Position numbers and translations under genes: made by a program. This document shows, piece by piece, positions 1 through 64,000 of a DNA stretch of 64,000 bases (position 1 is the stretch's first letter; every line of letters starts with the position of its first letter). This stretch comes from Parvibaculaceae bacterium (GTDB lineage: Bacteria > Pseudomonadota > Alphaproteobacteria > Parvibaculales > Parvibaculaceae), in contig JAPWJY010000009.1 of assembly GCA_028283765.1 (NCBI GenBank), forward strand, positions 124,001 through 188,000. The letters are read 5' to 3'. The notes under the pieces are model-generated. The model was given only the letters and a program-made list of their open reading frames with translations, was not told the DNA's origin and did not search any database.

Positions 1-462
1 GTCCTTGTCCGAGGAAACGATGGTGACCCGGGCTCCGGCGGCGCGGGCAAGCCGGGTATAGGTCGCGATCAGATCGTCGGCCTCATAGTTCACCAGCTCG
101 ATGCAGGGCACCCCGAAGGCGCGCACCGCATCGCGGATCAGGGCGAACTGGGGCACCAGATCCTCCGGGGCGGGCGGACGGTTGGCCTTGTATTCAGGAT
201 AGATATCGTTGCGGAAAGTCTTGCCGGAGGCGTCGAAAATGACCGCCAGATGGCTTGGCTCGAACTCGTCCCGGGTGTCGCAGATCAGCTTGTAAAGCAT
301 GTTGCAGAAGCCCGAAACCGCGCCGATCGGCATCCCGTCCGAACGGGTCAGAGGCGGCAGCGCATGGTAGGCCCTGAAAATATAGCCCGATCCGTCGATC
401 AGGAAGACATGGTCCTGACGCCCCGGCGCATGGCCCTTTTCCGAACCGCTCCCGCTTGTCAT
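1..462 (-). CDS. polA: DNA polymerase I, N-terminal part (runs off the window)
   Basis: The first 154 codons of PolA, with the rest lying beyond the left edge. The translation shows the start of the 5'-3' exonuclease (FEN-like) domain: FLIDGSGYIFRAYHALPPL, then a K-x-FR-x-DIYPEYKANR stretch and YEADDLIATY, which hold acidic metal-binding and DNA-binding residues of that domain. PolA removes RNA primers and fills gaps in replication and excision repair. The ATG at 462 follows a strong Shine-Dalgarno (AAGGAGGA, at about 472-479 on the minus strand). It is divergent from the ABC ATPase gene on the plus strand. Whether the downstream 3'-5' exonuclease and polymerase domains are intact cannot be seen. 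Confidence 0.95.
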   Translation of the reverse strand, partial: MTSGSGSEKGHAPGRQDHVFLIDGSGYIFRAYHALPPLTRSDGMPIGAVSGFCNMLYKLICDTRDEFEPSHLAVIFDASGKTFRNDIYPEYKANRPPAPEDLVPQFALIRDAVRAFGVPCIELVNYEADDLIATYTRLARAAGARVTIVSSDKD

Positions 463-572
463 GCGCCGCGTCCTCCTTATGTTGGGTTGGCCCGCCACTA
501 TATAACCGGGGCCTGCGCGAGACATAGCCTGTGCGAACCGGCAATGACAGCATCTGGAAGCCTGAGAAAATC

Positions 573-1568
573 ATGTCCTATCTGCCCGATCCCGAAGTTC
601 TTGCCGTTCCCCAGGCTCCCGAACCCGTCAAGGCACCTGAAATCCCCAACGCCATCGAGGCCCGCGCCCTGCGCAAGGTCTACCGCGCCTCGAACGGGCA
701 GCCCGCCAAGGAAGCGCTGAAAAGCATCGATCTCGCCATTCCCAAAGGATCGATCTTCGGTCTGCTGGGGCCGAACGGGGCGGGCAAATCGACCTTCATC
801 AACATTCTCGCCGGGCTGGTGATGAAGACCTCCGGCGACGTCTCGATCTGGGGCTTCGACATCGACGTCAATCCGCGCATGGCCCGCGCCTCCATCGGCA
901 TCGTGCCGCAGGAACTGACCATCGACCCGTTTTTCACGCCATTCGAGGCGCTGGAGCTTCAGGCGGGCCTTTATGGCGTGCCCAAAAAGGAGCGCCGGAC
1001 CATGGAAATCCTCGACGCCATGGGGCTCGCCGACAAGGCCCGGGCCTATGCCCGCACCCTTTCAGGTGGCATGAGGCGGCGTCTGCTGGTGGCCAAGGCC
1101 ATGGTTCACAACCCGCCGGTGATCGTGCTGGACGAGCCCACCGCAGGCGTGGACGTGGAGCTGCGCCGCCAGCTCTGGGACTATGTGAAAGGCCTCAACG
1201 ACCGGGGCACGACCATCGTGCTCACCACCCATTATCTGGAAGAAGCGCAGGAACTGTGCGACCGCATCGCCATCATCAACCATGGCGAGGTGGTGACCAA
1301 TGAGCCGACCAGCCAGCTTCTGGCCCGGCTTTCCGACAAGCAGCTCGTGATCCGGGCCGCCCGCCCGATCACCAGCCTGCCCGGAGGGCTCGACGATCTG
1401 AAGCCCGAGCTTCGCCGGGACGGACAACTGGCGCTGCACTACAGTCCCAAGGACAGTCCCGTCCCCGCCGTGCTTGCCCGCCTCGCCGCGCTGGGCATCG
1501 AGGTCGTGGACCTCACGACCGAGGAATCGACGCTGGAAGATGTCTTTTTACAACTGACGGCAGGGTAA
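573..1568 (+). CDS. ABC transporter ATP-binding protein (ABC-2/YadG type)
   Basis: 331-residue ATPase of the type that drives ABC-2 export permeases. Visible motifs are Walker A GPNGAGKST (66-74), Q-loop Gln113, signature LSGGM (163-167), Walker B VIVLDE (183-188) and switch His220. About 25 extra residues rich in Pro/Glu precede the ATPase fold. After it comes a C-terminal domain of about 80 residues, as in YadG/CcmA-like drug or polysaccharide exporters. A GTG at 531 would add 14 residues, but the ATG at 573 has a GGAAG element upstream and is preferred. No membrane permease follows: the next gene is a sulfotransferase, so the partner is encoded elsewhere. The substrate is unknown. Confidence 0.9.
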   Translation: MSYLPDPEVLAVPQAPEPVKAPEIPNAIEARALRKVYRASNGQPAKEALKSIDLAIPKGSIFGLLGPNGAGKSTFINILAGLVMKTSGDVSIWGFDIDVNPRMARASIGIVPQELTIDPFFTPFEALELQAGLYGVPKKERRTMEILDAMGLADKARAYARTLSGGMRRRLLVAKAMVHNPPVIVLDEPTAGVDVELRRQLWDYVKGLNDRGTTIVLTTHYLEEAQELCDRIAIINHGEVVTNEPTSQLLARLSDKQLVIRAARPITSLPGGLDDLKPELRRDGQLALHYSPKDSPVPAVLARLAALGIEVVDLTTEESTLEDVFLQLTAG

Positions 1569-1704
1569 TTTGCCGACCATCAACGTTTATTTGCTGTAAA
1601 TTTCCTCTCCTTTTGCAATACAATATTGTGACATTGTAATCATCTTATCTGTCTGGGGTTTCGCTTCTATGGCGATATGTGAGACGGCATAGGGGGGAGT
1701 CCAC

Positions 1705-2883
1705 ATGTCCACAACTCCCATTATGCAAAAAATTGCGACAATAGGCCGTCTTGTCCGACATCTGAGCCTGTTGCCCATAATTCACGATCAAACCCGGCCA
1801 TTAACGCCGGAATCCCCCGGAATCATCAGTCCTGACGTGATTGCGCAGATCACCGGAGCCCTGTCCGATAAAATTGAAACGATGACGGCGAAGCTGGAAG
1901 GCATGAGTGCCCATGAAGCAGAACCGTCCCCCGGCCATAGCCTGTCTGATGAAATCGCGGCCTGCCGCCAGATTGCGGAGCGGTGCATTTTTATTCTGGG
2001 ACATGCCCGTTCGGGAACGACCATCCTGGCCGAATGTCTCAATGCTCATCCCGACGTCTACATGACGACGGAGGCGAATTTTTATTTGAGGGGCCCTCAG
2101 GCGGATTTCCGCGAACAGTACAATCTCCAGCACGCCCATGCGGACAACCAGATATCCAAATCGAGCTATGCACCCGCGTTTGTCCCGCACGGTTCATCCC
2201 TGTGGTGGGAGTGGCTGGAATCCGCTGCAAGCCATTATTCCATAGTCGGCGACAAAATGGCCTTCAGTGACGTCCATTTTGATCTTTGCAGCGAGGCCGA
2301 TTTTCTGAGCTTCTTCGAGGCCCGCTTCTATCAGGCCCGCTATCTCTTCACTTTTCGCGACCCGGTACAAACGCTCATCTCCACGATAAAACTGCTCGAT
2401 AAAGACCCGATCCGCGCGATCCATGGCTGGCTTTCGATGGTCAAGCTGTGGGCGGATTTCATCCGTATCTTCCCGCACACGAAAACAGTCATTCTGGACA
2501 ATATCGGCGCGCAGGAGATCGTCGAGATCGGTCATTTCTTCAATCTCGACACATCCATGTCAGGCGCCCTGCTCGACCCTCGCGAGCAGCGCAGTCATGC
2601 GCCGGGCGACCTGGAAAAAGGGCATGTGCTCGAACCCTGCCGGGACCGGCTCCAGTCGATTTTCGAGGCCATCAAGGCCACATTGACCATGAATCCCGTT
2701 CTGTTTCAGGCTGACCAGAAAATGGGCCATGTCCGGCTGACCGACGATCAACCCAATGCAAAACGCTTTCCCATCGCCGTCGTCGAGACTCCTGTCGGCA
2801 AAGCCTGGCGTCTCGCGGATGAGCTCGAAAAAAGTCTGCGCGATGCACAGATGACCGTTATTCGTGCCAAAATGAGAGGATAA
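1705..2883 (+). CDS. Sulfotransferase family protein
   Basis: 392 residues. The 5'-phosphosulfate-binding P-loop of the PAPS-dependent sulfotransferase fold is clear (GHARSGTT at about 99-106, followed by ILAECLNAHPDVYM). A 3'-phosphate-binding strand follows (LFTFRDPVQTLIS, near 214-226). Family members move a sulfo group from PAPS to a sugar, lipid or peptide; the acceptor cannot be read from the sequence. The first 90 residues are outside the fold and have no signal peptide. The start at 1705 has an excellent Shine-Dalgarno (AGGGGGGAG, 1691-1699). The gene and its upstream region are visibly richer in A+T than the neighbours, which may mean recent acquisition. It stands alone between the ABC ATPase and the HNH gene. 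Confidence 0.8.
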   Translation: MSTTPIMQKIATIGRLVRHLSLLPIIHDQTRPLTPESPGIISPDVIAQITGALSDKIETMTAKLEGMSAHEAEPSPGHSLSDEIAACRQIAERCIFILGHARSGTTILAECLNAHPDVYMTTEANFYLRGPQADFREQYNLQHAHADNQISKSSYAPAFVPHGSSLWWEWLESAASHYSIVGDKMAFSDVHFDLCSEADFLSFFEARFYQARYLFTFRDPVQTLISTIKLLDKDPIRAIHGWLSMVKLWADFIRIFPHTKTVILDNIGAQEIVEIGHFFNLDTSMSGALLDPREQRSHAPGDLEKGHVLEPCRDRLQSIFEAIKATLTMNPVLFQADQKMGHVRLTDDQPNAKRFPIAVVETPVGKAWRLADELEKSLRDAQMTVIRAKMRG

Positions 2884-3094
2884 AGGGGGCCTTTTGAATG
2901 CGATCATCCCAACCCGGAGGGTGGGAGAAAATGTGACATGATTAAAAATTAGAGATCCTTATATATTTACAGGTTATTTCATGTCTGACGGCTTCCTTTA
3001 AAGATCGCAGCGCTTGTCGACTTCACAAAGTTGTTACCCAAGATGTAGTATGTTCCCGTGACACAAATGGGACGGTTCCTTTTCTGGACCGGCC

Positions 3095-3674
3095 ATGTTT
3101 TGGGAGATCGGCGTGCATGGAGCCTTCGCAACGCCGGATGCTTGTCCGGCGCTGGTACTGAACGCAGACTACAGACCGCTCAGCTATTATCCGCTGTCGC
3201 TGTGGTCATGGCAGGACTCGATCAAGGCGGTCTTCCTCGACCGCGTCAATATCGTGTCCTCCTACGAAACCTTTGTCCGCTCCCCGAGCTTCGAGATGAA
3301 GCTGCCGAGCGTGATCAGCCTCAAATCCTATGTGAAGCCCGCCCGCTTCCCGGCCTTCACCCGCTTCAACCTCTTCCTGCGCGACCGCTTCACCTGCCAG
3401 TATTGCGGCACGCCATCGCGACCTCACCTTCGATCACGTCATTCCCCGCTCGCGCGGCGGCCAGACGACCTGGGAAAACGTGGTGACCGCCTGCTCCCCC
3501 TGCAATCTGCGCAAGGGCGGCATGATGCCCTCCGTCGCCAACATGTTCCCGTTTCAGGATCCCTACCGGCCGGACGTGAACGATCTGCACCAGAACGGCC
3601 GCGCGTTCCCGCCCAACTACCTGCATGAAAGCTGGATGGACTATCTCTACTGGGATACCGAACTGGAGCCGTGA
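3095..3674 (+). pseudogene. HNH endonuclease-family gene with a frame disruption
   Basis: The N-terminal part (ALVLNADYRPLSYYPLSLWSW..., then RDRFTCQYCG) is read from the ATG at 3095. The rest of the HNH site (LTFDHVIPRSRGG, WENVVTACSPCNLRKGG) is read one frame over, to a stop at 3674. The switch falls between about 3405 and 3420. Joined together, the product would be about 192 residues, close to the usual size of this alphaproteobacterial HNH family, which has two Cys pairs (CxxC...CxxC) around the HNH residues. The spacing between the first Cys pair and the LTFDH strand looks about two residues short, so a small deletion or a one-base error would both fit. Either a sequencing error or a broken gene; the function of the family is not established. 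Confidence 0.7.
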
Positions 3675-3677
3675 GCC

Positions 3678-4283
3678 CTATATCTTCTCGCTGGTCTTGA
3701 TCGCGATCCGGCAGGCGGTCCTGATCGCCGCCGACAAGAGCCGGTAGCCCGGCGCCTCCTCCGCGCCGCTGGCGAGCGCCGCCTCTTTATGTGCGACCTC
3801 TTCAAGGCGGAACGCCTCGATCGTATCGCTGAGCGGTTGCTCGTCCGCCCCAAGCGCGGCAAGGCGCTTGCGCTGGTCCCGATAATGCTGGTCGATGACC
3901 TCTTCCACCGCCGCCGTGCAGGCGTGCGCGGCCTTCTCGCCCATGAGCGCGGTCGCAGCCCCCATGGCGTAGCCCGCCACATGCCAGAACGGAATCAGCG
4001 CGGTCGGCCGGACCCGGCGCTCGTTGACGATCTCGCTGAAGCGGCCCAGATGGACCTCTTCTTCCTTCTTCATGTGCCGGAGCGAGCGGGCGATACCCGA
4101 TTTGTGCTTGAGATGGCGGAAGACCGCGAGCTGTCCTTCATAAATGCGGACGGCCCCATATTCCCCGGCATGATCGACGCGCACGATCTCCTCGACCAGC
4201 GCGCGCCGCGATGCCCCCGGCAGACCAAGGCCGGGGTGTTCACTGTTTTCGCCGCTATCCTTTTGAGACGGATCAGACATCAT
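3678..4283 (-). CDS. coq7: Demethoxyubiquinone hydroxylase Coq7-type
   Basis: 201-residue ferritin-like di-iron monooxygenase that hydroxylates 5-demethoxyubiquinone in ubiquinone synthesis, at the inner membrane. The iron ligands are in place: Glu41 in RVDHAGEYGA, EEVH (75-78), the VEEVIDQHY helix (about 126-134) and EEVAH (161-165). The start ATG at 4283 overlaps the dsbB stop (ATGA), so the two are translationally coupled. Part of the family was formerly called COQ7/CAT5. It faces the HNH gene tail-to-tail, with only a few bases between. Confidence 0.93.
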   Translation of the reverse strand: MMSDPSQKDSGENSEHPGLGLPGASRRALVEEIVRVDHAGEYGAVRIYEGQLAVFRHLKHKSGIARSLRHMKKEEEVHLGRFSEIVNERRVRPTALIPFWHVAGYAMGAATALMGEKAAHACTAAVEEVIDQHYRDQRKRLAALGADEQPLSDTIEAFRLEEVAHKEAALASGAEEAPGYRLLSAAIRTACRIAIKTSEKI

Positions 4284-4807
4284 TCTTCTCCACGGGCATC
4301 GCGCAGAAAGCGCCGGACCGGAACGGCGGCAAGCAGGGTGAGCACCGCCGAGATCAGCATATTCCAGGCCGCCATGGAAATCCCCAGAAAGGTCCACGCC
4401 GGCACGTCGCAGCGCACCACCCGCGCGCCCGACAGGGCGGACTGAAGATCCGCGGCATTGGTTGGCATGATGAAAGTGCCTGTGCAGGCCGCCGGGCCTA
4501 CCCACCAGCGCTGCTCCACCCCGACATGATAAAGGCCAAGACCGGTGCCGGTCAGGAACACCAGCGCGCACAGGGCCAATATGATGATCGGCAGATGACC
4601 GAAATTGGCCTCCCGCGCCGTGAACACGGCCGCCAGGGTCAGCGGCACCCCGGCGTAATAGGGCAGCCGCTCCAGAAGACAGAGTTCACAAGGCTTGAGC
4701 CCGCCCAGATACTGGAAAGCGAGCGCTGCCAGAATGGTTGCCGTGCAGCCCAGAAAGAGGAGCCAGGTGATCAGCCGGGAAGAAATATGTGTCATGCCCT
4801 CATTCAA
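4280..4807 (-). CDS. dsbB: Disulfide bond formation protein B (DsbB family)
   Basis: 175-residue inner-membrane protein with four predicted membrane helices. The first periplasmic loop holds the CxxC pair CELC (Cys40/Cys43). The second holds Cys108 and Cys133, as in DsbB, which reoxidises DsbA and passes electrons to ubiquinone. The neighbour coq7, with which it overlaps by four bases, makes that quinone, so the pairing is functionally sensible. An in-frame ATG at 4795 would shorten the protein by four residues. The alphaproteobacterial DsbB group is compact and lacks some residues of the E. coli protein, so its exact partner is inferred. Confidence 0.88.
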   Translation of the reverse strand: MNEGMTHISSRLITWLLFLGCTATILAALAFQYLGGLKPCELCLLERLPYYAGVPLTLAAVFTAREANFGHLPIIILALCALVFLTGTGLGLYHVGVEQRWWVGPAACTGTFIMPTNAADLQSALSGARVVRCDVPAWTFLGISMAAWNMLISAVLTLLAAVPVRRFLRDARGEE

Positions 4808-4975
4808 TCATGGCGGCGCGCCCGCGCAAATGCGTCTTATCGCGCCCGGGCACCCAAATATGTTCTCTGCATGAAGGATATTGAACGCCGCCCCGATCAA
4901 TATGATTGATGATTGCTCTGGCGTTTATGCTGAAAGTGGTAATGGCGGGATGCCGGGGCGATAGCCCGGGTGGCC

Positions 4976-6043
4976 TCAATGCGCATGGCCATGCCGGTGG
5001 TGCAGGTCGGGGTAATGGGGGTGCCGGTGCATCATGGGCTTATGGCGGTGAACATGCGTGTGCGGCTCGCCGCCTGGATCACCCGGCCCGTGCTCATGCT
5101 GGTGATGTTCATCATGAACATGACGATGAGCGTGCCACATCACCTCATGGGCATGTTCGTGCTCATGCCGCTCGACCAGATGCAGGTAAAGGCCGATCCC
5201 CATCAGGATCGCAGCCACCATCAGTTGCGCCGTCAGAGGCTCTCCGAAAAGACTGACCGCCAGAATCGCGCCGATAAACGGTGCCGTCGAGAAATAAGCG
5301 CCGGTACGCGCCGAACCCAGGTGGCGAAGCGCCAGAACGAACAGAACCAGACTGACGCCATAGCCCAGAAAGCCGACCGCGCCCGCTGCCACAACCTCCG
5401 GCAGGGGCGGCACGTCCGCGCCCCGCGAGAGCGAAAGAACCAGATTTACTGTCCCGGCGGCCAGCCCCTTGATCATGGCGATCTGGACCGGGTCCGCCGA
5501 TGAAAGCTTGCGTGTCAGATTGTTGTCGATGCCCCAGACGACACATGCACCGATAATTGCGACCGACCCCAGCCCCGGGCCGGCCAGCCCGCCCCGCCAG
5601 GACAGGACAATCGCGCCAGCAAGGATCGCGAAAGCGCCCAGCAGGAGGCGGCGATCAACATTCTCCCTGAAGAAAACCCAGGCGATCCCCATGGTTGCGA
5701 GCCCCTCGACATTGAGGAGCAGCGCGGCTGTGGAGGCCTGCGTGTGTGTAAGGCCAGTCATCAGAAGAAGCGGGCCCACGACGCCGCCAGTGAGAACGAC
5801 AAGCACCAGCCATGACGCATCGCGGCGTTCAAGCGGCGCTTCTGCCAGCGCGTTGCCGCTGGCGCGTTGAAAGAGATGGAGAAGACCAAGGCCAATGCCT
5901 GAGCCAAGATAGAGCAGGCCCGCGAGAAGCCCCGGGTTTACACCCCCGCCAAGCAGAAGCTTGGCCAGCGGCGTGCTCGCCCCGAAAAGGGCGGCCGAGG
6001 CGATGGCCATCACGGGTCCCGAATATGATCTCAGGCTCAACAT
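4976..6043 (-). CDS. DMT/EamA-family permease with histidine-rich C-terminal tail
   Basis: 355 residues: two EamA repeats with about ten membrane helices (residues about 1-290), then a hydrophilic tail. Residues 293-355 contain 24 histidines, mixed with Glu, Asp, Arg and Pro (HEHEHAHE, HDEHHQHEH, HPHYPDLHHRHGH). Drug/metabolite transporters move small organic molecules or metals. The tail suggests binding of Ni, Co, Zn or Cu, as sensor, buffer or delivery arm, but this is inference. I chose the ATG at 6043 because the first helix starts just after it; the open frame extends upstream through sequence with no protein character. The same kind of tail is known in proteobacterial EamA proteins, so it is a real domain and not low-complexity noise. 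Confidence 0.88.
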   Translation of the reverse strand: MLSLRSYSGPVMAIASAALFGASTPLAKLLLGGGVNPGLLAGLLYLGSGIGLGLLHLFQRASGNALAEAPLERRDASWLVLVVLTGGVVGPLLLMTGLTHTQASTAALLLNVEGLATMGIAWVFFRENVDRRLLLGAFAILAGAIVLSWRGGLAGPGLGSVAIIGACVVWGIDNNLTRKLSSADPVQIAMIKGLAAGTVNLVLSLSRGADVPPLPEVVAAGAVGFLGYGVSLVLFVLALRHLGSARTGAYFSTAPFIGAILAVSLFGEPLTAQLMVAAILMGIGLYLHLVERHEHEHAHEVMWHAHRHVHDEHHQHEHGPGDPGGEPHTHVHRHKPMMHRHPHYPDLHHRHGHAH

Positions 6044-6219
6044 CAATCCGGCTCCTGTCCGGCAGCTTTGGCAGGATCGACGAAGACATGTCAAAGGCCG
6101 GGCGTTTTGGTCCGGTCCAGAGTACAGTTCCGGCACCCAATCTGGGGCACGCCGCCGCCAGAGACAAGGCCATGAGGCCACGCCGGGCCGAATATCGCCT
6201 CCATCCCTCTCGAAACCGT

Positions 6220-6247
6220 TTGAACGCAACGGCCATCCGATTATGAT
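6220..6247 (+). promoter_or_regulatory. Sigma70-type promoter of the tRNA-Leu gene
   Basis: TTGAAC at 6220-6225, a 16-base spacer, then TATGAT at 6242-6247. Initiation would fall near 6254, about 35 bases upstream of the mature tRNA 5' end. It is the best housekeeping-type promoter match I noticed in this region, and its position fits the tRNA. Confidence 0.55.
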
Positions 6248-6288
6248 GCGCCCGCTTCGTCACCCCCGATCGGGGAGAGACGTGCGCA

Positions 6289-6375
6289 GCGGGTGTGGTG
6301 GAATTGGTAGACGCGCTGGACTCAAAATCCAGTTCTGGTGACAGAGTGCCGGTTCGACCCCGGCCACCCGCACCA
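6289..6375 (+). tRNA. tRNA-Leu, anticodon CAA
   Basis: 87 bases with encoded CCA. The acceptor arms GCGGGTG (6289-6295) and CACCCGC (6365-6371) pair perfectly. The anticodon arm is CTGGA / CTCAAAA / TCCAG, with CAA as anticodon, reading UUG. The extra arm is long, as in class II leucine tRNAs, and the T arm carries GGTTCGACC. A run of six T (within 6378-6388) just downstream may help end transcription. Confidence 0.96.
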
Positions 6376-6455
6376 GCCTCTTTTTTCGAATGATATGATC
6401 GCGCCGCGAGTCGGCGGCAGCGCCTTTCCAATATGAGCGGAAGGCGCACCCTCCC

Positions 6456-6917
6456 TCAGTGCTCGTGCGCCAGCAGATGGTCCCTGATGGTGGATATGCC
6501 GGCCTGAATCCTGTCGAGATCGTCCCGCGATATGTCCATCGCTTCAAGGATGCAGGGGGGAATGGCCGCCGCCCGGGCGCGCAGGGCCCGTCCCTGGTCC
6601 GTCAGACAGACGCGGAGTTGTCGTTCGTCTTCGGGATCGCGTGTGCGGGCAACATAGCCGAGGCCCTCGAGCCGCTTCAGCATGGGCGTCAGCGTGTTCG
6701 ATTCAAGGTAGAGCGCCTGCCCGAGCGCCTTGACCGTCTGTTCATCCTTCGACCATAGCGCCACCATCAGCAGATATTGCGGATAGGTCAGCCCGATCTC
6801 GTCCAGCAGGGGGCGGTAGACCTGATTGAAGGCATGCCCGGCCGAATAGATCGAAAAACACAGGAACTCATCAAGGGCAAGGCCGTCGCCCGTCTTCTGT
6901 CCAGGCTGTTCAGCCAT
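6456..6917 (-). CDS. ohrR: OhrR-type MarR-family transcriptional regulator
   Basis: 153 residues. The sequence follows OhrR: FLCFSIYSAGHAFNQVYRPLLDEIGLTYPQ at the N-terminus, then a winged helix with LESNTLTPMLKRLE and DERQ in the wing. Cys20 sits at the place of the peroxide-sensing cysteine of OhrR, whose oxidation by organic hydroperoxide releases DNA. The usual target, ohr, is absent; instead the gene is divergent from a TAT-exported hydrolase, with palindromes between them. I set the start at 6917, which follows GAGGAG; the open frame extends 25 codons further up with no protein-like sequence. Regulation of both genes by this protein is likely but inferred. Confidence 0.87.
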   Translation of the reverse strand: MAEQPGQKTGDGLALDEFLCFSIYSAGHAFNQVYRPLLDEIGLTYPQYLLMVALWSKDEQTVKALGQALYLESNTLTPMLKRLEGLGYVARTRDPEDERQLRVCLTDQGRALRARAAAIPPCILEAMDISRDDLDRIQAGISTIRDHLLAHEH

Positions 6918-6959
6918 TTCGCTTCTCCTCGGGAATAAATCGTAGCGACAAGGATATAA

Positions 6960-6971
6960 ATCGTGCACGAT
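6960..6971. promoter_or_regulatory. Perfect 12-bp palindrome, candidate OhrR operator
   Basis: ATCGTGCACGAT is its own reverse complement and lies 43 bases upstream of the regulator start. The same half-site (ATCGTG-ACGAT) recurs in the larger inverted repeat at 7017-7041, which fits two binding sites for one MarR-type dimer. A shorter related half-site (AAATCGTAGCGA) lies at about 6937-6948. Confidence 0.6.
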
Positions 6972-6985
6972 GCAATCGCAAGCGC

Positions 6986-7015
6986 TTGACAACCGAAACG
7001 GAATAGATCAAATAA
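6986..7015 (+). promoter_or_regulatory. Candidate promoter of the hydrolase gene
   Basis: TTGACA at 6986-6991 is a perfect -35 box. The best -10 matches after 17-18 bases are weak (CAAATA or AAATAA, 7009-7015). The large inverted repeat begins right after, where transcription would start, so a bound repressor would block it. Confidence 0.5.
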
Positions 7016-7016
7016 C

Positions 7017-7041
7017 TCGTACACGATCTAATCGTGTACGA
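7017..7041. promoter_or_regulatory. Perfect 11+3+11 inverted repeat, candidate OhrR operator
   Basis: TCGTACACGAT (7017-7027), spacer CTA, then its exact reverse complement ATCGTGTACGA (7031-7041). It covers the expected transcription start of the hydrolase gene and shares its half-site with the palindrome at 6960-6971. The arrangement is typical of a repressor site. Confidence 0.65.
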
Positions 7042-7091
7042 TATTGACGAACAGATCGAGTTCGGAGCTTACCCGCAACGGAGGTCATCGA

Positions 7092-8060
7092 ATGACCCAG
7101 GACGCACCTCATCGCTTTTCACTCACACGCAGAAACGCTCTCGTCGCCGGCGGCACGCTTGCAGCAGCCCTGACGCTGCCGGGATCCCTGAACGCCGCGA
7201 CCACATCAGCTCAACCCTCGAAACGTGGAGAACCCGCCATGAGCACCATCACCACCCGGGACGGAACCAGAATCGCCTACAAGGACTGGGGCAAGGGACA
7301 GCCAATTCTTTTCTCGCATGGCTGGCCGCTGGCCGGCGATGCCTGGGACGCGCAGATGCTGTACTTCGGCCAGAACGGCTACCGCGTCATCGCCCATGAC
7401 CGTCGCGGCCACGGCAAGTCGGACCAGCCCTGGGACGGCAACAACATGGACCAGTATGCCGACGACCTTGCGGAACTGATCGAAAAGCTCGACCTGAAGA
7501 ACCTGATCCTGATCGGCCACTCGACGGGCGGTGGCGAGGTTGTGCACTACATCGGCCGCCACGGCACCAGCCGCGTTGCCAAGGTAGTGCTCGTCGGCGC
7601 CGTTCCCCCGCTCATGCTGAAGACGCCGGCCAATCCGGAAGGGACGCCGCTCGAGGTTTTCGACGGCATCCGCCAGGGCACCGCGACCAACCGCTCGCAG
7701 TTCTTTCTGGACCTGACGATGCCCTTCTATGGCTTCAACCGCGAAGGCGCGAAGGTGAACGAGGGTTTGCGCGAATCCTTCTGGCTGATGGGCATGGAGG
7801 GCGGCATCAAGGGCGAATATGACTGCATCCATGAATTCTCGGAAGTGGACTATACGGCGGATCTCCTGAAGATCGACAAGCCCACCCTCGTCATCCATGG
7901 CGACGACGACCAGATCGTGCCGATCGCGGCGGCCGGGCTGAAGACCGCAAAGATCGTCAAGGGCGCCGAGCTGAAGATCTACAAGGGCGGCTGCCATGGC
8001 CTCGCCCAGCTCGATCCCGAAACCTTCAACGCCGACGTGCTCCGCTTCATCAAGGCGTGA
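7092..8060 (+). CDS. TAT-exported alpha/beta hydrolase, non-heme chloroperoxidase-like
   Basis: 322 residues. The first 36 form a twin-arginine signal ([12 protein letters not shown], Arg13-Arg14, then a hydrophobic stretch ending GSLNA). The mature part matches cofactor-free haloperoxidases/perhydrolases: oxyanion HGWPL, nucleophile Ser144 in GHSTGGG, Asp273 in HGDDDQIVP and His302 in GGCHGL. Such enzymes hydrolyse esters and, with a carboxylate and peroxide, form peracids. The start at 7092 follows GGAGG (7080-7084). A second in-frame ATG at 7240, also behind a GGAG, would give a cytoplasmic form without the signal. Likely repressed by the divergent OhrR-like protein, which would link it to peroxide stress; the in vivo substrate is unknown. 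Confidence 0.87.
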
Positions 8061-8067
8061 CAATAAC

Positions 8068-8093
8068 CGGAGCGGTGCCCATGCACCGCTCCG
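8068..8093. repeat. Perfect 11-bp hairpin downstream of the hydrolase gene
   Basis: CGGAGCGGTGC, loop CCAT, GCACCGCTCCG, starting 8 bases after the stop codon. There is no T run after it, so it may be a weak terminator or an mRNA 3' end stabiliser rather than a classical terminator. Confidence 0.55.
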
Positions 8094-8201
8094 CCCCCTC
8101 TCCGGGCGACAACAAAGTCAGGACAGTTCCCGCCGGGGCCTGTAGATTGAAGCGCCGTCCGCTCCGATAAAAACAACAACCGCGTGCGCCACCGAGGGGC
8201 C

Positions 8202-9512
8202 ATGACCGAACTCGACATCCCCGCTGAACCGAACCCTTCAGAGATCGTCAAGCAGCCTGAACGGCCGAAGCTCCTCCAGATACTGGGACCGGGCCTCATC
8301 ACCGGCGCGTCTGACGACGACCCGAGCGGCATCGCCACCTATTCGCAGGTCGGCGCAGGGTTTGGCTACCAGATGGGCTGGGTCATGCTGTTCAGCTGGC
8401 CGCTGATGTGCGCCATCCAGGAAATCAGCGCCCGCATCGGGCGCGTGACCGGACGGGGCATCGCCGGCAATCTGAAGCGGCATTATCCGTCATGGATGGT
8501 CTCCAGCATCGTCTCGCTGCTGGTGGCCGCCAATGTCATCAATATCGGGGCGGACCTTGGCGCCATGGGCGCCGCATTGAAACTGCTGATCGGCGGCCCG
8601 GCGCTCCTCTATGTCGCCCTGTTTGCGCTTGTCTCCGTGCTCCTTGAGGTCTTCTCCCGTTATTCCCGCTACGTCTCCGTTCTCAAATGGCTGACCCTGT
8701 CGCTGTTCGCCTATGTCGGCATCGCCTTCGTGGTCCATCTTCCCTGGCGTACCATCGGCTATGCGCTGCTCGTGCCGCATATCAGATTCGACACCTCCTA
8801 CATCACGGCGGTCGTCGCCATCCTCGGCACGACGATCAGCCCCTACCTGTTCTTCTGGCAGGCGGAAGAGGAGGTGGAAGAGGTCCGGGAGCGGCCGCTG
8901 GCAAGGCCGCTCGGACGCGCGCCGGAGCAGGCGCCCGCGGAATTCAGACGCATCCGGATCGACACCTATGTCGGGATGGCGCTCTCCAACGCGGTCGCGC
9001 TCTTCATCATCCTGACCACGGCGGCAACCCTGAACGCCCACGGCATAACCGACATCCAGACCTCGTCGCAGGCCGCCGAGGCGCTCCGGCCCATCGCGGG
9101 GCCCCTTTCATTCTTTATTTTTGCCCTGGGCATCATCGGCACGGGCCTGCTGGCCCTGCCCGTGCTGGCCGGCTCCTCCGCCTACGCCGTCGGCGAAATG
9201 TTCGGCTGGCATGTGGGCCTTGCCCGCAAGGCCATGGAAGCCAAGGCCTTCTACGCCACGCTGACCGTGGCGACGGTCATCGGCGCCGCTCTCAATTTCA
9301 GCCCCGTCGATCCGATCAAGGCCCTGTTCTGGAGCGCGGTCATCAATGGCGTCGTCGCCGTGCCGGTGATGGCCATCATGATGCACCTGTCGAGCCATCG
9401 CGCGGCCATGGGCGATTTCCAGCTGCATGCCGGCCTCAAGATCGTCGGCTGGCTTGCCACAGCCGTCATGGCCGCCGCCGCCATCGGCCTTTTTGCAACC
9501 TGGGGCGGATAA
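8202..9512 (+). CDS. NRAMP-related divalent cation transporter (SLC11-like)
   Basis: 436 residues with about eleven membrane helices. The first helix begins GPGLITGASDDDPSGIATYSQVGAG, matching the NRAMP helix-1 motif. The metal-binding DPGN of Mn/Fe NRAMPs reads DPSG here (Asp40-Gly43), and the helix-6 Met-Pro-His region reads GTTISPYLFFWQAEEEVEE, without the methionine. This points to the divergent, non-classical branch of the family, some members of which carry Mg2+; the substrate here is inferred. A charged cytoplasmic insertion (about 225-250) follows helix 6. The ATG at 8202 has GAGGGG upstream; a GTG at 8184 is possible. Distance from the hydrolase gene is 141 bases. Confidence 0.82.
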   Translation: MTELDIPAEPNPSEIVKQPERPKLLQILGPGLITGASDDDPSGIATYSQVGAGFGYQMGWVMLFSWPLMCAIQEISARIGRVTGRGIAGNLKRHYPSWMVSSIVSLLVAANVINIGADLGAMGAALKLLIGGPALLYVALFALVSVLLEVFSRYSRYVSVLKWLTLSLFAYVGIAFVVHLPWRTIGYALLVPHIRFDTSYITAVVAILGTTISPYLFFWQAEEEVEEVRERPLARPLGRAPEQAPAEFRRIRIDTYVGMALSNAVALFIILTTAATLNAHGITDIQTSSQAAEALRPIAGPLSFFIFALGIIGTGLLALPVLAGSSAYAVGEMFGWHVGLARKAMEAKAFYATLTVATVIGAALNFSPVDPIKALFWSAVINGVVAVPVMAIMMHLSSHRAAMGDFQLHAGLKIVGWLATAVMAAAAIGLFATWGG

Positions 9513-9740
9513 CAGACATCATTTTTCCGCACCATGAGCAGTCAGAGATCCGTCTGCGTGCAGAAATCTGCCTGAATAGCGAAGACCGGCCGGGGCCGGA
9601 CACGCATTCCCCCTGGGCAAACATCCTGTACAGAGCCCCGGTCCGCACGATTATCCTTACCCCCCCGTTAAAAAAGCTCCCCATAACAAAAAGTTTAATC
9701 AATAATAAACCATGACCGCCATGCAGATGGGGAACAGGCC

Positions 9741-11981
9741 ATGGACAAGAAGCCGGAAGATACCAACAAAGGTTCGTCGGGGTTCTTCGAGTTTGAACCG
9801 GAACCTGCTTTCGACTATTCGACGCCTTCAGACGAAATGACTCTGGGGGGACAGCCGCTCAAGATTCTGAGTGTCGATGATGATGAAACCTTCCAGAACT
9901 CCCTGCGCCTGTCTCTCTCGGGATTTTTCTACCGGGGCAGCAAACCGCAGTTTCTGACGGCAAGATCGGCAACCCAGGCAGCCCGGATTCTGGCCGACGA
10001 TCCTGACATCTCTGTCATCCTCCTTGATGTTGTCATGGAAACGGACGACGCCGGTTTGCGGCTGGTACGGAACATCCGGGAGATGCAGGGCAACGCCGAC
10101 ATACGCATCGTCCTTCTGACAGGACAGCCCGGCATGGCGCCGATGCGCGCCACCCTCGAACAGCTCGACATCAGCGATTACTGGCTGAAGACCGATATTA
10201 CAAATGAGCGCCTGCAAAGCATCGTGGTCGGCAACCTGCGGACATGGGAGCAGATACGTTCGATCAACCGGGCGCGCCATGGCCTGCAAAGCATTGTCGA
10301 GGCCAGCAACAGCCTCGCCCGCGCGGCGGGCATGGAGGATTTCTCCCGGCGGGTCATCCATGAGCTGGCCCAGCTGTTCGGCGTTTCGGAAGACGGGATC
10401 GTCTGCGTACGCGACGACCAGCCGCCCCACAGCGCACGGATCATCGGGTCGGCGGGACGTTTCGCCCGGGTGCTGAACCAGACGCTCGAAACGCTCGACG
10501 ACACAAATATCCGCGAGGCGCTGGCCCATTCGCTGCGGGAACAGACAAGCATCGCGACGGCCCATAGCCAGGTTCTGTTCTTTGAGGGAACGGAACTTGC
10601 CCCGCACACCGCCGCCTATCTGGCGACGGGCCGTCATCTGGACGACACGGAGCGGGAGCTTCTGGAGGTGTTCGCCACGAACATCAGCACAGGCCTCGTC
10701 AATATCGCCCTGACCAGCCGGCTGAACCGGATCGCCTATGAGGACGATCTTCTGGACATGCCCAACCGCAACACCCTCCGGCGCGTTCTCGAAAGCGCGA
10801 TTGAAATCACCCCGCCGCGCAACCGCACCATGATGATGATCGAGCTTAACCAGTATTCGCGAAGCTGCATTTCCCTTGGCATAAAACAGGGCAATCTGAT
10901 GCTGCAGGCGATCGCCAACCGCCTGAACGAGGTCTTTCCCAAGCCCTGCATCGTCGCGCGCCTGCATGAGGACACGTTCGCCATCCTTGGCCCGAGCAAC
11001 CTGATGGACGCCGAAAAAATCAGCCAGCTCGAAAAGCCGTCAGACGCATCCCACGGGCTCTTTCTGGATATTGCGGCGGCAAGGCTCGATCTGGACCGCT
11101 TTCCCGGCCCTGCCGAAGAGGCCATCGCCGCAGGGCTCCTTCTGGTCAAGCGGGCGCGGCCCGGAGAGGCCGGACATATCGTCCATTACGACCCGGACGT
11201 CGAGGAGGCGACAAGCCTCCGCTTCGCGCTCTCCCGCGATCTCTACGAGGCTCTGCAGAGCCGCCAGCTTGAAGTCGCGCTCCAGCCTCAGGTCGATCTG
11301 CTGAGCCACAAGATCATCGGTGCGGAGGTTCTGGCGCGCTGGACGCGGCCCAACGGTGTCGTGGTGCCGCCCTGCATCTTCATTCCTATTGCCGAAGCCA
11401 ATGGCCTGATCGTGCCGCTCGGCCGCCTGGTCGTCGAATACGCCTGCGAGGCGCTTGTGGCGCTTGACCGGGCGGGACACACGGACCTGCTGCTGTCCGT
11501 GAACGTTTCGGCCCTGCAACTGGGCCGGACCGAATTCGCCGCCGAAATGATCGACGCCGTGACGCGGCACGGTCTTTCGCCTGCCCGTCTCGAACTGGAG
11601 ATAACGGAATCGGTGGCGATGGAAGGCGACAAGACGGCGGGCTCGGTGCTGGCCAGCCTGCGCGCGTATGGATTTCCGGTTTCGATCGACGATTTCGGCA
11701 CCGGATATTCCTCCCTCAAGACCCTCCAGTCTCTCAAGGTCTCCAAGCTCAAGATCGACCGCTCCTTTATCGAGAGCATTGGACGAACCGAAGAGGATAA
11801 TTCCATCACCGACATGATGATCCAGCTTGGGCACCGGCTGAAAATGACGGTGCTCGCCGAAGGGATTGAAACGGAAGCACAGGCCACATGGCTGCTCGAA
11901 CGGGGCTGCGACCTGTCGCAAGGCTATCTGACCGGCAGGCCCGAGCCCCTTTCCGCCTTCATGACCCGTCTGGCGAGTTGA
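9741..11981 (+). CDS. Response regulator with DUF3369, degenerate GGDEF and EAL domains
   Basis: 746 residues. Order: receiver (about 40-165; acidic SVDDDE, phospho-acceptor Asp96 in ILLDVVME), a DUF3369 sensor-like region (about 165-325), a GGDEF fold whose signature is lost (ARLHEDTFAIL in place of R-GGDEF), and EAL (about 505-745). The EAL site keeps Glu529 (EVL), the ELEITES strand, DDFGTGYSS, LKIDRSF, EGIET and QGY, so cyclic-di-GMP hydrolysis is expected, while diguanylate synthesis is not. The histidine kinase starting two bases after its stop is the obvious partner. The start follows an AACAGG-type site and an AT-rich upstream region (9660-9710). Confidence 0.9.
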   Translation: MDKKPEDTNKGSSGFFEFEPEPAFDYSTPSDEMTLGGQPLKILSVDDDETFQNSLRLSLSGFFYRGSKPQFLTARSATQAARILADDPDISVILLDVVMETDDAGLRLVRNIREMQGNADIRIVLLTGQPGMAPMRATLEQLDISDYWLKTDITNERLQSIVVGNLRTWEQIRSINRARHGLQSIVEASNSLARAAGMEDFSRRVIHELAQLFGVSEDGIVCVRDDQPPHSARIIGSAGRFARVLNQTLETLDDTNIREALAHSLREQTSIATAHSQVLFFEGTELAPHTAAYLATGRHLDDTERELLEVFATNISTGLVNIALTSRLNRIAYEDDLLDMPNRNTLRRVLESAIEITPPRNRTMMMIELNQYSRSCISLGIKQGNLMLQAIANRLNEVFPKPCIVARLHEDTFAILGPSNLMDAEKISQLEKPSDASHGLFLDIAAARLDLDRFPGPAEEAIAAGLLLVKRARPGEAGHIVHYDPDVEEATSLRFALSRDLYEALQSRQLEVALQPQVDLLSHKIIGAEVLARWTRPNGVVVPPCIFIPIAEANGLIVPLGRLVVEYACEALVALDRAGHTDLLLSVNVSALQLGRTEFAAEMIDAVTRHGLSPARLELEITESVAMEGDKTAGSVLASLRAYGFPVSIDDFGTGYSSLKTLQSLKVSKLKIDRSFIESIGRTEEDNSITDMMIQLGHRLKMTVLAEGIETEAQATWLLERGCDLSQGYLTGRPEPLSAFMTRLAS

Positions 11982-11983
11982 GA

Positions 11984-13945
11984 ATGCAGGCAACGCTTCG
12001 CTGGCCCCGACGGGACAATATCGCGGAATGGGCAGGCTCCTCATGGTATGCCCTGCGCCGCCACTGGCGCCGGCTGGCCGTGTTCATCGCGCCCTGGCTT
12101 CTGGTAACCGCCGCCGGATTTCCCCTGTTGTGGTACCAGATCGAGGAAAGCGGCAGAAGCGCGCTGATCGGCAAGCGTGATCAGGCGCTGATTCAGGGCA
12201 GCGATCTGCTCGGACGCACACTGGACCGGCTCGGGCGCGACGTTCTGTTTCTGGCCGATGTCACGTCCCGCTTCCCGGCAAACGATGTTTCCCTGAACTC
12301 CGGGATTGCCCAGGTCTATCTCGCTTTTTCCAACAGCGTGCCGGACTATGATCAGGTCAGATGGCTCGGCCCGGCCGGCGACGAATTGTTGCGGATCAAC
12401 CACCGGGGCGGCCCGGCGGTTTTTGCCGCCGCGAATGAATTGCAGAACAAGGCGGACCGGCCCTACTTCGCCCATTCCATCGGCCTGCCTGCCAGCGCCG
12501 TCTATTTCTCCACCCTCGATCTCAACGTCGAGCATGGCGTGGTTGAAAACCCGATCCAGCCGATGTTGCGTGTCGCAAGCCCCGTCTTCAGGGGAGACAA
12601 GAAGCAAGGCGTCGTCGTTATCAACTATCGGGCCCAGCGCCTGCTCGACCGGCTGGAAAAGCTTGAGGGGGATGCTGATCTTCTGCTCGTCAATCAGGAG
12701 GGATACTGGATCAAGGGCCTGACCCATGAGGATGACTGGGCATGGCAACTGTCCAGGCCGGGCCACAATCTGAAGGAACAACGGCCCGGCCTGTGGAAGG
12801 CCATGCAGAGCGCCGATAACGGGGAATGGGAAGATGACAGCGGTTACTGGGCCTTTCACCGGTTTCCCGTCGGATCAGGCCTCCTGACATCAGGCGACGC
12901 CACGATGATCCGCGGCGATGAGCTGGGCCTGACCATTCTTGTCCATGTCGACAATCACGAGGTCATCGCCCGGACGATCCGGGGAAAACTGATCTTGTCC
13001 GCGCTGGCCATAGCTCTGGGGCTGATGATGCTCGCCGTCGCGCTGCGGCTTGCAGGCAGTCTTGAAAAAGAGGCTTCCCATACCCGGGCGCTTCAGGAAG
13101 CGAACCAGGCCCTTTCCGACACGAACCAGCAATTGCGCCTGACCCAGAAAGAGCTTGCCCGCGCCGAGCGCCTGTCCTCCCTCGGCCTGATGGTCGCGGG
13201 CGTCGCCCATGAACTGAACACGCCGCTTGGCAGCGCCACCCTCACCCTGAGCAAGGCCCGGCAGGATCTTGCCGGACTGGAAGCCCGCCTGACCGAAGGA
13301 TTGCGCAGATCCGACCTTGAGGCCTATCTCGCCGACAGCAACGCCAGCCTTGCCCTGGCGCAGGAGGCCATAAGACGCAGCACGGAACTGATCCAGCGCT
13401 TCAAGCAGGTGGCCGTCGACCGGGCGACCATCCAGCGGCGGAAAATCGAACTGGGCGACTTCATTCCCGATGCCGATCCCCGGCTTCGCAGATGGGATAT
13501 TTCCACCGGCGTAAGGCTGGAGCTTGAACTCGATCCGGGACTTGTGCTGCTCACCTATCCGGGACCGCTCGCCCAGGTGCTGACCAATCTCATCAGCAAT
13601 GCGCTTTCTCACGCCTTCAGCGGCAGGGAGCATGGGTGCCTGAGAATACGCGCCACAGGCGGCGATCTTCATCACGTCATCATCACGGTCGCCGATGACG
13701 GCAAGGGCATCGCGGAAACGGAACTGAGCCGGATATTTGAACCTTTCTTCACGACGGCCCGCAATTCCGGCGGCACCGGCCTTGGCCTGCACATCGTCCA
13801 CCAGATCGTAACCGAATTGCTGGGCGGCACCATTTCAGTGAAAAGCACCACCGGCGCCCCCGGCCCCACGGGCACGACATTCACGCTTCACCTGCCCATC
13901 GTCGCCCCCGCCACCCCGGAAAACGGGGACAGCCTTGTCGTATAG
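11984..13945 (+). CDS. Membrane sensor histidine kinase (dCache-type sensor)
   Basis: 653 residues. Membrane helix at about 35-55, a periplasmic double-Cache-like domain of about 290 residues, a second helix (about 345-367), a coiled coil (about 370-405), a HisKA-type dimerisation box with His409 in VAGVAHELNTPLGSA, and a HATPase_c domain with N box (NLISNALSHAF), G1 (DDGKGI) and G2 (GGTGLGLHIV). It would autophosphorylate in response to a periplasmic ligand and pass the phosphate to the receiver of the preceding gene, controlling an EAL phosphodiesterase. The ATG at 11984 is two bases after the upstream stop; an upstream in-frame start at 11888 lies inside the regulator gene and is unlikely. 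Confidence 0.9.
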   Translation: MQATLRWPRRDNIAEWAGSSWYALRRHWRRLAVFIAPWLLVTAAGFPLLWYQIEESGRSALIGKRDQALIQGSDLLGRTLDRLGRDVLFLADVTSRFPANDVSLNSGIAQVYLAFSNSVPDYDQVRWLGPAGDELLRINHRGGPAVFAAANELQNKADRPYFAHSIGLPASAVYFSTLDLNVEHGVVENPIQPMLRVASPVFRGDKKQGVVVINYRAQRLLDRLEKLEGDADLLLVNQEGYWIKGLTHEDDWAWQLSRPGHNLKEQRPGLWKAMQSADNGEWEDDSGYWAFHRFPVGSGLLTSGDATMIRGDELGLTILVHVDNHEVIARTIRGKLILSALAIALGLMMLAVALRLAGSLEKEASHTRALQEANQALSDTNQQLRLTQKELARAERLSSLGLMVAGVAHELNTPLGSATLTLSKARQDLAGLEARLTEGLRRSDLEAYLADSNASLALAQEAIRRSTELIQRFKQVAVDRATIQRRKIELGDFIPDADPRLRRWDISTGVRLELELDPGLVLLTYPGPLAQVLTNLISNALSHAFSGREHGCLRIRATGGDLHHVIITVADDGKGIAETELSRIFEPFFTTARNSGGTGLGLHIVHQIVTELLGGTISVKSTTGAPGPTGTTFTLHLPIVAPATPENGDSLVV

Positions 13946-13968
13946 TTACGGGCGGACCGTCCAGCCGG

Positions 13969-14664
13969 TCAGAACGGGCAGGGGCTGATGAATTCGCGCT
14001 CCCTCTCGTTGGCCGGATGAAAGAAGCTGAGTCTCTCCGCATGAAGCTGGAGACGGCCGGCCGCCTCGAACGCGGCCGGGTGGGCATAGAAATTGTCACC
14101 CAGTATGGGGTGGCCCAGACTCAGCATATGGACGCGCAACTGGTGCGAACGCCCGGTGAGCGGCGTCAGACGCATCCGCGTCGCCGACGCCTCGCGCCCC
14201 GTCACCTCCCAGATTGTCCGGGCGGGCCGCCCGGTTGCATGATCAACCATCTGTTTCGGCCTGTTGGGCCAGTCGCAGGCGATCGGCAGATCGATCTCCC
14301 CCGTCCCGCCCTCGACATGACCCCAGACCCGCGCGACATAGGATTTGCCGGTCCGGCGTTTTTCAAACTGAAGGCTGATATGCGCATGGGCCCGGCGGTT
14401 GAGCCCCATCACCACAAGGCCGGAAGTGTCGCGGTCCAGCCGGTGGATGGTCATGGCGCCGGGATAGGCCGCCTGCGCGCGCCGCTCCAGACAATCGGCA
14501 TGTTCGACGGGCTTGCCCGGTACGCTCAGCAGGCCGCTCGGCTTGTCGAGCACCAGAATGTCCTCGTCCGCATAAAGCACCGGCAGCCAGGGCTCGCGAG
14601 GCGGCGCATAGGCATAGGGCGACGGCGTTGCGTTCTGGGCTGACAGGGTTTCAGACTCCGGCAA
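13969..14664 (-). CDS. RluA-family pseudouridine synthase
   Basis: 231 residues with the RluA catalytic core: catalytic Asp in HRLDRDTSGLVVMG, then TGKSYVARVWG and GRSHQLRVHMLSLGHPILGD. No S4 domain is present, as in RluA itself, which modifies 23S rRNA and some tRNAs. RNA target not decidable from sequence. The only upstream start is a TTG at 14664, which overlaps the 3' end of the GIY-YIG gene, so it probably depends on translational coupling. It is the last gene of a three-gene minus-strand set and faces the histidine kinase gene tail-to-tail. Confidence 0.88.
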   Translation of the reverse strand: MPESETLSAQNATPSPYAYAPPREPWLPVLYADEDILVLDKPSGLLSVPGKPVEHADCLERRAQAAYPGAMTIHRLDRDTSGLVVMGLNRRAHAHISLQFEKRRTGKSYVARVWGHVEGGTGEIDLPIACDWPNRPKQMVDHATGRPARTIWEVTGREASATRMRLTPLTGRSHQLRVHMLSLGHPILGDNFYAHPAAFEAAGRLQLHAERLSFFHPANEREREFISPCPF

Positions 14665-14926
14665 GCCTGCGCTTTTCGGCAGGCGACAGCTTCTTTATCT
14701 CATGTTCCGCCTTCGAGGCCTGTGAGCGGCCGGCATAGACCGCGACCATCAAAATGCGCTCCGGCGGAAAACTGCGGGTGAATTTCGCGCCTGTTCCCTC
14801 GACATGAGCCCTGTAGCGCGCCTCGACATCGACCGTAATCCCCGTATAGAGGCGTCCGCCGGCACATTCCAGAATATAGAGATACCAGGGCTTCGACAGG
14901 GGCGCGGATGGCTCCTCACGCTTCAT
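14651..14926 (-). CDS. GIY-YIG nuclease superfamily protein (YhbQ-like)
   Basis: 91 residues. The core is WYLYILECAGGRLYTGITVDVEARYRAH followed by AKFTRSFPPERIL and a Glu-bearing helix (SQASKAEHEIKKLS), the pattern of small stand-alone GIY-YIG proteins such as YhbQ. These have been linked to DNA repair or processing of branched DNA, but their role is poorly defined. The gene overlaps the EAL gene upstream by 11 bases and the RluA gene downstream by 14, indicating one transcript. The longer open frame reaching 15133 is an antiframe of the EAL gene. Confidence 0.9.
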   Translation of the reverse strand: MKREEPSAPLSKPWYLYILECAGGRLYTGITVDVEARYRAHVEGTGAKFTRSFPPERILMVAVYAGRSQASKAEHEIKKLSPAEKRRLAGV

Positions 14927-17132
14927 CGAGATAGGTGCCGATCTGGTCTGCCGGCATCGGGCGGGCCAGCAGATAGCCTTGCGCGCAGTGGCAGCCAAGT
15001 GCCCCGAGCGCATCGAACTGGGCCTGTGTTTCAACCCCTTCCGCCACCACCTCGATCCCGAGGCTGCGGGCAAGCTCGACCACGGCGCGAACGATGATCG
15101 CGTCCACATTGTTTTCCAGCATGCCGCGGACAAAGGACCGGTCGATCTTCAGGCGGTCGACCTTGACCCGGCGCAGATGGACAAGGGACGAATAGCCGGT
15201 GCCGAAATCGTCGAGCGCGATGGAGACGCCCATGGCGCGCAAGCGCGACATGGTCTTGTCGACCTCGACGCTGTCGGACAGAAACAGCGTCTCCGTCACC
15301 TCGATCTCAAGATCGTGCGGGCTGATGCCCGCCTCCCTCGTCGCCTCCGAAATATAGTCGATCACGGATGAGCCGATGAAAATCGAAGGCGACAGATTGA
15401 TCGCGACCCGCTCGATTGCACGGCCTTCGCGCCGCCATGCGGCGAGCGCGAGCGCGGCCTCGCAAATGACGAGCCGCGTGAGTTCGGGCATCAGGCCCGC
15501 CTGTTCACTGACCTCCAGAAACTCCGACGGCGCCAGAACCCCCCGGACCGGATGACGCCAGCGGATCAGGGCCTCCACGGTGGCGGGCATCTGCCGGCTG
15601 ATATTGAAGATCGGCTGATAGAAAACCTCGAAATCGCCGTTTTTCAGGCCGCCATGAATTTCCTGGCGCAGCGCCTCGCTTTCCTGAAGTTCGACGAGCA
15701 TGCGCGGCTCGAAGATGCGATAGCTGCCGCGGTTTTCGAGCTTCGCATGGAAGAGCGCCAGATCGGCCATCTTTAGCCGCTCGCCCGGATCCGCGCTTTC
15801 ACCGGAAAGCTGGGAGATGCCTATGGTTGCGCAGATGTAGAGCCGCCGCCCTTCAATCTCCAGCACTTCGGACAGGCGTCCAAGCAGGCTCATGGCGAGT
15901 TGATGCAGGCTCAGGGACAGGGTGGAGGGATCCACCAGCACGACGAATTCGTCGCCGCCGATACGCGCCAGATAGCCCTTGCCATCCAGCTCCTCGCGCA
16001 GCCTGTCGGCAACCCTGACCAGCAACTGGTCACCGACATGATGCCCGAGCGTATCGTTCACCTTCTTGAAATGGTCAATGTCGATGAGTATCAGCAGGGC
16101 CCCGGAAAGCCGGTCCAGCTTCAGCATTTCATCGAGGTGGTAAAGGAAAGCATGACGGTTGGGCAGGCCGGTCAGAGCATCCGTCTGGGCAAGCTTGCGA
16201 GTCCGGCGTTCGGCTTTTACACGGGCCGTGATGTTGCGCGTCGTGCCGCGATAGCCCCCGAAGCTTCCGGCCGGCAGGTAATAGGGCTTGCCGCTGGCCT
16301 CAAACCATTCGGCTTCACCGGTTCCCGTCTCCAGGGGAAAGGAAAAATTGCGAAAGGCTTCATGTGCCTGCAAATGGCCGAGATAGGGTTGCCAGAGCTG
16401 CCCGGTCGCAAGGCTGCTGCCCGCGAAGGCCTGGACAAGCGCCAGCAGGCTGCCTGATTCCGGGCCGTTCCGGCCAGACCATGGCTCCGCCCTCCTGAAA
16501 CGGAAATGCTCGTCGGTTTCCCAGCAAATGTCGGCGGCCGTGTCGATATAATCGATCAGGCGGGCATAATCTTCCCGGCGCACAGGTTCGGGATCATCCG
16601 CCGCTGGTTCACCTTCCACCGGCCGGTCAGGGCGTTGCCGAACCATCTCCGCAACCATACCCTGAGCCAGATCCTGCAAAGCCATGAGCTTGGCCTGTCC
16701 CGGCATGTGCGGCGCGCGGTCAAAGACACAAAGCACCCCCAGCACAATGCCTTCAGCCGTGCGCAAGGGAACTCCGGCGTAAAAACGGACATAAGGCTCG
16801 TCACGAACCAGCGCATCCTGGGCGTAGCGTGGATCGCTGCTGGCATCTTCCACGACATAGGCGCCATCCTGCGCCAGCGTATGCAGACAAAATCTTGAAC
16901 TGTCGGCGATTGCGCTGATTTCTTCGACAGAAATCCCGCAGGCGGCCTGACACCAGTGCTTCTCTCCATTGACGAACATCAGCATGGTGACCGAGGCGTT
17001 GAAAACCTCTGCCGCAATGCGAACGACCCGGTCGAAACCGACCTGTTGCGATGCATCAAGAACCGTACCATCAGCAAGCACCTGATAATGCTGCTGGTCG
17101 GTACCGGTCAGATACGATCCCAACTTGTCCAT
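14916..17132 (-). CDS. GAF-PAS-GGDEF-EAL cyclic-di-GMP protein
   Basis: 738 residues and no membrane helices. GAF domain (about 25-165, with LHTLAQDGAYVVEDASSDPRY), a PAS-like segment (about 190-305, ending in GYRGTTRNITARVKAERR), GGDEF (signature ARIGGDEFV at about 390-398) and EAL (VEALIRW near 519, then EIEVTETLF, DDFGTGYSS, LKIDRSF, EGVET). Both catalytic motifs look intact, so the protein could make and break cyclic-di-GMP. GGDEF activity may also be regulatory only. The sensory domains suggest redox, light or small-molecule input. First gene of a set with GIY-YIG and RluA genes, which have no obvious link to signalling. Confidence 0.92.
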   Translation of the reverse strand: MDKLGSYLTGTDQQHYQVLADGTVLDASQQVGFDRVVRIAAEVFNASVTMLMFVNGEKHWCQAACGISVEEISAIADSSRFCLHTLAQDGAYVVEDASSDPRYAQDALVRDEPYVRFYAGVPLRTAEGIVLGVLCVFDRAPHMPGQAKLMALQDLAQGMVAEMVRQRPDRPVEGEPAADDPEPVRREDYARLIDYIDTAADICWETDEHFRFRRAEPWSGRNGPESGSLLALVQAFAGSSLATGQLWQPYLGHLQAHEAFRNFSFPLETGTGEAEWFEASGKPYYLPAGSFGGYRGTTRNITARVKAERRTRKLAQTDALTGLPNRHAFLYHLDEMLKLDRLSGALLILIDIDHFKKVNDTLGHHVGDQLLVRVADRLREELDGKGYLARIGGDEFVVLVDPSTLSLSLHQLAMSLLGRLSEVLEIEGRRLYICATIGISQLSGESADPGERLKMADLALFHAKLENRGSYRIFEPRMLVELQESEALRQEIHGGLKNGDFEVFYQPIFNISRQMPATVEALIRWRHPVRGVLAPSEFLEVSEQAGLMPELTRLVICEAALALAAWRREGRAIERVAINLSPSIFIGSSVIDYISEATREAGISPHDLEIEVTETLFLSDSVEVDKTMSRLRAMGVSIALDDFGTGYSSLVHLRRVKVDRLKIDRSFVRGMLENNVDAIIVRAVVELARSLGIEVVAEGVETQAQFDALGALGCHCAQGYLLARPMPADQIGTYLDEA

Positions 17133-17446
17133 TTCACAAAACTCTTTCGGGCGTTAACCCAGACACAATTGCATGTTCATTAAAACTAAGTGCGTTTGAT
17201 AATAACACCTTATGTGGATCCAGAAAATAATGTGAAAAACGATTCACCTCACCGGGGATCCCCGTGGCCCTCTTAAAAAGAACCCCTTTCTCACCAGTAC
17301 GGACCACCATGCTTAATCTTCTCGGCATTCGCCGTGTTTTGTGGTCCGATAGCCGGACAGAATTAAAATAAAATCGGCCCTGAACCACGAATCCGGCAAA
17401 GCGCGGGGAAAACCCGCCGTGTTCAGAGCAATGAGGGAGAGTGATC
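17133..17446. other. Intergenic divergent region, about 310 bases
   Basis: No gene seen. It separates the divergent GAF-GGDEF-EAL and MFS genes and must hold both promoters. It is AT-rich at 17155-17245 and contains a 12-bp perfect palindrome CGGGGATCCCCG (17253-17264), whose role is unknown. A GAGGGAGA Shine-Dalgarno for the MFS gene lies at 17433-17440. Confidence 0.5.
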
Positions 17447-18916
17447 TTGGTAAACGGCGTCAATTCCGTGGGGCTGCATGAAGCCCATCCCGACACGGGC
17501 TTCAATGAACTGGGAGAAATAACCTCGGCGGCAGGCACAAAGGCCGCCAACGCGCGCGGACAGTGGAGCTGGGCCATTTTCGAGTGGGCCCGAAATCCTT
17601 ATGTCATTCTCATCACCATCTATATTTTCTCCCCCTATTTTTCGAACAATGTTGTCGGCGACCCGGTCAAGGGACAAGCGGTCTGGGGCCAGATCAACAG
17701 CATTGCCGGTATCGTCATCGCGCTCCTGGCGCCGTTTCTGGGCGCGATAGCCGATTCGGGCGGGCGCCGCAAACCATGGATCGCCTTCTTCGTTGCGATC
17801 ATGGCCCCGGCGATTTTCGCGCTGTGGTGGGCGATGCCGAACAATGAGGGGCTCAGCCTCACGGCGATCACCCTGTTGATCATCCTGATCACGGTGGCGT
17901 TCGAGTTTTCCGCCGTGTTCCACAATTCGATGCTGCCCAGCGTGGCGCCGCATGACCGGATCGGCTTCCTGTCCGGCCTCGGGCTCGCCCTTGGCAATGC
18001 AGGCGCGCTGCTCATCCTCGTCTTCATGCTCTATGCCTTCATGCTCCCGGGCGTCGTGCCATGGAGCTTCCTGCCGTCCCATGCCCTTTTCGGCATCGAC
18101 GTCTCGCAGTTCGAGAACAGCCGCATCTCCGGGCCGATCACGGCCATCTGGCTCGTCGTCTTCACGCTGCCGCTCCTCTTCTTCACCCCGGACATCAAGG
18201 TGACGAGGAAGCTCAGCCCGGTTCAGGCCATCAACCAGGGCATCCACGGCGTCTGGCGGACGCTGAAAAGCCTGCGCGACTATCGCAATGTTGCGGCCTA
18301 TCTGATTGCGCGCATGTTTTATAATGACGGGCAGACCGCCGTTCTGATCTTCGGCGGCGTCTATGCCGCCGGCGTCTTCAAATGGGGTCCGCTCACGCTC
18401 ACCATCTATGGCATCGTGCTGTCGATCTTCGCCGTCGGCGGCGGCATCATCGGCGGCTGGCTCGACGATCATCTGGGCTCCAAGCGCGCCATCATGGTTT
18501 CCATCGGCTGCACCTCGCTCGGCATCCTGATGGCCGTGTCCATTACGCCAAGCGAACTCTTCTTCATGCCCTTCGATCCGGCCACGCCCCATATCTGGAC
18601 CCTGCCGTTCTTCGCCACGGTGCCTGAACTCACCTATCTGATCGTGGTCGTACTGATCGCCATCTTCATCACGGCCGCCTACGCCAACAGCCGCACCATG
18701 CTGGCGCGCATTGCTCCGGTCTCGAAAATGTCCGAATTTTTCGGGCTCTATTCGCTGTCCGGCACGGCCACCAGCTTCATGGGGCCTTTGCTCGTCGGCT
18801 TCGCCACCAGCATTTCGCATAGCCAGCGGATCGGCTTCGCCTCGATCCTGATCCTGATGGCGATCGGACTTTTCGGGATGCTGTTCGTTTCGGAAGGGCG
18901 CGCCGAGGCGGTGTGA
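17447..18916 (+). CDS. MFS transporter, UMF1 (Atg22-like) family
   Basis: About 489 residues with twelve predicted helices. The opening helix WSWAIFEWARNPYVILITIYIFSPYF is the hallmark of the UMF1/Atg22 branch, and the MFS loop motif appears as GAIADSGGRRKPW. The substrate is unknown; Atg22 exports amino acids in yeast, but bacterial relatives are uncharacterised. The start is uncertain: GTG 17441 abuts the Shine-Dalgarno, so TTG 17447, six bases after AGGGAG, is preferred. A strong bidirectional terminator follows the gene. Confidence 0.85.
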   Translation: MVNGVNSVGLHEAHPDTGFNELGEITSAAGTKAANARGQWSWAIFEWARNPYVILITIYIFSPYFSNNVVGDPVKGQAVWGQINSIAGIVIALLAPFLGAIADSGGRRKPWIAFFVAIMAPAIFALWWAMPNNEGLSLTAITLLIILITVAFEFSAVFHNSMLPSVAPHDRIGFLSGLGLALGNAGALLILVFMLYAFMLPGVVPWSFLPSHALFGIDVSQFENSRISGPITAIWLVVFTLPLLFFTPDIKVTRKLSPVQAINQGIHGVWRTLKSLRDYRNVAAYLIARMFYNDGQTAVLIFGGVYAAGVFKWGPLTLTIYGIVLSIFAVGGGIIGGWLDDHLGSKRAIMVSIGCTSLGILMAVSITPSELFFMPFDPATPHIWTLPFFATVPELTYLIVVVLIAIFITAAYANSRTMLARIAPVSKMSEFFGLYSLSGTATSFMGPLLVGFATSISHSQRIGFASILILMAIGLFGMLFVSEGRAEAV

Positions 18917-18970
18917 CGCGCCGCCCGGCAAGGCCATTCCCGGAGCCGGGATTGCTCCTCAAAATAAAAT

Positions 18971-18992
18971 CGGGCGGGAAATTCCCCGCCCG
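18971..18992. terminator. Bidirectional rho-independent terminator between the MFS gene and purH
   Basis: Stem CGGGCGGG / CCCGCCCG with a six-base loop. TTTT follows on the plus strand and AAAATAAAAT precedes it, giving a T run for minus-strand transcripts. It sits between two convergent genes, so it can serve both. Confidence 0.85.
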
Positions 18993-19020
18993 TTTTCCTG
19001 TCAGTCCGATGTCATCCGCC

Positions 19021-20640
19021 TCAGTGCCGGAAATGGCGCATCCCGGTGAACACCATCGCCAGCCCACGCTCGTCGGCGGCGGCAATGACCTCCTCGTCCC
19101 GCATCGATCCGCCGGGCTGGATGATCGCCGTAGCGCCCGCTTCCGCCGCCGCGATCAGCCCGTCGGCGAACGGGAAGAAGGCGTCCGACGCCACCACGGA
19201 GCCCCGCGTCAACGGTTCGGCCCAGCCTGCCGTGCGGGCGGCCTCTTCGGCCTTGCGCGCCGCAATATGGGCTGAATCGACCCGGCTCATCTGCCCCGCG
19301 CCGATGCCCGCCGTCACCCCGTCCTTGACGTAAACGATGGCGTTCGACTTGACGTGCTTGCAGATGCGGAACGCGAACAGCAGGTCCGCCATTTCCTGTG
19401 GGCTCGGCACCCGCTTCGTGACGACGCGGACGTCGTCCGGGCCCGCGATGCGGCCATCGTCGCGCGACTGCACCAGCAGCCCGCCCGCGACCGTGCGCAC
19501 CGTCAGGCCCGCCGTTTCCGGATCGGGCAACCCGCCGGTCACCAGCAAGCGCAGATTCTTTTTCGCCCCGATGATCGCCCGCGCCTTTTCATCAGCGTCG
19601 GGAGCGACGATCACTTCGGTGAAGAGCTTCGCGATTTCTTCCGCCGTCTCCGCATCGAGCGGCCGGTTAAGCGCGATGATGCCGCCGAAAGCCGAAACCG
19701 GGTCGCAGGCCAGCGCCTTGCGATAGGCGTCGGCAAGGGTTTTCCCGGTTGCGACGCCGCATGGGTTGGCGTGCTTGATGATGGCGACGGCAGGCGCTTG
19801 CGCCGGATCGAACTCGCCGACCAGCTCGAAGGCCGCATCCGTGTCGTTGATATTGTTATAGGACAATTCCTTGCCCTGCACCTGCACAGCGCTCGCCACC
19901 CCGGGCCGCCTGTCGCCAGTGACATAGAAGGCCGCGTGCTGGTGCGGGTTTTCGCCATAGCGCAGGGTCTGTTTCAGTTCCCCGCCGAACGCGCGCCATT
20001 TGGGCGCAGTTTCGCCGATGGCCCCCGCGAACCAGTTGGAAATCGCCGCATCATAGGCCGCCGTCCGCGCATATGCCTTCTGGGCCAGCCGCTGGCGCAG
20101 CGCCCGCCTTGTGCCGCCCTCCTGCTCGATGCCCGCCAGCACCCCGGCGAAATCGGCGGGATCGACCACAACGGCCACATAGGCATGGTTCTTCGAGGCC
20201 GCGCGGATCATGGCCGGACCGCCGATGTCGATATTCTCGATGCACTCGTCGTAGCCAGCCCCCCGGGCGACGGTTTCCTCGAAGGGATAGAGATTGACGC
20301 AGAGCAGGTCGATGGCCCCGATGCCATGGCTCTCCATGGCCGCCTTGTGCTCGGCATCGTCACGCACCGCCAGCAGGCCGCCATGCACCATCGGATGCAG
20401 CGTCTTGACCCGCCCGTCCATCATTTCGGGAAAGCCGGTCAGATCCGCCACGTCGCGCACCGTGAGCCCCGCTTCCTTGAGCGCCTTCGAGGTGCCGCCG
20501 GTCGAGACCAGTTCAACGCCTTTCGCCGCCAGCGCGGTCGCGAATTCGATCAGCCCCGTCTTGTCGGAAAGGGAAATGAGCGCGCGCCGTACCGGCTGGA
20601 GATCTGCGGGTTCGGCATGGGATTTGACGGTCGGGGACAA
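19021..20640 (-). CDS. purH: Bifunctional AICAR formyltransferase/IMP cyclohydrolase
   Basis: 539 residues, the usual PurH length. It does the last two steps of IMP synthesis. The N-terminal IMP cyclohydrolase domain (about 1-160) shows [25 protein letters not shown] and [14 protein letters not shown]. The C-terminal transformylase shows [24 protein letters not shown] and [10 protein letters not shown]. The start is a TTG at 20640, supported by a GGAGG six bases upstream; no ATG is available nearby. Preceded on the same strand by the heparinase-like gene, a neighbourhood conserved in alphaproteobacteria. Confidence 0.96.
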
Positions 20641-20728
20641 GGCGGGCCTCCGCGAAGGGCATCAGGGGGATGAGATTGATGCGGGCGATAGCATGAATTG
20701 GTCCCCGGCGCCACGGCGGAACGCTGCT

Positions 20729-22570
20729 CTATTCCAGCCCAAGCTCGGGCGGCTCCGGCAGGCTGCCTCCGGCGTTCGCGTTCCGCGAGCCGCCCCGGCT
20801 GGAGAGCCGCCGCCAGGCCCAGTTGACCTTCGCCTCGCCCCGGAAAATCTCGCCGTTGACGACGATCTGCTCAGAGCGCCGCGCCGCATCGCCCGAGCCC
20901 AGATAAACGCTTTCCTCGATGCCCAGTTCGCTCGGCCCGCCCGCCACCCGGGCGCGGAACTGCCAGCCGTCGCCATTGGGCAGAAGCACCAGCACGGTCA
21001 TGCGGTCGTGGGCGAGCGACACCCTTGCATCGGGGTGCAGATGGAAGCGCACGGCGAAGGGAAGCGCGTCCCGGCTTTTCGCCTTTCGGCCCGCGGCCGG
21101 CTCGACAATATCCTCGCCCCGGAAATCCTCGCCCGAGGTCGACAAAAACAGGCGGCGGCGGTGGATGAGCCCGAACAGGCGCGCATAGCCGTCATGGCTC
21201 GCCTCGATCCATGTACCCTCGGCGCTTTCATTGCGTCTTGTGCTCACATGATCGGGACCCCAGATCACCCGGCCGCCGAACAGCTTGCGCACGAGCCGGT
21301 TGCGGATCAGGCGCGCCGAGGAGGTGTCATCGATGATCAGCGTCGAATGGGCGGCCGTCGCCCGGCTGACCGATTCCCATTCCGAGCCCAGAATCTGCGT
21401 CGCCCCGCAATTGACGACGAGGCGGGCGCGGCCCGTGCTCATTTCAAATGACAGGCAACCTGCATGTGCTTCGTGGCTGAGCGGCCCCGGCGGCGGCACA
21501 CCCGCATCCATGACGATGACGGCGGGCCCCGCCGCCAGCCGCTGATAGCCTGAATGGGGGGCATGGCCGAAGGGCTTGCCCCTTGTGTCATCAAAGCCCA
21601 GCGTCGCGTCAATGGCCCCGTCCGCACCTTCGGTCGCGCCGTTGAACAGGGTCAGCCGCCCGTCGCCGTGCCGGAAGAAGCGCAGCATCGGCATCATGCG
21701 GTCGATGGCGTCGTGGATGGGCTTGGGCACCGGATGGCCGCGCCGGACCAGCGCGTCGCGCAGCACCACCAGATCCGACAGGATCGAGAACTGGGCCTGC
21801 GGATTGCGGCTGATATGACCGCCATCAGGCAGGATCTGCGTGGTCAGCTCCGCTGACACCCGCGCCAGCCCCCTGGCCACGAGGCCATGGCGGTCCGGCA
21901 GGCAGAGGCTTGCCACCGTCATGCCGATCGCCGCCGTCAGGCGCGGCTCGCCGAGGGGACCGAAATGGCTGGTGCGCGACAGATGCAAAAGCTGCTGGGC
22001 CATGCTGGCGAGCAATTGGGAGCGATAGATCGGCCCGGAACCCTCGATGACGAGAGAGGCGTTGCCGAGCCAGGACATGAGCCTGCGCCCGGTGACATGG
22101 GGCTGCCACGCGCCCGCATCCCAGCGCCCGCAACGGGCCAGCCACTCCTCCATGAGGGAGCGAACATAGGCGCGGGCTGACTCGTTGCCAGCGGCCGAGA
22201 AGTGCCGCAGCCATGAAAAGCCATGCAGTTCCTCGGACCACGTAAGGTTCGGCGGCACGACGGCGAAGGGCGAGGAGGCGGGCCCGATGCGCACCTGTGC
22301 ACCGGGGAGATACCAGCGGCCCTGATAAAGCTGCTCGGCCCGGTCAGCCCTGCCCGGGCGCACTTCCAGCGGCTTCAGCACGACCCTTTCGGGCACGAGC
22401 GCGCGCAAGGTCTGGCGATAGGCCCATGTGGAGAAGCCGCGGGTCAGCAGATGGTCACGGGCATGGCGCGCGCCTGCCATCGCGAGATCGGCCACCGAGT
22501 TCTCAGCCGTGGACGGCACCGGCATCTCGGCCCGGATCGTCGGCGGTTGATCAATTCCCGTATCGGCCAT
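20729..22570 (-). CDS. Heparinase II/III family protein
   Basis: 613 residues. An N-terminal all-alpha toroid-like region (about 90-330, with WYLPG, LHGFSWLRHFSA, SWLGN and DGGHISRNPQAQ) and a C-terminal beta-sandwich (HSGYQRL, HEAHAGCLSFEMS, THVSTRRNE-like region) match the heparinase II/III fold of polysaccharide lyases. No classical signal peptide is visible, so the enzyme may act in the cytoplasm, perhaps on cell-surface glycan precursors. The substrate is unknown. It lies 28 bases after rpe and 88 before purH on the same strand, an arrangement I recognise as common in alphaproteobacteria. Confidence 0.85.
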   Translation of the reverse strand: MADTGIDQPPTIRAEMPVPSTAENSVADLAMAGARHARDHLLTRGFSTWAYRQTLRALVPERVVLKPLEVRPGRADRAEQLYQGRWYLPGAQVRIGPASSPFAVVPPNLTWSEELHGFSWLRHFSAAGNESARAYVRSLMEEWLARCGRWDAGAWQPHVTGRRLMSWLGNASLVIEGSGPIYRSQLLASMAQQLLHLSRTSHFGPLGEPRLTAAIGMTVASLCLPDRHGLVARGLARVSAELTTQILPDGGHISRNPQAQFSILSDLVVLRDALVRRGHPVPKPIHDAIDRMMPMLRFFRHGDGRLTLFNGATEGADGAIDATLGFDDTRGKPFGHAPHSGYQRLAAGPAVIVMDAGVPPPGPLSHEAHAGCLSFEMSTGRARLVVNCGATQILGSEWESVSRATAAHSTLIIDDTSSARLIRNRLVRKLFGGRVIWGPDHVSTRRNESAEGTWIEASHDGYARLFGLIHRRRLFLSTSGEDFRGEDIVEPAAGRKAKSRDALPFAVRFHLHPDARVSLAHDRMTVLVLLPNGDGWQFRARVAGGPSELGIEESVYLGSGDAARRSEQIVVNGEIFRGEAKVNWAWRRLSSRGGSRNANAGGSLPEPPELGLE

Positions 22571-22598
22571 CCATCTCCCTCGGTCCGGTCAGCGCCCG

Positions 22599-23279
22599 TC
22601 AGGACGCTGGCGCCGGGACACCTCCCCTGAGCCTCGATATGTTCGCCGCATAGGCTTCGCGGCCGCCCTTGAAGGTGGCGGTGCCCGCCACCAGCACGTT
22701 GGCGCCCGCCGCGATTGCACGCGGCGCCGTCTCGAAATTAATGCCGCCATCGACCTCAAGTTCCGTATCGAGGCCGAGGCTGTCGATCTTTTTGCGGATC
22801 GCCCCGATCTTGCCGAGCGCGCTTTCAATGAAACTCTGGCCGCCGAAACCGGGGTTGACACTCATGACCAGCACCAGGTCGAGTTCTTCCAGCAGATGGT
22901 CGAGGCAGGAAAGCGGCGTCGCAGGATTGAGCACCAGCCCCGCCTTGCAGCCAAGCGCCTTGATCGCCTGCACCGTACGATGGGGATGGGGGCCCGCTTC
23001 CGGGTGAAAACTGATGATGTCGGCCCCCGCCCTGACGAAGGCCTCCAGATAGAGATCGACCGGCGAGATCATCAGATGAACATCGAAGGGCTTGCCGGAG
23101 AACGGCCGTACGGCCTTCATGATGTCGGGCCCGAGCGTGATATTGGGCACGAAATGGCCGTCCATCACATCGACATGGATATAATCCGCCCCCGCCGCAC
23201 TGACATCGCGGATTTCTTCGCCAAGACGGGCAAAGTCCGACGCAAGGATGGATGGGGCGATCTTGACGTCACGGCTCAT
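22599..23279 (-). CDS. rpe: Ribulose-phosphate 3-epimerase
   Basis: 226-residue TIM-barrel enzyme that interconverts ribulose 5-phosphate and xylulose 5-phosphate in the pentose phosphate pathway. Metal and catalytic residues are seen in IAPSILASDFARLG, IHVDVMDGHFVPN (His/Asp), DVHLMI, SVNPGFGGQSF and LEVDGGIN (catalytic Asp). Length is normal. Start ATG at 23279, 91 bases after the rsmB stop, same strand. Confidence 0.96.
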   Translation of the reverse strand: MSRDVKIAPSILASDFARLGEEIRDVSAAGADYIHVDVMDGHFVPNITLGPDIMKAVRPFSGKPFDVHLMISPVDLYLEAFVRAGADIISFHPEAGPHPHRTVQAIKALGCKAGLVLNPATPLSCLDHLLEELDLVLVMSVNPGFGGQSFIESALGKIGAIRKKIDSLGLDTELEVDGGINFETAPRAIAAGANVLVAGTATFKGGREAYAANISRLRGGVPAPAS

Positions 23280-23370
23280 GGGCGCCGACTCACTTATGTG
23301 TTCATACCCTTCCCGATGCTTAGCAATTCAGGACATAAGGTACAAGGCGCAGTCCCGTTCCGGGACAGGT

Positions 23371-24735
23371 TCAGCTTTTGACCAGCCGGGCGGCAAAGAA
23401 GCCGTCGAGCCCGCCCTGTTCAGGCCAGTGGCCCGGCAGGGTCCGCAGATCCCCCTCCGCACTCACCAGTTCTCCGCATCCACCCAGTTCCGGCGCCATG
23501 ACCGGGCGGCGGCTGAAGGCGGGGCTGGCCACCAGAAACGCCTCGATCTGGCGGATTCCCTCCTCCGGCTCCAGCGAACAGGTGCAGTAGATCAGGGTGC
23601 CGCCCGGATTGAGCAGCCCCGCCGCCTTTTTCAACAATTCACCCTGAAGCCGGACCAGCTTGTCGCGATCCGTCGGCCGCTTGAGCAGGGCGACGTCGGG
23701 GTGGCGGCGCACGGTGCCCGTGGCGCTGCAAGGGGCATCGAGAAGGATGAAATCCCATGTCCGGCCCGGCTCGAACGCCAGCACATCGCTGACGACCACC
23801 TCGGCGGAAAGCTTCAGGCGGGCAAGATTCTGGCTCAGCCGTTCAAGCCTTTTGGCGGAACGGTCCACCGCCGTGACATGGGCACCTGCCGCCGCCAGTT
23901 CCGCCGTTTTACCGCCCGGCGCCGCGCAGAGATCCAGCACCTCGCGGCCCTCGACATCGCCCAGCAATCTGGCGGGCAAGGCGGCGGCGGCATCCTGCAC
24001 CCACCATGCGCCTTCCTCGAAGCCGTCGAGCGCCTCGACCCGTGCAGCCTGATGAAGCCGCAGACTGCCTGTCGGCAGGAGTGTCGCGCCGAGTCTTCCT
24101 GCCCATTCATGGGCATCGAGGCCGGGCTTCAGCGAGAGATCGAGCGGCGGCTCCTTCAGATGCGCCTCGGCAATCGCCAGCGCCGCGCTCTCGCCATAGG
24201 CCGCCTGCCAGCTTTCCCGCAACCAGCGCGGCGTGTTGAGGGCAAGACCCTCCGCGCCCATGGAGGCCAGCACTTCGGCTCCCTGCCGGGCCACCTTGCG
24301 CAGTACCGCGTTGACCAGACCCTTGAAATGGCGCGCGGCTTCATCAGCCGCCGCCGCATCCACGGCCGAGGCCACCGCCGCATGCGGCTTGACCCCCAGA
24401 AACAGCATTTCAGCCGTGGCCGTGCGCAGCAGATCGCGGGTGAGCCCGGAACGCTTGTGCAGCGGCTTTTCGAGAAATTGTCCCAGTATGAAATCGATCT
24501 GTCCGAGCCGGCGCAGGGTCACGGTGGCGATGGCGCGCGCGAAGGCGCGGTCGCGGCCCGGCAGATCGCGCAGCAGGCCCCGGGCGGCTTCAGCCTCGAA
24601 CGCCTCGTCCAGCGCGCGGCCCCGGGACAGCACCGCATCGACCAGCGTGGCGGCAGCCGTCCGCGCCGCCGAACCGGTGCTGGCGGCATCAGGATTTTCA
24701 ACAGGACGTTTTTCGTTCTCGCGCCACTCAGTCAT
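23371..24735 (-). CDS. rsmB: 16S rRNA m5C967 methyltransferase RsmB-type
   Basis: 454 residues. The N-terminal NusB-like RNA-binding domain (about 15-150) is followed by a SAM-dependent methyltransferase domain. SAM motif LDLCAAPGGKTAELAAAG, catalytic motif DAPCSATGTVRRHPD and second cysteine YCTCSLEPEEG are present, as in RsmB/NSUN m5C enzymes. The start at 24735 is chosen because the NusB-like sequence begins soon after; the open frame extends on upstream through the antiframe of the GNAT gene. It is divergent from the GNAT remnant, 40 bases away. Confidence 0.93.
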   Translation of the reverse strand: MTEWRENEKRPVENPDAASTGSAARTAAATLVDAVLSRGRALDEAFEAEAARGLLRDLPGRDRAFARAIATVTLRRLGQIDFILGQFLEKPLHKRSGLTRDLLRTATAEMLFLGVKPHAAVASAVDAAAADEAARHFKGLVNAVLRKVARQGAEVLASMGAEGLALNTPRWLRESWQAAYGESAALAIAEAHLKEPPLDLSLKPGLDAHEWAGRLGATLLPTGSLRLHQAARVEALDGFEEGAWWVQDAAAALPARLLGDVEGREVLDLCAAPGGKTAELAAAGAHVTAVDRSAKRLERLSQNLARLKLSAEVVVSDVLAFEPGRTWDFILLDAPCSATGTVRRHPDVALLKRPTDRDKLVRLQGELLKKAAGLLNPGGTLIYCTCSLEPEEGIRQIEAFLVASPAFSRRPVMAPELGGCGELVSAEGDLRTLPGHWPEQGGLDGFFAARLVKS

Positions 24736-24775
24736 CAAGGGGTTAGAGCATGGGCAGCGCCACGGGAAAAGCAGG

Positions 24776-25303
24776 ATGATCGAAATTGAAACGGCGCGGC
24801 TGCGCCTGCGTTTCTGGACGCGCGCGGACATAGCGCCCTTCAACGCCATGACCTCGGATACAGGCTTCATGCAATTTACGGGCGCCGAGCGCGCCATGAC
24901 GCAGAACGAAAGCTGGCAGATGGTCGCGACCATGATCGGCCACTGGGGACAGGGCTATGCCAGCGAAGCGTCAAAAGCAGCCCTCGGCTTCGCCTTCGAA
25001 CAGATGGAGGCGGAGGAGGTCATCGCCATTATCCGGCCGAAAAACGCAGCCTCCATCAGCGTTGCGCAACGCATAGGCCAGCGCTTCCGGCGCATCGGTC
25101 TGCATCAGGGCAATGTCTCGGCCTTTTATACAATCAATCGCGAAGAGTGGCTTTCGCTTGCCGTCAGCCCCGCGATCATCCCCAGGGACGGCCCTGGGCC
25201 CGGCCCATTTCACCAGCAAGCGCGCGCAGACGCGCAATCCGGTTCTGCGTCGCCGGATGGGTGGAAAAGAGATTGTCCCGCCCCTCTCCGCTCAGCGGAT
25301 TGA
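24776..25303 (+). pseudogene. GNAT acetyltransferase remnant with internal deletion
   Basis: The N-terminus (IETARLRLRFWTRADIAPFNAM) and the acetyl-CoA-binding and C-terminal parts (WGQGYASEASKAALGFAFEQM, then ENAAS-like IRPKNAASISVAQRIG) are those of RimJ/RimL-type N-acetyltransferases. The strands between them (usually 40-60 residues, with the GF-G-W and V-GW segments) are missing: MIGHW runs straight into GQGYASEA. The frame is kept. The natural end near REEWL (about 25147) has no stop, and the frame reads on about 50 codons antisense into the 3' end of htpX. The product is unlikely to fold as an enzyme. Confidence 0.7.
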
Positions 25304-26051
25304 CGATGAACAGATGGGCCGTCGCCGGATTGGCCTCGGCGGCAGGGTTGGGCACATGGTGCGCCGCGCTTTCCATCTTTTCCAGTGCCGAAGCGAGCCA
25401 CAAGGGCTTGCCGCAGATTTCCGCCCCGGCCTGATCGGCTGAATATTCCCGCGTCCTGCTGATCGCCATCTGGACGAGGCCTGCCGCCATGGGGGCGAGC
25501 ATGGCGAGGGCGATCGTGCCGATGAGGCCTGTGCCGCCCCCTTCCCGGTTGCGCGCCCCGCCGAAGAAAAAGGCAAAATTCGCCAGCATCGAGACCGCGC
25601 CTGCGATGGTCGCCGTTACGGTCATGGTCAGCGTATCGCGGTTCCTGATATGGCCAAGCTCATGGGCCAGCACCCCCGCCAGCTCTTCCGGCGACAGCAT
25701 CTCAAGAAGGCCCGTGGTCGCCGCAACCGCCGCATGATCGGGATCGCGGCCCGTGGCGAAAGCGTTGGGCTGGGGATTGTGCATGATATAGACGGCGGGC
25801 ATAGGCAGCCCGGCGTTGTGCGCCAGCCGCTTCACGAGGCGCACATAATCAGGCGCGGACGCCTCATCCACCACCTGCGCCCCATACATGCGCAGCACCA
25901 TCTTGTCGGAATTCCACCATGCGAAAAGGTTCATGCCCGCCGCCGCTACAAAGGCGACCACAGCCCCGGTGCCTCCTCCGATCAGATAGCCAAGGCCCAT
26001 GAACAGCGCCGTCAGCGCCGCCAGCAGAATGAAGGTCTTTGCCATGTTCAT
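25176..26051 (-). CDS. htpX: Zinc metalloprotease HtpX
   Basis: 291 residues. Inner-membrane M48 peptidase that helps degrade damaged membrane proteins. Two N-terminal helices ([18 protein letters not shown] and [16 protein letters not shown]), metal site [13 protein letters not shown] (HEXXH), two more helices, and the third ligand region [14 protein letters not shown]. The start at 26051 (MNMAKTF) fits HtpX N-termini; AAGGAG lies about 14 bases upstream, and an upstream ATG would add 12 basic residues. Divergent from the DUF1674 gene. Confidence 0.94.
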
Positions 26052-26154
26052 CGGTGTTCCGTGTCTCCTTTTCCATGGCCCGCCCATGGGGTGACGCAGG
26101 CCCTGCTTCGTCCTATATGTTGGTTTCACAGTCCTGCTTCAAGAACGTTGAGCC

Positions 26155-26382
26155 ATGACCGACCAGACGAACGATCCCGAACCGTCCCCGGGCGAGACAG
26201 AAGCCGCGCCGCCCAGGGTTCTGAGCCCGGAGGCCAAACGGGCCCTGGCCGAAGCCGAGGAGCGCCGCCGCCTCGCGGACGCCGAGGCCAGGGCCCGGCC
26301 ACGCGAGATCAACGGCCCCAAAGGCGTCGAGCCGACCCGTTATGGCGACTGGGAGCGCAAGGGCATCCTGAGCGATTTTTGA
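26155..26382 (+). CDS. DUF1674 protein, SdhAF4-like
   Basis: 75 residues, charged N-terminus, then the conserved C-terminal signature INGPKGVEPTRYGDWERKGILSDF. This family (DUF1674) includes SDHAF4, which protects the flavinylated subunit of succinate dehydrogenase during assembly; a like role here is inferred from the family. DUF429 gene follows 11 bases later on the same strand. Confidence 0.85.
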   Translation: MTDQTNDPEPSPGETEAAPPRVLSPEAKRALAEAEERRRLADAEARARPREINGPKGVEPTRYGDWERKGILSDF

Positions 26383-26393
26383 AAGTCGGATGA

Positions 26394-27101
26394 ATGAGCA
26401 TCGTCGCGGGCGTGGACGGCTGCCGGGGCGGCTGGGTCGCCGTGCTGAAGGACATGGAGGGTCGGGCCGTACCCTCGCTCACGCTCTGCCCCACCTTCAG
26501 GGATGTGCTGGCGCTTGACGCCGCCATCATCGCCATCGACATGCCCATCGGCCTGCCCGATTTTCTCGGCGTCCATGGACGCCATGCTGATTTGCAGGCG
26601 CGCGCCGTGCTGGGACCGCGCAAATCGAGCCTGTTCCCGCCTCCGGCGCGCGCCGCCCTGATGGCGACCGATTATGTCCAGGCCTGCGAAATCAACCGCG
26701 ACTATTCAGACCCGCCGCGCGCGCTCTCCCGGCAGACCTTCAATCTCTTTCCGAAAATGCGGGAAATAGATGCCGTGATGACGCCCGCGATGCAGGCGCG
26801 GGTGCATGAAAGCCACCCGGAATTCGCCTTCTTCATGCTGAACGGCGCGGAACCGATGGCGCATGCGAAGAAGAACCCTGACGGCGCGGCGGAGCGAAAG
26901 GCCCTGCTGGAAAAGGCGGGGTTCAGGCGGAGCCTGCTCGAAGACCGTTCCTGTCCCCGCTCCAAGATCGCCGCCGACGATATTCTGGACGCCGCCGTGC
27001 TCGCGCTCGTCGCGGAAAAGATTCACCTCGGCACCGCGCGGCGGGTGCCGAGAGAACCGGCCCTCGACGCAAAGGGCCTGCGGATGGAAATCTGGGGATA
27101 G
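26394..27101 (+). CDS. DUF429 domain-containing protein
   Basis: 235 residues. The N-terminal motif VAGVDGCRGGWVAVL and then IAIDMPIGLPD is the RNase H-like core of DUF429, a family of unknown function; the two Asp residues suggest a nuclease-like metal site. RKSSLFPPPARA and AADDILDAAVLA are other family marks. Overlapping start options ATG 26390/26394 differ in frame; only 26394 gives this product. It converges on asd with three bases between the stops. Confidence 0.8.
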   Translation: MSIVAGVDGCRGGWVAVLKDMEGRAVPSLTLCPTFRDVLALDAAIIAIDMPIGLPDFLGVHGRHADLQARAVLGPRKSSLFPPPARAALMATDYVQACEINRDYSDPPRALSRQTFNLFPKMREIDAVMTPAMQARVHESHPEFAFFMLNGAEPMAHAKKNPDGAAERKALLEKAGFRRSLLEDRSCPRSKIAADDILDAAVLALVAEKIHLGTARRVPREPALDAKGLRMEIWG

Positions 27102-27104
27102 GCG

Positions 27105-28127
27105 TCAGGCCGCCTTCTTCAGATAGCGCGCACCGAGAATTTCCGCGATCTGGATGGCGTTGAGCGCCGCGCCCTTGCGCAGATTGTCGGAAACCACCCA
27201 GATGACAAGACCGTTGTCCACGGTGGGATCGACCCGGATGCGGCTGATATAGGTCGCATAATCGCCGACGCATTCGATCGGCGTCACATAGCCGCCGTCC
27301 TCATGCTTGTCGACGACGAGACAGCCCGGCGCCTCGCGCAGAATGTCGCGCGCCTGCTTGGCCGAGATCGGTTTTTCAAACTCGATGTTGATCGCCTCCG
27401 AATGGCCGACGAACACCGGCACGCGCACGCAGGTCGCCGTCACCTTGATCTTCGGGTCGAGAATCTTCTTGGTCTCGACCACCATCTTCCATTCTTCCTT
27501 CGTATAGCCGTCCTCCATGAAATCATCGATATGGGGGATAACGTTGAAGGCGATCTGCTTGGTGAACTTCTCGCGCTTGACCGCGTCGTTCACGAAGATG
27601 GCGCGGGTCTGGTTGAAAAGCTCATCCATGCCATCCTTGCCCGCGCCCGACGTGGACTGATAGGTCGAGACGACCACGCGGCTGATTTTCGCCGCATCGT
27701 GCAGCGGCTTCAGCGCCACCACCATCTGCGCCGTGGAGCAGTTGGGATTGGCGATGATATTTTTCTTTGTGTATTTCGCGATGGCGTCGGCGTTCACCTC
27801 CGGCACGATCAGCGGCACATCTGGATCCATGCGGAAGAAGGACGAATTGTCGATGACGACGCAGCCCTGCGCCGCGATCCGCGCGCCCCAGTCCTTCGCC
27901 ACCTGCGAGCCCGCCGACATAAGGCAGATGTCGGTGCCCTTGAAATCATAATTGTCGAGCGATTTGACCTTGAGGTTCTTGTCGCCGAACGAAACCTCCG
28001 TGCCCTGACTGCTGCGCGAGGCGAGCGCCACCACTTCGTCGGCGGGGAACTCGCGCTCCGCCAGAATGTTCAGCATCTCGCGGCCGACATTGCCCGTGGC
28101 CCCGACGACAGCGACTTTGTAACCCAT
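27105..28127 (-). CDS. asd: Aspartate-semialdehyde dehydrogenase
   Basis: 340 residues. Reduces aspartyl phosphate to the semialdehyde for lysine, threonine, methionine and diaminopimelate. N-terminal NADP site VAVVGATGNVGREML, catalytic Cys in NPNCSTAQMV, STYQSTSGAG, and substrate site RVPVFVGHSEAINIEF. It ends the minus-strand leuC-leuD-leuB-asd series, 72 bases after leuB. Confidence 0.97.
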   Translation of the reverse strand: MGYKVAVVGATGNVGREMLNILAEREFPADEVVALASRSSQGTEVSFGDKNLKVKSLDNYDFKGTDICLMSAGSQVAKDWGARIAAQGCVVIDNSSFFRMDPDVPLIVPEVNADAIAKYTKKNIIANPNCSTAQMVVALKPLHDAAKISRVVVSTYQSTSGAGKDGMDELFNQTRAIFVNDAVKREKFTKQIAFNVIPHIDDFMEDGYTKEEWKMVVETKKILDPKIKVTATCVRVPVFVGHSEAINIEFEKPISAKQARDILREAPGCLVVDKHEDGGYVTPIECVGDYATYISRIRVDPTVDNGLVIWVVSDNLRKGAALNAIQIAEILGARYLKKAA

Positions 28128-28166
28128 AATGCTTCACTCCGGTGCGGCGCGTTGCCGTCGAGAAAT

Positions 28167-28190
28167 CCTCTCCCCTTGAACGGGGAGAGG
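28167..28190. repeat. GC-rich hairpin between leuB and asd
   Basis: CCTCTCCCC, loop TTGAAC, GGGGAGAGG; nine perfect pairs. A similar CCTCTCCC/GGAGAGAGG hairpin lies between leuD and leuB (29354-29374), so this looks like a dispersed intergenic repeat of the REP type. Confidence 0.6.
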
Positions 28191-28199
28191 CCTGATGGT

Positions 28200-29306
28200 T
28201 CAGGCGTTGAGGTCGCCCAGCGCCTTGAGGATCTGGTCGCCCATTTCCCTGGTGCCGATGCGGGTCTTGCCCGGCTGCATGATGTCGGCCGTGCGGTAGC
28301 CATCGGCCAGCACCTTGTCGACCGCCTTTTCCAGCAGGTCCGCACAGGCGCCCCGGTCGAAGGTGTAGCGCAGCGCCATGGCGAAGGAGAGAATGCTGGC
28401 GATGGGGTTGGCCGCACCCGTTCCGGCGATGTCCGGCGCGGAGCCATGGACCGGCTCATAGAGCGATTTCGTCTTGCCGTTCGCATCCTTCGCGCCGAGC
28501 GAGGCGGAGGGCAGCATGCCGAGCGAACCCGTGAGCATGGCGGCCACGTCCGAGAGCATGTCGCCGAACAGATTGTCGGTCACGATCACGTCGAACTGCT
28601 TGGGATTCTTGGCAAGCTGCATCCCGCAATTGTCGGCCAGCATGTGGTCGAGCTTCACGTCGGAGAATTGCTCGTCGTGCAGCTTGATGACTTCCTCATG
28701 CCAGAGCACGCCGGACTTCATCACATTGCGCTTTTCAACCGAAGTCACCCGGTTGCCGCGCTTGCGGGCGAGATCGAAGGCAACGGCGGCGATGCGGCGG
28801 ATTTCGCTGGTGGTGTAGACCTGCGTGTCGACGGCGCGGCGCTCGCCATTGCCGAGATCGGTGATTTCCTTGGGCTCGCCGAAATAGACGCCGCCCGTCA
28901 GTTCACGCACGATCATGATGTCGAGGCCCTCGACAATCTCGCGCTTGAGCGAGGAGGCATCGGCCAGCGCCGCAAAGCAGAGCGCGGGGCGCAGGTTGGC
29001 GAAGAGTTCCAGATCCTTGCGCAAGCGCAGCAGGCCCGCTTCCGGGCGCGCCTCATAAGGCACCTTGTCCCACTTGGGACCGCCCACCGCGCCGAGGAAA
29101 ACGGCGTCCGCCGCCTTCGCCTTCTCGATGGTCTCATCCGTCACCGCAACGCCATGGGCATCGTAACAGCAGCCGCCGACAAGCTCGTGTGAAACCACGG
29201 CGTCGAACTTGCGGTTGTCATTGTACCAGCCGATGACGCGCTCGACCTCGCCCATCACCTCCGGCCCGATGCCGTCGCCCGCCACGATCAGGATATTCTT
29301 GCTCAT
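28200..29306 (-). CDS. leuB: 3-isopropylmalate dehydrogenase
   Basis: 368 residues. Oxidatively decarboxylates 3-isopropylmalate in leucine synthesis. Shows [14 protein letters not shown], the substrate loop with [22 protein letters not shown]-like [10 protein letters not shown], the metal site [10 protein letters not shown] and the NAD site [16 protein letters not shown]. Normal length; start ATG at 29306. Confidence 0.97.
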
Positions 29307-29353
29307 GATGTACTCGTTGTTTTGTGCGGCCTCGCCGCTTTAAAAACCGAACC

Positions 29354-29374
29354 CCTCTCCCGTCAGGAGAGAGG
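29354..29374. repeat. GC-rich hairpin between leuD and leuB
   Basis: CCTCTC and GAGAGG arms around CCGTCAGGA; same consensus as the hairpin at 28167-28190. It lies in a 106-base gap that otherwise shows no gene. Confidence 0.5.
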
Positions 29375-29412
29375 CCGGGAAGGCATGCGCCGGGCGAAAG
29401 GGCGTTCGCCCC

Positions 29413-30018
29413 TTAAAGCCAGGGCTCCGAAATCTTCTGCCGCTCCTCGAAGGCGTCGATCTTGTCCTTCTTCTGAAGCGTGAGGCCGACGCCATCGAGC
29501 CCGTTGAGCAGGCAATGCTTGCGGAAGGGATCGAGATCGAACTTGATGACGCCGCCATCGGGCCCGTGAATTTCCTGCGCTTCCAGATCGATGGTGACGA
29601 CCGCATTCGCCCCGCGCGCGGCATCGTCCATCAGCTTGTCCACGTCTTCCTGCGGCAGCTTGATCGGCAGAATGCCGTTCTGGAAACAGTTGTTGTAGAA
29701 AATGTCGGCGAAGCTGGTCGAGATCACGCAGCGGATGCCAAAGTCGGCCAGCGCCCATGGCGCATGTTCGCGCGACGAGCCGCAGCCGAAATTATCCCCG
29801 GCGACCAGAATCTGCGCATGGCGATAGGCGGGCTTGTTCAGCACGAAATCGGGCTTCTCATTGCCCTTCTCGTCATAGCGCATCTCGTCGAACAGGTTCT
29901 TGCCGAGACCCGTGCGCTTGATCGTCTTCAGGAACTGCTTGGGGATGATCATATCGGTATCGATATTGATCAGCGGCAGGGGAGCCGCCACGCCCGTCAG
30001 TTTGTTGAACTTGTCCAT
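29413..30018 (-). CDS. leuD: 3-isopropylmalate dehydratase small subunit
   Basis: 201 residues. Partner of LeuC in isomerising 2- to 3-isopropylmalate. Family motifs: [34 protein letters not shown] and [10 protein letters not shown]. Start ATG at 30018, 12 bases after leuC, so the two subunits are co-translated in step. Confidence 0.97.
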
Positions 30019-30030
30019 GTCGGGCTCTCC

Positions 30031-31437
30031 TCAGTTTTTCAGGTCACGCACATCGGCGAAATGGCCGCTCACGGCTGCCGCCACCGCCATGGCGGGCGAC
30101 ACCAGATGGGTGCGGCCGCCGCGGCCCTGACGGCCCTCGAAATTGCGGTTGGAGGTGGAGGCGCAGCGCTCGCCTGGCGACAGCTTGTCGGCGTTCATGG
30201 CAAGGCACATGGAGCAACCCGGCTCGCGCCACTCAAAGCCCGCTTCGAGGAAAATCTTGTCGAGCCCTTCGGCTTCAGCCTGCTCTTTCACCAGCCCCGA
30301 GCCCGGCACCACCATGGCGTTGACGGTGGAAGCGACCTTGCGGCCCCTGGCGACGGCGGCGGCGGCGCGCAGATCCTCGATCCGGCCATTTGTGCACGAG
30401 CCGATGAACACGCGATCGATCCTGACCTCGGTAATCGGCGTGCCCGCCGTCAACCCCATATAGGCGAGCGAGCGCTCGACGGCGGCGCGCTTGCCCTCGT
30501 CGGCGACATCGGCGGGATCGGGAATGCGGTCGGTGATCCGGATGACATCTTCCGGCGAGGTGCCCCAGGTGATCAGGGGCGGCAGGTTGGCGATGTCGAT
30601 CTCGATTTCCTTGTCGAAGTGCGCGCCTTCATCCGAAGGCAACGTCTTCCAGTAATTGACGGCGGCTTCCCATGCCGCGCCTTTGGGCGCGCGGGGACGG
30701 CCTTTCAGATATTCGAAGGTCTTTTCGTCCGGCGCGATCAGGCCCGCGCGCGCGCCGGCCTCGATCGTCATGTTGCAGACGGTCATGCGCCCTTCCATGG
30801 AAAGGTCGCGGATCGCCTCGCCTGCGAACTCGACCACATAACCGGTGCCGCCCGCCGTGCCGATATGGCCGATGATGGCGAGCACGATGTCTTTCGCCGT
30901 GAAGCCCTCGGGCGCCTTGCCGACGACATTGATGCGCAGGTTCTTCGCCTTGCTCTGGATCAGCGTCTGGGTCGCCAGCACATGCTCGACCTCCGAGGTG
31001 CCGATGCCATGGGCCAGCGCGCCGAACGCGCCATGGGTGGAGGTGTGGCTGTCGCCGCAGACGATGGTGGTGCCGGGCAGGGTGAAGCCCTGCTCCGGCC
31101 CGACGATATGCACGATGCCCTGCCGGATGTCGTCCATCTCCAGATATTCAACCCCGAACGCCTTGGCGTTGTCGTCCAGCGTCTGGATCTGGATGCGGCT
31201 TTCCTCGTCGGCGATGCCGCCCGCGCGGTTGGTCGTCGGCACGTTGTGGTCCGCGACGGCCAGCGTCTTCTGCGGCGCGTGGACCACGCGGCCGGACATG
31301 CGCAGACCCTCGAAGGCCTGCGGGCTTGTCACCTCATGGACGAGATGGCGATCGATATAGAGAACGCAGGTGCCATCCTCCTGCCGGTCGACCACATGGG
31401 CGTCGAAAATCTTGTCGTACATCGTGCGCGGAGCCAT
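30031..31437 (-). CDS. leuC: 3-isopropylmalate dehydratase large subunit
   Basis: 468 residues, aconitase-superfamily enzyme with a 4Fe-4S cluster. Cluster cysteines in FIGSCTNGR and [10 protein letters not shown]; substrate residues in [34 protein letters not shown]. Heads a leuC-leuD-leuB-asd series, separated from rplS by a terminator and a 245-base gap that must hold its promoter; no leader peptide with leucine codons was found. Confidence 0.97.
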
Positions 31438-31611
31438 TTTGACTACCTCCTTGGCCGGGCCTGCCGCTTCCCCCCGTCGCCGCTTCGCGACAGCGCGGGG
31501 TTTCAGGAAACATGTGGCGCCGGCTTGGTTGCCCCATTTTTAAATGTTGGCTTGTTATATAGAGCTTTTCCGGCCGAAGCGGAGTCCCGCCAGCCAGTAC
31601 CTGCAAAACAA

Positions 31612-31650
31612 AAGCGGGCCCGGGCGCCTTTGAGAGCGCCCCGCCCGCTT
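31612..31650 (-). terminator. Rho-independent terminator of the rplS operon
   Basis: Arms AAGCGGGC..GGGCGC and GCGCCCCGCCCGCTT around an eight-base loop. On the minus strand it lies 32 bases after the rplS stop and is followed by TTTTGTTTTG. It separates the ribosome block from leuC. Confidence 0.85.
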
Positions 31651-31682
31651 CGAAATCTTCGTTCTGCGAAAAGCAGAAGAAA

Positions 31683-32075
31683 TCAGGCGGCGCCTGTTTC
31701 TTCCGGGCGGGGACGATCCTGCTTCTTTTCGGTAATTCGGGCGGACTTGCCGCGACGGTCGCGCAGGTAATAAAGCTTGGCGCGGCGCACCCGGCCACGG
31801 CGGACCAGCTTGATCGAGTCGATCAGCGGGCTGTAGAGCGGAAACACGCGCTCGACGCCTTCGCCGTAGGAAATCTTGCGAACCGTGAAGTTCTCGTTGA
31901 TGCCGCCGCCGGAGCGGGCGATGCAGACGCCTTCAAACGTCTGGACGCGCTCGCGCGTGCCTTCAACGACCTTCACATTGACCTGAAGCGTATCGCCGGG
32001 CGCAAATGCGGGAATGGTCTTGCCTTCCGAAAGGCTCGCCACCTGCTCTGCTTCGAGCGTCTGAATGATGTTCAT
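31683..32075 (-). CDS. rplS: 50S ribosomal protein L19
   Basis: 130 residues. [10 protein letters not shown] start, [30 protein letters not shown] and [24 protein letters not shown] are the L19 core. It sits at the 30S-50S interface. The open frame reaches up to 32138, but the conserved N-terminus sets ATG 32075. Last gene of the ffh-rpsP-rimM-trmD-rplS series. Confidence 0.97.
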
Positions 32076-32156
32076 AACCTTCAACCTCGTCTCATCGGCG
32101 CTGTCCGGGTGCCAAAATCCAGTCAACTGCGACTGCACCCGAAGCGCGCCTCTCTA

Positions 32157-32879
32157 TCACACATTTTTTCCCCGCGCGAGCCTCTCCTTGAGATATTCCT
32201 CCCAAAGATCGGCCCTGCGGGCCCTTGTTGCCTCTTCGGCCATCTGCCGCCGCCATTGGGCGACCTTGCCGTGATCGCCGGAAATCAGGACCGGCGGTAT
32301 TTCCCGCCCTTCGAAAACCGGCGGCCTTGTGTAGTGCGGATATTCGAGAAGGCCCGCTTCGAAGCTCTCCTCGGTACCCGAAATCTCCTTGCCCATGACG
32401 CCCGGCAACAGCCGGACGATGGCATCCAGCAGCGCCAGCGCCGCGATCTCGCCGCCCGAAAGCACGAAATCGCCAAGGCTGACCTCTTCCATGGCGCGGG
32501 CCTCGATGACCCGTTCATCAAGCCCTTCGAAGCGGCCGCACAGCAGCGTGGCCCCTTTTCCCGCCACCAGCTCCCGGACCCGCCTCTGGGTCAGAGGCCG
32601 CCCCCGGGGGCTGAAATAGATGAGGGGCTCGCCCCCCTTGTGAACGGCATCGACCGCCCTTGCGACCACGTCCGCCCGCATCACCATGCCCGCTCCGCCA
32701 CCGGCGGGCGTGTCGTCCACGGTCCGGTGCCGGTCCGCCGCGAAGGAGCGGATGTCGGTCGCGGCCAGCGACCACAAGCCCGATTCCAGCGCGCGCCCGG
32801 CAAGCGAGTGACCCAGCGGCCCCGGAAACATGTCCGGGAACAAGGTCAGGACGCGGGCCTGAAACAGCGGCTCAGCCAC
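32157..32879 (-). CDS. trmD: tRNA (guanine37-N1)-methyltransferase
   Basis: 240 residues. SPOUT methyltransferase that makes m1G37 and prevents frameshifting. Motifs [60 protein letters not shown] and [24 protein letters not shown] (trefoil knot). The start is GTG 32879, overlapping the rimM stop by eight bases. Confidence 0.96.
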
Positions 32880-33426
32880 GGCGTTCCCCGTCTTCCGGCG
32901 CTTCGTCCGTCTCGAAGATCCCGTAAGGGGGATCGATGAGTACGGTGCCCGACGCCAGCCGGACCTCCGGCACCGTTTCCGCCGTGAACGGCAGGTAGAC
33001 GGTTTCGACGCCCGGCGCGGGGGCGATCTCCAGAAGGTCGCCCGCCCCGAAATTGTCGACCGCGACAATGCGCCCGTAGGAGCGTCCATCGGAGCCGACC
33101 GCCTCCAGCCCGATCAGATCGGCCTGGTACCATTCCTCGCCGGCCAGATCTTCCGGCAGCGCCGGCAGCCTGTCGCGCCCGACATAGAGCAGCACACCCT
33201 TCATGGCTTCCGCGCCGTTGCGGTCGCCAAGGCCGTCGAGACGGCAGATAAGCTGCTCCTTGGCCGCCCCGGTCACCTTGACGGTGAAGGTCCGGCCATC
33301 ATCCGTGGAGAGGGGGCCGTAGCGATCCAGAGCCTGGGGTGTCCCGGTGAAGGGTTTCACCTTCACCTCGCCGCGCACGCCATGCGCGCCGACAATGACA
33401 CCGACACAAACCCTTGAGTCCGTCAC
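32872..33426 (-). CDS. rimM: Ribosome maturation factor RimM
   Basis: 184 residues. Binds S19 and helps 16S rRNA maturation. N-terminal RimM barrel ([22 protein letters not shown]) and C-terminal PRC-barrel ([40 protein letters not shown]). GTG start at 33426, 17 bases after rpsP. Confidence 0.95.
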
Positions 33427-33443
33427 GGCGCCGGGTCCCGGTC

Positions 33444-33845
33444 TCAGGCTTCGGCCGCAGCTTCTTCAGCCGGAGCGGCCTCAGCGGCGGCCTTGGCTTC
33501 AGCGGCAGCCTCGGCGGCCTTGCGGGCAGCCTCGAGACGCTCCTGAGCCTTCGCCTTGGGCTTGCCCTGGGTCGGGTTGCTGCGGGCGTCGCGCTTGGAA
33601 ACGCCGAGCACGTCGAGGAAACGGGCCACGCGGTCGGTCGGCTGAGCGCCGACGCCGACCCAATGGGTGGCGCGTTCGACGTTCAGGACAACGCGGTCCT
33701 TGTGATCCTTCGGCAGCAGCGGATTGAAGGTGCCGAGCTTTTCAATGAAGCGGCCATCGCGCGGGGCCTTCTCGTCGGCAACCACGATGCGGTAGACCGG
33801 ACGCTTCTTGGCGCCGCCACGGGCGAGGCGAATCTTAAGAGCCAT
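33444..33845 (-). CDS. rpsP: 30S ribosomal protein S16
   Basis: 133 residues. S16 core at 1-82 ([36 protein letters not shown]), then an Ala/Glu/Lys-rich C-terminal tail of about 45 residues, which is common in alphaproteobacterial S16. Second gene of the ffh operon. Confidence 0.97.
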
Positions 33846-33938
33846 TCTGTAGCCTTTCTCTCAACTCATTATCTCAAGCCGGGCACCGACTTCCATCTGA
33901 CGCCCATCATCTGAACCCGTGACAACCACGGAAAACGC

Positions 33939-35477
33939 TTACTTCTTTTTCGACGGCAGGCCTGGAAGCCCGCCTGGAAAACCCTTGGGCAGACCGGGGA
34001 GCCCCCCCGGCTTGCCCGGACCGCCGAGCCCGGGGAAACCGCCCGCGCTCTTCATCATGTCCTGCAACGCCTTGGGATCGCCCGGCATCCCGGCGGGCAT
34101 TTCCGGCATGCCGCCGCCGCCCATGCCGACCATCTTGCCCAGCATGCCGGCCAGACCGCCGCGGCCGCCCTTGCCCATCATCTTCAGCACATCGGCCATC
34201 TGCCGGTGCATCTTCAGAAGCTTGTTGATTTCAGACACTTCCGTGCCCGAGCCCGCCGCGATCCGGCGCTTGCGCCTGGCATCCAGAATCTTGGGATTGC
34301 GGCGCTCGATCTTGGTCATGGACGAGATGATCGCGGTCTGGCGCTTGATCACCTTGTCGTCGAGGTTCGCATCTGCCATCTGCTTCTGCGCCTTGGCGAT
34401 GCCCGGCAGCATGCTCATCACGCCCTTGATGCCGCCCATCCGCGCCATCTGGGAAAGCTGTTCGGAGAGATCGTCGAGATCGAACTCCCCCTTCTTCATC
34501 TTCTTGGCGATGCGGTTGGCTTTTTCCGCGTCGATGGTCTCGGCGGCGCGCTCGACGAGGCTGACCACGTCGCCCATGCCCAGAATACGGCCCGCGACGC
34601 GTTCGGCGCGGAAATCCTCCAGCGCATCGAGCTTTTCGCCCGTGCCGAGCAGCTTGATCGGGACGCCGGTGACCGCGCGCATCGACAGCGCCGCGCCGCC
34701 ACGGCCATCGCCATCCACACGGGTCAATATGATGCCCGTCACATCGATGCGTTCCTTGAACTGGCGCGCGACATTGACGGCGTCCTGGCCGGTCAGGCTG
34801 TCGGTCACCAGCAGAATTTCGTGCGGATTGGTCACATCGCGGACTTCGGCCATTTCGGCCATCAGCGCTTCGTCGATGTGGGTGCGGCCCGCCGTATCGA
34901 GCATCACCACGTCATAGCCGCCGAGGCGGCCCGCCTCGATCGCCCGCCGGGCGATCTGGACCGGGTTCTGGCCTGCGACGATGGGCAGGGTGGCGATGCC
35001 GGTCTGCTCGCCCAGAACCCTGAGCTGCTCCTGCGCGGCCGGACGGCGCGTGTCGAGCGAGGCCATCAGGACCTTGACCTTCTCGCGCTCGGCCAGACGC
35101 CGGGCGATCTTGGCGGTCGAGGTCGTTTTGCCCGAGCCCTGCAGGCCGACCATCATGATCGGCACAGGGCGGACGGCCTGAAGCGAGATCACCGGCTCAT
35201 CGGGCGAGGACGCGCCGCCGAGCATCTCGACCAGCTCGTCGTGAACGATCTTGATGACCTGCTGGCCCGGCGAGACCGACTTGACGACCTCATGACCGAT
35301 CGCGCGCGTCTTCACCTTGTCGATGAAGCTCTTGACCACCGGCAGCGCCACGTCCGCCTCGAGCAGAGCCCGGCGAACCTCTCGCATGGCCTCGTCAACG
35401 TCCTTCTCGCTCAGCGCGCCGCGGCCCGTGAGCTTTGAAAAGACATCGCCAAGGCGGCCAGTCAGGTTTTCAAACAT
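33939..35477 (-). CDS. ffh: Signal recognition particle protein Ffh
   Basis: 512 residues. SRP54-type GTPase that binds signal sequences and 4.5S RNA and docks on FtsY. N domain, then G domain (GLQGSGKTTSTAKIA, DTRRPAAQEQL, DTAGRTHID, TRVDGDGRGG) and the methionine-rich M domain (GGIKGVMSMLPG, then SGTEVSEINKLLKMHRQM), ending in a Gly/Pro/Met tail. Its receptor gene ftsY is 2.4 kb away on the other strand. ATG 35477 matches the conserved MFENLTGRLG start; the open frame continues upstream without similarity. Confidence 0.97.
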   Translation of the reverse strand: MFENLTGRLGDVFSKLTGRGALSEKDVDEAMREVRRALLEADVALPVVKSFIDKVKTRAIGHEVVKSVSPGQQVIKIVHDELVEMLGGASSPDEPVISLQAVRPVPIMMVGLQGSGKTTSTAKIARRLAEREKVKVLMASLDTRRPAAQEQLRVLGEQTGIATLPIVAGQNPVQIARRAIEAGRLGGYDVVMLDTAGRTHIDEALMAEMAEVRDVTNPHEILLVTDSLTGQDAVNVARQFKERIDVTGIILTRVDGDGRGGAALSMRAVTGVPIKLLGTGEKLDALEDFRAERVAGRILGMGDVVSLVERAAETIDAEKANRIAKKMKKGEFDLDDLSEQLSQMARMGGIKGVMSMLPGIAKAQKQMADANLDDKVIKRQTAIISSMTKIERRNPKILDARRKRRIAAGSGTEVSEINKLLKMHRQMADVLKMMGKGGRGGLAGMLGKMVGMGGGGMPEMPAGMPGDPKALQDMMKSAGGFPGLGGPGKPGGLPGLPKGFPGGLPGLPSKKK

Positions 35478-35694
35478 ACATCCACTCGTGTTGACGCCCG
35501 GAAGGGCACGACGCGAAAAGCACAAAATCGCCCGTGAGCGAACCATCGCCGGCGGACGTTGACCCTTGATCTCGAAGATCCTCGGGCGGATCGGGAAAGC
35601 AAATTCCTGATTTCGGGGCGAAACCTAGCCTCCACCCCCCATGGAGTCAAGCAAGCTGGCATTTTCAGGGGAAAAGAGCCATATAAGCTCCACC

Positions 35695-36570
35695 ATGAGC
35701 ACAGCAGGCATTCATTTCCGCAAGATGAACGGGATCGGCAACGACTTCGTCGTGATCGACACCCGCCACCATGCGCTGGCGCTGACCCCGGCCATCGCCC
35801 AGGCCATTGCCGACCGCGACCATGGCATCGGCTGCGACCAGCTCATCACCATCGAGCCCCCCCGCAAGGTGGCGGACGCCGACGGCTTCATGGGCATCTG
35901 GAACCCGGACGGTTCGGAAGTGGGCGCCTGCGGCAACGCCACCCGCTGCGTCGGCCAGATCCTGCTCGATGAAACCGGCAAGGACGAGGTGGTAATCGAA
36001 ACCCTGCGCGGACGCCTCACCTGCGCGCGCGCGCCGGGCGGCCTTTTCACCGCCGACATGGGCGCGCCGCGCCTGCTCGCCGGGGAAATTCCGCTCTCCG
36101 CCCCGGTTCCGGACACCCAGGCCGTCGATCTTTCGCCCGCCCTCGCCGAGGCCCCGGACCTGCCGCCCTTCGCGGCGGTGAACATGGGCAACCCCCATGC
36201 GGTCTTCTTTATAGAGGATTTCACGCGGTTTGCCCCGGGCGTGCTCGGCCCCCTGCTCGAACGCCACCCGATGTTTCCCGAACGGGCCAACATTTCCTTC
36301 GCCCGCGTGGATGATCGTGAACATATTACTCTTCATGTCTGGGAGCGCGGCGCGGGGCTGACGCTCGCCTGCGGCTCGGCGGCCTGCGCCACCGCCGTTG
36401 CGGCGATCCGGCTCGGCCTTACGGAGCGCAAGGTGACCATCGCCCTGCCCGGCGGCGCGCTGACCATCGAATGGCCCGGCGGCGACGCCCATGTTTTCAT
36501 GACCGGCCCGACCGCTCTTGAGTTCGAGGGCGAACTGGATGACCGGCTGCTGGCGGGCGCGGCGGCATGA
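35695..36570 (+). CDS. dapF: Diaminopimelate epimerase
   Basis: 291 residues. Converts LL- to meso-diaminopimelate for lysine and peptidoglycan. Both active-site cysteines are present: GACGNATRC and TLACGSAACATAV. Start at ATG 35695 (MSTAGIHFRKMNGIGNDF) rather than 35641, because the family begins just before FxKMxGxGNDF. The stop overlaps mtaB by four bases. Confidence 0.96.
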   Translation: MSTAGIHFRKMNGIGNDFVVIDTRHHALALTPAIAQAIADRDHGIGCDQLITIEPPRKVADADGFMGIWNPDGSEVGACGNATRCVGQILLDETGKDEVVIETLRGRLTCARAPGGLFTADMGAPRLLAGEIPLSAPVPDTQAVDLSPALAEAPDLPPFAAVNMGNPHAVFFIEDFTRFAPGVLGPLLERHPMFPERANISFARVDDREHITLHVWERGAGLTLACGSAACATAVAAIRLGLTERKVTIALPGGALTIEWPGGDAHVFMTGPTALEFEGELDDRLLAGAAA

Positions 36571-37850
36571 GCGCGGCCCAGAGCAAAAGCCGGGTCGTCA
36601 CCTTCGGTTGCCGCCTCAACAGCTATGAATCGGAAGTGATGCTGGGCCACGCCGAAAAGGCAGGCCTCGCCAACGCCATCATCTTCAACAGTTGCGCGGT
36701 GACGGCCGAAGCCGTGCGCGGCGTGCGTCAGGCCATCCGCAAAACGAGGCGGGAAAACCCCGCCGCCCGCATCATCGTGACCGGCTGCGCCGCCCAGATC
36801 GACCCTGATATGTTCGCTAACATGCCGGAAGTCGATCTGGTGCTCGGCAACGCCGAAAAGCTGGAAGCCCGGAGCTTCAGCCCCGCCGTCGCGCTGGGCA
36901 ATGAGCGCGTCCGGGTCAACGACATCATGTCGGTGCGGGAAACCGCAGGCCACATGGTCAGCACGCGCGAGAACAGCTTCGAGGGGCGGGTGCGGGCCTT
37001 CGTCCAGATCCAGAACGGCTGCGACCACCGCTGCACCTTCTGCATCATCCCCTATGGCCGGGGCCCCTCGCGCTCCGTGGCGGCGGGAAGCGTGGTCAGT
37101 GAAATCCGCGGCCTCGTCGAGGAAGGCTATCGCGAGGTCGTCCTCACCGGCGTCGACATCACCTCCTATGGCGCGGACCTGCCCGGAACCCCTTCGCTCG
37201 GCAATCTGGCCGCCCGCATCCTCAAGCTGGTGCCCGAGCTGCCCCGGCTGCGCATCTCCTCCATCGATCCGGTCGAGGCCGATCCGGTTCTGATGCGGCT
37301 GATCGCGGAGGAGGAACGGCTGATGCCGCACCTTCACCTCTCGCTTCAGGCGGGCGACGACATGATCCTCAAGCGCATGAAGCGCCGCCATCTGCGCGCC
37401 GACGCCATCGCCTTCTGCCGGGAAGCGCAGCGCCTGCGCCCGGACATGATCTTCGGCGCGGACCTGATCGCGGGCTTCCCGACCGAAACCGGTGAGATGT
37501 TTGAAAACAGCCTGCGCCTCGTGGATGAATGCGGGCTGACCTGGCTCCATGTCTTCCCCTTTTCGCCGCGCGCCGGCACGCCCGCCGCGCGTATGCCGCA
37601 GACGGACCGGGCCATTGGCAAGGCGCGGGCAGAACGGTTGCGGGCAAAAGGCGCGGAGCGGGTGCGCGCGCACCTTGAGCGAACCCTGGGCACGGCGCAG
37701 ACCATTCTGATGGAAAATGGCGGGATCGGGCGGACCCGCCAGTTCACGCCCGTGCGGGTGGCGGACCCGCGCGCCCTGCCCGGCAGCCTGATCGAGGTGG
37801 CGCTGACGGGCCATGACGGAAAATCCCTCGAAGGCCGTCTGGCGGCCTGA
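36567..37850 (+). CDS. mtaB: tRNA t6A37 methylthiotransferase MtaB
   Basis: 427 residues. Radical-SAM enzyme that adds a methylthio group to t6A37 in ANN-decoding tRNAs. Three N-terminal cluster cysteines (FGCRLNSYES, NSCAVTAE, TGCAAQID), radical-SAM CDHRCTFC in NGCDHRCTFCIIPYGRGPSRS, and a TRAM-like end. ATGA overlap with dapF; ftsY follows five bases after the stop. Confidence 0.94.
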   Translation: MSAAQSKSRVVTFGCRLNSYESEVMLGHAEKAGLANAIIFNSCAVTAEAVRGVRQAIRKTRRENPAARIIVTGCAAQIDPDMFANMPEVDLVLGNAEKLEARSFSPAVALGNERVRVNDIMSVRETAGHMVSTRENSFEGRVRAFVQIQNGCDHRCTFCIIPYGRGPSRSVAAGSVVSEIRGLVEEGYREVVLTGVDITSYGADLPGTPSLGNLAARILKLVPELPRLRISSIDPVEADPVLMRLIAEEERLMPHLHLSLQAGDDMILKRMKRRHLRADAIAFCREAQRLRPDMIFGADLIAGFPTETGEMFENSLRLVDECGLTWLHVFPFSPRAGTPAARMPQTDRAIGKARAERLRAKGAERVRAHLERTLGTAQTILMENGGIGRTRQFTPVRVADPRALPGSLIEVALTGHDGKSLEGRLAA

Positions 37851-37854
37851 AAGC

Positions 37855-38832
37855 ATGACGCAGTTGAAAGAAGGCAATGACGTGAGCGCCGAAAGCGAAG
37901 AAGACGCCCCGAAGAAGAAATCGCTGTTCCAGCGGATGAAGGATGGGCTTTCGCGCTCCACCCGCACGATCACGGACGGGATCACCGGCATCTTCACCAG
38001 GAAGAAGCTGGATCAGGAGACGCTGGACGAGCTGGAAGATCTGCTGATTCAGGCCGATCTTGGCGTCGATGTCGCCGCCGACATCACCCGGACCCTCAAG
38101 CGCGACCGCTTCGACAAGGAAATCTCCGACGAGGAGGTGAAAAGCTTCCTCGCCGGAGAAATCGCCAAAATTCTCAAGCCCGTCGAAAAGCCCTTCGCAC
38201 CCGACCCGGCGCACCGGCCCTTCGTCACCCTTGTGGTCGGCGTCAACGGCTCTGGCAAAACCACCACCATCGGCAAGCTCGCCAAGGCGCTGAAGGCCGA
38301 AGGCAAGTCCGTCCTGCTTGCGGCGGGCGACACCTTCCGCGCGGCGGCCATCGACCAGCTCAAGGTCTGGGGCGAGCGCATCGGCGCGCCCGTGGTCTCG
38401 ACCAGGGTCGGCGGCGATGCGGCGGGCCTTGCTTATGAGGCGGTAGAACGCGGCCGCGCGGAAAACCATGACGTGGTGCTGATCGACACGGCAGGCCGTC
38501 TCCAGAACAAGACAGACCTGATGGCGGAACTGGAAAAGGTGCTGCGCGTCATCCGCAAGCTGGACCCGACCGCGCCCCACGCCACCTTGCTTGTGCTCGA
38601 CGCCACCACCGGCCAGAACGCACTCAATCAGGTCGAGATCTTCGGCAAGATCGCGGGCGTCACCGGGCTTGTCATGACCAAGCTCGATGGCACGGCGCGC
38701 GGCGGCATTCTCGTCGCCATCGCCAAGCGCTTCGCCATGCCCGTCCATATGATCGGCGTCGGCGAGGGAGCCGACGATCTTCAGGTCTTCGATGCAGAAG
38801 CTTTCTCCAGAGCGATTACAGGCGCGCGTTAA
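37855..38832 (+). CDS. ftsY: Signal recognition particle receptor FtsY
   Basis: 325 residues. SRP-type GTPase at the membrane, partner of Ffh. Short acidic N-terminus, N domain ([21 protein letters not shown]), G domain ([57 protein letters not shown]). The long acidic A domain of E. coli FtsY is absent, as usual in this class. ATG 37855 is chosen over an in-frame ATG 37813 inside mtaB. Confidence 0.96.
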
Positions 38833-39455
38833 TGACGAACATTCAAACCAGAACCCGGCTCGCGAAAAACCCCTGGCTCAAGCTCGTACTGGAACTGGGG
38901 CCGCTCGGCGTTTTCTTTCTGATGAATTCCCGGGCCTATCTGATTTTCGACGTGCCCAAGGAACAAAACATCTTTTACGCTACGGGCTGCTTCATGGTGG
39001 CGACCCTTGTCGCGCTCGCGGTTTCCTATGCGCTCCTGCGCAAGATACCGACCATGCCGCTCGTCACCGGCGTGTTCGTCGTCATTCTGGGCGGCCTCAC
39101 GCTCTGGCTGCACAATGATGAATTCATCAAGCTGAAACCGACGCTCACGAATCTTCTGTTCGCGGGCGTGCTGCTCAGCGGCTATGCGCTGGGCAAGCCG
39201 GTGATGAGGCTGTTGTTCGACAGCGCCTTCAACCTGACTTATGAGGGCTGGATGATCCTGACCCGGCGCTGGGGTTTCTTTTTCATCTTCCTCGCCATCG
39301 TCAATGAAATCGTCTGGCGCAATTTCTCCACCGATTTCTGGGTCGGGTTCAAGCTGTTCGGCATCATGCCGATCACCTTCATTTTCGCCGCCTGCCAGAT
39401 GCCGGTGCTGACCCGGCATGTCCCGAAGGACACGCCGGAACAGGATGCCGCCTGA
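38832..39455 (+). CDS. Septation protein A (YciB/IspZ family)
   Basis: 207 residues with five or six membrane helices. ELGPLGVFFLMN, LTLWLHNDEFIKLKPTL and LTRRWGFFFIFLAIVNEIVWRNFSTDFWVGFKLFG are the family signature. The family was named intracellular septation protein A from a Shigella mutant and is thought to help envelope synthesis and division. TAATG overlap with ftsY; last gene of the dapF-mtaB-ftsY series. Confidence 0.93.
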   Translation: MTNIQTRTRLAKNPWLKLVLELGPLGVFFLMNSRAYLIFDVPKEQNIFYATGCFMVATLVALAVSYALLRKIPTMPLVTGVFVVILGGLTLWLHNDEFIKLKPTLTNLLFAGVLLSGYALGKPVMRLLFDSAFNLTYEGWMILTRRWGFFFIFLAIVNEIVWRNFSTDFWVGFKLFGIMPITFIFAACQMPVLTRHVPKDTPEQDAA

Positions 39456-39487
39456 TCCGGGTCATCCGGCCCGGCAGGCCGGAAGCC

Positions 39488-41140
39488 TCACAGGGTGATG
39501 TCGCGATTCTTCGTTTCCGGCAGGAAAAGCACACCGATGATGAACGTGACGATGGCGACGCCGATTGGATACCACAGCCCGTCATAGATATTGCCGGTCG
39601 CCGCGACCACGGCAAACGCGATGGTCGGCAGGAAACCGCCGAACCAGCCGTTCGCGATATGGTAGGGCAGTGAGAGCGACGTGTAGCGGATCCGCGTCGG
39701 GAACAGTTCCACCAGCGCCGCCGCCACCGGCCCGTAGATCATCGCCCCGATAATAACGAGCAGCGCCAGCAGCAGCACGACCATGGGCCGGTTGATCGCG
39801 GCGCTGTCGGCTTTTGTCGGGTATCCCGCCCGCGCGAGCGCATGATCGAGATCTCCCTCGAATGCCGCCACCAGCTCGGGGGTGACTGCGGAATCGCCGG
39901 TATAGGACTGCAGTGGCGGGTTATCTCCAACCCTTATCCACGCAACCGTATTCGCGACTGACACCTCATTGACGTAGGGGATGCCACGCTTGACGAGCGC
40001 GCTCTTGGCGATATCGCAGGAACTCGTAAAGGCGGCGGTGCCCACCGGATTGAACTGGAACGAGCATTCCGCCGGATCGGCCGTAACGACGACGGGAGAA
40101 TGTTCCTGCGCCTGCTGCAAGGCCGGATTGGCATAATAGGTCAGCCCCTTGAACAGGGGCTGATAGGCAAAGGCCGCAACAAGGCAGCCAGCCATGATAA
40201 TAGGCTTGCGGCCCCAGCGGTCCGACAGCGCGCCAAAGACCAGATAAAACGGCGTGCCGATCAGAAGCCCGATAGCGATCATCAGGTTGGCGTCAGCCAT
40301 GCCGACGTTGAGCACCCGGGTCAGAAAGAACAGGGCATAGAACTGTCCTGTGTACCAGGTGACCGCCTGTCCCGCCATCATGCCGAAAAGCGCGAGAAGG
40401 ACGATCTGGAGGTTGCGCCAGTTGCCGAAGGATTCTGTGACCGGGGCTTTCGACTCGCGGCCTTCCTCCTTCATCTTCCGGAAAACCGGCGATTCATGGA
40501 GCTTCATCCGTATCCAGATCGAGACTCCAAGGAGCGCCGCCGAGACCAGAAAGGGAATCCGCCAGCCCCAGTCATCGAAAGCCTGTTCCGGCATCATCCG
40601 GCGGCAGGCGAGAATGACCAGCAGGGACAGGAAAAGCCCCCCGGTCGCCGTCATCTGGATCCAGGATGTATAGGCGCCCCGCTTGCCGGGAGGGGCATGT
40701 TCGGCAACATAGACCGCCGCGCCGCCATATTCGCCGCCGAGCGCCAGCCCCTGTAACAGCCGCAGGATGATCAGGATGACCGGGGCGGCAAGGCCGATGG
40801 AGGCATAGTTGGGAATCAGGCCAACGAGAAAGGTGGAAAGGCCCATCACCGAGATCGTGACCAGAAAGGTATATTTGCGCCCGATCATGTCGCCGAAGCG
40901 GCCGAACAGCAGCGCGCCGAACGGGCGGACCGCGAAACCTGCCGCAAAAGCGAGCAGGGCAAAAATGAACCCCGCCGTTTCATTGACCCCGGCAAAAAAT
41001 TGCCGGGAAATTATCGTCGCCAGAGCGCCGTATAGAAAGAAGTCATACCACTCGAATACGGTACCGAGGGATGAGGCGAAAATGACCCGCCGCTCCTCGC
41101 CCGTCATGGGCCGTTTAGCGGCCACGGTTTCTGCGTTCAT
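39488..41140 (-). CDS. MHS-family MFS transporter with a large periplasmic loop
   Basis: 550 residues with twelve helices. The opening (RRVIFASSLGTVFEWYDFFLYGALA) and FGRFGDMIGRKYTFLVT mark the metabolite:H+ symporter group (ProP/ShiA-like). Between helices 9 and 10 lies an extra segment of about 110 residues (335-448) carrying two cysteines (PAECSF, SSCDI); topology puts it in the periplasm, so a disulfide is likely. The substrate is probably a small organic acid or compatible solute, but is unproven. ATG 41140 follows GGGAGGG; GTG 41155 overlaps this site. Confidence 0.87.
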   Translation of the reverse strand: MNAETVAAKRPMTGEERRVIFASSLGTVFEWYDFFLYGALATIISRQFFAGVNETAGFIFALLAFAAGFAVRPFGALLFGRFGDMIGRKYTFLVTISVMGLSTFLVGLIPNYASIGLAAPVILIILRLLQGLALGGEYGGAAVYVAEHAPPGKRGAYTSWIQMTATGGLFLSLLVILACRRMMPEQAFDDWGWRIPFLVSAALLGVSIWIRMKLHESPVFRKMKEEGRESKAPVTESFGNWRNLQIVLLALFGMMAGQAVTWYTGQFYALFFLTRVLNVGMADANLMIAIGLLIGTPFYLVFGALSDRWGRKPIIMAGCLVAAFAYQPLFKGLTYYANPALQQAQEHSPVVVTADPAECSFQFNPVGTAAFTSSCDIAKSALVKRGIPYVNEVSVANTVAWIRVGDNPPLQSYTGDSAVTPELVAAFEGDLDHALARAGYPTKADSAAINRPMVVLLLALLVIIGAMIYGPVAAALVELFPTRIRYTSLSLPYHIANGWFGGFLPTIAFAVVAATGNIYDGLWYPIGVAIVTFIIGVLFLPETKNRDITL

Positions 41141-41843
41141 TGTTTTCCCTCCCACAAATTCCCGCCGGAATCATGTCATGAGAAAGCCGGAGTGAAAATG
41201 CAATGCCGGTCATATTTGTGAGGAAATGAGCGGCCTGTATCTCTTACCGTGTGCCTTTTCCGGAACCGGCCCGTCTTTTCCGGAATAATGTCCGTCATCA
41301 GCTTTGCCGCGCGGCGTGGCCCGGCCGAGAACAGGCGGCAGCCCTTCATTATTCATGAGTGACAAAAATATGGCGGGTGCGGCAATCCTCTCATGGCTGA
41401 AATATGGTATGGCAAATAAATCATCAATGATCCGCCGGCCATCACCTCGACCGCGCAGCAACCAGCGGCCGCCCGGCCGGGCAAACGGATATTTCTGGCG
41501 CTGAAATGGCCAATCGTCCGTTCCTTGCTAAAACCTTCAATTTTGTCGGTCCGCCCACGGATAGATGTGTACAGACTGCGACCTTTGGTCTCACAGGCCG
41601 GGATGGAAGTAATTCCTGCACCCGCGCTCATACACTGTCCGAATACAGACAGGTTTTGTAATAACAGGTCTTGCTTTACAGGTTAAACAGTGTGCATATG
41701 GTCGGTTACCGGCCCCGGGTAAGGACTGCCGGGTGGCATTATGCCGTTTGCGGACCTGATCCGCGCCCATGATAGTCCCTCTTCCCGATCTGTCCCCCTC
41801 GCGTAACCCGGCCGGGCGAAATATCGAGCTAAGGATTCAACGA
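41141..41843. other. Intergenic divergent region, about 700 bases
   Basis: Short open frames on both strands have no protein-like character. It must hold promoters for the MFS gene and the MarR-H1 gene. A TTGCTT-17-GCATAT pair near 41671-41700 and the repeated motif ACAGGT (AACAGG/ACAGGTT, 41650-41690) are weak candidates for the latter. Unusually long for this window and unexplained. Confidence 0.5.
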
Positions 41844-42479
41844 ATGGCACCGAAGAAGCTGAGCGGCACCTTTGATCTGGAAAACTCGCTGAGCCACCTG
41901 CTGCGCCGCGCGCAGCAGTTCGCCTACGAGAAGTTTGTGCAGCATATGGGAAATTCCTCCCTCACCCCCCGGCAGTTCATTGTTCTGTTCGCGGTGAATG
42001 AAGAGGAAGGCCTGAGCCAGACGGATCTGGTCAACCGCACGGGCATCGACCGTTCGACCCTCGCCGACATGGTGAGCCGGATGATCAAGGCCTCCCTGAT
42101 CGCGCGGGAACGCACGGCCGAGGACGCCCGCGCCAATGCGGTCCGCCTTACCGCGGCTGGCAAGCGCGCCCTCCAGCAGGCCATGCCGAAGGCTATCGAC
42201 GCCGAGCTTGCGCTGCTGGACCTCCTGCCCAAGGGCATCCAGGCCGAGCTTCTCAAGGCGCTGAGCCATCTGGCCCGCGCCGTGGAAGCCAGCCGTTCCG
42301 ACGAAAAGCCCGCCGCCAAGAAGGCCCCGGCAAAGAAGGCCGCGGCCGTCAAGAAGGCGCCCGTGAAAAAGGCGGCTCCGGCCGCCAAGAAGGCTCCGGC
42401 AAAGAAGGCCGCCGCGCCAAAGGCAACCAGGGCCGCGCCGAAAGCCGCCGCCAAGGCCACCCGCCGCCGCGCAAGCTGA
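41844..42479 (+). CDS. MarR-family regulator with histone-H1-like C-terminal tail
   Basis: 211 residues. A MarR winged helix spans about 10-145 (LTPRQFIVLFAVNEEEGLSQTDLVNRTGIDRSTLADMVSRM, wing with DARANAVRLT). From about 153 the rest is a tail of KKAPAKKAA-type repeats with 16 Lys and 4 Arg in 59 residues, like histone H1 or AlgP/HctB-type bacterial proteins. Such tails bind DNA without sequence preference and can compact it. Effector and target genes are unknown. The ATG at 41844 (MAPKKLSG) is chosen over 41769. The tail resembles the N-terminal extension on aconitase 4 kb downstream. Confidence 0.85.
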   Translation: MAPKKLSGTFDLENSLSHLLRRAQQFAYEKFVQHMGNSSLTPRQFIVLFAVNEEEGLSQTDLVNRTGIDRSTLADMVSRMIKASLIARERTAEDARANAVRLTAAGKRALQQAMPKAIDAELALLDLLPKGIQAELLKALSHLARAVEASRSDEKPAAKKAPAKKAAAVKKAPVKKAAPAAKKAPAKKAAAPKATRAAPKAAAKATRRRAS

Positions 42480-42509
42480 TTTTCCGCCGGTTATTACATA
42501 ATCAGGGCC

Positions 42510-42536
42510 AAAGGCGTCGCGAAAGCGGCGCCTTTT
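42510..42536 (+). terminator. Rho-independent terminator after the MarR-H1 gene
   Basis: AAAGGCGTCGC, loop GAAA, GCGGCGCCTTTT; ten Watson-Crick pairs and one G-T pair, then TTTTGTCATTTT. It also separates the convergent ccmG gene. Confidence 0.8.
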
Positions 42537-42573
42537 GTCATTTTGGCCTGTGACTGAAGATTTGCCAGCCCCC

Positions 42574-43125
42574 TCAGGGGGCCATCGCCGCCTTCGATAT
42601 GGTCGGGAGAATTTCGCTTTCGATCAGATCGGCGTCTATCGGACCGACATGCTTGTAGATGATGCGGCCCTTGCCATCGACCACATAGGTCTCGGGCACG
42701 CCGTAAACACCCCAGTCGATGGAGGACTGGCCCTTGCTGTCCGCGCCCACCCGGGTGAACGGATTACCGAGCTGGGCGAGAAAGGTCCGCGCGGCGTCGG
42801 GATCGTCCTTGTAGTTGATGCCGAAAATCGGCACTGCCGTCCGGGTCCTGAGCAGGTCCAGCAACGGAGCCTCCGCCCGGCATGGCACGCACCATGACGC
42901 CCAGACATTGACGATGACCGGCGTGCCATGACCGAAATCCGCGCTGGCCAGGCCGGGCCGGTCCAGCCCTTCGACCGGCGGCAGCGAGAACTGCGGCACC
43001 GGATGGCCGATCATGGCCGAGGGCACCACGGAGGGATCGCCCTGAAAGATGGCGGCATAAAAGAGAATGGCGATGCCTGCGAAAATGGCGACGGGCAGCA
43101 GCGCCATGACGGGCAATCGTTTCAC
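42574..43125 (-). CDS. ccmG: Cytochrome c biogenesis thiol-disulfide protein CcmG (DsbE)
   Basis: 183 residues. One N-terminal membrane anchor, then a periplasmic thioredoxin fold with WASWCVPCRAEAPLL (CxxC) and GVPETYVVDGKGRI (cis-Pro). It reduces apocytochrome c for heme attachment. GTG start at 43125 overlaps the ccmD stop (GTGA). The longer open frame is antiframe of ccmC/ccmD. Confidence 0.94.
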   Translation of the reverse strand: MKRLPVMALLPVAIFAGIAILFYAAIFQGDPSVVPSAMIGHPVPQFSLPPVEGLDRPGLASADFGHGTPVIVNVWASWCVPCRAEAPLLDLLRTRTAVPIFGINYKDDPDAARTFLAQLGNPFTRVGADSKGQSSIDWGVYGVPETYVVDGKGRIIYKHVGPIDADLIESEILPTISKAAMAP

Positions 43126-43328
43126 GAGGGCACCTTTTTCGCGGGTGCGCGCCTGCGGCCCGCCGCCTCGTTGGCTTCTTCCAGCCGGGCGGCAAGCTGC
43201 TTCTGCCTGCGGTAGTCCATCGTGCTCTGGATGATGAGGCCACCGATAATCAGGAGAACCAGCCCGTAGGCGGGCCAGACATAGCCGGCATATCCGCCCA
43301 TGGAGAGGAATTCGGCAAATGTGCTCAC
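43122..43328 (-). CDS. ccmD: Heme exporter protein CcmD
   Basis: 68 residues: FLSMGGYAGYVWPAYGLVLLIIGGLIIQSTM is the single CcmD helix with the conserved GGYAxYVWPAY, followed by a basic, Ala-rich tail. It helps CcmABC load heme on CcmE. GTG start at 43328 overlaps the ccmC stop. Hidden within a longer antiframe, so easy to miss. Confidence 0.93.
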   Translation of the reverse strand: MSTFAEFLSMGGYAGYVWPAYGLVLLIIGGLIIQSTMDYRRQKQLAARLEEANEAAGRRRAPAKKVPS

Positions 43329-44077
43329 GCCTCGCGCCCTCCCCCGGCAAAACCCGCCTGGGCCAGCCGCAGAGATCGCACCCGCCGGCGCAGGATTTCG
43401 GCGCGCATCCGCAACAGCAGCAGCGCCACGAACATTACCGTGAAGCCCGTCGCCATGATCAGCAGGGGCGCCAGCATGGAAGGCGCGATGGTGGGCCCGC
43501 CGATGCGGAACACGCTGGCGGGCTGGTGCAGCGTGTTCCACCAGACCACGGAATAATGAATGATGGGCACATTGACGAAGCCGACCAGCGCCAGCACGGC
43601 GGCGGCGCGCGCGGCCCGCACCGGCTCCTCGATGGTGGCCCAGAGCGCCAGATAACCCAGATAAAGAAAGAACAAAATCAGAACAGACGTCAGCCGCGCA
43701 TCCCAGACCCACCAGGTGCCCCACATCGGCTTGCCCCAGAGCGAGCCCGTGACCAGCGCCAGAAAGGTGAAGGAAGCCCCGATGGGCGCGGCCGACTTGG
43801 CGCAGACGTCCGCCAGAGGATGGCGGAACACAAGGGCCGTCGCGCTCGCCAGCGCCATGACCGTGTAGCAGAGCAGGGAAAGCCAGGCGGCGGGAACATG
43901 GATATACATGATCCTGACCGTATCGCCCTGCTGATAGTCCGGCGGCGAGCCCCACAACGCCAGATAGACGCCGAGCGCGATGAGCACGCCTGCGATCATG
44001 GCGATCGGCGCAACGAGACGCCGGGACAACATCATGAACCGGGCCGGATTGGCATATGCGTGAAAATTGAGCGCCAT
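43325..44077 (-). CDS. ccmC: Heme transporter subunit CcmC
   Basis: 250 residues with six helices. The tryptophan-rich heme motif is GTWWVWDARLTSVLILFFLYLGY; histidines in VRIMYIHVPAAW and VPIIHYSVVWWNTLHQ are the expected axial ligands. Length is normal. It starts 109 bases after ccmB; that gap holds no gene but may contain a promoter. Confidence 0.96.
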   Translation of the reverse strand: MALNFHAYANPARFMMLSRRLVAPIAMIAGVLIALGVYLALWGSPPDYQQGDTVRIMYIHVPAAWLSLLCYTVMALASATALVFRHPLADVCAKSAAPIGASFTFLALVTGSLWGKPMWGTWWVWDARLTSVLILFFLYLGYLALWATIEEPVRAARAAAVLALVGFVNVPIIHYSVVWWNTLHQPASVFRIGGPTIAPSMLAPLLIMATGFTVMFVALLLLRMRAEILRRRVRSLRLAQAGFAGGGREA

Positions 44078-44186
44078 GCTGCTGATTTATCCGCTGGTCC
44101 GCCCGAGGGCAAGAACCGCTCGCCCATCGCCCCCGGGAGTGGTCATTTGCCGCGCCGCCTCGTCCGGTCCGTTCATTCAGCCCCGG

Positions 44187-44864
44187 TCACTCAACATTGG
44201 CCCGCAACGCGGCGGCGGCGGCCACCGGCGCCAGCACCAGGCTGGCAAGGGTGAGCGCGCCCAGAAGCATCAGCCCGCGCGGGCCCTGGTCGCCGGGGGC
44301 GGCCGTCACGGCGGCGCTTGCGGCCGATACGCCGAATATCAGCACCGGAATGTAGAAAGGCATGACCAGCAGCGAGGCAAGGAGGCCGCCCCGGCGCACG
44401 CTGACCGTCAGGGCAGCTCCGATCGCCCCCAGAAAGCTCAAGGCGGGCGTGCCGATCAGCATGGCGATCATCAGCATCGGCATCGCGCCCGGAGCGAGGT
44501 TGAGCAGCAGACCCAGCAGCGGCGCGGCGATGACGAGCGGTAGCCCGGTCGTGAGCCAATGGCTGAACGCCTTCGCCCCGGCGACAAGGACGAGCGGGGC
44601 GCCCGACGTCATCAGGAAATCGAGCGAGCCGTCCTCATAATCCGACTGGAACAGCCGGTCGAGGGTGAGCAGGTTCGACAGCAGCAGGGAAACCCAGAGC
44701 ATGCCGGGCGCGATCCGGCCCAGCAGGTTGAGGTCCGGCCCCACGCCCAGCGGCACGATGGCGACAGTGACGAGGAAGAAGAAGACCGCCATGCCGCCGC
44801 CCCCGCCGAGCCGGATGGCGAGTTTCAGGTCGCGGCTTATGAGGGAGAACGCGGCGCGGATCAT
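44187..44864 (-). CDS. ccmB: Heme exporter protein CcmB
   Basis: 225 residues, six helices, with the family's LLSNLLTLDRLFQSDYEDGSLDFLM segment that contacts the CcmA ATPase. ATGA overlap with ccmA. Confidence 0.95.
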   Translation of the reverse strand: MIRAAFSLISRDLKLAIRLGGGGGMAVFFFLVTVAIVPLGVGPDLNLLGRIAPGMLWVSLLLSNLLTLDRLFQSDYEDGSLDFLMTSGAPLVLVAGAKAFSHWLTTGLPLVIAAPLLGLLLNLAPGAMPMLMIAMLIGTPALSFLGAIGAALTVSVRRGGLLASLLVMPFYIPVLIFGVSAASAAVTAAPGDQGPRGLMLLGALTLASLVLAPVAAAAALRANVE

Positions 44865-45505
44865 GCCGCCCCCATTTCCAGCCGGCGGCCCTCAAGGCCG
44901 AGATCGAGATGGGTGGCGGCGACCACCATCCCGCCCGAGACCAGATGCGCCCGCATCAGCGCCGCAAGCCGGGCGACATTTTCCGCGTCCAGCGCCACGG
45001 TCGGCTCATCGAGCAACCAGAGGGGACGGTGGGCGACAAGGAGCCGCGTCAGCGCAAGGCGGCGTTTCTGCCCGGCCGAGAGATAGGCGACGGGAAGATC
45101 GGCCAGACGCCGGAGATCGAAACCGTCGAGAGGGTCACCCGGCACGGGCGCACCGCCCAGAAAGCGCCGCCAGAAACCCAGCGTTTCACGCGGCGTCATC
45201 GACGGCTTCACGCCGTCGAGGTGCCCGATATAATGCAGCATCTCGCCGGGATCGAAATCCTCGCCCGCCGCCTGCCCTGCACTCTCCAGCCTGACGCTCC
45301 CTTCCGCCGCCTCGACAAGACCCGCGATCAGGCGCAGCAGACTGGATTTACCCGAGCCGTTGGGTCCGGTCAGCAGCAACGCCTCGCCGCTTTCGAGCGT
45401 GAAATCGAGCCCTGAAAAAACCAGCCGCCCGCCGCGCACGCAGGCAAGATCCCGGGCCCGCAACGTCAGGCCGCCGGATGCCGCTTCAGCTTCAGATATT
45501 GTCAA
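44861..45505 (-). CDS. ccmA: Heme ABC exporter ATP-binding protein CcmA
   Basis: 214 residues. Walker A GPNGSGKSS, signature YLSAGQKRRLALTRLL, Walker B LWLLDEPTVALD, H-loop ATHLDLG. It drives release of holo-CcmE. No ATG is near the expected N-terminus; TTG 45505, inside the end of the crotonase gene (14-base overlap), fits best. The frame continues upstream without similarity. Confidence 0.93.
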   Translation of the reverse strand: MTISEAEAASGGLTLRARDLACVRGGRLVFSGLDFTLESGEALLLTGPNGSGKSSLLRLIAGLVEAAEGSVRLESAGQAAGEDFDPGEMLHYIGHLDGVKPSMTPRETLGFWRRFLGGAPVPGDPLDGFDLRRLADLPVAYLSAGQKRRLALTRLLVAHRPLWLLDEPTVALDAENVARLAALMRAHLVSGGMVVAATHLDLGLEGRRLEMGAA

Positions 45506-46334
45506 AACGCCCGCCCCGTCCCTTGCCCGAGGCGAAGCGCGACGCGCCCTCCAGAGCCTCGCGCGAGGCAAGCGTGACGCGCCCGTGCCGGAACTCGTTT
45601 TCCAGCGCCTGATCATAGGCGAGATCCCATTGCTCGATCGCCGACAGCCGGTCATGGCGCAGGCAGGTCTGGGGCATCCGCGCAATTTCGGCGGCAAGTT
45701 TTTCCGCTTCTTCCCTTGCGCTTCCCTTCGCGACGACCCGGTTGGCGAGGCCCATGGCGAGCGCTTCGTCAGACGTGACCGGGCGGCCCGTCAAAATGAG
45801 GTCCATGGCGCGGGAATGACCAATGAGCCGCGGCAGGCGGATGGTGCCGCCGTCGATCAGCGGCACGCCCCAGCGCCGGCAGAAAATGCCGAAGACCGCA
45901 TCCTCCTCGACCACCCGCATGTCGCACCAGAGCGCAAGCTCCATGCCGCCCGCGACGGCATGACCCGAGATCGCGGCGATGACGGGCTTTGACAGCACCA
46001 TGCGCGAGGGACCCATGGGACCGTCGGTGGCGAGCCGGTCGAAATCAAGCCCCGTCGCCGGATGGGTGACGCGGTTGCCACCGCCCGATTCACCTGCGCC
46101 TGCAAAAGCCTTGAGATCGGCACCCGCGCAGAACGTGCCGTGCGCGCCGTGGAAAACGGCGACATGCGAATCCTCGTCGCGCTCGAACGCGAGAAACGCC
46201 TCCGCGAGTTTCGTCGCCGTCGCGCGATCAACCGCATTGCGCACAAGCGGACGCTCCAGAATGATCGTCGTCACTGCGTCTTTTTTTTCGACGCGCACGC
46301 TGTCTTCATCGGAGTTTTCGCGAACGATTTGCAT
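45492..46334 (-). CDS. Crotonase/enoyl-CoA hydratase-family protein
   Basis: 280 residues with the crotonase fold: oxyanion hole HGTFCAGADLKAF and SGHAVAGGMELALWCDMR. The first catalytic glutamate (Glu132, matching Glu144 of the rat hydratase) is kept, but the second (Glu164) is replaced by Cys152 in VFGIFCRRWGVPLIDGG. A classical hydratase reaction is therefore doubtful; isomerase, hydrolase or another crotonase activity is possible. ATG 46334 has GAGGA seven bases upstream. It overlaps ccmA and so likely shares its transcript, though no link to cytochrome c maturation is known. Confidence 0.85.
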   Translation of the reverse strand: MQIVRENSDEDSVRVEKKDAVTTIILERPLVRNAVDRATATKLAEAFLAFERDEDSHVAVFHGAHGTFCAGADLKAFAGAGESGGGNRVTHPATGLDFDRLATDGPMGPSRMVLSKPVIAAISGHAVAGGMELALWCDMRVVEEDAVFGIFCRRWGVPLIDGGTIRLPRLIGHSRAMDLILTGRPVTSDEALAMGLANRVVAKGSAREEAEKLAAEIARMPQTCLRHDRLSAIEQWDLAYDQALENEFRHGRVTLASREALEGASRFASGKGRGGRFDNI

Positions 46335-46563
46335 CTGGCTGTCCTCTGCGCGCAATTGCTTTCCGGCCGTGCGGATTATCATCAGCTTCATGCCTTTGCA
46401 CCACCGGTTTCGGCATGGCGCTCGCATATCAAAATCAGTATAGTCGCGCGCGTTAAAGACATCGCCCCCGGAATTGCCACCGCGCGATCTGCAACATGCC
46501 ACTCCGTCGGCATCATTCTTCCCCGAAAGATGCGCGGGTACTGATCAGTCAGGAATAGAGCCC

Positions 46564-49909
<3,346 letters not shown>

Positions 49910-49933
49910 TCGTCAGCACACATCGATAAACGA

Positions 49934-49964
49934 AGGGCCGGTCTCATGACCGGCCCTTTTGTTT
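49934..49964 (+). terminator. Rho-independent terminator after acnA
   Basis: AGGGCCGGTC, loop TCAT, GACCGGCCCT, then TTTGTTTG. Ten perfect pairs; 24 bases after the stop. The rest of the gap to 50216 (about 250 bases) shows nothing else. Confidence 0.9.
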
Positions 49965-50216
49965 GCGTCGGCACATGTAAAAACGCAATGAATCTGAAAA
50001 ATGGAAAGGGGCCACAAGGCATCGTGGGAACAGCCCACCGCCAAGGAACAGACCAGTCCTTATCGAAAAAGAGACGCGACGGAAACGCCGACAGGTAACC
50101 CCCCGAAATATGCCTCGACCCCGCCCATCGAGAAAAGCCTGAAATTGTTTCGGCGGCAGAGGCATGCGGAGAACGCCGAAACAAAAATCCTATACATTTT
50201 AATTTCTTTGGTTTGT

Positions 50217-51038
50217 CTATTTCGGCGGCTCGTGAATCCGCAGAATCATCGACTGGCTCGCCGTCGCCATCAGCCTGCCATCCTCGGAAAACATGTTCAT
50301 CTGCCCATGGACGAAACCGCCATGGACGCCGTGGATCTGGATGTCGCACAACACCCATTCAGCCGGCACAACCTGAATGAAGCGGATCGTGTTGTCGAGG
50401 CTGTTGCCCCCCGCCTGCATCCCGATGGCATTGCCGATGGCCGAAGGGACGTGATCGGCGATGATCGCGAGCACGGCGGAATCGATGGCGTAATCGCCAT
50501 TCGGCCGCGCCCAGAGAACCACATGACCATCCGCGCTGAAGCCGCCCTGAGCCCGCGCCCGGCCATAGCGCCCCTTGACCACCCGCACGTCGAGGCGGGA
50601 GTGGAGATCCGGCTCGGGATGTTTCGTCCAGTGCTCGATCGGCGCGCACTCTTCCGGCCGCGGCACTTCGGGCGCCGCCGCCCACTGGTGCGACAGCGCA
50701 TCGGGCCGGGCGCCCAGCGCCGCGTTCACCGTCAGGATTTCCTTGTCCGCGATGTGCCCGACCGCGCGCGCCTGGCTGTTATATTTGCCCTCGACCGGCA
50801 CGCGCACGTCGAAATCCACCGTCGCGCCGGGGCGCGCATAGGACAGATATTGTGCCGTCGCCCATACGGTGGGCCGCCCGCAGGTGCCTTCCATCGCGGC
50901 GATGGCCGCCGCAAGGCCGACGCCCCCGAACATGAACAGATTGCCGGGCGGGCCGACGCACAGGTCCGGCTTCACGGACAGATGCCAGCGATAGGGATTG
51001 TGCGTTGAATGAAGATCGAAAAAGGAAGGTCTGGTCAT
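50217..51038 (-). CDS. Acyl-CoA thioesterase-like (double hotdog, TesB-type) protein
   Basis: 273 residues. Two hotdog halves can be seen: FMFGGVGLAAAIAAMEGTCGRPTVWATAQYLSYARPGATVDFDVRV, and near the C-terminus DNTIRFIQVVPAEWVLCDIQIHGVHGGFVHGQMNMFSEDGRLMATASQSMILR. This is the layout of TesB-like acyl-CoA thioesterases, which release CoA from acyl-CoA; substrate not decidable. Start ATG 51038 (MTRPSFFDLHS) fits; the open frame continues upstream without meaning. It is divergent from the FMN reductase gene. Confidence 0.8.
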   Translation of the reverse strand: MTRPSFFDLHSTHNPYRWHLSVKPDLCVGPPGNLFMFGGVGLAAAIAAMEGTCGRPTVWATAQYLSYARPGATVDFDVRVPVEGKYNSQARAVGHIADKEILTVNAALGARPDALSHQWAAAPEVPRPEECAPIEHWTKHPEPDLHSRLDVRVVKGRYGRARAQGGFSADGHVVLWARPNGDYAIDSAVLAIIADHVPSAIGNAIGMQAGGNSLDNTIRFIQVVPAEWVLCDIQIHGVHGGFVHGQMNMFSEDGRLMATASQSMILRIHEPPK

Positions 51039-51199
51039 TACACACTCTTCAACTTGGCCTGCCCTGTTTATAGCTTGCCCCCCGAGCCGGGCAAGGGCCC
51101 GTGGACCACAGGACCGGCTTGTGAAAGGCTGGGAGGAACCTTCCACGGTTCGCGGCATAGGATTCTCTATAACCGTTTTACGATCACGGAGAGCACGCC

Positions 51200-51751
51200 A
51201 TGGCCAGCTACAACATCGCGGTGATTGCCGGCAGTCTCAGGAAAGAATCCTACAACCGGCGGCTGGCGCAGGCCCTGATCGGCCTTGCCCCGGAAAGGCT
51301 GAAGCCGGAACTCGTCGAGATCGGCGATCTGCCCCTTTTCAATCAGGACCATGAAAAAAGCCCGGCCCTGGCCGTCTCCACCTTCAAGGCGAAAATAAAA
51401 TCCGCCGACGCCGTGCTGTTCGTGACGCCGGAATATAACCGTTCAATTCCGGGCGTGCTCAAGAACGCGCTCGACACCGGGTCGCGGCCCTATGGCGAAA
51501 GCGCCTGGCTGCACAAACCTGCCGCCATCGCCGGCACCTCCCCTGGCGCCATGTCGAGCGCGCTTGCCCAGCAGCACCTGCGCAACGTGCTCACGGCGCT
51601 GGACATGCCGACCATGCCCCAGCCGGAAGTATTCATTCATTTCGCGGAAGGTCTGATTTCGCCCGGCGGCACCGTGAGCAATGAAGGCACCGCCAAATTT
51701 CTGCGCAGCTTTCTCGATGCGTTCGTGAAATGGATCGAGCGGAACAGGTGA
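51200..51751 (+). CDS. NADPH-dependent FMN reductase
   Basis: 183 residues, flavodoxin-like. FMN phosphate loop AGSLRKESYNRRLA and FVTPEYNRSIPGVLKNALD (flavin-binding P-E-Y-N-R) match the ArsH/ChrR/YieF group of azo-, chromate- and quinone-reductases. It probably reduces quinones or other electrophiles; substrate unknown. The divergent neighbour and downstream acyltransferase give no functional hint. Confidence 0.88.
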   Translation: MASYNIAVIAGSLRKESYNRRLAQALIGLAPERLKPELVEIGDLPLFNQDHEKSPALAVSTFKAKIKSADAVLFVTPEYNRSIPGVLKNALDTGSRPYGESAWLHKPAAIAGTSPGAMSSALAQQHLRNVLTALDMPTMPQPEVFIHFAEGLISPGGTVSNEGTAKFLRSFLDAFVKWIERNR

Positions 51752-51848
51752 TTATTTTCCCGCCCGGCGCTTGGCTCGCTTTCTAATGTGGTTGCCAATC
51801 ATTGCCGGCTTGTACTATGTGGATTCGCCGATGAGATGGGACTACGAC

Positions 51849-52961
51849 ATGGGACAATCCGGGGATGTAAATGTGACAGGCCTTACCGCGCATGCGCCCG
51901 GGGGAAAGGTGAACGCCTTGACGTCCCTGAGGTTTTTCGCAGCGGCTTCCGTCGCGTTATTTCATGTGCCGTATACTCTCCCGCAGCTTCATCCGGCAAC
52001 CCTGATGCCTTCTGGTTATCTCGGGGTGAATTTCTTTTTTATATTGTCCGGATTTATTCTCGCCTATACCTATGCTGGCCAATCCAGTCTCTCGATCGGG
52101 CGTTTTTTCATAAAGCGGTTTGCCCGGATTTACCCGGTTCACATGCTTTTGCTGTTGATCTGGATTGCCCTTTTTTTCACCAGTTGGGGTAATTCAACTT
52201 CCGACAAGCTTCATAGCCTTATTCCCAATATTTTGCTCCTGCACGCATGGTTTCCCGGCCCCTTGTATAATCTGGGCTATAACGCAGTAAGCTGGAGCAT
52301 TTCGGTAGAGGCTTTTTTCTATCTTCTTTTTCCTTTTATCAGAAAGCCCTCGGCCGCCCTGTTATGGTGTTGTCTGACATTTTCCGGAATCCTCATTGGA
52401 GTGGCCTTCTGGGACAAGGAAATCAATTCCGTATTCCCCGATTTTTTTTATTTCGATCCTCTTGCACGTAGTATGGAGTTTTCTGCCGGGATTCTTTTAT
52501 TTCATATCTCCGGTCGCCTTTCCGCTCTTGCCCGGCACCCCCTGTTCCTTCTTGCGTCAATCGTGCTTTTGGGCGTGGCGGTGAGCAAAGCCTTGCCCTA
52601 TGTCCGGCAAGATCTCCAGCCAGTCCTGCTGCTCCCTTTCATGGCAACTCTGATTCTGGGCTTTTACTGCTGCCAGGGCTGGATCAAATGGATTATGAGC
52701 ATGCCGGGCCTGGTCCTTCTCGGGGAGGCCTCCTACAGCTTTTATATGCTGCATCACATGTTGTTCCGGCTTCTGAATGCGCCTCTTGCCGCCAGCTTCT
52801 CCCCGACAATGGGCGTGGCCGTCGCCTTTGGCATCACCGCTCTTGCATCCATCGTCCTTTACCTGGGTTTTGAGAAACCTTCGAGAAGCTGGCTTATCAG
52901 AAAACTCGGCTCCGATGGCGTCGACGCCTCCCAGAACCTGCTTCACGGCATCAGCCGGTAG
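51849..52961 (+). CDS. Acyltransferase 3 family membrane protein
   Basis: About 370 residues with roughly ten helices. Family motifs: SLRFFAAASVALFHV (catalytic His), GYLGVNFFFILSGFILAY, RFARIYPVHM and LYNLGYNAVSWSISVEAFFYLLFPF. These enzymes O-acylate surface polysaccharides, lipids or peptides. Several in-frame starts exist (51771 TTG, 51786, 51831, 51849); I took 51849 because a GGGA lies 8 bases upstream and the fold starts about 25 residues later. The gene is clearly richer in A+T than its surroundings, suggesting acquisition. Its last 19 bases overlap the convergent response regulator gene. Confidence 0.82.
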   Translation: MGQSGDVNVTGLTAHAPGGKVNALTSLRFFAAASVALFHVPYTLPQLHPATLMPSGYLGVNFFFILSGFILAYTYAGQSSLSIGRFFIKRFARIYPVHMLLLLIWIALFFTSWGNSTSDKLHSLIPNILLLHAWFPGPLYNLGYNAVSWSISVEAFFYLLFPFIRKPSAALLWCCLTFSGILIGVAFWDKEINSVFPDFFYFDPLARSMEFSAGILLFHISGRLSALARHPLFLLASIVLLGVAVSKALPYVRQDLQPVLLLPFMATLILGFYCCQGWIKWIMSMPGLVLLGEASYSFYMLHHMLFRLLNAPLAASFSPTMGVAVAFGITALASIVLYLGFEKPSRSWLIRKLGSDGVDASQNLLHGISR

Positions 52962-53620
52962 CCGCCCGGCTCCGTCACCAGAAACCGGGCGTCGGAGGGG
53001 TCGGCTTCGATCTTCTGGCGCAGGCGGTAGATGTGGGTTTCGAGCGTATGGGTCGTGATGCCCGAATTGTATCCCCAGACCTCGTGCAGCAGCTCATCGC
53101 GGGCGATGGTTCTCTCGCCCGCCTCATGAAGATATTTGAGGATGGCCGCTTCCTTTTCGGTCAGCCGGATTCTGTTTTCACCGGCATCGACCAGCAGCTT
53201 GAGGCCCGGCCTGAATTCATAGCCGCCAATCCTGAAAGCGGCCTCTTCATCATGATCGCGCGCGCGCAACTGGCTGCGGATGCGCCCGAGCAGGGCGCCG
53301 AAGCGGAACGGCTTCGACAGATGATCGTGCGCGATCTGCTGCGCCTGCGCCGGTTCCTCCGCACAGGTGAGCAAAACCACCGCCACGCTGGGCTCCGCCT
53401 CCCGCAATAGCCTGCAAGCCTCGGCTCCGCTCATGTCCGGCAGCCTGGCGTCAAGCACGATCAGGTCCACGCGCTGATCCTGTATCAGGGCCAGGGCCTG
53501 CGCCGCCGTCCCGGCCTGCACGCATTCGAACTCCTCATAAAGCTGCAACTGCTCGGCCAGCGCCTCGCGGAACCGATCGCTGCCCGCAACGATCATGAGC
53601 GTTCTGCTGCGGCTCATCAT
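52943..53620 (-). CDS. OmpR-type response regulator with atypical receiver
   Basis: 225 residues. Receiver at 5-118, then a winged helix (LTEKEAAILKYLHEAGERTIARDELLHEVWGYNSGITTHTLETHIYRLRQKIE). Phospho-acceptor Asp57, Thr85 and Lys103 are present, but the acidic pair that holds Mg2+ is replaced by Ala12-Gly13 (MIVAGSDRF). Phosphorylation should be weak or absent, so the protein may work as a pseudo-receiver. No kinase is adjacent; the gene overlaps the TPR-sulfotransferase stop (ATGA), which may mean co-transcription. The target is unknown. Confidence 0.88.
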   Translation of the reverse strand: MMSRSRTLMIVAGSDRFREALAEQLQLYEEFECVQAGTAAQALALIQDQRVDLIVLDARLPDMSGAEACRLLREAEPSVAVVLLTCAEEPAQAQQIAHDHLSKPFRFGALLGRIRSQLRARDHDEEAAFRIGGYEFRPGLKLLVDAGENRIRLTEKEAAILKYLHEAGERTIARDELLHEVWGYNSGITTHTLETHIYRLRQKIEADPSDARFLVTEPGGYRLMP

Positions 53621-55368
53621 CCGGCCCGCCCGCCATAGCCAAACCCGGCGATATGCGGCGCGAGCACAGGCAGAACCGGCGCAAGCTGGCGCTCATAGCG
53701 CCGCCAGCGATCCGCCGCACGGGCGTAGATCGGCTCGGTCACCTGCGCATAGGAGGGCGTACGGATCGTGCCGCGCACCTTTGCATGTGCGGCGGGATCA
53801 GCCATGGCCGCATGCCAGGGCAGGTCGAGAAAGCCAAGAACCGGCATCACTTCCCCCTTCAGGTCCGCCACCAGCCCTTCATAGCGCACCGGCTGCACGG
53901 CAAGGGGCAGGCTCTCGCGCACGATGCCCCAGAGCGTCATCACCCGGTCATAGAGATGGGCGGTGTCGGCCAACGTCAGGAAATTGGCCATCGAGGCATT
54001 GACCTGAAAATCCTGCATGAAGGCCGAGAGCACCGCATCCGCCGGATGGCGCAGCGCCAGAATGAACCGGGCTTCAGGAAAGACCCGCGCGATCAGCCCG
54101 GCATGGATGATATTGAGCGGAAGCTTGTTGATGACGATTTTCGTGTCGAGCTTCGCCCCCTCCGCTTTCAACGCGGCGAAATAGCGCCCCCTCAGGCCCG
54201 CGCGGGCGGCCTCATCGAGACGCCCCAGCGCGGCGGGATAGCCTCCTTTCATGGCGGCGAGCGCATCGCGCACCACGAGCAGCGTCGGGCGCTCCTCGAA
54301 CACCTGCACGTCGGGGTGGGCATCGAGAATCTGGTCGAGCAGCGTGGTACCGGACCGGGGAAAGCCGACCAGAAACACCGGCGCGCCGCGATGGCCCGGC
54401 TCCACCGGCAGGGGCGGCAGCCAGGAGAATCCCTTGACCTTTTCCGGCGCGAACCCCGCGATCAGGCTTTCCACCTGATCGAGATAGCTCTGCTTGTCGA
54501 TATGCCGTGCCCGGGCTTCTTCCGCCGCAAGCGTGTTCTGGATGGTGAATTGCCGGAAGGCGGCATCCGCTTCGCCCAGCCTGTCGAGCGTCAGCGCGAG
54601 TTCCGCATGAAGAATCCGCGCCTCGGCGGGCCTCAGGCGCTCGAAAGGCAGCTGTTCGAGCCGCGCCTTCACCTCCCCGAATTTCCCGGTCCGCCGCGAC
54701 GCCGCCGCCCAGATCCGCAATGCGGGCGCATGTTCGGGCGCAAGTTTCAACGCCTCGCTGGCATACTGGATGGCAGGCGCGAGTTTGGCGAGCCGCTCGC
54801 TTGCTTCCGCCGCCAGCGTCAGCATGACCGCATCCCGGCGCGCCTGTTTCAGGCCTGCCTCCGCCTCGGCCAGCGCCGCCCGGAACCAGCCCAGCGCCAG
54901 CAGCGAGCGGATCAGGCGCAGCCGGGCCGGGCGGTCGCCTGGCCGCAATGTCAGAAAACGCTGGTGCGCCTTGACGGCGGCCTCGAAGTCGCCCGCCTGA
55001 TCGAGCGCCAGCCCCCTGTTGAGATAGATAGCCGGGAGATCCGGCACGAGCCGCTCGGCTTCGGCATAAGTCGCCAGGGCCTCATCGAGCTTGCCTTGCA
55101 GGCGGCGGGCATTGCCCAGATTGACGATCAGATTGGCGTTGCCGGAAACGAGCGCCGCCGCCTCGCCGATCAATCGTTCGGCCGCCGCCGGATCGCCATC
55201 CCGCAACGCGATCAGACCCTTGAGGTGGAGCGCATTGGGTTCCGCCGGTCTTTCAGCCAATATTGTTTCGAGGATCGCAAGCGCGGGCTCATGGCGCCCC
55301 GCCTCGAAGTGGGCGGCGGCCCGCCCGAGCGCCTCAACCGGTACTGAATTTTGAGGGGAACGGGTCAT
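53617..55368 (-). CDS. TPR-repeat sulfotransferase
   Basis: 583 residues. Tetratricopeptide-like repeats at about 10-300 (e.g. NALHLKGLIALRDGDPAAAERLIGEAA, ANLIVNLGNARRLQGKLDEALATYAEAERLVPD), then a PAPS sulfotransferase domain: P-loop FLVGFPRSGTTLLDQILDAHPDV (near 325-348) and 3'-phosphate motif FILALRHPADAVLSAFMQ. TPR-sulfotransferase fusions are frequent in alphaproteobacteria; acceptors are mostly unknown. Start ATG 55368; the open frame goes on upstream in the antiframe of the next gene. Confidence 0.86.
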   Translation of the reverse strand: MTRSPQNSVPVEALGRAAAHFEAGRHEPALAILETILAERPAEPNALHLKGLIALRDGDPAAAERLIGEAAALVSGNANLIVNLGNARRLQGKLDEALATYAEAERLVPDLPAIYLNRGLALDQAGDFEAAVKAHQRFLTLRPGDRPARLRLIRSLLALGWFRAALAEAEAGLKQARRDAVMLTLAAEASERLAKLAPAIQYASEALKLAPEHAPALRIWAAASRRTGKFGEVKARLEQLPFERLRPAEARILHAELALTLDRLGEADAAFRQFTIQNTLAAEEARARHIDKQSYLDQVESLIAGFAPEKVKGFSWLPPLPVEPGHRGAPVFLVGFPRSGTTLLDQILDAHPDVQVFEERPTLLVVRDALAAMKGGYPAALGRLDEAARAGLRGRYFAALKAEGAKLDTKIVINKLPLNIIHAGLIARVFPEARFILALRHPADAVLSAFMQDFQVNASMANFLTLADTAHLYDRVMTLWGIVRESLPLAVQPVRYEGLVADLKGEVMPVLGFLDLPWHAAMADPAAHAKVRGTIRTPSYAQVTEPIYARAADRWRRYERQLAPVLPVLAPHIAGFGYGGRAG

Positions 55369-55497
55369 GCCTGCCTGATGCCGGGAACGAATCGCTTGCC
55401 TGAGAGTCATTATTTCTGTGACGAAGTCTGCCACAGGGCGCCGCCCATCGCGATGCCCGAAACCGTCTCTGGCCAACGGGCGAATCTGGATTGGACC

Positions 55498-56034
55498 ATG
55501 AACAGCATTCTGGAACTCATCGTGGCGGCAAAACCCGGCGAAACCGCCGGCACGCTCACCGCAGGCGAGAAGAGCTATCCCTGCGCCATCGGGCGGAGCG
55601 GCCTCACCTCCAGCAAGCGGGAAGGCGATGGTGGCACCCCTGTCGGCACCTTCAGGCTGCGGCAACTGTTTTACCGGCCCGACCGCCTCGGCAGGCCCGA
55701 AAGCCGGTTGCCCCTTCAGGCCTTGACCCCATCAGACGGGTGGTGCGACGCGCCGGGGGATGCCCGGTACAATGAACAGGTCAGTCTGCCCTATCCGGCC
55801 AGCGCCGAGACCATGTGGCGCGAGGACGATCTTTACGATCTGTGCTGTGTCATCGGCTACAATGACGCGCCGGTCGAGGACGGCAAGGGAAGCGCCATCT
55901 TCATGCATCTGCTGCGCGAGAAGGATGGCGAAATCCAGCCGACGCAAGGATGCGTGGCGCTGCGCAGAACCGATCTTGAGGCCGTGCTGGCGCTCTGCGG
56001 GCCCGAAACGTCGCTGACGGTGAAAGCCCTTTGA
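55498..56034 (+). CDS. L,D-transpeptidase family protein (YkuD fold)
   Basis: 178 residues. The YkuD catalytic pattern is seen at IFMHLLREKDGEIQPTQGCVALRRTDL (His137, Cys152). The N-terminal core SYPCAIGRSGLTSSKREGDGGTPVGTFRL is the family start. YkuD enzymes cross-link peptidoglycan or attach lipoproteins; members without a signal peptide, like this one, are of unclear location. ATG 55453 would add 15 residues. The gene is divergent from the TPR-sulfotransferase and converges on yggS. Confidence 0.83.
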   Translation: MNSILELIVAAKPGETAGTLTAGEKSYPCAIGRSGLTSSKREGDGGTPVGTFRLRQLFYRPDRLGRPESRLPLQALTPSDGWCDAPGDARYNEQVSLPYPASAETMWREDDLYDLCCVIGYNDAPVEDGKGSAIFMHLLREKDGEIQPTQGCVALRRTDLEAVLALCGPETSLTVKAL

Positions 56035-56727
56035 TCAGCGGTGGCCAAAGAGCGCACTGCCGATGCGCACATGGGTCGCCCCACAGGCAACCGCCGTTTC
56101 AAAATCGCCGCTCATGCCCATTGAAAGCCGGGCAAGACCGTTGGCCCGTGCAATGTCTCCAAGCTGCCTGAAATAGGGCGCGGGGTCTTCGTCCGCCGGG
56201 GGGATGCACATGAGCCCCTCGATTTCGAGCCTCAGTTCCTCGCGGCACAGGCGGATGAACGCCGCCGCCTCGCCCGGAAGCACGCCCGCCTTTTGCGGCT
56301 CCTCCCCGATATTCACCTGAATGAACAGCCGGGGCAGCTGCGCGCCAGCCTCCCGCTCCCGGACCAGCGCATGGGCCAGCCGGCCGCGATCGAGCGTCTG
56401 GATCACATCGAAATGGGCAAGCGCATCCTTCACCTTGTTGGTCTGGAGCGGACCAATCAGGTGAAGTTCCACGCCGGGAAACCGGTCCCGCAGGCCGGGC
56501 CATTTGGCCATCGCCTCCTGAACCCGGTTTTCCCCGAAAATGCGCTGGCCCGCCTCGAGCACCGGCGCGATCTCGTCCGCGCCGAAGGTTTTGGAAACCG
56601 CGATCAGGGTGACCGCATCCGCCGCCCGGCTGGCATTTTGCGCGGCGGCCTCTATCCTCGCGCGAAGCATGGCCAGACGCGCCGCCGCGGGGCTATTTGA
56701 TGAATCGATGCCGGGGGAAGGTGCCAT
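56035..56727 (-). CDS. YggS-family pyridoxal-phosphate homeostasis protein
   Basis: 230 residues, PLP-binding TIM barrel. Lys46 in LIAVSKTFGADEI is the PLP lysine; IFGENRVQEAMAKW, HLIGPLQTNKVKD, LSMGMSGDFETAVACGATHVRIGSALFG are family motifs. YggS/PROSC keeps free PLP and amino-acid balance; it has no known enzyme activity. Its start codon overlaps that of the divergent ThiE-like gene within CCATGG. Confidence 0.93.
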   Translation of the reverse strand: MAPSPGIDSSNSPAAARLAMLRARIEAAAQNASRAADAVTLIAVSKTFGADEIAPVLEAGQRIFGENRVQEAMAKWPGLRDRFPGVELHLIGPLQTNKVKDALAHFDVIQTLDRGRLAHALVREREAGAQLPRLFIQVNIGEEPQKAGVLPGEAAAFIRLCREELRLEIEGLMCIPPADEDPAPYFRQLGDIARANGLARLSMGMSGDFETAVACGATHVRIGSALFGHR

Positions 56728-57376
56728 GGCGCGAAAGCTAAAACGTCCACGCGTCCTTGGCAATAAAAGCCACAACCCGAAAAATCATGGCCCGAAAACC
56801 CGCGGCCGGAAACCCGCCCTGCCGCGCCGCATCGGCATGACAGACAACATCCGGAATATCGATGGATCTATGGCGCTCAGGGGACTGCGCCCGGACGAGG
56901 CGCTGATCGACAGGACGTACAGACCCGTCGGCATGACGGCCCGCCCGCTGGCGGCGCTGGCGCGCGCACGGCATATCCGCGTCCTGCAAGCCGGCGCTCC
57001 CCGGGCGATCCGGCCACCCGTCGGCGGCTGCCACCTGCCGGAATGGGCGCTTCGCCGTTTTGGCAGCATGGTGAAAAATCTCCCGGCCCATCTGCTGGTT
57101 ACCGCCGCCGCCCATGGCGAGCGGGCCGTCATCGCCGCCGCCCGGGCGGGCGTTGATGCCGTGCTGATCTCCCCGGTCTTCGCGACGGCAAGCCATCCGG
57201 GCGGGAAAAGCCTTGGCGTCATCCGGTTTGCCCGGCTCGCGCGGCAGGCGCGATCCCTTGGCCTTGGCGTATATGCGCTCGGCGGCACCGGTTCGCCCGC
57301 CAGCATCCGGCGGCTCGGCGGCATTCCGATCTCCGGAATCGCAGGAATCGGCTTTCTTGGAAGGCCTCAGGCATAA
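56726..57376 (+). CDS. ThiE/TenI-like thiamine phosphate synthase homologue
   Basis: 216 residues. After a Lys/Arg/His-rich N-terminus (1-35), the TIM-barrel core reads GMTDNIRN, VGGCHLPEWALRR, LVTAAAHGERAVIAAARAGVDAVLISPVFATASHPGGKSLG and YALGGTG. This is the divergent ThiE group found next to yggS in alphaproteobacteria. Core thiamine phosphate synthase residues are only partly kept, so real TMP synthase activity is uncertain. The start ATG 56726 shares bases with that of yggS. Confidence 0.75.
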   Translation: MARKLKRPRVLGNKSHNPKNHGPKTRGRKPALPRRIGMTDNIRNIDGSMALRGLRPDEALIDRTYRPVGMTARPLAALARARHIRVLQAGAPRAIRPPVGGCHLPEWALRRFGSMVKNLPAHLLVTAAAHGERAVIAAARAGVDAVLISPVFATASHPGGKSLGVIRFARLARQARSLGLGVYALGGTGSPASIRRLGGIPISGIAGIGFLGRPQA

Positions 57377-58206
57377 TCCTTGGGCACATAGCCGAACCGC
57401 TCCATCTGCTCGCGATGGTCGTCGATGATCCGTTCGATCTGGACGGGCGTCAGCTTCTCGCGCCACTGGTCCTTTTTGCCTTCCCGGAAAAAGGCCTTGG
57501 CGAACTCCGAGCGCTCCTTGAAGCCCGTCTTTTCTTCCTGCGCCTTCATCGCCTTGAAGGAGGAATTGCGGATCGCCCGTTCAAGACGCTCCATTTTGGG
57601 ATTCAGTCCCAGGAACTGGGTTACCTGCCTGAAGTGCTTCTTGGGCTTCTCCAGCAGATCCTCATAGCGCAATACGAGAAGCTGGGGATTTTCGCGCGCC
57701 GTCCAGCTTTTCACATGCTGCGACCAGGAGGAATGAAACTCCGGCACGTGACCGGCGGTTATGCCGGTGTTTGAGCCCACATTCGCCAGCCGTTCTATCG
57801 CGGCATCCTGATCGAGGCCGAAATGGTGTGTCATGGAAATGGCGACGTCGAGCGGGTTGCGCACCACATAAATGCCGCCCGCCGTCACCTCCATATTGTG
57901 CAACGGATAGCCCAGCCACTCACCGAGATAATTGTGAGTCTTGACGAAAACCGAGTCCGGAAAGGCCGTGGTGAAATCGCGGTGTACCAAAGGGCGCAAC
58001 CGCATGATGTCCTCGTTGCTGAGTTCGGTCACGGGCCGTTTCGCCCGGAAGGCATACCAGGAGGCCGCCGACTCGCCGAGGCAGAAATTGTCCAGTTCGT
58101 TGATGTCGACCGGCGTGGGGGAATTCGTCAGCAGATTATGCAGGAAAGACCGGACCCAGGTGTTCCCGGATTTCGGATAGGACGCGAGCCAGATAAGGGC
58201 ACCCAT
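57367..58206 (-). CDS. Sulfotransferase domain protein
   Basis: 279 residues, stand-alone sulfotransferase of the Sulfotransfer_1 type. P-loop WLASYPKSGNTWVRSFLHN, 3'-phosphate motif YVVRNPLDVAISMTHHFG, and the C-terminal FLGL...RSEFAKAFFREGKKDQW segment (with the usual G-K-x-W-R-like tail) are present. The acceptor is unknown. ATG 58206; the 3' end overlaps the ThiE-like gene by ten bases, convergently. Confidence 0.87.
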   Translation of the reverse strand: MGALIWLASYPKSGNTWVRSFLHNLLTNSPTPVDINELDNFCLGESAASWYAFRAKRPVTELSNEDIMRLRPLVHRDFTTAFPDSVFVKTHNYLGEWLGYPLHNMEVTAGGIYVVRNPLDVAISMTHHFGLDQDAAIERLANVGSNTGITAGHVPEFHSSWSQHVKSWTARENPQLLVLRYEDLLEKPKKHFRQVTQFLGLNPKMERLERAIRNSSFKAMKAQEEKTGFKERSEFAKAFFREGKKDQWREKLTPVQIERIIDDHREQMERFGYVPKDYA

Positions 58207-58244
58207 GAAAACCCTTCCTTCAAGAAATATCTGGCCCCAATAGA

Positions 58245-58270
58245 AAAGAGCGGGCCAAGGCCCGCTCTTT
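58245..58270 (-). terminator. Rho-independent terminator of the porin gene
   Basis: Perfect 12-bp arms AAAGAGCGGGCC / GGCCCGCTCTTT with a two-base loop, followed on the minus strand by TTTTCTATT. It is 33 bases after the porin stop. Confidence 0.88.
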
Positions 58271-58302
58271 CCAGATTAAGTCCGCTTTTGCAAGCAGGAT
58301 TA

Positions 58303-59511
58303 TTAGAACGAGAAGGCGAGAACCAGACCGCCCGACTTGCCGTCCTGCCAGCCAACGCTGCGGTTGGACTTCTGACGGATGAGTTCGAGATCCAGACCCA
58401 GCTTGACGCCAGCGCCCAGCTCGTAGCCGCCACCGACCTGCCAGAAGTTGTTCTTGCCGCCGTCGACCAGAGCGTCCTGCGACTTCTCCTTCGAGGTCAG
58501 GTAGGCAACACCAACCGTCCACGGACCCGTGCCGTAGGAAAGACCAGCCGTCCAGGTCTCGTTCTTGTCGCCAGTGTAGGCGGAAGCGCGGGCGTTGGAG
58601 GAGTTGCGGCCGTTGGCGAGACCGCCATGAGCGTTGGCAGCGAGATCCAGGCTGCGGTAATAGGCGCCACCGAGCGTGAAGCCGGCATAACCGAGGTTCG
58701 CGCCGAAGCCCCATTCCTGCGGGTCGGAATCTGCGGAAACGCCCGTGGCGTCGTCCGTCTGACCCCAGCTGTAGAAGCCGTCGGTGCCGATGGTGAAGCC
58801 ATCGAAGTCGCCGGAGTAGTTCAGGGCCAGATCGACGGCGGTGTTGATCGTGCCATCGTTCTGGATGAAGCTGCCGAAGCCGTTGTTCTGCGGATCGTTC
58901 AGGCCGACGTCAGGCGTGAACGAGGCGCCGAGCTGGAAGCCGACGATGCGAGGCGTGAAGTAGCTGATCTTGTTCGCATCTTCCGTCATCAGAGCGTAGG
59001 TCGACGTACGGGCCGGGGTGGCACCGACATTCAGACCGCCAGGCGTGGCGACGTTTGCATTGAAGATGTTCGGGCTGTCCACGCCGTTGCCCGGAACGAA
59101 CCAGGGCGAGGTGTAGTGCATCCGGTAGGCAGCGCCTTCGGCAGAACCGATTTCGAACCGGCCGAAGCCACCTTCGAAGTAGCCATAAGCTTCGTCGAAG
59201 TGAACGTTCGAGGCGTCCGCATTGTTGTCGCCGCTGCCGTACCAGGTCGTGCCCAGACGCATCTTGACGGTCGCACCTGCGACGATGCCGTTGTCGAGCG
59301 TGCCTTCGCCGGTAATGAAGATATTACGAGCGACGAGCGGAACCTTGGTGCTTTCGAACTTGTTGCTTCCGATGTCGTCCTGATCGACAACATAGAAACC
59401 GGTGACGATGTTGCCCCCAACAGTGACCTTCAGCGGATCACTAGCGAGCGCCGGGCCGGCCAGCAGACCGGCGGTGACCAGGGCAGTCGTCCCAAGGAGA
59501 GTTTTCTTCAT
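58303..59511 (-). CDS. Outer-membrane porin
   Basis: 402 residues. Sec signal MKKTLLGTTALVTAGLLAGPALA, then a beta-barrel of alternating strands rich in Gly, Asn, Thr and aromatic residues, ending in the outer-membrane signature Phe (GGLVLAFSF). Repeated strands such as LGYAGFTLGGAYYRS and GTGPWTVGVAYLTSKEKS are typical of general porins of alphaproteobacteria. The channel's selectivity is unknown. A terminator follows; a long AT-rich leader region lies upstream, as for a highly expressed, regulated porin. Confidence 0.9.
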   Translation of the reverse strand: MKKTLLGTTALVTAGLLAGPALASDPLKVTVGGNIVTGFYVVDQDDIGSNKFESTKVPLVARNIFITGEGTLDNGIVAGATVKMRLGTTWYGSGDNNADASNVHFDEAYGYFEGGFGRFEIGSAEGAAYRMHYTSPWFVPGNGVDSPNIFNANVATPGGLNVGATPARTSTYALMTEDANKISYFTPRIVGFQLGASFTPDVGLNDPQNNGFGSFIQNDGTINTAVDLALNYSGDFDGFTIGTDGFYSWGQTDDATGVSADSDPQEWGFGANLGYAGFTLGGAYYRSLDLAANAHGGLANGRNSSNARASAYTGDKNETWTAGLSYGTGPWTVGVAYLTSKEKSQDALVDGGKNNFWQVGGGYELGAGVKLGLDLELIRQKSNRSVGWQDGKSGGLVLAFSF

Positions 59512-60182
59512 CTATTCCTCGCAGTTCAGCTATTCGCTGTTGAATTGCACGCTAGCCACGCGGCTCGTAATCCGGGGGTGTGGCCGCGCAGATCGCCAGG
59601 CTGCCTGAATTAAGCTCCCCAGCGCATGTGTATGATTAACTCGTTGGGGCCTTCACCCGTCAAGCAAACTAGGGCAGCCGTGGTGCGAAATTGGAGAGCT
59701 GTTGCCCAAAAAACACAGCTACGTATTAGCCAGTTGCCGGATAGTTTTGATTATGAACCAGAATGAACACAGATAATTCATTGATTATAAAAGATTTTCT
59801 TAAATGTCACGCCTTCGGACCTGACAAACGATCCTTCCTGCATGGCCAATATCAGGGTTCCAGTCTGCTCTGACGCTTCCTGCCGGGCAGAGAGAAATTC
59901 CGTATCCGCACGACACCCCGGCTTCCCCGTTATCGGAATATTATCCATTGAGACCGTGTCATGGGCTCATAACCCGCCGCCCCGGCGCCGGAAAAATGCG
60001 TAAATGCCGTTCGACAGATGAGATTCACCGCGGCGATCATTGCGAAACAAAGGGTTCCCTCTGTATAAGACGCGGGGTCCGGGCTCCCATTGGCCTTCGA
60101 AAACTGCTACGAAGCAGCGGTCACAGCCATGAGACCCGGCCAACCGGGTCCGCGGGGGAACATTCAGAGGATGGTTAGAGGC
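59512..60182. other. Intergenic region between porin and DUF3576 gene, about 670 bases
   Basis: No convincing protein gene: a plus-strand frame from about 59948 and one from 60090 have no family features. It must hold the porin promoter (AT-rich 59640-59840) and that of the DUF3576-leuS series. A small RNA cannot be excluded but I see no clear terminator for one. Confidence 0.5.
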
Positions 60183-60806
60183 ATGAAGTTCGTTGATCGT
60201 GGACACCGGTCCATTGGCGGAACAGGCGCGGCTCGTTCAGGGCAATTCAGGACCCTTCTCCTCGTCTCCTCCCTCGGTCTGGCGCTTGGCATTGCGGGTT
60301 GTTCCGCGCCGACGTCAAGCTTTCCCGCGAGCACCACGGACGGCACGGGTCCGTCCAACCCCAATCCTGACCCGAACGCGAAGCGCAGCACCATTTTTGG
60401 CGAAGGCGGCATCACCCTGTTCGACGCCGGTGGCTCCAGCAATGCCCCGCAGGGTCCCTCGATCGGCGTGAACAGCTTCCTGTGGCGCGCCTCGCTCGAC
60501 ACGATCTCGTTCATGCCGCTGGCCTCAGCCGACCCGTTCGGCGGCGTCATCATCACCGACTGGTACTCGGCCCCGGCCTCGCCCAACGAGCGCTTCAAGC
60601 TGACGGTCTACATTCTCGCCAGCACCCTGCGCGCGGACGCCGTGAAGGTTTCGATCTTCCGCCAGACCCGTCCGGATGCCGGCAGCGCCTGGGCCGACAC
60701 GCCGCCCGAGGTCCAGATGACGACGCAGATCGAGAACGCTATTCTCACCCGCGCCCGCCAGCTTCGTTCCGCGGCGGTCGAGGCGCAGCAGAACAACAGC
60801 AACTGA
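60183..60806 (+). CDS. DUF3576 lipoprotein
   Basis: 207 residues. A lipoprotein signal ends at Cys40 (LGLALGIAGC), then a Pro/Ser/Asn linker (to about 65) and the DUF3576 domain: IGVNSFLWRASLDTISFMPLASADPFGGVIITDWYS and ERFKLTVYILASTLRADAVKVSIFRQ. It is anchored in the envelope; function unknown. Always near leuS and lptE in alphaproteobacteria, which suggests an outer-membrane role. Alternative starts: ATG 60171 or upstream TTG; 60183 gives the most ordinary signal. Confidence 0.85.
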   Translation: MKFVDRGHRSIGGTGAARSGQFRTLLLVSSLGLALGIAGCSAPTSSFPASTTDGTGPSNPNPDPNAKRSTIFGEGGITLFDAGGSSNAPQGPSIGVNSFLWRASLDTISFMPLASADPFGGVIITDWYSAPASPNERFKLTVYILASTLRADAVKVSIFRQTRPDAGSAWADTPPEVQMTTQIENAILTRARQLRSAAVEAQQNNSN

Positions 60807-60849
60807 CCCTCCGGGGTCTTTTCAGGTCCCGCGCGCCGGAATTCCAATC

Positions 60850-60874
60850 GGACCGGAGGATGATCCTCCGGTCC
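60850..60874. repeat. Perfect 11-bp hairpin between DUF3576 gene and leuS
   Basis: GGACCGGAGGA, loop TGA, TCCTCCGGTCC. No T run follows, so it is unlikely to end transcription; it may protect or shape the leuS leader, 24 bases before the ATG. Confidence 0.55.
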
Positions 60875-60898
60875 CTCTAGCCATTTGAAGCAGAGCCG

Positions 60899-63505
60899 AT
60901 GTCCACCCGTTATCACGCACGCAGCGCCGAAGGAAAATGGCAGAAGGTCTGGAACGAGCGTCAGTCTTTCCGCACCCTTGACCCGGCCGAGGCCACCGGC
61001 AAACCTAAATATTACGTGCTTGAGATGTTCCCCTATCCATCGGGGAAGATTCACATGGGGCACGTTCGCAACTACACGATGGGCGACGTGGTCGCGCGCT
61101 TCAAGCGGGCCCGGGGACACAACGTGCTCCACCCCATGGGCTGGGACGCCTTCGGCATGCCCGCCGAGAACGCCGCCATCGAACGCCAGATCCACCCGGC
61201 CACGTGGACATGGGACAATATCGCCTCCATGCGCGACCAGCTGAAGGCGATGGGACTCGCCATCGACTGGCAGCGCGAGTTCGCGACCTGCGACCCCGCC
61301 TATTACCGCCACGAGCAGGCGCTGTTCCTGGATTTCCTCGACAAGGGCTTCGTCACCCGCAAGAAATCGCAGGTCAACTGGGACCCGGTCGACAACACCG
61401 TGCTCGCCAATGAGCAGGTCATCGACGGGCGCGGCTGGCGCTCCGGCGCGCTGGTCGAGCGGCGCGAGCTGACCCAGTGGTTCCTCAAGATCACCGACAT
61501 GGCCGACGAGCTGATCGCCGGTCTCGACACGCTGGAGCGCTGGCCGGAAAAGGTGCGCCTGATGCAGCGCAACTGGATCGGCAAATCGGAAGGCGCGCGG
61601 GTTTTCTGGCCGCTGGAAGGCGTGCCACAGGAACCGGACTACAAGCTGGAAGTTTTCACGACGCGCCCGGATACGCTGTTCGGCGCTTCCTTCTGCGCAC
61701 TTTCGCCCGGCCATCCACTGACCCAGAAGCTGGCGGCCGGAAACCCCGATCTTGCCGCTTTTGTTCGGGAGTGCGAGCAGACCGGCACCAGCGAAGTCGC
61801 GATAGAAACCGCTGAAAAACGGGGTTTCAGGCTCGATATCGAGGCAAGCCATCCATTCGATCCCACACGGAAGGTTCCGGTTTTCGTCGCCAATTTCGTG
61901 CTGATGGATTATGGCACCGGCGCCATTTTCGGCTGCCCGGCGCATGACCAGCGCGACCTCGATTTCGCCCGGAAATATGATCTGACCGTCACGCCCGTCG
62001 TCGCACCAAAAGATCAGACAGCGGATGAACTGGACTCTTTTGTCAATTCATTTGCCACACGGATCGAGGCCTTCACCGAAGAGGGCGTCGCCATCAATTC
62101 TCACTTCCTCGACGGCCTCGGCACCATCGAGGCCAAACGCGCCGCGATTGAAAAACTCGAATCCCTTGGCGCAGGCAAAGGCACGATCCAGTTCCGCCTG
62201 CGCGACTGGGGCATATCGCGCCAGCGCTACTGGGGCTGCCCGATCCCGGTTATCCACTGCCCGGATTGTGGCGTGGTGCCGGTGCCGCGCGACCAGTTGC
62301 CGGTGGAACTGCCGCAGGATGTGACTTTCGACAAGCCAGGGAACCCGCTCGACCGGCACCCGGGCTGGAAGCATGTGCCCTGCCCGGCCTGCGGCAAGCC
62401 CGCGCAACGCGAAACCGATACGTTCGACACATTCGTCGATTCCTCCTGGTATTTCGCACGATTCTGCAGCCCAAAATCGGACAATCCCTTCGATCGCGCG
62501 GCCGCCGACTACTGGCTGCCTGTCGATCAATATATCGGCGGCATCGAGCACGCGATCCTGCACCTGCTCTATTCGCGCTACTTCACCCGGGCGATGAAGG
62601 AATGCGATCTGCTGGGCCTTGCCGAGCCCTTCGACAGCCTGTTCACCCAGGGCATGGTCACCCACGAGACCTTCAGGGACGCCGACGGGCAATGGGTTTT
62701 CCCCGAGGACGTGCGCCTTGCCGATGGCAGGGCAAGCGACATCAGGACCGGCGCGCCGGTCACGGTCGGCCCTGCCGAGAAAATGTCGAAGTCGAAGAAG
62801 AACGTCGTCGATCCCGCCGCGATCATCGACCAGTACGGTGCGGACACCGCGCGCTGGTTCATCCTGTCCGACTCGCCACCCGAACGCGACATCCAGTGGA
62901 CCGATGCGGGCGCGGAGAGCGCCTGGCGCTTCACCAACCGCTTCTGGCGCCTGGTCGCCGAGAATGTGGAGAGCTTGCCCCCGGCAGGCACCCCCGCACC
63001 CGGAGAGGCCGGTGAACATGCGCTTCCCCTGCTCAGGGCCGCCCACAAGGCGCTGGATGCCATCACCAATGATTTCGACGCGCTGCGCTTCAACCGGGCG
63101 GTCGCGCGCATCTATGAACTGGCCAACGCCATCGCCGCCTTCAAGGCGCAGGGCGCGGAGGACAACCATGCGCTCAGGGAGGCGCTGGAGATCATGGTGC
63201 TTGCCGCCGCGCCGATGATGCCGCATCTCGCCGAGGAAGCCTGGGGACTGCTGGGACATGACATACTGGTCGTCGACACGCCCTGGCCGGTGGTAAATCC
63301 CGCCCTTCTCGTCGATGATAGCGTGACCATCGGCGTTCAGGTGAATGGCAAGCTGCGCGATACGCTGACCATTGCCCCCGACGCCGGCAAGGCGGACGTG
63401 GAAAAAGCTGCGCTTGCTCTTGAGAAGATTATCAAGGCGATCGACGGCAAACCGGTGCGCAAACTCATTGTCGTTCCCGGCAAGATCGTCAATATCGTCG
63501 TCTGA
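60899..63505 (+). CDS. leuS: Leucyl-tRNA synthetase
   Basis: 868 residues, class I synthetase. HIGH motif [16 protein letters not shown], editing (CP1) domain with [12 protein letters not shown] and the T[16 protein letters not shown] segment, KMSKS motif [10 protein letters not shown], and a C-terminal anticodon-binding part ending in KIVNIVV. It charges tRNA-Leu, one of whose genes is in this window at 6.3 kb. The Shine-Dalgarno is not obvious (GAAGCAGAGCC); lptE follows 48 bases later. Confidence 0.97.
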
Positions 63506-63553
63506 GCCGGCACTTGGCGGCAAAAAGGCAGAACAGGGGAGCTTAAGGCAGAA

Positions 63554-64000
63554 ATGATCCACGCACTGCGCCGGATAATGCTGGCCGCGCTTCTCGTGCC
63601 CGCCGCCGGGACGGCCCTGTCGGGATGCGGCTTTCAGCCCATGTATGCCGAATCGACACAAAACGCGGCGGCGGACCGCCTCGCCGCGATTGATGTCACC
63701 GCGCCTCACTCGCCACTTGGCCGTGAAATCCAGTATGATCTGTTCAACGCCATGAACGCGCAGGGTCTTGCGCCTTCGTCGCCACTCTACCAGCTCAATA
63801 TCTCTCCCGCCTACTATGAGCAGGATGTCGCGGTGGAGCTGAACACCAATGTTTCGCGCCGGAACTATGTTCTGGTGACCCAGTTCGTGCTGGTCGATTT
63901 ACAAACCAACAAGCCGGTCTTCAGCGGCAGCAGCCGCTCCTCCTCCTCCTATAACCGCTTCGAGTCGGAATTCGCCAACCTGTCGGCAAGCGAAGGCGCG
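63554..64000 (+). CDS. lptE: LPS-assembly lipoprotein LptE (runs off the window)
   Basis: First 149 codons. Lipoprotein signal ends at Cys25 (TALSGCGFQPMY), then the LptE-like sequence LGREIQYDLFNAMNAQG, YYEQDVAVELNTNVSRRNYVLVTQFVLVDLQT. With LptD it forms the outer-membrane LPS translocon. The leuS-lptE order is standard in alphaproteobacteria and is usually followed by holA. The family is poorly conserved, so this relies partly on position. Confidence 0.88.
   Translation, partial: MIHALRRIMLAALLVPAAGTALSGCGFQPMYAESTQNAAADRLAAIDVTAPHSPLGREIQYDLFNAMNAQGLAPSSPLYQLNISPAYYEQDVAVELNTNVSRRNYVLVTQFVLVDLQTNKPVFSGSSRSSSSYNRFESEFANLSASEGA

Follow-up and report, generated by a model that had tools for sequence, protein, structure and literature searches.

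In OhrR-family repressors, oxidation of an N-terminal cysteine releases the repressor. The OhrR-ohr systems of X. campestris, B. subtilis and S. meliloti (SMc00098/SMc00040) share with the locus analysed here, which lies in a 64,000-nucleotide stretch of a Parvibaculaceae bacterium genome (the window, to which all positions refer), the regulator family, the reactive cysteine and the paired boxes. Their target, Ohr, is however absent from this locus, and its boxes read ACGAT where theirs read ACAAT. The same genome also carries an ohrR-ohr pair elsewhere, on a different contig (L012, L018), so that the pair in the window represents a second, dedicated branch. On an Azospirillum plasmid (L102), an alpha/beta hydrolase gene, ohr and an OhrR-type gene stand in a row, a possible link of the two systems.

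A closer counterpart is the S. meliloti pair SMc01945/SMc01944, whose source is said to be Barloy-Hubler et al. 2004, a paper with a title that reportedly speaks of induction by oxidative stresses. In the accessible text of PMC3107159, SMc01945 is given as an OhrR-like repressor, 40% identical to X. campestris OhrR, and the adjoining cpo gene (SMc01944) as encoding a secreted peroxidase. The window resembles this pair in its adjacent OhrR-like and secreted peroxidase genes, and it contains a divergent OhrR-like gene, a Tat-leadered Cpo and two boxes. The preliminary description of this DNA had coupled an OhrR-type regulator to a periplasmic enzyme; the sequence supports that idea in part. It is right in outline but not new, since such a pair has already been published from a relative.

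Among the loci that we compared, S. meliloti Ak57 (L092), which we infer from gene order and similarity to be the SMc01945/SMc01944 locus, matches the window in its divergent order, promoter layout, Tat leader and pair of boxes, which are spaced by 54 bp; its enzyme core is 57% identical, its regulator has a single Cys, and it lacks the internal start described below. The pAt pair ATU_RS24260/24265 of A. fabrum C58 likewise consists of divergent MarR and alpha/beta hydrolase genes with boxes 56 bp apart and an enzyme 72% identical to that of the window, but it is without a leader and has a second alpha/beta hydrolase gene behind it. Leaderless cpo versions are found in plasmid loci of A. fabrum C58, Shinella and Pluralibacter, each followed by a second hydrolase gene; in the plasmid loci L087, L088, L090, L091 and L101, this second alpha/beta hydrolase gene after cpo measures 768 nt. 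It is as if cpo and the second hydrolase were a two-gene unit moving between Rhizobiaceae and an enterobacterial plasmid. Overall, an OhrR-like gene was found beside the enzyme gene in 23 of 140 distinct core homologues, with short flanks searched.

Regulator and enzyme of the divergent locus

The two genes and their immediate features are as follows.

6456-6917, minus strand: OhrR-type MarR regulator, 153 aa, with Cys20, Cys104 and Cys122 (domain, structure and cysteine comparisons)
7080-7084, plus strand: Shine-Dalgarno GGAGG of the full-length start at 7092 (sequence)
7092-8060, plus strand: cpo, a Tat-leadered non-heme chloroperoxidase-like alpha/beta hydrolase, 322 aa (structure and domain matches)
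7092-7238, plus strand: Tat leader and linker, residues 1-49, with TRRNAL, a hydrophobic stretch and LNA (motif and hydropathy)
8068-8093, no strand: 11-bp hairpin after cpo, a possible transcript end (scan; T tail on the minus strand only)

A tRNA-Leu (CAA) gene lies close behind the regulator gene (6289-6375). Downstream of cpo, an Nramp-type metal transporter gene (8202-9512) has a strong Pfam Nramp match and falls under the NCBIfam Nramp cut-offs.

Comparison of the regulator to solved structures shows that its nearest matches are X. campestris OhrR (2pfb, E = 1.7e-37; 2pex, E = 3.2e-36) and B. subtilis OhrR (1z91, E = 6.6e-32). The MarR winged-helix domain PF01047 is matched with 56.7 bits (cut-off 24.6), and the best of the 10 models matched is the NCBIfam OhrR equivalog NF052638 (TransRegOhrRVib), with 140.5 bits, under its cut-off of 200. 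Within the motif LCFSIYSAG, which holds the LCFxxYSA cysteine, Cys20 aligns with Cys22 of X. campestris OhrR, and Tyr24 and Tyr34 likewise align with 2pfb; tyrosines close to the reactive cysteine are a functional feature of OhrR-type proteins. The N-terminal cysteine of the LCFxxYSA motif is present in all 23 cpo-linked regulators. A second cysteine at the position of X. campestris Cys127 is absent, and Cys122 of the regulator aligns three residues earlier, about one helical turn away, so that two-Cys chemistry via Cys122 is possible. One-Cys OhrR proteins exist, and the missing match to Cys127 is therefore compatible with OhrR membership. The structure matches and the aligned cysteine support assignment of the regulator to the OhrR clade, in agreement with the preliminary description.

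The enzyme matches chloroperoxidase F (1a8s) over residues 52-321 (E = 8.7e-119), and its STGGG, HGDDDQ and CHGL stretches, presumably the carriers of the catalytic residues, align with the nucleophile, Asp and His regions of 1a8s. The likeness to the non-heme chloroperoxidase/arylesterase family (1a8s, 1a88, 3hi4) thus comprises the core fold and these three regions, whereas the Tat leader and the internal start lie outside the aligned core. The leader contains a twin arginine, a hydrophobic stretch and a cleavage-like site. These matches support the assignment of the cpo product to the non-heme haloperoxidase/arylesterase family, as a member with a Tat leader.

Operator boxes and predicted promoters

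The region to which the preliminary description referred, 6918-7091, is exactly the gap between the two divergent start codons, because the regulator ATG lies at 6915-6917 and the hydrolase ATG at 7092-7094. Two perfect palindromes around a TTGACA had been noted there, and both were found as claimed, with TTGACA (6986-6991) between them.

6960-6971, no strand: perfect 12-bp palindrome ATCGTGCACGAT, the first site of the preliminary description (read from sequence)
7017-7041, no strand: perfect 25-bp inverted repeat TCGTACACGAT-CTA-ATCGTGTACGA, its second site (read from sequence)

The arms of the 25-bp repeat measure 11 nt, are 100% complementary and enclose a spacer of 3 nt; when 6918-7091 was shuffled 2000 times with dinucleotides preserved, perfect arms of at least 11 nt with a gap of at most 10 nt appeared once. 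With at most one mismatch, ATCGTRYACGAT occurs four times in the window, against an expectation of 0.27, and none of 100 shuffles had as many. A genome-wide search (3,236,079 bases) located exact ATCGTRYACGAT in only two places, both within the gap, among 24 places with at most one mismatch. Given the shuffle result and the location of both exact matches, the palindrome and the inverted repeat are unlikely to have arisen by chance.

To identify what is conserved, we aligned the gap with nine other divergent regulator-cpo gaps (10 rows; same-locus copies were omitted, as were L077 and L079, the gaps of which are of a different kind). The alignment shows a conserved AATAAWYYG...CGATNNAATYGCAAG, with a few departures, followed by TTGAC; in the rows that extend that far, another element of this kind comes immediately after the -10. 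The unit common to the aligned gaps is the 13-bp box RCRATNNNATYGY; the relatives keep this OhrR box while the outer half varies, which rules out the 12-mer ATCGTGCACGAT as a conserved operator unit. The claim of two sites thus stands, but the conserved unit is the box ACGATNNNATCGY (6967-6979 and 7023-7035), which partly overlaps ATCGTGCACGAT, and not ATCGTGCACGAT itself. In the two omitted loci, a lipoprotein-leader Cpo is accompanied by a divergent OhrR-like gene, and the gap has TATCGCGATA-type repeats, not an OhrR-type box.

6967-6979, no strand: left box of OhrR type, ACGATGCAATCGC, within the promoter predicted for the regulator (all 10 fixed positions matched; alignment)
7023-7035, no strand: right box of OhrR type, ACGATCTAATCGT, where cpo transcription is predicted to start (alignment and box scan)
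6976-6981, minus strand: predicted regulator -35, TTGCGA (from TTGCGA-N17-TATATC)
6953-6958, minus strand: predicted regulator -10, TATATC (17 nt past TTGCGA; equivalent hexamers seen by eye in relatives)
6986-6991, plus strand: predicted cpo -35, TTGACA (sequence and alignment of relatives)
7009-7014, plus strand: predicted cpo -10, CAAATA (17 nt after TTGACA; CAAATA, CATATA or TAAATA there in several relatives)

The two boxes are 56 bp apart; the left one occupies the spacer of the predicted regulator promoter, between its -35 and -10, and the right one lies over the expected transcription start of cpo, so that the regulator's own predicted promoter and that of its putative target each carry one of the pair. 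As read from the sequence, the arrangement is that of a divergent repressor under autoregulation. A strict sigma-70 scan of the gap 6918-7091 listed neither of the two predicted promoters. The geometry of promoters and boxes is kept in Sinorhizobium and largely kept in Agrobacterium, Shinella and the Pluralibacter plasmid.

Boxes with at least 9 of the 10 fixed positions precede 18 of the 23 regulators linked to cpo, 21 of the 31 linked to ohr and 12 of the 26 others; the corresponding frequency in shuffled sequences was 0.01-0.12 per locus overall and 0.035-0.095 for the cpo-linked loci. Two boxes at a distance of 54-56 bp were present in 9 of the 23 cpo-linked loci (L001, L020, L088, L091, L092, L093, L101, L107 and L108), some of which are near relatives of one another. 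In the window's own family, ohr-linked loci have the box ACAATTCCATTGC and similar ones, with ACAAT replacing ACGAT; the operators here are accordingly OhrR boxes that differ by a single base in each arm. We rejected the possibility that the box is private to cpo-linked regulators, because ACGAT- or GCGAT-type boxes lie upstream of the ohr-linked regulators L039, L041, L096 and L099, and the box alone therefore cannot separate the two systems. An operator common with the genome's own ohrR (L012) was likewise ruled out, as no box with at least 9 of 10 positions occurs within 220 nt upstream of that gene.

A candidate start at the leader/enzyme junction

The regulatory pairing is of a known kind; the less expected part of the locus is a conserved candidate internal start at the junction of leader and enzyme.

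7239-7241, plus strand: candidate internal start, in-frame ATG (Met50) (homologue comparison)
7227-7230, plus strand: candidate internal Shine-Dalgarno GGAG, including the Gly46 codon GGA (8 nt before the ATG)

Leaderless relatives begin with MSTITT, MSFITT, MSTFTT or similar, and the same residues run from Met50 of the window enzyme. For the comparison, we drew enzyme rows from 219 loci, chosen by similarity to the window enzyme or the window regulator, and retained tblastn matches with E at most 1e-60 that reached core residue 20 or lower and 240 or higher; collapsing of copies left 140 rows, which were assigned to leader classes by a twin-arginine and hydropathy rule. Junction starts were searched within three codons on either side for ATG and within one codon for GTG and TTG.

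Among the 40 Tat-leadered homologues, 33 have a start codon at the junction (32 ATG, 1 GTG), and seven do not (L092, L093, L121, L188, L195, L202 and L205). By comparison, within three codons of a randomly chosen core position, an ATG occurs in 15.9% of cases, and an ATG plus a Shine-Dalgarno 4-mer in 1.2%. AGGA, GGAG, GAGG or AAGG lies 4-10 nt upstream of 29 of the 33 junction starts vs. 19 of the 252 remaining in-frame core ATGs of the same 40 genes (Fisher values for the junction-start counts ignore the relatedness of the genes). Glycine in the last five linker codons is encoded by GGA in 27 of 29 cases, compared to 53 of 1165 in the cores. Leaderless rows have a start codon at the junction place in 78 of 90 cases, 71 of these 78 with a Shine-Dalgarno 4-mer. 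The junction ATG is present in both lipoprotein-leader homologues (L077, L079) and absent from six of the eight rows with other hydrophobic leaders. An internal start in use would leave such a pattern in the sequences. In public records, the E. canadensis gene and one A. tumefaciens gene (L080 2621, L082 2540) are annotated from the internal ATG onwards, which omits the in-frame upstream Tat leader.

In the literature searched, which left most subscription papers outside reach, we found no report of an internal start in this enzyme family. Events of this kind are known, since N-terminal proteoforms differing by the signal sequence are reported for Salmonella PagC, OmpX and SseL in the accessible text of PMC11005335.

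The proposed switch and its alternatives

We consider it likely that the locus is a divergent stress switch, in which an OhrR-type repressor acting on two boxes controls both itself and the hydrolase; binding, repression, oxidant sensing, use of the internal start and enzyme activity are inferred. Dimers of the regulator would bind the left box, in the spacer between the regulator's own -35 and -10, and the right box, just downstream of the hydrolase -10, and the reduced regulator on both boxes would keep both genes repressed. Oxidation of Cys20 by organic hydroperoxide, possibly also by hypochlorite, would cause release, and both genes would be made. The hydrolase mRNA would then offer two starts in one frame, one at 7092 for a Tat-exported precursor and one at 7239, after GGAG, for a leaderless cytoplasmic enzyme. 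That the enzyme is made in these two forms, exported and cytoplasmic, under one repressor is a reading that we favour by a small margin. The leader and the family match bear out the Tat-exported chloroperoxidase-like partner of the preliminary description, but the internal start suggests that the enzyme may not be only extracytoplasmic.

The same switch could operate with an enzyme that is solely a Tat-exported precursor, the junction ATG and GGAG being relics of a cytoplasmic ancestor with a recently added leader, which we regard as the somewhat less plausible reading. On a weakly supported enzyme tree (138 rows; L106 and L152 were left out because of early stops), the Tat label is scattered, with 21 changes and with Tat and leaderless forms interleaved, so that a single origin of the leader is not supported and the internal start may be a passive relic in some lineages; the S. 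meliloti relative, moreover, is leadered and has no internal start. Conversely, ATG and GGA are kept in all six members of one supported clade of leadered genes and in all seven members of a group that includes the window, although fourfold core sites are only 50% identical in either group, and the linkers of the 33 genes, taken together, have a single Met at positions -1 to -12. These groups with saturated silent sites speak against a relic in the lineages concerned, an argument limited by the weak support of the seven-gene group as a clade.

Other explanations concern the signal and the sites. The regulator might sense something other than peroxide, for example hypochlorite or a substrate of the hydrolase (a phenolic compound or an ester), as is the case for other MarR proteins. 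The reactive cysteine and the two tyrosines aligned with X. campestris OhrR, together with the reported title of the S. meliloti cpo paper (Barloy-Hubler et al. 2004), make such a signal unlikely, even though SydR, an OhrR-like MarR protein of S. meliloti, lost binding in vitro with hypochlorite and not with tBOOH or H2O2 according to the accessible text of PMC11633110. It is highly improbable that the sites are not operators of this MarR protein but belong to a different regulator or form hairpins at transcript ends: on the minus strand, the 25-bp repeat does read as a hairpin followed by a T-rich tail, but the distances between boxes and promoters are conserved in several genera, and the boxes match those of ohr-linked OhrR genes of the same family save for one base per arm.

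Under the divergent switch, the pairing points to a role for a promiscuous enzyme family, which probably handles oxidants or their products under the control of a peroxide sensor. Beyond the window, we lean slightly towards the view that, in Pseudomonadota, a functional internal ribosome-binding site and start codon are widely retained precisely at the leader/enzyme junction of Tat-leadered haloperoxidase/perhydrolase genes; a single gene under oxidant control would then serve both periplasm and cytoplasm, and gene finders would annotate either form. If the internal start is real, it would provide a conserved and easily tested case of one bacterial gene supplying two compartments under one stress switch, and would explain why some public records start such genes inside the leadered frame; assays of the short form and reports of secretion would then each cover half of the gene's output.
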